A stretch of DNA of 14,801 bases from Faecalimonas sp. (GTDB lineage Bacteria > Bacillota_A > Clostridia > Lachnospirales > Lachnospiraceae). Positions 1-14,801 of this stretch are shown here, piece by piece; position 1 is the stretch's first letter; each line of letters begins with the position of its first letter. The notes under the pieces were generated by a model. The model searched no databases and was not told the origin of the DNA. It saw only the letters and a list, made by a program, of their open reading frames with translations. The DNA is taken from contig JAPFCT010000191.1 in NCBI GenBank assembly GCA_026169575.1, forward strand, positions 1 through 14,801, in the 5' to 3' direction. The position numbers were made by a program, and so were the translations under genes.

Positions 1-79
1 AAATAACAGTGAAAAATGTCGAAAAGAAATAAAAAATATCAAAAATAAGTAAAAATGAACAAAAGGAACAAAGTTTTTC

Positions 80-108
80 TTTACAATAAATGCAAAGTAT
101 ACTAAGAT
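80..108 (+). promoter_or_regulatory. Putative sigma-A promoter of the first phosphofructokinase
   Basis: A TTTACA -35-like box (80-85) is followed after 17 nt by TAAGAT (103-108), a weak -10 with 4 of 6 consensus bases. An alternative TATACT (98-103) is nearer consensus but only 12 nt from the -35. The flanking DNA is very AT-rich. The promoter is inferred from consensus only. Confidence 0.4.
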
Positions 109-140
109 AAGGGTATTGACAAACGAACTGGAGGGATATG

Positions 141-1379
141 ATGAAAGGGAATGTGATCGTAGGACAATCAGGAGGTCCGACAGCGGCAATTAATTCTAGT
201 CTTGCCGGTGTTTACTGCACTGCGAGAGAGCGTGGGGCGAAAAAAGTTTATGGGATGCTGCATGGGATCCAGGGGCTGATGGAAGGAAAGTATGTAGATC
301 TCTCAGACTTTATCAGAAGTGATCTGGATGTAGAACTATTGAGGAGAACGCCGGCTGCATTTTTAGGTTCCTGCCGGTATAAATTGCCGGAGATCCATGA
401 GAATCAGGAAGTTTATGAGAAGATTTTTGATATTCTGGAAGAACTGGACATCGAATGTTTTATCTATATCGGTGGAAATGATTCCATGGATACAATCAAG
501 AAGCTTTATGACTACTCGATGGTAACCGGCCGTGGACATACGAATTTTCTCGGAGTGCCGAAGACGATCGACAATGATCTGGCGCTGACAGATCATACAC
601 CGGGATACGGAAGTGCGGCAAAATATATCGGGACATCGGTAAAAGAGATCATCCGAGACGGACATAGTTTAAGATATGAACATGGTCTTGTAACAATCGT
701 GGAGATCATGGGAAGAAATGCAGGTTGGCTGACCGGTGCGGCAGCGCTCGCAAAAGGCGAAGACTGTGAAGGACCGGATTTGATTTATCTTCCGGAGCTT
801 GTATTTGATGTGGACAAGTTTGTTGCAAAAGTAAGAAAGCTGCTGGAGAAAAAGTATTCCGTTGTCGTTGCAGTTTCTGAAGGAATCAAGACAGCAGACG
901 GAAAGTATGTATGCGAACTTGGATCCAGTGTGGACTTTGTGGATGCGTTTGGACATAAGCAGCTGACCGGAACAGCAAATTATCTGGCGTCTTTGATCGC
1001 GGGCGAGATCGGATGTAAGACAAGAGCGGTAGAACTCAGCACACTCCAGAGAGCGGCATCACACTCTGCTTCGAGAGTAGATATTCTTGAGGCAAGTCAG
1101 GTAGGCGGTGCAGCAGTGAAAGCCGGAGACGAAGGAGACAGCGGAAAGATGGTTGTGATGCTCCGTTTATCTGATGATCCATATCAATGTACGACGGAGG
1201 TAAAGGATGTTCATAAAATTGCAAATGATGAGCGTCTTGTTCCAAGAGAATGGGTAAATAAGGAAGGCACTTATGTGACAGATGAGTTTATTACCTATGT
1301 GCGTCCATTGATCCAGGGGGACGTATCTCCGGTTATGGTAGATGGAATCCCGAGACATCTGTACCGGCCGATCGATTAA
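141..1379 (+). CDS. pfp: Pyrophosphate-type 6-phosphofructokinase, paralog 1
   Basis: Cytosolic glycolytic enzyme phosphorylating fructose 6-phosphate to fructose 1,6-bisphosphate; 412 aa. Visible motifs are the N-terminal GQSGGPTAAIN phosphate-donor loop (residues 8-18), GGNDS (111-115), PKTIDND (140-146) with catalytic Asp144, and MGR (190-192). ATP enzymes carry GGDGS and PGTIDND. The Asp at the Gly104-equivalent position and the Lys of PKTIDND are the classical markers of pyrophosphate use, so I infer PPi as donor; ATP use is not excluded. Two adjacent ATGs are possible. I chose 141 over 138 because GGAGG at 130-134 is then 6 nt away instead of 3, and because it aligns with the paralog's start. 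It has its own AT-rich upstream region and no visible operon partner. A close paralog lies at 3031-4251 on the other strand. Confidence 0.9.
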   Translation: MKGNVIVGQSGGPTAAINSSLAGVYCTARERGAKKVYGMLHGIQGLMEGKYVDLSDFIRSDLDVELLRRTPAAFLGSCRYKLPEIHENQEVYEKIFDILEELDIECFIYIGGNDSMDTIKKLYDYSMVTGRGHTNFLGVPKTIDNDLALTDHTPGYGSAAKYIGTSVKEIIRDGHSLRYEHGLVTIVEIMGRNAGWLTGAAALAKGEDCEGPDLIYLPELVFDVDKFVAKVRKLLEKKYSVVVAVSEGIKTADGKYVCELGSSVDFVDAFGHKQLTGTANYLASLIAGEIGCKTRAVELSTLQRAASHSASRVDILEASQVGGAAVKAGDEGDSGKMVVMLRLSDDPYQCTTEVKDVHKIANDERLVPREWVNKEGTYVTDEFITYVRPLIQGDVSPVMVDGIPRHLYRPID

Positions 1380-1403
1380 TGAAAAGAAGATCTTTCAAAG
1401 AAT

Positions 1404-1417
1404 TGCGCAGCTGCGCA
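1404..1417. repeat. Perfect 14-bp palindrome after the phosphofructokinase gene
   Basis: TGCGCAGCTGCGCA is a perfect palindrome 25 nt after the stop codon. It has no loop, so it is more likely a protein site or part of a larger fold than a terminator. Its function is unknown. Confidence 0.4.
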
Positions 1418-1425
1418 TATCATAT

Positions 1426-1453
1426 GGCAGTCTCTCTGTGTTGGGAGGCTGCC
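1426..1453 (+). terminator. Possible weak terminator hairpin after phosphofructokinase 1
   Basis: An 11-bp stem with some G-T pairs (GGCAGTCTCTC with GGGAGGCTGCC) closes a 6-nt TGTGTT loop. The bases after it (TCATAAAAAC) are not a T-run, so intrinsic termination is doubtful. It may instead be a 3' processing or RNA-stability structure. Confidence 0.35.
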
Positions 1454-1638
1454 TCATAAAAACATTTCTAACAGAGTGCATGTTTTTGTCAGCACAGAAT
1501 TCTTAGCTTTATCTAAGATATTAAAAACTCCTTATTTGGGCTGTGGGGAGTGTCAAGTCTACGGTGTGCATCCCAGGTGGTGCAGACAGATCCAGTGATT
1601 CCGATGAAACAACAAAAGATGGTAAAAGAGAAGGGGGC

Positions 1639-2808
1639 ATGTTCTTGCAAAAGAAAGAGTATGACATTATTAAAATGGTACAGCATGGGAAATATTGCGA
1701 GCGGATTCAGGATACGGTGTCCGGACAGCAGCTGATCTACTGGGTAAAGTATCATCCGCAGGTAGAGAAAGAATCATTATGGCAGCTGATCCGTAACCTG
1801 CTTTTGCAGATCACATGGTTCCATAAACATGGGGAGAAGCAGACTTATGGGTATTTAACACCATACAGTGTCATCGTAAAGGAGGACGGGGAGATCTATC
1901 TTCTGGATACGGAAGCAGAAGACAGCAGACAGATCATGCGACAGATCCAGAGCAGAACGGTGAGAAACTATTTTGTCAATGCGGAGATTTACCGTCAGAA
2001 AGGAATTTGTGAGGCTGCAGATATTTATGGATTCGGGAAGACGGTTCAATATTTGCTGTCGCAGAGTGAAACAAATCCTCCGCTTACCAAAAGAGAAGAG
2101 TATCGACTGGCAAAAATGATCCAGAACTGTCTGGAGTCAGATGGAGAAAAAGGATTTACCGATTTTCAGACCGTGCAGAAGTATTTTTTGAAATGGCATG
2201 TGAGAGGAAGCGGAGGTGAAGTGAAAAAGAAAACAGAGATCATAGGTCTTGTCTGTGCGGCTGGCATCCTTTTATGGGCTGTCATAGGACAAATATTACC
2301 CGGGGCATCAGAGGGAGCGGTGACGGCTGTGAAAGAAAGGGAAAATACTGTGCAGAAAAAAGGGAGAAAAACAGATGGTGATACGGCAGACACGGAAGAA
2401 GGAGAAAAGACGGAAAGATCTGAAAAGCTGAGTGATGCAAAAGAAGATAATCAGATTGTGTACAAGATTCTTGAGGGAGAAAAAACAGTGGAGGGACAGA
2501 TCGCGGCGATGGAAAAGTATCTGGAAGGGGTTTCTGACGATCTGGAAAAGGAAGAGATGTTCTTATGCCTGATACAGTATTATGAAGGGGAAGAAAAGAT
2601 GGATGAGGCGGCAGAAATATGCAGGAAAGCCAGAAGAATGTTTCCGCACTCGGAATCACTTGCACTAAAATATCTGGAAGTGATATGGAAAGTGAAGGGA
2701 GTGGAGCCGGAAATGAAAGAGCGGGCGACAAAAAATGTGATCCAGGAACTGCCGGAACTTCAGAATACAGAGACATTTCGGACATTGAAGCAGGCATATG
2801 GATTCTGA
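1639..2808 (+). CDS. Membrane-anchored pseudokinase with TPR-like C-terminus
   Basis: 389 aa, not assigned to a named gene. Residues 1-187 have a eukaryotic-type Ser/Thr kinase fold pattern. GYLTPYSVIV (71-80) sits where the catalytic loop HRDxKPxN should be but lacks the catalytic Asp. LLDTEA (88-93) replaces the DFG segment, and ADIYGFGKTVQYLL (127-140) matches the helix after the activation segment. I infer it is catalytically dead. KKK at 196-198 precedes one hydrophobic segment (about 201-220), giving a cytosolic N-terminus. A charged low-complexity linker (about 225-270) leads to helical, TPR-like repeats (about 275-385) outside the membrane. EssB/YukC of type VII secretion has a comparable pseudokinase-TM-exterior layout, but no secretion genes are nearby, so no function is claimed. 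ATG 1639 follows a purine-rich GAGAAGG; the frame extends upstream to a GTG at 1543, without kinase-like sequence. Confidence 0.75.
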   Translation: MFLQKKEYDIIKMVQHGKYCERIQDTVSGQQLIYWVKYHPQVEKESLWQLIRNLLLQITWFHKHGEKQTYGYLTPYSVIVKEDGEIYLLDTEAEDSRQIMRQIQSRTVRNYFVNAEIYRQKGICEAADIYGFGKTVQYLLSQSETNPPLTKREEYRLAKMIQNCLESDGEKGFTDFQTVQKYFLKWHVRGSGGEVKKKTEIIGLVCAAGILLWAVIGQILPGASEGAVTAVKERENTVQKKGRKTDGDTADTEEGEKTERSEKLSDAKEDNQIVYKILEGEKTVEGQIAAMEKYLEGVSDDLEKEEMFLCLIQYYEGEEKMDEAAEICRKARRMFPHSESLALKYLEVIWKVKGVEPEMKERATKNVIQELPELQNTETFRTLKQAYGF

Positions 2809-2812
2809 TAAA

Positions 2813-2868
2813 GAAAAAAACTCCCTGAAAAGGGAGGATGCCAGATGGTACGGATACGCATCTGGCAT
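2813..2868 (-). terminator. Intrinsic terminator for the minus-strand phosphofructokinase
   Basis: Read on the minus strand, a 10-bp hairpin (ATGCCAGATG/CATCTGGCAT, 2838-2868) is followed by a perfect 6-bp hairpin CTCCCT/AGGGAG with a 4-nt loop (2821-2836) and then a T-run of seven. It lies about 165 nt after the stop of the gene at 3031-4251. On the plus strand it sits 12 nt after the pseudokinase stop, where the hairpins may also protect or weakly terminate that transcript. Confidence 0.7.
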
Positions 2869-3030
2869 GTATTATGAAAAAGTTTTTCTAAAGTATGTTA
2901 ATACTGTTAACGTCTGTTTCAAATGTTGTTTCATTTGATAGTCTTAGTATATGACATAGAAATGAAGAAATCATGTGAATCAAATGAAAAAAATTTGAAA
3001 GAAATATGAACAAAATATGAATGGAAATAA

Positions 3031-4251
3031 CTATTTGCGGAAAGCAAATGCCGGAAGCCCATTTTCAAATGGTACTTCTACATTTCCCTGGATCAATGGA
3101 AGGGCATAACGGATGAATTCCTCCCCAATGTCAGATCCATCCTTTGTGATCCATGACAGTGGGACTCCTTTTTCTTGATTACAGATATTATTTACATCGG
3201 CAGTTGTACAAGTCAGTTTATACGGAGCATCGCCTATTCGCTGGAAAGATACCATTTTTCCGGTCTCACCCCGTAGTGCGGCCTGGACCCCGTAAGTTCC
3301 GGCATAGACAGCCTCATTTAAGTCTGTTGCAGAGAGGCAGGCAGAGGAACATCTCTGACTGACATTGAGCTCTACGGAGCGGACTTTGATGCCAAGGCGT
3401 TCTTTTACGAGGTTTTCCAGATATTTTCCAGAGCCGGTAAGCATCTTGTGACCAAAGTTATCGACTCCGACATCACTTGCATATTCACATACAAAAGTAC
3501 CATTTCCATCATTGATCCCTTCAGAGATACATACGACGAGGTTCGGGGTCATCTCCAGTGCTTCCGCCACTTTCTGTATGAAAGCATCCTGATCGAAAGC
3601 GACTTCCGGAAGGTAGATCAGAACTGGATTGTCGTTTTCAAATTTGCGGGCAAGGACACTTGCGGCAGTCAGCCATCCGGCATGACGGCCCATGATCTCT
3701 ACGATCGTCACTGATTTTTTATTGTCGTAGACAGAAGCATCGATGGCAATCTCGCGTACGGTGGAAGCTACGTATTTTGCAGCGCTTCCAAAGCCCGGCG
3801 TATGGTCAGTCTCGACAAGGTCATTGTCGATCGTCTTTGGAATACCGATAAAACGAATATCGCTCTGGACAGAGGCTGCATAGCGGGAAAGCTTGCTTAC
3901 CGTATCCATAGAGTCATTTCCGCCGATATAGAAGAAATATCCGATATTTTTATCGGCAAATTTTTCAAATAATTTCGGGTAGACGGCATCTGTCAGATCT
4001 TCCGGCAGTTTATAGCGGCAGGATCCAAGATACGCTCCAGGAGTTGTCCGGATACGTTCTAACTCTCCGCTCTCCGAAAGGGGACGCATGTCCATGATCT
4101 GGTCATTTAAGAACCCTTCAATCCCATTGACCATTCCAAAGACAGTATCGACGGTGTCAGTCTGGCGAAGACCTTCTGTCACAACACCGTAAAGGCTTCC
4201 GTTGATCACGGCAGTTGGTCCGCCGGACTGTCCTACAATTATATTTTTCAT
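3031..4251 (-). CDS. pfp: Pyrophosphate-type 6-phosphofructokinase, paralog 2
   Basis: 406 aa, the same enzyme class as the gene at 141-1379 and clearly its paralog along the whole length. It shares GQSGGPTAVIN (7-17), LGSCRYKLPE (75-84), GGNDSMDT (110-117), PKTIDND (138-144, catalytic Asp142), MGR (187-189) and PLIQGNV near the C-terminus. The Asp in GGNDS and the Lys in PKTIDND suggest PPi as phosphoryl donor, by family knowledge. The start is ATG at 4249-4251, because GGAGG sits 8 nt upstream. The longer frame from 4266 would place that ribosome binding site inside the gene. It is transcribed from its own promoter (4285-4313), divergent from the glycosyltransferase, and ends toward the pseudokinase. 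Why two copies are kept close together is not evident; different regulation or effectors are possible. Confidence 0.9.
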   Translation of the reverse strand: MKNIIVGQSGGPTAVINGSLYGVVTEGLRQTDTVDTVFGMVNGIEGFLNDQIMDMRPLSESGELERIRTTPGAYLGSCRYKLPEDLTDAVYPKLFEKFADKNIGYFFYIGGNDSMDTVSKLSRYAASVQSDIRFIGIPKTIDNDLVETDHTPGFGSAAKYVASTVREIAIDASVYDNKKSVTIVEIMGRHAGWLTAASVLARKFENDNPVLIYLPEVAFDQDAFIQKVAEALEMTPNLVVCISEGINDGNGTFVCEYASDVGVDNFGHKMLTGSGKYLENLVKERLGIKVRSVELNVSQRCSSACLSATDLNEAVYAGTYGVQAALRGETGKMVSFQRIGDAPYKLTCTTADVNNICNQEKGVPLSWITKDGSDIGEEFIRYALPLIQGNVEVPFENGLPAFAFRK

Positions 4252-4284
4252 GTGAATTACCTCCAAAAAAATGATTATGCTTCT

Positions 4285-4313
4285 ACTATATCGGAAATAT
4301 AAGGAATTTACAA
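4285..4313 (-). promoter_or_regulatory. Promoter of phosphofructokinase paralog 2
   Basis: On the minus strand, TTGTAA (4308-4313) is followed after 17 nt by TATAGT (4285-4290), matching sigma-A boxes at 4/6 and 5/6. It lies just upstream of the GGAGG ribosome binding site. It is arranged back to back with the glycosyltransferase promoter, only 8 nt apart. Confidence 0.55.
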
Positions 4314-4321
4314 TATAGCTG

Positions 4322-4350
4322 TTGGAAAATATGAGGAAATGGATTATACT
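4322..4350 (+). promoter_or_regulatory. Promoter of the glycosyltransferase gene
   Basis: TTGGAA (4322-4327), 17 nt and TATACT (4345-4350) give 4/6 and 5/6 matches to sigma-A boxes. The expected transcription start is near 4357. This is why I reject the in-frame ATG at 4339, which lies upstream of that start and has no Shine-Dalgarno sequence. Confidence 0.5.
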
Positions 4351-4383
4351 ATGGACAGACTGAAAATAAATGAGGTGAACGAA

Positions 4384-5400
4384 ATGAAATATTTATCCAT
4401 TGCGATTCCATGTTACAATTCGGAGGCTTATATGGACCGGGCAGTACAGTCACTTCTTCCAGGGGGAGAAGATGTGGAGATCATTATTGTAAATGACGGA
4501 TCGACCGACCGTACACTAGAGATTGCAAGAAGGTATGAAAAAGAGTATCCGACCATTGTAAAGGTGGTGGACAAAGAGAACGGGGGACATGGAGACGCAG
4601 TGAATGAAGGGCTGAACCATGCGTCCGGTATGTACTTTAAAGTGGTAGACAGTGATGACTGGGTGGAAGAGACTGCATTGGAGAAGATCCTGGATGTACT
4701 GAAAGGATGGTATCAGCAGGGAAGTCTGACAGACATGCTTATCTCCAACTATGTTTATGAGAAAGTCGGAGTGAAGCATAAGAAAGTGATCCATTATCGA
4801 AATGTGCTTCCCCAGGATCGGATCATCACATGGGGAGATATCGGAAGATTCCGGCTGTCACAGTATATTTTAATGCACTCGGTGATCTACCGGACAGAAC
4901 TGTTGAGAAATTGTGGATTAAAACTGCCGAAACATACATTTTATGTGGATAACATTTATGTGTATTATCCGCTTCCGCATGTTACATCACTGTACTATCT
5001 TGATGTGGATTTTTACCGGTATTTTATCGGGCGGGAAGACCAGTCTGTCAATGAAAAAAATATGATCAGGCGGATCGACCAGCAGCTTTATGTGACAAGA
5101 ACGATGATCGATATGTATTCTATGAGGAAGATTTCCAGCAGAAAACTGAGAAACTATATGATCAACTATCTTGCGATCATGATGACGGTATCTTCGATCA
5201 TTCTGATCCGATCTAAGACAGAAGAAAATCTGGAAAAGAAAAAGGCGCTCTGGAAGTATCTGAAGGAAGTCGATTACCGGGTATACTGGAAGATCCGATA
5301 CAGTATTATGGGTCAGACGATGAACCTTCCGGGAAATTCAGGAAGAAAAGTGTCCGTGCTTGCATATGAGGTGGCGAGAAGGATCATTGGCTTTAATTAG
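4384..5400 (+). CDS. Family 2 glycosyltransferase
   Basis: 338 aa. The N-terminal GT-A domain starts with LSIAIPCYN (4-12), then IIIVNDGSTD (33-42) for nucleotide-sugar binding and VVDSDDW (87-93), carrying the DXD-type metal-binding motif. It most likely transfers a sugar from an NDP-sugar to a cell-surface polysaccharide or lipid on the inner face of the membrane. Substrate and linkage cannot be read from sequence. The second half is specific to the subfamily and basic (pattern RKISSRKLRNYM near 248-259). It includes one hydrophobic stretch (about 260-275) that may attach to the membrane; no certain multi-span anchor is seen. The start at 4384 follows GAGGTG with 6-nt spacing; the longer frame from 4339 has no ribosome binding site. 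It stands alone rather than in a polysaccharide cluster. Confidence 0.85.
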   Translation: MKYLSIAIPCYNSEAYMDRAVQSLLPGGEDVEIIIVNDGSTDRTLEIARRYEKEYPTIVKVVDKENGGHGDAVNEGLNHASGMYFKVVDSDDWVEETALEKILDVLKGWYQQGSLTDMLISNYVYEKVGVKHKKVIHYRNVLPQDRIITWGDIGRFRLSQYILMHSVIYRTELLRNCGLKLPKHTFYVDNIYVYYPLPHVTSLYYLDVDFYRYFIGREDQSVNEKNMIRRIDQQLYVTRTMIDMYSMRKISSRKLRNYMINYLAIMMTVSSIILIRSKTEENLEKKKALWKYLKEVDYRVYWKIRYSIMGQTMNLPGNSGRKVSVLAYEVARRIIGFN

Positions 5401-5413
5401 GCGCAGCGTGTTT

Positions 5414-5440
5414 TTGAAAATGGGATCATAGATGTATAAA
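5414..5440 (+). promoter_or_regulatory. Possible promoter of the rubrerythrin gene
   Basis: TTGAAA (5414-5419) and TATAAA (5435-5440) each match 5 of 6 consensus bases, but the spacer is only 15 nt. No clear PerR-type palindrome is visible in the 118-bp gap, although PerR control is common for this family. Confidence 0.35.
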
Positions 5441-5518
5441 AGATATTTCACAGTACATACTTCTGAGTGACGTGGTGGAGGAACTGCGAAAAATCCAGAA
5501 AGAAAGAGGGAGAGAATC

Positions 5519-6151
5519 ATGGTACAGAGTCTGAAAAACAGCAAAACAAAGGAAAATCTCATGAAAGCATTTGCGGGAGAAAGTCAGGCAAGAAACCGCT
5601 ATACATTTGGATCAGAACTTGCAAGAAAGCAGGGACTGTACGCGATTGAAAAGATTTTTCTGTTTACGGCGGAGCAGGAGCGGGCGCACGCAGAGCGTTT
5701 TTATGAATTGTTAAAAGAAATGACCGGAGAAACGATTGAAATTCACGCGGGATATCCGATCGATGACAATGAGAACATCATTGAAGCTTTAAAAGCAGCG
5801 CAGCATAATGAGTTTGAGGAAGCAGATGATGTTTATCAGGTATTTGCGGAAACTGCAAAAGAAGAAGGATTTTTAGAGGTTGCTTCTGCTTTTATCCAGA
5901 TTGCTGAAGTAGAAAAGCTGCATGGGAGAAGGTTTTCAAAGATTGCAAGACTTTTGGAGGATGGAACCTATTTTCGCGCTGCGAAAGAAGGAAAATGGAT
6001 GTGCCTGAATTGTGGACATATTCATTCCGGGGGACAGACACCGGAGATCTGTCCGCTGTGCAGACATGAAAAAGGGTATTTTATTCCATTATCACTGGCG
6101 CCGTATACGGGTACGCTGATGGGAAGTGAAGAAGAAAAGGATCAGCCGTAG
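5519..6151 (+). CDS. rbr: Rubrerythrin
   Basis: 210 aa cytosolic non-heme iron peroxidase that reduces hydrogen peroxide in anaerobes. The ferritin-like four-helix domain (about 1-145) has all expected diiron ligands in family spacing: Glu21 in AFAGESQARNRY, Glu54 and His57 in EQERAH, Glu98 and Glu101 in NEFEE, and Glu132 with His135 in EVEKLH. A C-terminal rubredoxin-like Fe(SCys)4 domain follows, with CLNC (162-165) and CPLC (178-181). The acidic tail after residue 190 is longer than in compact rubrerythrins. The start ATG at 5519 follows GAGGGAGA. It sits 47 bp before the S8 peptidase, so the two may be co-transcribed, though they share no evident pathway. Electron donors such as rubredoxin or NADH:rubredoxin reductase are not encoded here. 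Confidence 0.95.
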   Translation: MVQSLKNSKTKENLMKAFAGESQARNRYTFGSELARKQGLYAIEKIFLFTAEQERAHAERFYELLKEMTGETIEIHAGYPIDDNENIIEALKAAQHNEFEEADDVYQVFAETAKEEGFLEVASAFIQIAEVEKLHGRRFSKIARLLEDGTYFRAAKEGKWMCLNCGHIHSGGQTPEICPLCRHEKGYFIPLSLAPYTGTLMGSEEEKDQP

Positions 6152-6198
6152 ATGTATTTTTGCCGTTGCACCTGAATAAAGTGTGATGGGGTGATAGT

Positions 6199-7932
6199 AT
6201 GGCAGATCAGAAAATTGAAAATCTGTTGAATCTTGCATTGAGTGTCAGTGAGGAAGAACGAGAAAAGTCTCTGGAACTCGATGTTGGATATTATCCGGTC
6301 GCAAGGACGTGGGAAGTTATCATAAAATATTCAGGAACACTTGAGCAGGTTCGTGGAATCGCAGAGAGTGTTGTAGAGTTAAGCAATGAATTTGCGATTG
6401 TGACGATCCGGGAAGAACGACTGGAAACTTTGTCCGAGATTGCGGAAGTAGAATATATTGAGAAGCCAAAGAGATTGTTTTTTCAAGTGGAAAATGGGAG
6501 AAGGGTGTCCTGCATCACATCGGTGCAGGTACGCCCTCCAAAACTTTTTGGGGAAGGAGTACTGGTCGCAGTTATTGATTCGGGGATTGATTATGCAAAT
6601 CCAGATTTTCGCAAAGAAGATGGAACAACAAGGATCTATGCATTGTGGGATCAGACAATCCCGGGAAATCCACCTGAGGGCTATGTGCAGGGAACAGAAT
6701 ATACAAGAGAACAGATTGATGAAGCACTGCAGCAGGCAAGCCGGACAGAACAGATGAAAATCGTGCCAAGCGAGGACAGATCCGGTCATGGGACTGCTGT
6801 GGCAGGGATTGCAGTGGGCAATGGAAGAGGAAGTGAGGGACAACGTTATCGGGGTGTCGCATCCGCGAGTGGACTGCTTATTGTGAAACTGGGGACGCCA
6901 AGAGAAGAAGGATTTCCACGGACGACAGAATTGATGCAGGCGATTGATTATGTCGTGAAAAAGTCACAGCAGATCGGAATGCCGGTTGCGGTCAATATCA
7001 GTTTTGGAAATACATATGGATCTCATACCGGAACAAGTCTTTTGGAACGGTTTATTGCAGATATTGCGAATTTGTGGAAAAGTGTGATCTGTATCGGTAT
7101 GGGAAATGAAGGGGCAAGCGCCGGCCATACATCGGGGATCCTGAGAGAGTATGCGGAGGAGCAGATTCCGCTTGCTGTGCAGGAGCGGGAGACTGCGATC
7201 AATGTGCAGATATGGAAAAGTTATCATGATATTGTGGATATCTCGCTGATTTCGCCGTCAGGTGTGCAGATCGGTCCGATCCCGGAAGTGATCGGTACAC
7301 AACGTTTTGTGATCGGAGACACCGAAATTTTATTGTACTATGGCGAGCCGAGTCCCTTTCATGTCCAGCAGGAAATTTTTATTGAATTTCTTCCGAGAGA
7401 TTCCTACATTACACCAGGGGTCTGGCAGTTTGTTCTGACACCCAGAAAGATTATAACGGGGGAATATGACTTGTGGCTTCCGAGTGAGAATGTATTAAAC
7501 AAGGGCACTGCATTTCGCTATCCGACCGAGAGAGGAACTCTTACAGTTCCATCCACATCCCAGCGGGTGATCAGCGTGGGCGCTTACGATCCGCTGACTT
7601 TTGCATATGCGGATTTTTCGGGAAGAGGAGGAGCTGCAGCATGGGAAGAAGGGAAACCAGATCTGGCAGCGCCGGGAGTGGACATTATGGCGCCGACGCC
7701 GTCTGGAATCTATCAGACCTTTACGGGGACATCATTTGCGACACCATTTGTGATAGGCGCGGCGGCGCTTCTCATGGAGTGGGGAATCGTAAGAGGGAAC
7801 GATCCGTATCTGTATGGGGAAAAAGTAAAGGCATATTTGAGGAGAGGCGCAAGGCCATTGCCGGGATTTGAGGAGTATCCGAATAATCAGGTGGGGTATG
7901 GGGCACTGTGTGTGGAGGCGAGTTTGCCGTAA
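6199..7932 (+). CDS. CspA/B/C-like S8 (subtilisin) family serine peptidase
   Basis: 577 aa subtilase of the clostridial Csp-like type. The catalytic triad is intact: Asp127 in VAVIDSGID, His197 in SGHGTAVAGIA and Ser512 in GTSFATPFV, with oxyanion-hole Asn303 in GMGNEG. Residues about 35-105 resemble a short inhibitor/propeptide domain. A beta-rich insertion between about 325 and 445 (jelly-roll region in Csp structures) separates the oxyanion Asn from the Ser block. There is no signal peptide or membrane segment, as in clostridial Csp proteins, which act in spore germination by processing the cortex hydrolase SleC. That role is inferred from family only: no sleC or second csp gene lies nearby, and many Lachnospiraceae carry several such proteases of unknown substrate. 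GGGGTGATAGT gives the ribosome binding site before ATG 6199. Confidence 0.88.
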   Translation: MADQKIENLLNLALSVSEEEREKSLELDVGYYPVARTWEVIIKYSGTLEQVRGIAESVVELSNEFAIVTIREERLETLSEIAEVEYIEKPKRLFFQVENGRRVSCITSVQVRPPKLFGEGVLVAVIDSGIDYANPDFRKEDGTTRIYALWDQTIPGNPPEGYVQGTEYTREQIDEALQQASRTEQMKIVPSEDRSGHGTAVAGIAVGNGRGSEGQRYRGVASASGLLIVKLGTPREEGFPRTTELMQAIDYVVKKSQQIGMPVAVNISFGNTYGSHTGTSLLERFIADIANLWKSVICIGMGNEGASAGHTSGILREYAEEQIPLAVQERETAINVQIWKSYHDIVDISLISPSGVQIGPIPEVIGTQRFVIGDTEILLYYGEPSPFHVQQEIFIEFLPRDSYITPGVWQFVLTPRKIITGEYDLWLPSENVLNKGTAFRYPTERGTLTVPSTSQRVISVGAYDPLTFAYADFSGRGGAAAWEEGKPDLAAPGVDIMAPTPSGIYQTFTGTSFATPFVIGAAALLMEWGIVRGNDPYLYGEKVKAYLRRGARPLPGFEEYPNNQVGYGALCVEASLP

Positions 7933-7981
7933 TAGAATGTAATAAAAATAGTGAAATTTTGTGTTGTTGGAACAAAGACAA

Positions 7982-8040
7982 GGAGCCATCACAACTATGG
8001 TCGAATCCATTTTTTGATTCACCATATATGAAACGGCTCC
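7982..8040 (-). terminator. Long imperfect hairpin, probable end of the CreR-like RNA
   Basis: GGAGCC (7982-7987) pairs with GGCTCC (8035-8040). Inside, ATGGT and GAATC pair with ACCAT and GATTC around an 8-nt loop (8008-8015) with one bulged base. On the minus strand it is followed by the T-rich TTGTCTTTGTT, compatible with termination. On the plus strand it lies 49 nt after the S8 peptidase stop, so it may serve both directions. It overlaps the last six bases of the spacer-like segment. Confidence 0.5.
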
Positions 8041-8069
8041 CTGCTTGTTTCAAAATAATACTTTCTTGT

Positions 8070-8101
8070 ATTTCAATCCACAGTCAAATGACTGAACAGA
8101 A
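8070..8101 (-). repeat. Diverged single CRISPR repeat (psi-repeat) of the CreR-like RNA
   Basis: It has the same 32-nt length as the array repeats if it begins at the predicted transcription start. Identity is complete only in the 3' 12 bases (handle plus closing stem G). The stem is replaced by a different but self-complementary sequence with an ATTT loop. The conserved parts are those that matter for Cas5c cleavage and handle binding. Confidence 0.8.
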
Positions 8102-8108
8102 CTTTTAT

Positions 8109-8137
8109 ATTTTAATAAAAAAAATGGTATATGTCAA
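8109..8137 (-). promoter_or_regulatory. Promoter of the CreR-like RNA
   Basis: On the minus strand, a perfect TTGACA (8132-8137), a 17-nt spacer and TAAAAT (8109-8114, 5/6) form a strong sigma-A promoter. Transcription should start near 8102, right at the edge of the repeat-like unit, so the RNA would need little or no extra leader. It points away from the cas promoter. Confidence 0.75.
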
Positions 8138-8142
8138 ATTAC

Positions 8143-8172
8143 TTCCTATAATTTTATTTGCAATTATAGGAA
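8143..8172. repeat. 11-bp perfect inverted repeat between the divergent promoters
   Basis: TTCCTATAATT (8143-8153) and AATTATAGGAA (8162-8172) are exact reverse complements separated by TTATTTGC. It is placed just upstream of the creR -35 box and 41 bp upstream of the cas -35 box. It could be an operator for an unidentified regulator or a cruciform-prone element. No function is proven. Confidence 0.55.
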
Positions 8173-8194
8173 ATATATTTGAGGATAAATTGTA

Positions 8195-8219
8195 TTCACA
8201 AGAAAGTAATATATTGACA
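8195..8219 (+). promoter_or_regulatory. Predicted CreR-Cascade binding site on the cas promoter
   Basis: The TTC at 8195-8197 is the type I-C PAM. Starting at 8198, the plus strand equals the spacer-like segment at positions 1-11, 13-15, 17-20 and 22, i.e. 19 of 22, and then diverges. The first mismatch is position 12, a sixth-base position that does not pair in type I crRNAs. The site overlaps the cas -35 box at 8214-8219. A full 35-nt footprint would reach about 8232, blocking RNA polymerase. Confidence 0.8.
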
Positions 8220-8242
8220 ATGTAATTAAAGCATGTTATATT
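8214..8242 (+). promoter_or_regulatory. cas operon promoter
   Basis: A perfect TTGACA (8214-8219), 17 nt, and TATATT (8237-8242, 5/6) preceded by an extended -10 TGT (8234-8236). The expected start is near 8249, leaving a very short 5' leader before cas3 ATG 8265. The strength of this promoter fits the need for a dedicated repressor. Confidence 0.8.
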
Positions 8243-8264
8243 AGCAGTAAAGGATGTGAGAGTC

Positions 8265-10598
8265 ATGAACGTATTTACAGCACATAAACGAGAAGTGGAT
8301 GGAAGATTAGAGATACAGACTGTGTTTGAGCACAGCAGGGAAACAGCAGATTTAGGAGAAGGGTATGCCAAAAAAATAGATACTTCGGTTATTGCAAGGA
8401 TGCAGGGAATGATCCATGATGCGGGGAAATTATGCAGAGATTTTAATGATTATATTCTGGAGAAAAACAATTTTACACGAGGAATGATAGATCACTGTTA
8501 TGCGGGAGCAAGGTATTTGATGGAACTTGCGAAAAAGACCGGGGAACCAAAGATAGTAGAAGTGGCCAGATTTATTTCATATACGGTTATTTCACATCAT
8601 GGATTACATGACTGGATTGATAAAGAGGGAAATGACTATTTTCGGGAGAGAATTTCAAAGGATGAACGGTATGAAGAAATACGGAGTAATTTGATTCAAA
8701 TGTTGTCAGAACAAGAATGGTTAAATCTGCTTTATGCCGCGAAAGAAGAGTATATGGCGATTAGGGGAAAAGTTGCCCAAATAGGGAAAGACACAACTAC
8801 ATTCGCATTTTACATGGGACAGTTTGAACGGTTGATGCAGTCGGTGCTTGTGGATGCAGACCGGACAAATACTGCCGATTTTCAGGAAGGAAAAGGAACA
8901 GAGGCTGTGTTTGAGGAGAACATCTGGGAGGTGCTTAGTGAGAAAGTGGAAGCAAAATGCGGGGAGTTTCGTGAACGAAAGGATCCGCTTTCAAAATTGC
9001 GGTGTGATATTTCAGAACGTTGCAAATGCTATGCAGAACGGGAAACAGAGATTTGCAGGATGATCGTTCCAACTGGAGGTGGAAAGACGATATCCGCTTT
9101 GCGTTTTGCGATTCATTACTGCAAGAAGCATGGGAAAGAAAGGATATTTTATATAGCGCCTTTCCGGACAATTTTGGAGCAGAACTGTGAGGAATGGAAG
9201 AGAATTGTTGGAGAAGAGTATGTATTGGAGCATCATTCTGATATGATTGCATCGTTTAAAATAGAGGAGGAAATGGCAGAGTATGAACTGAGAGCAGATA
9301 AATGGGATATGCCGATAATAGCAACTACACTGGTTCAATTTATGAATACATTTTTCTCAGATCGAATGGATTCGGTGCGGAGAATGCACCGATTATGCAA
9401 TTCAGTAATTATTATTGATGAAGTGCAGTCAATACCAGCAGAATGCGTGTGCTTGTTTAATCTGGGAGTGAATTTTATATCAACAATCGGGAAGTCAGCT
9501 GTTGTATTGTGTTCTGCAACACAGCCTGCTTTGGAGGAAGTAAAGTATCCACTGCGGATCACAGATAGTAAGGCATACAGCATGACAGGCGATTATTCAG
9601 GTGATTTTCAGGCATTTAAGAGGAACGAAATTATATCTGCATTGCGAAAATCTGGCTATACATATGTAGAAGCAGCAAAATTTTGTATGGAAAAATACCG
9701 TACAGAAAGAACGGTGTTATTTGTGGTGAATACGAAAGCAGCAGCTTTTGAGGTTTATCAGGAACTCTGTAAGCAAAAGGATTCTGAGATGATCCTTGTA
9801 CATCTTAGTGCGAATATGTGTCCGGAACATAGGAGAAGTTTGATAAGGGATTTGAAGGAGAAACTGAAAAAAGACAAGGTTATTTGTGTAACTACACAGC
9901 TGATAGAAGCGGGAGTTGATATATCATTCCGCTGTGTGATACGTTCGCTTGCAGGGATGGATAATGTGGCGCAGGCAGCAGGCCGCTGTAATAGAGAAGG
10001 AAAAGATGGTGAATGTTGCCCGGTTTATCTTTTGAATGTATGTGAAGAGGAGATTTACGCGCTTAAATCGATAAAAACAGCGCAGGATGTATCACGACAG
10101 ATGATTGATAGTAAGGCTTATGAGGATCTGGCATCGGTGGAGGCAATGCAGCTATATTTTCAAAAATATTATAAGGAGTGTAAAGAAGATCTGATGTACA
10201 ATGTGGAAGATGCAGGGATGGAAACAGATCTGGTGAATTTACTGTCGATGAATGCGTATAGAAATTGTGGGAAGAAGAGTTATCGGGTACAGGCATTTAA
10301 GACAGCGGGAGAACTGTTTAAGATGATCGATGTACCTACAACTTCTGTAATAGTACCTTACAATGAGGAAGCGAAAGAGTTGATGGTACAGCTAAGAACA
10401 GAAACAAGTAATTCTGAGATTGTTAAAATTTTAAGACGGGCACAGAAATATACAGTTGGTCTTTCTGAGAAAACGAAAAGGATACTAGAGAAAGAAAAAG
10501 CATTGGAACTGCTGCAATGTGGAGTTTGGCTGCTTGAGGAGGGTTATTATGATCAGAATGTGGGGGTAACGCTGAAACGGGGGACATGGATTTACTGA
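8265..10598 (+). CDS. cas3: Type I-C CRISPR nuclease-helicase Cas3
   Basis: 777 aa, the effector nuclease recruited by target-bound Cascade to nick, unwind and degrade DNA. The N-terminal HD nuclease domain has His23, HD at 51-52, His77 and HH at 111-112, plus DADR near 197-200. The SF2 helicase follows: Walker A VPTGGGKT (268-275), IIIDEVQ (382-388), SAT (417-419), motif V from VTTQLIEAGVDIS (542-554) and motif VI AQAAGRCNR (569-577). The fused HD-helicase is full length with no break. ATG 8265 is preferred over in-frame GTG 8256, since AAAGGA at 8249-8254 would be too close to the GTG. It is the first gene of the cas operon, under the promoter at 8214-8242, which carries the predicted CreR-Cascade target. 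The gap to cas5c is 34 bp. Confidence 0.95.
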   Translation: MNVFTAHKREVDGRLEIQTVFEHSRETADLGEGYAKKIDTSVIARMQGMIHDAGKLCRDFNDYILEKNNFTRGMIDHCYAGARYLMELAKKTGEPKIVEVARFISYTVISHHGLHDWIDKEGNDYFRERISKDERYEEIRSNLIQMLSEQEWLNLLYAAKEEYMAIRGKVAQIGKDTTTFAFYMGQFERLMQSVLVDADRTNTADFQEGKGTEAVFEENIWEVLSEKVEAKCGEFRERKDPLSKLRCDISERCKCYAERETEICRMIVPTGGGKTISALRFAIHYCKKHGKERIFYIAPFRTILEQNCEEWKRIVGEEYVLEHHSDMIASFKIEEEMAEYELRADKWDMPIIATTLVQFMNTFFSDRMDSVRRMHRLCNSVIIIDEVQSIPAECVCLFNLGVNFISTIGKSAVVLCSATQPALEEVKYPLRITDSKAYSMTGDYSGDFQAFKRNEIISALRKSGYTYVEAAKFCMEKYRTERTVLFVVNTKAAAFEVYQELCKQKDSEMILVHLSANMCPEHRRSLIRDLKEKLKKDKVICVTTQLIEAGVDISFRCVIRSLAGMDNVAQAAGRCNREGKDGECCPVYLLNVCEEEIYALKSIKTAQDVSRQMIDSKAYEDLASVEAMQLYFQKYYKECKEDLMYNVEDAGMETDLVNLLSMNAYRNCGKKSYRVQAFKTAGELFKMIDVPTTSVIVPYNEEAKELMVQLRTETSNSEIVKILRRAQKYTVGLSEKTKRILEKEKALELLQCGVWLLEEGYYDQNVGVTLKRGTWIY

Positions 10599-10632
10599 TC
10601 TTTAAAAAGAACGAAGAAAGGAAGAGACAGAT

Positions 10633-11382
10633 ATGAACAGAGAACTTTACGGGAACAGAGTTGAATTTCAGGTATATGGAAAGTACGCACTGTTTTCGGA
10701 TATATTGACACGGCCAGGTGGGGAAAAGATGTCCTATCCGATTCCGACATACGAAGCTTTAAAAGGAATTTTAAGCAGTGTTTTCTGGAAACCGACGATA
10801 GAATGGAAGATCGACAGTGTCCGTGTTATGAATAAAATCCAAACAGTGCGCAAAGGGATGCGGCCAATTAAATACGGAGGTGGAAATGAACTTGCTTATT
10901 ACACTTATTTAAGTGATGTTTGCTATCAGGTCAAAGCGCATTTTGAGTGGAATATGAATCGTCCAGAGTTGAAGCAGGACAGGAATGCAAAAAAGTATTT
11001 GAGCATTGCGCAGCGCATGATCGAACGAGGAGGAAGACGAGATATCTTTCTTGGGACAAGGGAGTGTCAGGGCTATGTAGAACCGTGTCATTTCGGGGAA
11101 GGAAAAGGTTATTATGATGAGAGTGGGACAATTTCCTATGGTATTATGTACCACGGAATTACCTATGCAGATGAGGCAAAGCTTTCAGAGGACAAAGGGA
11201 AAATGACAGTGAGATTGTGGAATCCGGTTATGGAAGATGGAGTGATTCAATTTATCAGTCCGGAAGAATGTGTAATGAAACGGCATATAAAAGAGATGCC
11301 AATAAAAATTTTTGGTAGTGAAAAGAACTTTAGTGGGATCAGAGAGTTTGGGAAGGAGGAGAAAATTGAGCTGGACGAATGA
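10633..11382 (+). CDS. cas5c: Type I-C pre-crRNA endonuclease and Cascade subunit Cas5c
   Basis: 249 aa. In type I-C, which lacks Cas6, Cas5c (Cas5d, Csd5 class) cuts the repeat hairpin to give the 11-nt 5' handle and stays bound to it in Cascade. Family landmarks are FGK-like YGKYALFSD near the N-terminus, PTYEALKGI (38-46) with the likely catalytic Tyr40, YGGGNELAYYTYL (81-93) and FLGTRECQGYVEP (139-151). In the DRNAKKY segment (116-122), Lys121 aligns with the catalytic Lys of the Bacillus halodurans enzyme. The neighbouring His appears replaced by Tyr122; this rests on a remembered family sequence and needs an alignment. GAAAGGAAGAG precedes ATG 10633. Its 3' end overlaps cas8c by 17 nt, so translation is coupled. 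Confidence 0.95.
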   Translation: MNRELYGNRVEFQVYGKYALFSDILTRPGGEKMSYPIPTYEALKGILSSVFWKPTIEWKIDSVRVMNKIQTVRKGMRPIKYGGGNELAYYTYLSDVCYQVKAHFEWNMNRPELKQDRNAKKYLSIAQRMIERGGRRDIFLGTRECQGYVEPCHFGEGKGYYDESGTISYGIMYHGITYADEAKLSEDKGKMTVRLWNPVMEDGVIQFISPEECVMKRHIKEMPIKIFGSEKNFSGIREFGKEEKIELDE

Positions 11383-13273
11383 GTTGTATCAAGTGTACGA
11401 AAATAATTGGGGAAAAGTTGATGAAAAGGTATTGCTGCTTCCTATTTATCATTCTACAGTGAATGCTCAAGTCGAGGTGACCTTGTCGGAAGATGGAGAA
11501 TTTTATTCGGCAGTTCCTGTTATGGATAAAAAGGACTCTGTTACAGTAATCCCGGTAACAGAAGATTCTGGGACGCGCAGTTCGGGAATTACACCGCATC
11601 CATTTGCGGATAAACTGATTTATATTGCCGGAGATTATAAGGAATTTGTATCCGGAAAACATACAGAGAATCAGAAATATTATCAGGCATATCTGGAGCA
11701 GTTGGGAAAATGGAATGATTCACGAAACAGTCATCCGGCAGTCAGGGCGGTATACATATATTTGCGTAAGGGGAGACTGATGCATGACCTGATTGAGGGG
11801 AGATGCCTGAAGAGTGATGAAAAAACAGGAAAACTGAGTCAGAATAATAAAATTTTTGGTATCAGTCAGGAAGAATTTTTTGTAAGATTTCGTGTGAATT
11901 ATAAAGATGTGCTTGAGAAAGAAAGCAGGACATGGAAGGATTTTTCTCTTTATGAAAGTTTTATTTTGTATCAGTCGGAAAATCAGGATAGGAGCCAGCT
12001 TTGCTATGCAACGGGAAAGAATACTTCATGCACGTATAAGCATCCTTCAAAGATACGAAATGCAGGGGATAAGGCAAAGTTGATTTCCTCAAATGACGAA
12101 AGGGGATTTTCTTATCGTGGAAGATTCGATTCAAAAGAACAGGCATTATCTGTAGGGTATGAGTTTTCACAGAAAATGCATAATGCGCTCAAGTGGCTGA
12201 TTGAAAAACAGGGAATTGCGATCGGGTCGATGATAGTTTTAGCCTGGGCAAGTAATATGCAGGCATTGCCGGATATTATCGGAAATCCGGAAGATGATCT
12301 GGAAGATGAATGGGACATGCTGGAGGAGAACGAGTCCGATGATGGAAAATCCACACTGGTATCAGATACCATGCCTCTTTATAGGGAACGTTTGAGAAAG
12401 GCTGTCTGGGGAGCGAAAAAGCAGAACGAAATCAAAAGTCAGATAGATCATAGAGAAAAGGCAATGATCATGGTGCTGGATGCGGCGACAACAGGAAGGG
12501 TATCTATCGGAATGTATGAGGAACTAGGAATTTCTGAATTTTATCAGAATGTAGAACGCTGGCATTTTGAAACGGCATGGAATTGTTTTTCAGGGAAAGC
12601 AAGGACAAATGAGATCCGGTCCTTTTCGCTTTATGAAATAGCTGATTATGCATATGGAACAGAGCAGGGAGATTTTATAAAATGTAAGCAGGAAGTGCGG
12701 AAACAGGCGATATCGAAGTTGGTTCCGTGTGTGATAACTGGAAGAAAGATTCCAAAAGAGATTGTAAGAAATTTGTTTCATAAAGCTTGTAAACCAACTG
12801 CATACCAGAATCGTTATAATTGGCGGAAAGTATTGGAAGCAGCGTGTGGAATGATACGCAAGACGATGATTGAAGAGAAAAAAGCCAGAGGAGAAAAGGA
12901 GGAATATGAAGTGGCATTAGATTATGAATGTGCAGATCGCGATTATCTGTATGGTCGGCTGCTTGCGGTGGCGGAAATAGCAGAACGAGTTACATATAAA
13001 AAAGAAGAGGCAAGGACAACAAATGCGAGCCGCTATTTTGAAGCATTTTCAAACAGACCATATCAAACATGGGGGATTATTTATAAACGTCTGATTCCAT
13101 ATTTAAATGGAATGCCATATACACAGAAACAATATTATGAAAATTTGATCAGTGAAATAGAAAATCAGTTTACGATAGCTGATTTTGAAAATAATTCAAA
13201 GTTAAAACCATTGTTTCTGTTGGGATATCATTGCCAGCTGAAAAATGTGTCATCAAAAAAGAGTGTGTCATAG
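11366..13273 (+). CDS. cas8c: Type I-C Cascade large subunit Cas8c
   Basis: 635 aa (Csd1 family). It recognises the PAM and helps open DNA in the I-C Cascade. The start is a TTG at 11366: a perfect AAGGAGG (11353-11359) lies 6 nt upstream, and the resulting MSWTNELYQVYENNW matches the usual Cas8c beginning MSWxxxLYxxYExxx. The frame extends upstream to 11312, but that part overlaps cas5c and lacks family character. Recognisable later segments are HPAVRAVYIYL, VLAWASNMQALPDI, MIMVLDAATTGRVSI and the C-terminal helical block. An acidic insertion (about residues 309-327) is notable. The last 120 codons also appear to be translated separately as Cas11c from an internal GTG. The gap to cas7c is 11 nt. 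Confidence 0.93.
   Translation: MSWTNELYQVYENNWGKVDEKVLLLPIYHSTVNAQVEVTLSEDGEFYSAVPVMDKKDSVTVIPVTEDSGTRSSGITPHPFADKLIYIAGDYKEFVSGKHTENQKYYQAYLEQLGKWNDSRNSHPAVRAVYIYLRKGRLMHDLIEGRCLKSDEKTGKLSQNNKIFGISQEEFFVRFRVNYKDVLEKESRTWKDFSLYESFILYQSENQDRSQLCYATGKNTSCTYKHPSKIRNAGDKAKLISSNDERGFSYRGRFDSKEQALSVGYEFSQKMHNALKWLIEKQGIAIGSMIVLAWASNMQALPDIIGNPEDDLEDEWDMLEENESDDGKSTLVSDTMPLYRERLRKAVWGAKKQNEIKSQIDHREKAMIMVLDAATTGRVSIGMYEELGISEFYQNVERWHFETAWNCFSGKARTNEIRSFSLYEIADYAYGTEQGDFIKCKQEVRKQAISKLVPCVITGRKIPKEIVRNLFHKACKPTAYQNRYNWRKVLEAACGMIRKTMIEEKKARGEKEEYEVALDYECADRDYLYGRLLAVAEIAERVTYKKEEARTTNASRYFEAFSNRPYQTWGIIYKRLIPYLNGMPYTQKQYYENLISEIENQFTIADFENNSKLKPLFLLGYHCQLKNVSSKKSVS
12911..13273 (+). CDS. cas11c: Cas11c small subunit translated from an internal start in cas8c
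   Basis: In type I-C the small subunit is made from an internal start within cas8c (established for this subtype). Here a perfect AAGGAGG (12896-12902) lies 8 nt before GTG 12911, in frame with cas8c. This gives a 120-aa helical protein beginning MALDYECADRDYLYGRLLAV. The size and the position at the conserved ALDxxxxDxxYLxGRL segment match known Cas11c starts. It would line the Cascade belly and stabilise the non-target strand. The nearby ATG at 12905 is out of frame and meets a stop within five codons. Confidence 0.8.
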   Translation: MALDYECADRDYLYGRLLAVAEIAERVTYKKEEARTTNASRYFEAFSNRPYQTWGIIYKRLIPYLNGMPYTQKQYYENLISEIENQFTIADFENNSKLKPLFLLGYHCQLKNVSSKKSVS

Positions 13274-13284
13274 GAGGAAAAATA

Positions 13285-14145
13285 ATGAATAGTTTGTCTA
13301 ATAAAATTGATTTTGCGTTACTTGTAACTGTGACGAATGCAAATCCTAACGGGGATCCGCTGAATGGGAATCGGCCAAGAGATAATTATGATGGATATGG
13401 AGAGATATCTGATGTTTGTATTAAGAGAAAACTTAGGAACAGACTGCAGGATATGGGAGAAAAAATCTTTGTACAGTCAGATGATCGGTGTGATGACAAC
13501 TGTGATAGTCTGAAAAGTCGTGCAGATAGTTGTGGAATGCTGAAAAAGCTTGCTTCCGGTAAAAAAACAAATCGTGATGAATATGCAAAAGCGGCATGTG
13601 CAGAGTGGATTGATGTGAGAAGTTTCGGGCAGGTATTTGCGTTTAAAGGAGATGCGGTATCAGTAGGTGTGCGTGGCCCGGTTTCCATTCATCAGGCAGT
13701 GAGTCTGTCACCTGTTGACATTGTCAGCATGCAGGTTACTAAGAGTGTAAATAGTGAGAGTAAAGAAGGGAAAAGTTCTGACACAATGGGAATGAAACAC
13801 CGTATTGAATTTGCTTTGTATGAAATAAAAGGAAGCATTAATTGCCAGCTGGCTGAGAAGACGGGATTTTCAGATGAAGATGCAGAAAAAATAAAGCATG
13901 CATTGTGTACACTCTTTGAAAATGACAGTTCTTCTGCAAGACCAGAAGGAAGTATGGAGGTCTGCAGATTATATTGGTGGAGACATAATTGCAAAACTCC
14001 AAGTGTATCGACGGCAAAAGTACACCGATCTTTGAAAATATCAGAAAAAAATCCGGGGGAGAAACCACGGAGTTTTGATGACTATTTGATTACGGTAGAG
14101 GAACTCCCAGGTGGTGTTGTGCCTGAAATTATTGACTTAATGTAA
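13285..14145 (+). CDS. cas7c: Type I-C Cascade backbone subunit Cas7c
   Basis: 286 aa (Csd2 family). About seven copies coat the crRNA spacer and form the Cascade filament. It shows the family hallmark NANPNGDPLNGNRPR near residues 19-33, then FAFKGDAVSVGVRGPVS, the QVTKSVN segment and the C-terminal RSFDDYLITVEELPGG. It is full length with no frameshift. ATG 13285 follows AGGAGG with a short A-rich spacer; the longer frame from 13231 lies within cas8c. It is the last cas gene in the window. Canonical I-C loci continue with cas4, cas1 and cas2, but here the CRISPR array follows after 226 bp. Confidence 0.95.
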   Translation: MNSLSNKIDFALLVTVTNANPNGDPLNGNRPRDNYDGYGEISDVCIKRKLRNRLQDMGEKIFVQSDDRCDDNCDSLKSRADSCGMLKKLASGKKTNRDEYAKAACAEWIDVRSFGQVFAFKGDAVSVGVRGPVSIHQAVSLSPVDIVSMQVTKSVNSESKEGKSSDTMGMKHRIEFALYEIKGSINCQLAEKTGFSDEDAEKIKHALCTLFENDSSSARPEGSMEVCRLYWWRHNCKTPSVSTAKVHRSLKISEKNPGEKPRSFDDYLITVEELPGGVVPEIIDLM

Positions 14146-14371
14146 GAGTTGAAATGTCTGCCGGAGTTCATAAAGGAAAGCAGATAGATACTGTACTTGG
14201 GTATTTTGAAAGTGCGAATAAGAAGCAGACAAGAAAATGCAGAGGGATTCGCACTGGAAAAAATACCAGTAATTGTTTTTAAAGAGAGTGAATCTGATAT
14301 TTTGATAAGAAAAAATGGGAAAGTAGATAAAAATTAACAAGAAAGCGGGAATATTATTGTATATTTTTGCT
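14146..14371 (+). promoter_or_regulatory. Putative CRISPR leader region
   Basis: 226 bp, AT-rich toward the array, between cas7c and the first repeat. TTAACA (14334-14339) and TATATT (14360-14365) resemble promoter boxes, but their 20-nt spacing is poor. Short open frames exist (14154-14282, 42 codons; another ending at 14337 that reads EKIPVIVFKESESDILIR). Neither resembles cas4, cas1 or cas2, nor has a ribosome binding site. The array could also be read through from the cas operon, since no terminator is visible. Confidence 0.5.
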
Positions 14372-14801
14372 GTCGTACCCTTCGTGGGTACGTGGATTGA
14401 AATGTATTTTGTGATGTGTTGCGCTTTGTTATCGGAATCGTCGTACCCTTCGTGGGTACGTGGATTGAAATTCACTCATAATGTTTTTATCTTTGCAATT
14501 GATACGGTCGTACCCTTCGTGGGTACGTGGATTGAAATCACATCGACTCTGATCCGGGAATACAAAAGCACATAGTCGTACCCTTCGTGGGTACGTGGAT
14601 TGAAATCGGTTCCAGCACCTCCTCAAGCGATGCCTTTTGTGTCGTACCCTTCGTGGGTACGTGGATTGAAATGATCAAAGAAGTGCTGGACAATCCGAAC
14701 GAATTAAGTCGTACCCTTCGTGGGTACGTGGATTGAAATCGGTGTCTTTTTTCTCACAAAATTCGAACTGTACAGTCGTACCCTTCGTGGGTACGTGGAT
14801 T
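14372..14801 (+). CRISPR. Type I-C CRISPR array, seven repeats seen, continues beyond the window
   Basis: The 32-nt repeats begin at 14372, 14440, 14507, 14575, 14641, 14708 and 14775 (last cut after 27 nt). All are identical as read. Each has a 7-bp stem CGTACCC/GGGTACG with a TTCGT loop, then the 11-nt handle TGGATTGAAAT, typical of type I-C. Spacers are 36, 35, 36, 34, 35 and 35 nt and all different. The handle orientation shows transcription on the plus strand, the same direction as the cas genes, with the leader end at 14371. Perfect repeat identity suggests this part of the array is young or under selection. Several spacers are open in at least one frame, as expected for protospacers from coding phage DNA, but no source is identified. 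Confidence 0.98.

Follow-up and report, generated by a model that had tools for sequence, protein, structure and literature searches.

A likely one-repeat CreR-type gene with a guide to the cas promoter beside a type I-C CRISPR-Cas operon of Faecalimonas sp.

The window analyzed here, a contig stretch of 14,801 nucleotides from Faecalimonas sp., carries a crRNA-like unit that lies outside the CRISPR array and beside the cas operon, and that is very probably a one-repeat CreR-type gene acting as the autorepressor of its own type I-C operon. CreR RNAs are described as crRNA-like autorepressors of cas genes in types I-B, I-E and V-A (PMC13131331), as occurring in type I and V-A systems generally (PMC12737573), and as mini-CRISPR regulatory RNAs that sense crRNA abundance (PMC12948488). 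The first-pass annotation of this DNA had invoked the CreR/CreA principle, and the principle fits; given that it is already in print for the three types named in PMC13131331, the type I-C element is an extension of it and not a new principle.

The operon and its array are arranged as follows:

8265..10598, plus strand: cas3 (TIGR01587 and TIGR01596), the first gene after the target promoter
10633..11382, plus strand: cas5c (TIGR01876), pre-crRNA nuclease and handle binder, starting 34 bases after cas3
11366..13273, plus strand: cas8c (TIGR01863)
13285..14145, plus strand: cas7c (TIGR02589)
14372..14801, plus strand: CRISPR array of 32-nt repeats ending in GTGGATTGAAAT, with six repeats complete and a seventh truncated at the window end

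The NCBIfam models matched by the last three genes (cas5c, cas8c and cas7c) identify the system as type I-C, which is among the most prevalent subtypes and in which Cas5c holds the 5' handle and processes crRNA without Cas6 (PMC7684278). Control of a type I-C operon by CcpA and CodY has been described in Streptococcus mutans (PMC10434267). A remnant of cas4-cas1-cas2 was sought between cas7 and the array (14146-14371) and was not found; these genes are present at that place in L002, L003, L050, L054, L065 and L079, and window positions 14211-14254 resemble the sequence that immediately precedes the array in L024, L002 and L054. From this comparison, the missing adaptation module looks like a loss in the window's system. 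On its other side the CRISPR locus adjoins a germination-protease-like gene (6199-7932; CspB prodomain and subtilase), and the element lies between that gene and cas3. Elsewhere in the window, two phosphofructokinase genes (138-1379 and 3031-4266) are less than 2 kb apart.

The array handle GTGGATTGAAAT occurs seven times in the window, six of them in the array repeats; the seventh stands by itself on the minus strand at 8081-8070. With up to one mismatch allowed, 0.19 matches in total would be expected by chance. The lone copy is exact, as the first-pass annotation had stated for all 12 bases on the spacer side of the repeat. Around it, the predicted gene consists of the following:

8109..8137, minus strand: predicted guide RNA promoter, TTGACA-17-TAAAAT, agreeing with the consensus at 11 of 12 positions
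8070..8097, minus strand: lone degenerate repeat GTTCAGTCATTTGACTGTGGATTGAAAT, a 28-nt repeat-like unit
8050..8069, minus strand: guide ACAAGAAAGTATTATTTTGA, about 20 nt, with its counterpart at 8198-8217
7967..8053, minus strand: long 3' hairpin, the putative RNA end, from the predicted fold, with hairpins at the same place in relatives

The minus-strand promoter at 8137-8109 predicts an RNA start near 8102, in agreement with the position guessed beforehand, although the promoter scan found three promoter-like sites in this AT-rich stretch against 2.7 expected by chance. Within the lone repeat, a stem of 5 bp, CAGTC (8094-8090) with GACTG (8085-8081), sits flush against the 11-nt handle TGGATTGAAAT at 8080-8070 (minus strand), whereas the array repeats have CGTACCC/GGGTACG; the hairpin is therefore kept with its stem bases changed, just as had been noted. 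Degenerate repeats are described as resisting recombination and as tying an RNA to the system it belongs to (PMC9458426). The spacer-like segment that the annotation placed after the repeat is indeed there as a guide, but it is not a free 35-mer, as about 20 nt (8069-8050) lead into the long hairpin. The predicted fold of the whole 151 nt has an energy of -50.8 kcal/mol (z -5.8), and a single weak 5-bp hairpin is all that touches the guide. The T-run after the long 3' hairpin is weak, and the terminator/promoter scan scored no canonical terminator there. A scan at Rfam gathering thresholds matched no family, and a search for tRNA and tmRNA found none.

On the opposite strand, the counterpart of the guide lies at the promoter of the cas operon:

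8195..8197, plus strand: PAM of the target, TTC, read from the sequence
8198..8217, plus strand: guide target ACAAGAAAGTAATATATTGA, directly after TTC and overlapping the cas3 -35 box
8214..8242, plus strand: predicted cas operon promoter, TTGACA-17-TATATT, 11 of 12 consensus matches, with the -35 box TTGACA at 8214-8219

Fifteen of the first 17 guide bases match at 8198-8217, with mismatches at positions 12 and 16, so the earlier suggestion that the spacer-like part is directed at the cas promoter holds; counted as a run in which every sixth base is ignored, the match is 15 long. When up to two mismatches are allowed outside positions 6 and 12, the first 16 bases of the guide match at a single further place in the window, plus-strand position 8198. 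The predicted -10 box ends at 8242 and the ATG of cas3, at 8265, is directly downstream of the matched promoter. TTC is a tested type I-C PAM, and killing by the system concerned needed at least 27 matched bases (PMC8406640). Because the approximately 16-20 paired bases here fall short of that number, we infer that the complex should bind the target but hardly cut it. An inverted repeat, CCTATAATT...AATTATAGG (8145-8170), separates the promoter of the guide RNA from the target and is a possible protein operator.

In order to place the element among related systems, we assembled loci with a related Cas3. An alignment of 34 Cas3 proteins yielded the best 80 of 318 genome loci, and a further 83 came from more genome searches; with L158 left out for having too little upstream sequence, the set held 163 loci with the window. 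Fifteen of these were dropped, eight as duplicates and seven with fewer than 250 bases upstream (L025, L064, L142, L147, L161, L176 and L211), leaving 148 loci, in 137 of which the DNA includes Cas5c. Lone handles with at most three mismatches were sought no farther than 700 bases from cas3, and the sequence following each was checked against sites of that region flanked by TTC or TTT. Matches were scored as the run of consecutive matches with every sixth base ignored, and, as a second measure, as the number of matches over positions 1-17 with no position favoured and a cut of at least 13/17. As the handle was the search key, its conservation alone is no independent test.

Runs of at least 12 were found upstream of cas3 in 17 of the 148 loci. 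By the position count, 13/17 or better was reached by 20 of the 30 lone handles carrying no more than two mismatches, the array-borne handles of L198 and L210 (17 of the 47 with at most two mismatches) being excluded. Together with L148, in which a handle with three mismatches precedes a guide matching at 17/17, this gives upstream elements in 21 loci including the window, the weakest matches being those of L152 and L171. Swapping guides between loci rarely reproduced such fits. When each guide following a handle with at most two mismatches (array-borne ones included) was set against 60 other loci, two of 2820 pairings reached a run of 12 and none a run of 13, and for handles with three mismatches the corresponding result was 2/7140 and none. 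By position count, 7/1800 swaps reached 13/17, compared with 20/30 own-locus pairings. A fitting guide followed 1 of 119 upstream handle sites with three mismatches, compared with 20 of the 30 handles with at most two. Ten of these 30 lack such a target, two of them being second handles in L065 and L155, and the late loci L213-L215 gave no match in the region upstream of cas3 that was examined. PAM-flanked runs of at least 12 upstream of cas3 also follow 56 of 213,133 non-handle positions (duplicates included); these are largely tandem or inverted repeats, as in L042, L053 and L018, and were not counted. Viral contigs scanned with the Cas3 alignment gave partial helicase matches only, at 39% identity or less, and were not used.

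For 15 of the 21 upstream elements the target overlaps or adjoins a promoter-like site, compared with 137 of 420 random PAM sites, and 10 of the 21 loci have a -35 box at 17-nt spacing, located 14-24 bases into the target. A looser promoter-like site precedes the element itself in 18/21, a count made without a chance control. In L065, L079, L140, L148, L154 and L171 the target is 302-558 nt upstream of cas3, and in these six loci another transcript could therefore be the one controlled. Good lone repeats near cas3 or cas5c are also found in L199, L207 and L159, with guides that have no match nearby, and these may regulate other genes.

Lone minus-strand handles likewise occur between cas3 and cas5c, in loci without an upstream handle. 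Among the 137 loci in which this gap was tested, 23 of 33 handles with at most two mismatches reach at least 13/17, in 23 loci other than the upstream ones. Their TTC-flanked targets are 1 to 292 bases from the cas5c start and in most cases just upstream of it, within about 40 bases in most of the 23 loci. Ten of the 33 handles lack such a target, including those of L056 and L032, which reach 12/17. Swapped between loci, one of 1980 pairings reaches a run of 13, and 53/1980 reach 13/17 because the gap promoters share a -10. Judged by eye, many gap loci have TTGACA and a TATAAT-like box, with the guide match covering the -10 and the presumed start. At guide position 18 there is a mismatch to the target in 23/23 gap elements (for example L031, L024 and L033), where free drift expects 75%, and the gap matches seem cut off at 17 bases.

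The two placements are mutually exclusive and follow the spacing of the genes. Where cas3 and cas5c are separated by fewer than 100 bases, 21 of 99 loci have an upstream element and 78 have neither type, and no upstream element is found with a wider gap. Where the gap is 100-600 bases, 23 of 31 loci have a gap element (L056 and L032 being counted here at 12/17) and eight have neither. Loci in which the end of cas3 is unclear contribute two more gap elements and five without. The 34 bases between cas3 and cas5c in the window agree with the upstream placement. Upstream where the gap is small and in the gap where one is present, the guide thus goes with the promoter expected to drive the Cascade genes. 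Both placements together account for 44/148 loci including the window (21 upstream and 23 gap), with differing guides. Free drift of handle, hairpin and spacer-like seed in homologous loci had been named beforehand as evidence against the reading; in these 44 loci the guide fits a PAM-flanked site at the locus's own cas promoter region. At the 13/17 cut, 104/148 loci have no element in either place, 11 of these being covered upstream of cas3 only. The element is therefore not essential. The loci without it include L001, which is closely related to the window and has a gap of 185 bases, and in which these searches detected none.

Guide bases 6 and 12 are known not to pair in Cascade R-loops. 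Across 43 elements (20 upstream and 23 gap), 30 mismatches are at position 6 and 22 at position 12, and no other position among the first 16 has more than three; selection on the paired bases of the R-loop would be expected to leave this pattern. For the CreA of a type I-B system, bases 1-5 and 7-11 together with TTC are needed and changes at 6 and 12 are described as harmless (PMC8501985). As a control, 842 array spacers were compared with their own loci: runs were at most 9 upstream of cas3 and at most 9 upstream of cas5c, where 1/842 reached 13/17.

The guide anatomy is the same as that of CreA, and the element could be read as a CreTA antitoxin, an RNA that through Cascade keeps a small toxin, CreT, repressed and so makes the cell dependent on Cascade. 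Like the element, CreA (described for I-B in PMC8501985 and PMC9458426 and for I-F in PMC10097628) has a degenerate repeat with a conserved handle end and a TTC PAM, its seed comprises 1-5 and 7-11 with positions 6 and 12 free, and the form of H. hispanica has one repeat and a terminator (PMC8501985). The distant targets of some relatives would also leave room for a short transcript. However, the window has no CreT toxin and its element targets the cas operon promoter, which cas3 directly follows; with the -10 ending at 8242 and the ATG at 8265, there is no room for a separate toxin gene. The gap targets, mostly within about 40 bases of the cas5c start, speak against a toxin as well, and we regard the antitoxin reading as very improbable.

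Secondary structure was compared by asking for a flush hairpin, defined as at least 5 pairs with a loop of at most 10 directly before the handle. Such hairpins, of varying sequence, precede 14/21 upstream elements and 20/25 gap elements, compared with 8.6% of 26,644 random positions, in support of the earlier proposal that the structure is being kept and is not decaying. An earlier stem test with long loops and G-U pairs allowed found 5 pairs by chance in 28% and was replaced as too permissive. L162 and L205 have no flush stem of at least 4 pairs, and L155 and L079 have unusual repeats. After the guide, gap elements fold with a mean of -23.8 kcal/mol over 60 nt, compared with -9.4 (sd 5.8) nearby, and 3' hairpins are also found in the 21 upstream elements, which were folded without a chance control. 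In the sister loci L165 and L166, an identical run of 51 bases spans handle, guide and hairpin, placing the element among the best-kept stretches between them. Two changes in the stem keep the pairing (G-U versus G-C and G-U versus A-U), and over target positions 1-18 the sisters differ at position 12 only. In a quick tree built from the Cas3 of 142 loci, with six short sequences excluded, upstream elements were marked and gap elements left unmarked; the 21 upstream elements are spread across many clades, with 19 parsimony changes. The nearest neighbours of the window, L002 and L054, each have an element in a similar place and in the same orientation with another guide.

That patchiness, the difference of nearly all stem bases from the array repeat, and the loss of cas4-cas1-cas2 would suit a functionless, decaying repeat left over from an old array or mini-array. 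A relic, however, would not hold on to its flush hairpin, its handle and a six-periodic fit to its own promoter across 44 loci whose guides differ, nor be among the best-kept stretches between L165 and L166, and there is very little chance that the element is one. Least credible of all is a Racr, an RNA anti-CRISPR left by a mobile element whose repeat mimic sequesters Cas proteins: a single CRISPR repeat unit behind a promoter is what Racrs have, and a solitary type I-C unit acts in this way in a Bifidobacterium prophage, but Racrs are described as encoded by viruses and plasmids and as acting by mimicry (PMC10651486), whereas this element lies between the germination-protease-like gene and cas3, no phage-type match was found among the 10 window genes scanned with protein-family models (one gene had no Pfam match), and a pure mimic needs no guide fitted to the cas promoter.

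As an autorepressor, the element would be transcribed from its predicted promoter into a minus-strand small RNA extending from about 8102 to 7967. Cas5c would cut at the foot of the hairpin and leave the handle UGGAUUGAAAU at the 5' end, and Cas7 and Cas8c would load onto the short guide. The resulting type I-C Cascade would sit on the cas3 promoter, block RNA polymerase without cutting, and so repress its own operon. Described CreRs suggest by analogy that crRNAs from the array would compete for Cascade, raising cas expression when crRNA is plentiful, and an anti-CRISPR that disables Cascade would likewise raise it. Convergent transcription may interfere, since the germination-protease-like gene runs towards the predicted RNA gene.

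The main doubt about processing in the window comes from the Cas5c active site. The proposed catalytic residues of BH0337 are Tyr46, Lys116 and His117 (PMC3652601), and by our reading of the alignment, on which the residue offset rests, they correspond to F51, K121 and Y122 of the window's Cas5c, which therefore lacks two of the three. The combination Y-K-H is found at these positions in 134/137 loci and in 117/121 aligned Cas5c proteins (the window and the 120 matches listed), and processing may therefore be weak in the window. Two of the three closest Cas5c proteins among the matches listed are F-K-H, so the change may have been stepwise. The altered site may also still work, as L069, with cas4-cas1-cas2 and an array, shares the F-K-Y double change.

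Described CreRs are mini-CRISPRs with two repeats, and Liu et al. 2023 is reportedly the primary paper. Like them, the element is predicted to yield a crRNA-like RNA next to the cas genes; its guide is partly complementary, beside a PAM, to the cas promoter, and in the window it has no toxin gene under its control. Unlike them, it belongs to type I-C, with no Cas6 and with Cas5c as the putative processor, and it has one repeat and a terminator-like hairpin after a guide of about 16-20 nt. No type I-C case of CreR was recognized in the open literature searched, most subscription papers lying outside it. Judged by its sequence, the element would be a Cas6-free, one-repeat, hairpin-ended form of CreR in type I-C, unless the original CreR paper lists it.

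Beyond the window, we see an even chance that autorepressor guides form a widespread class peculiar to type I-C, which moves with the Cascade promoter and stays in step with it while the sixth bases drift, and whose loop in the window outlived both the adaptation genes and the change in the Cas5c active site. This class would comprise a promoter, one drifting repeat, a seed of 16-17 nt, a terminator-like hairpin and a Cas6-free Cascade. A CreR-type gene here would extend RNA-guided autoregulation of cas genes to type I-C, a subtype without Cas6. The 44 natural guide-target pairs indicate, from sequence alone, the bases that a type I-C R-loop needs, namely 1-5, 7-11 and 13-16, and a lone handle followed by a PAM-flanked match to the locus's own promoter offers a simple finder for such regulators. 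The CreR reading also predicts that cas expression in these Clostridia would rise in response either to abundant crRNA or to a Cascade blocked by an anti-CRISPR.
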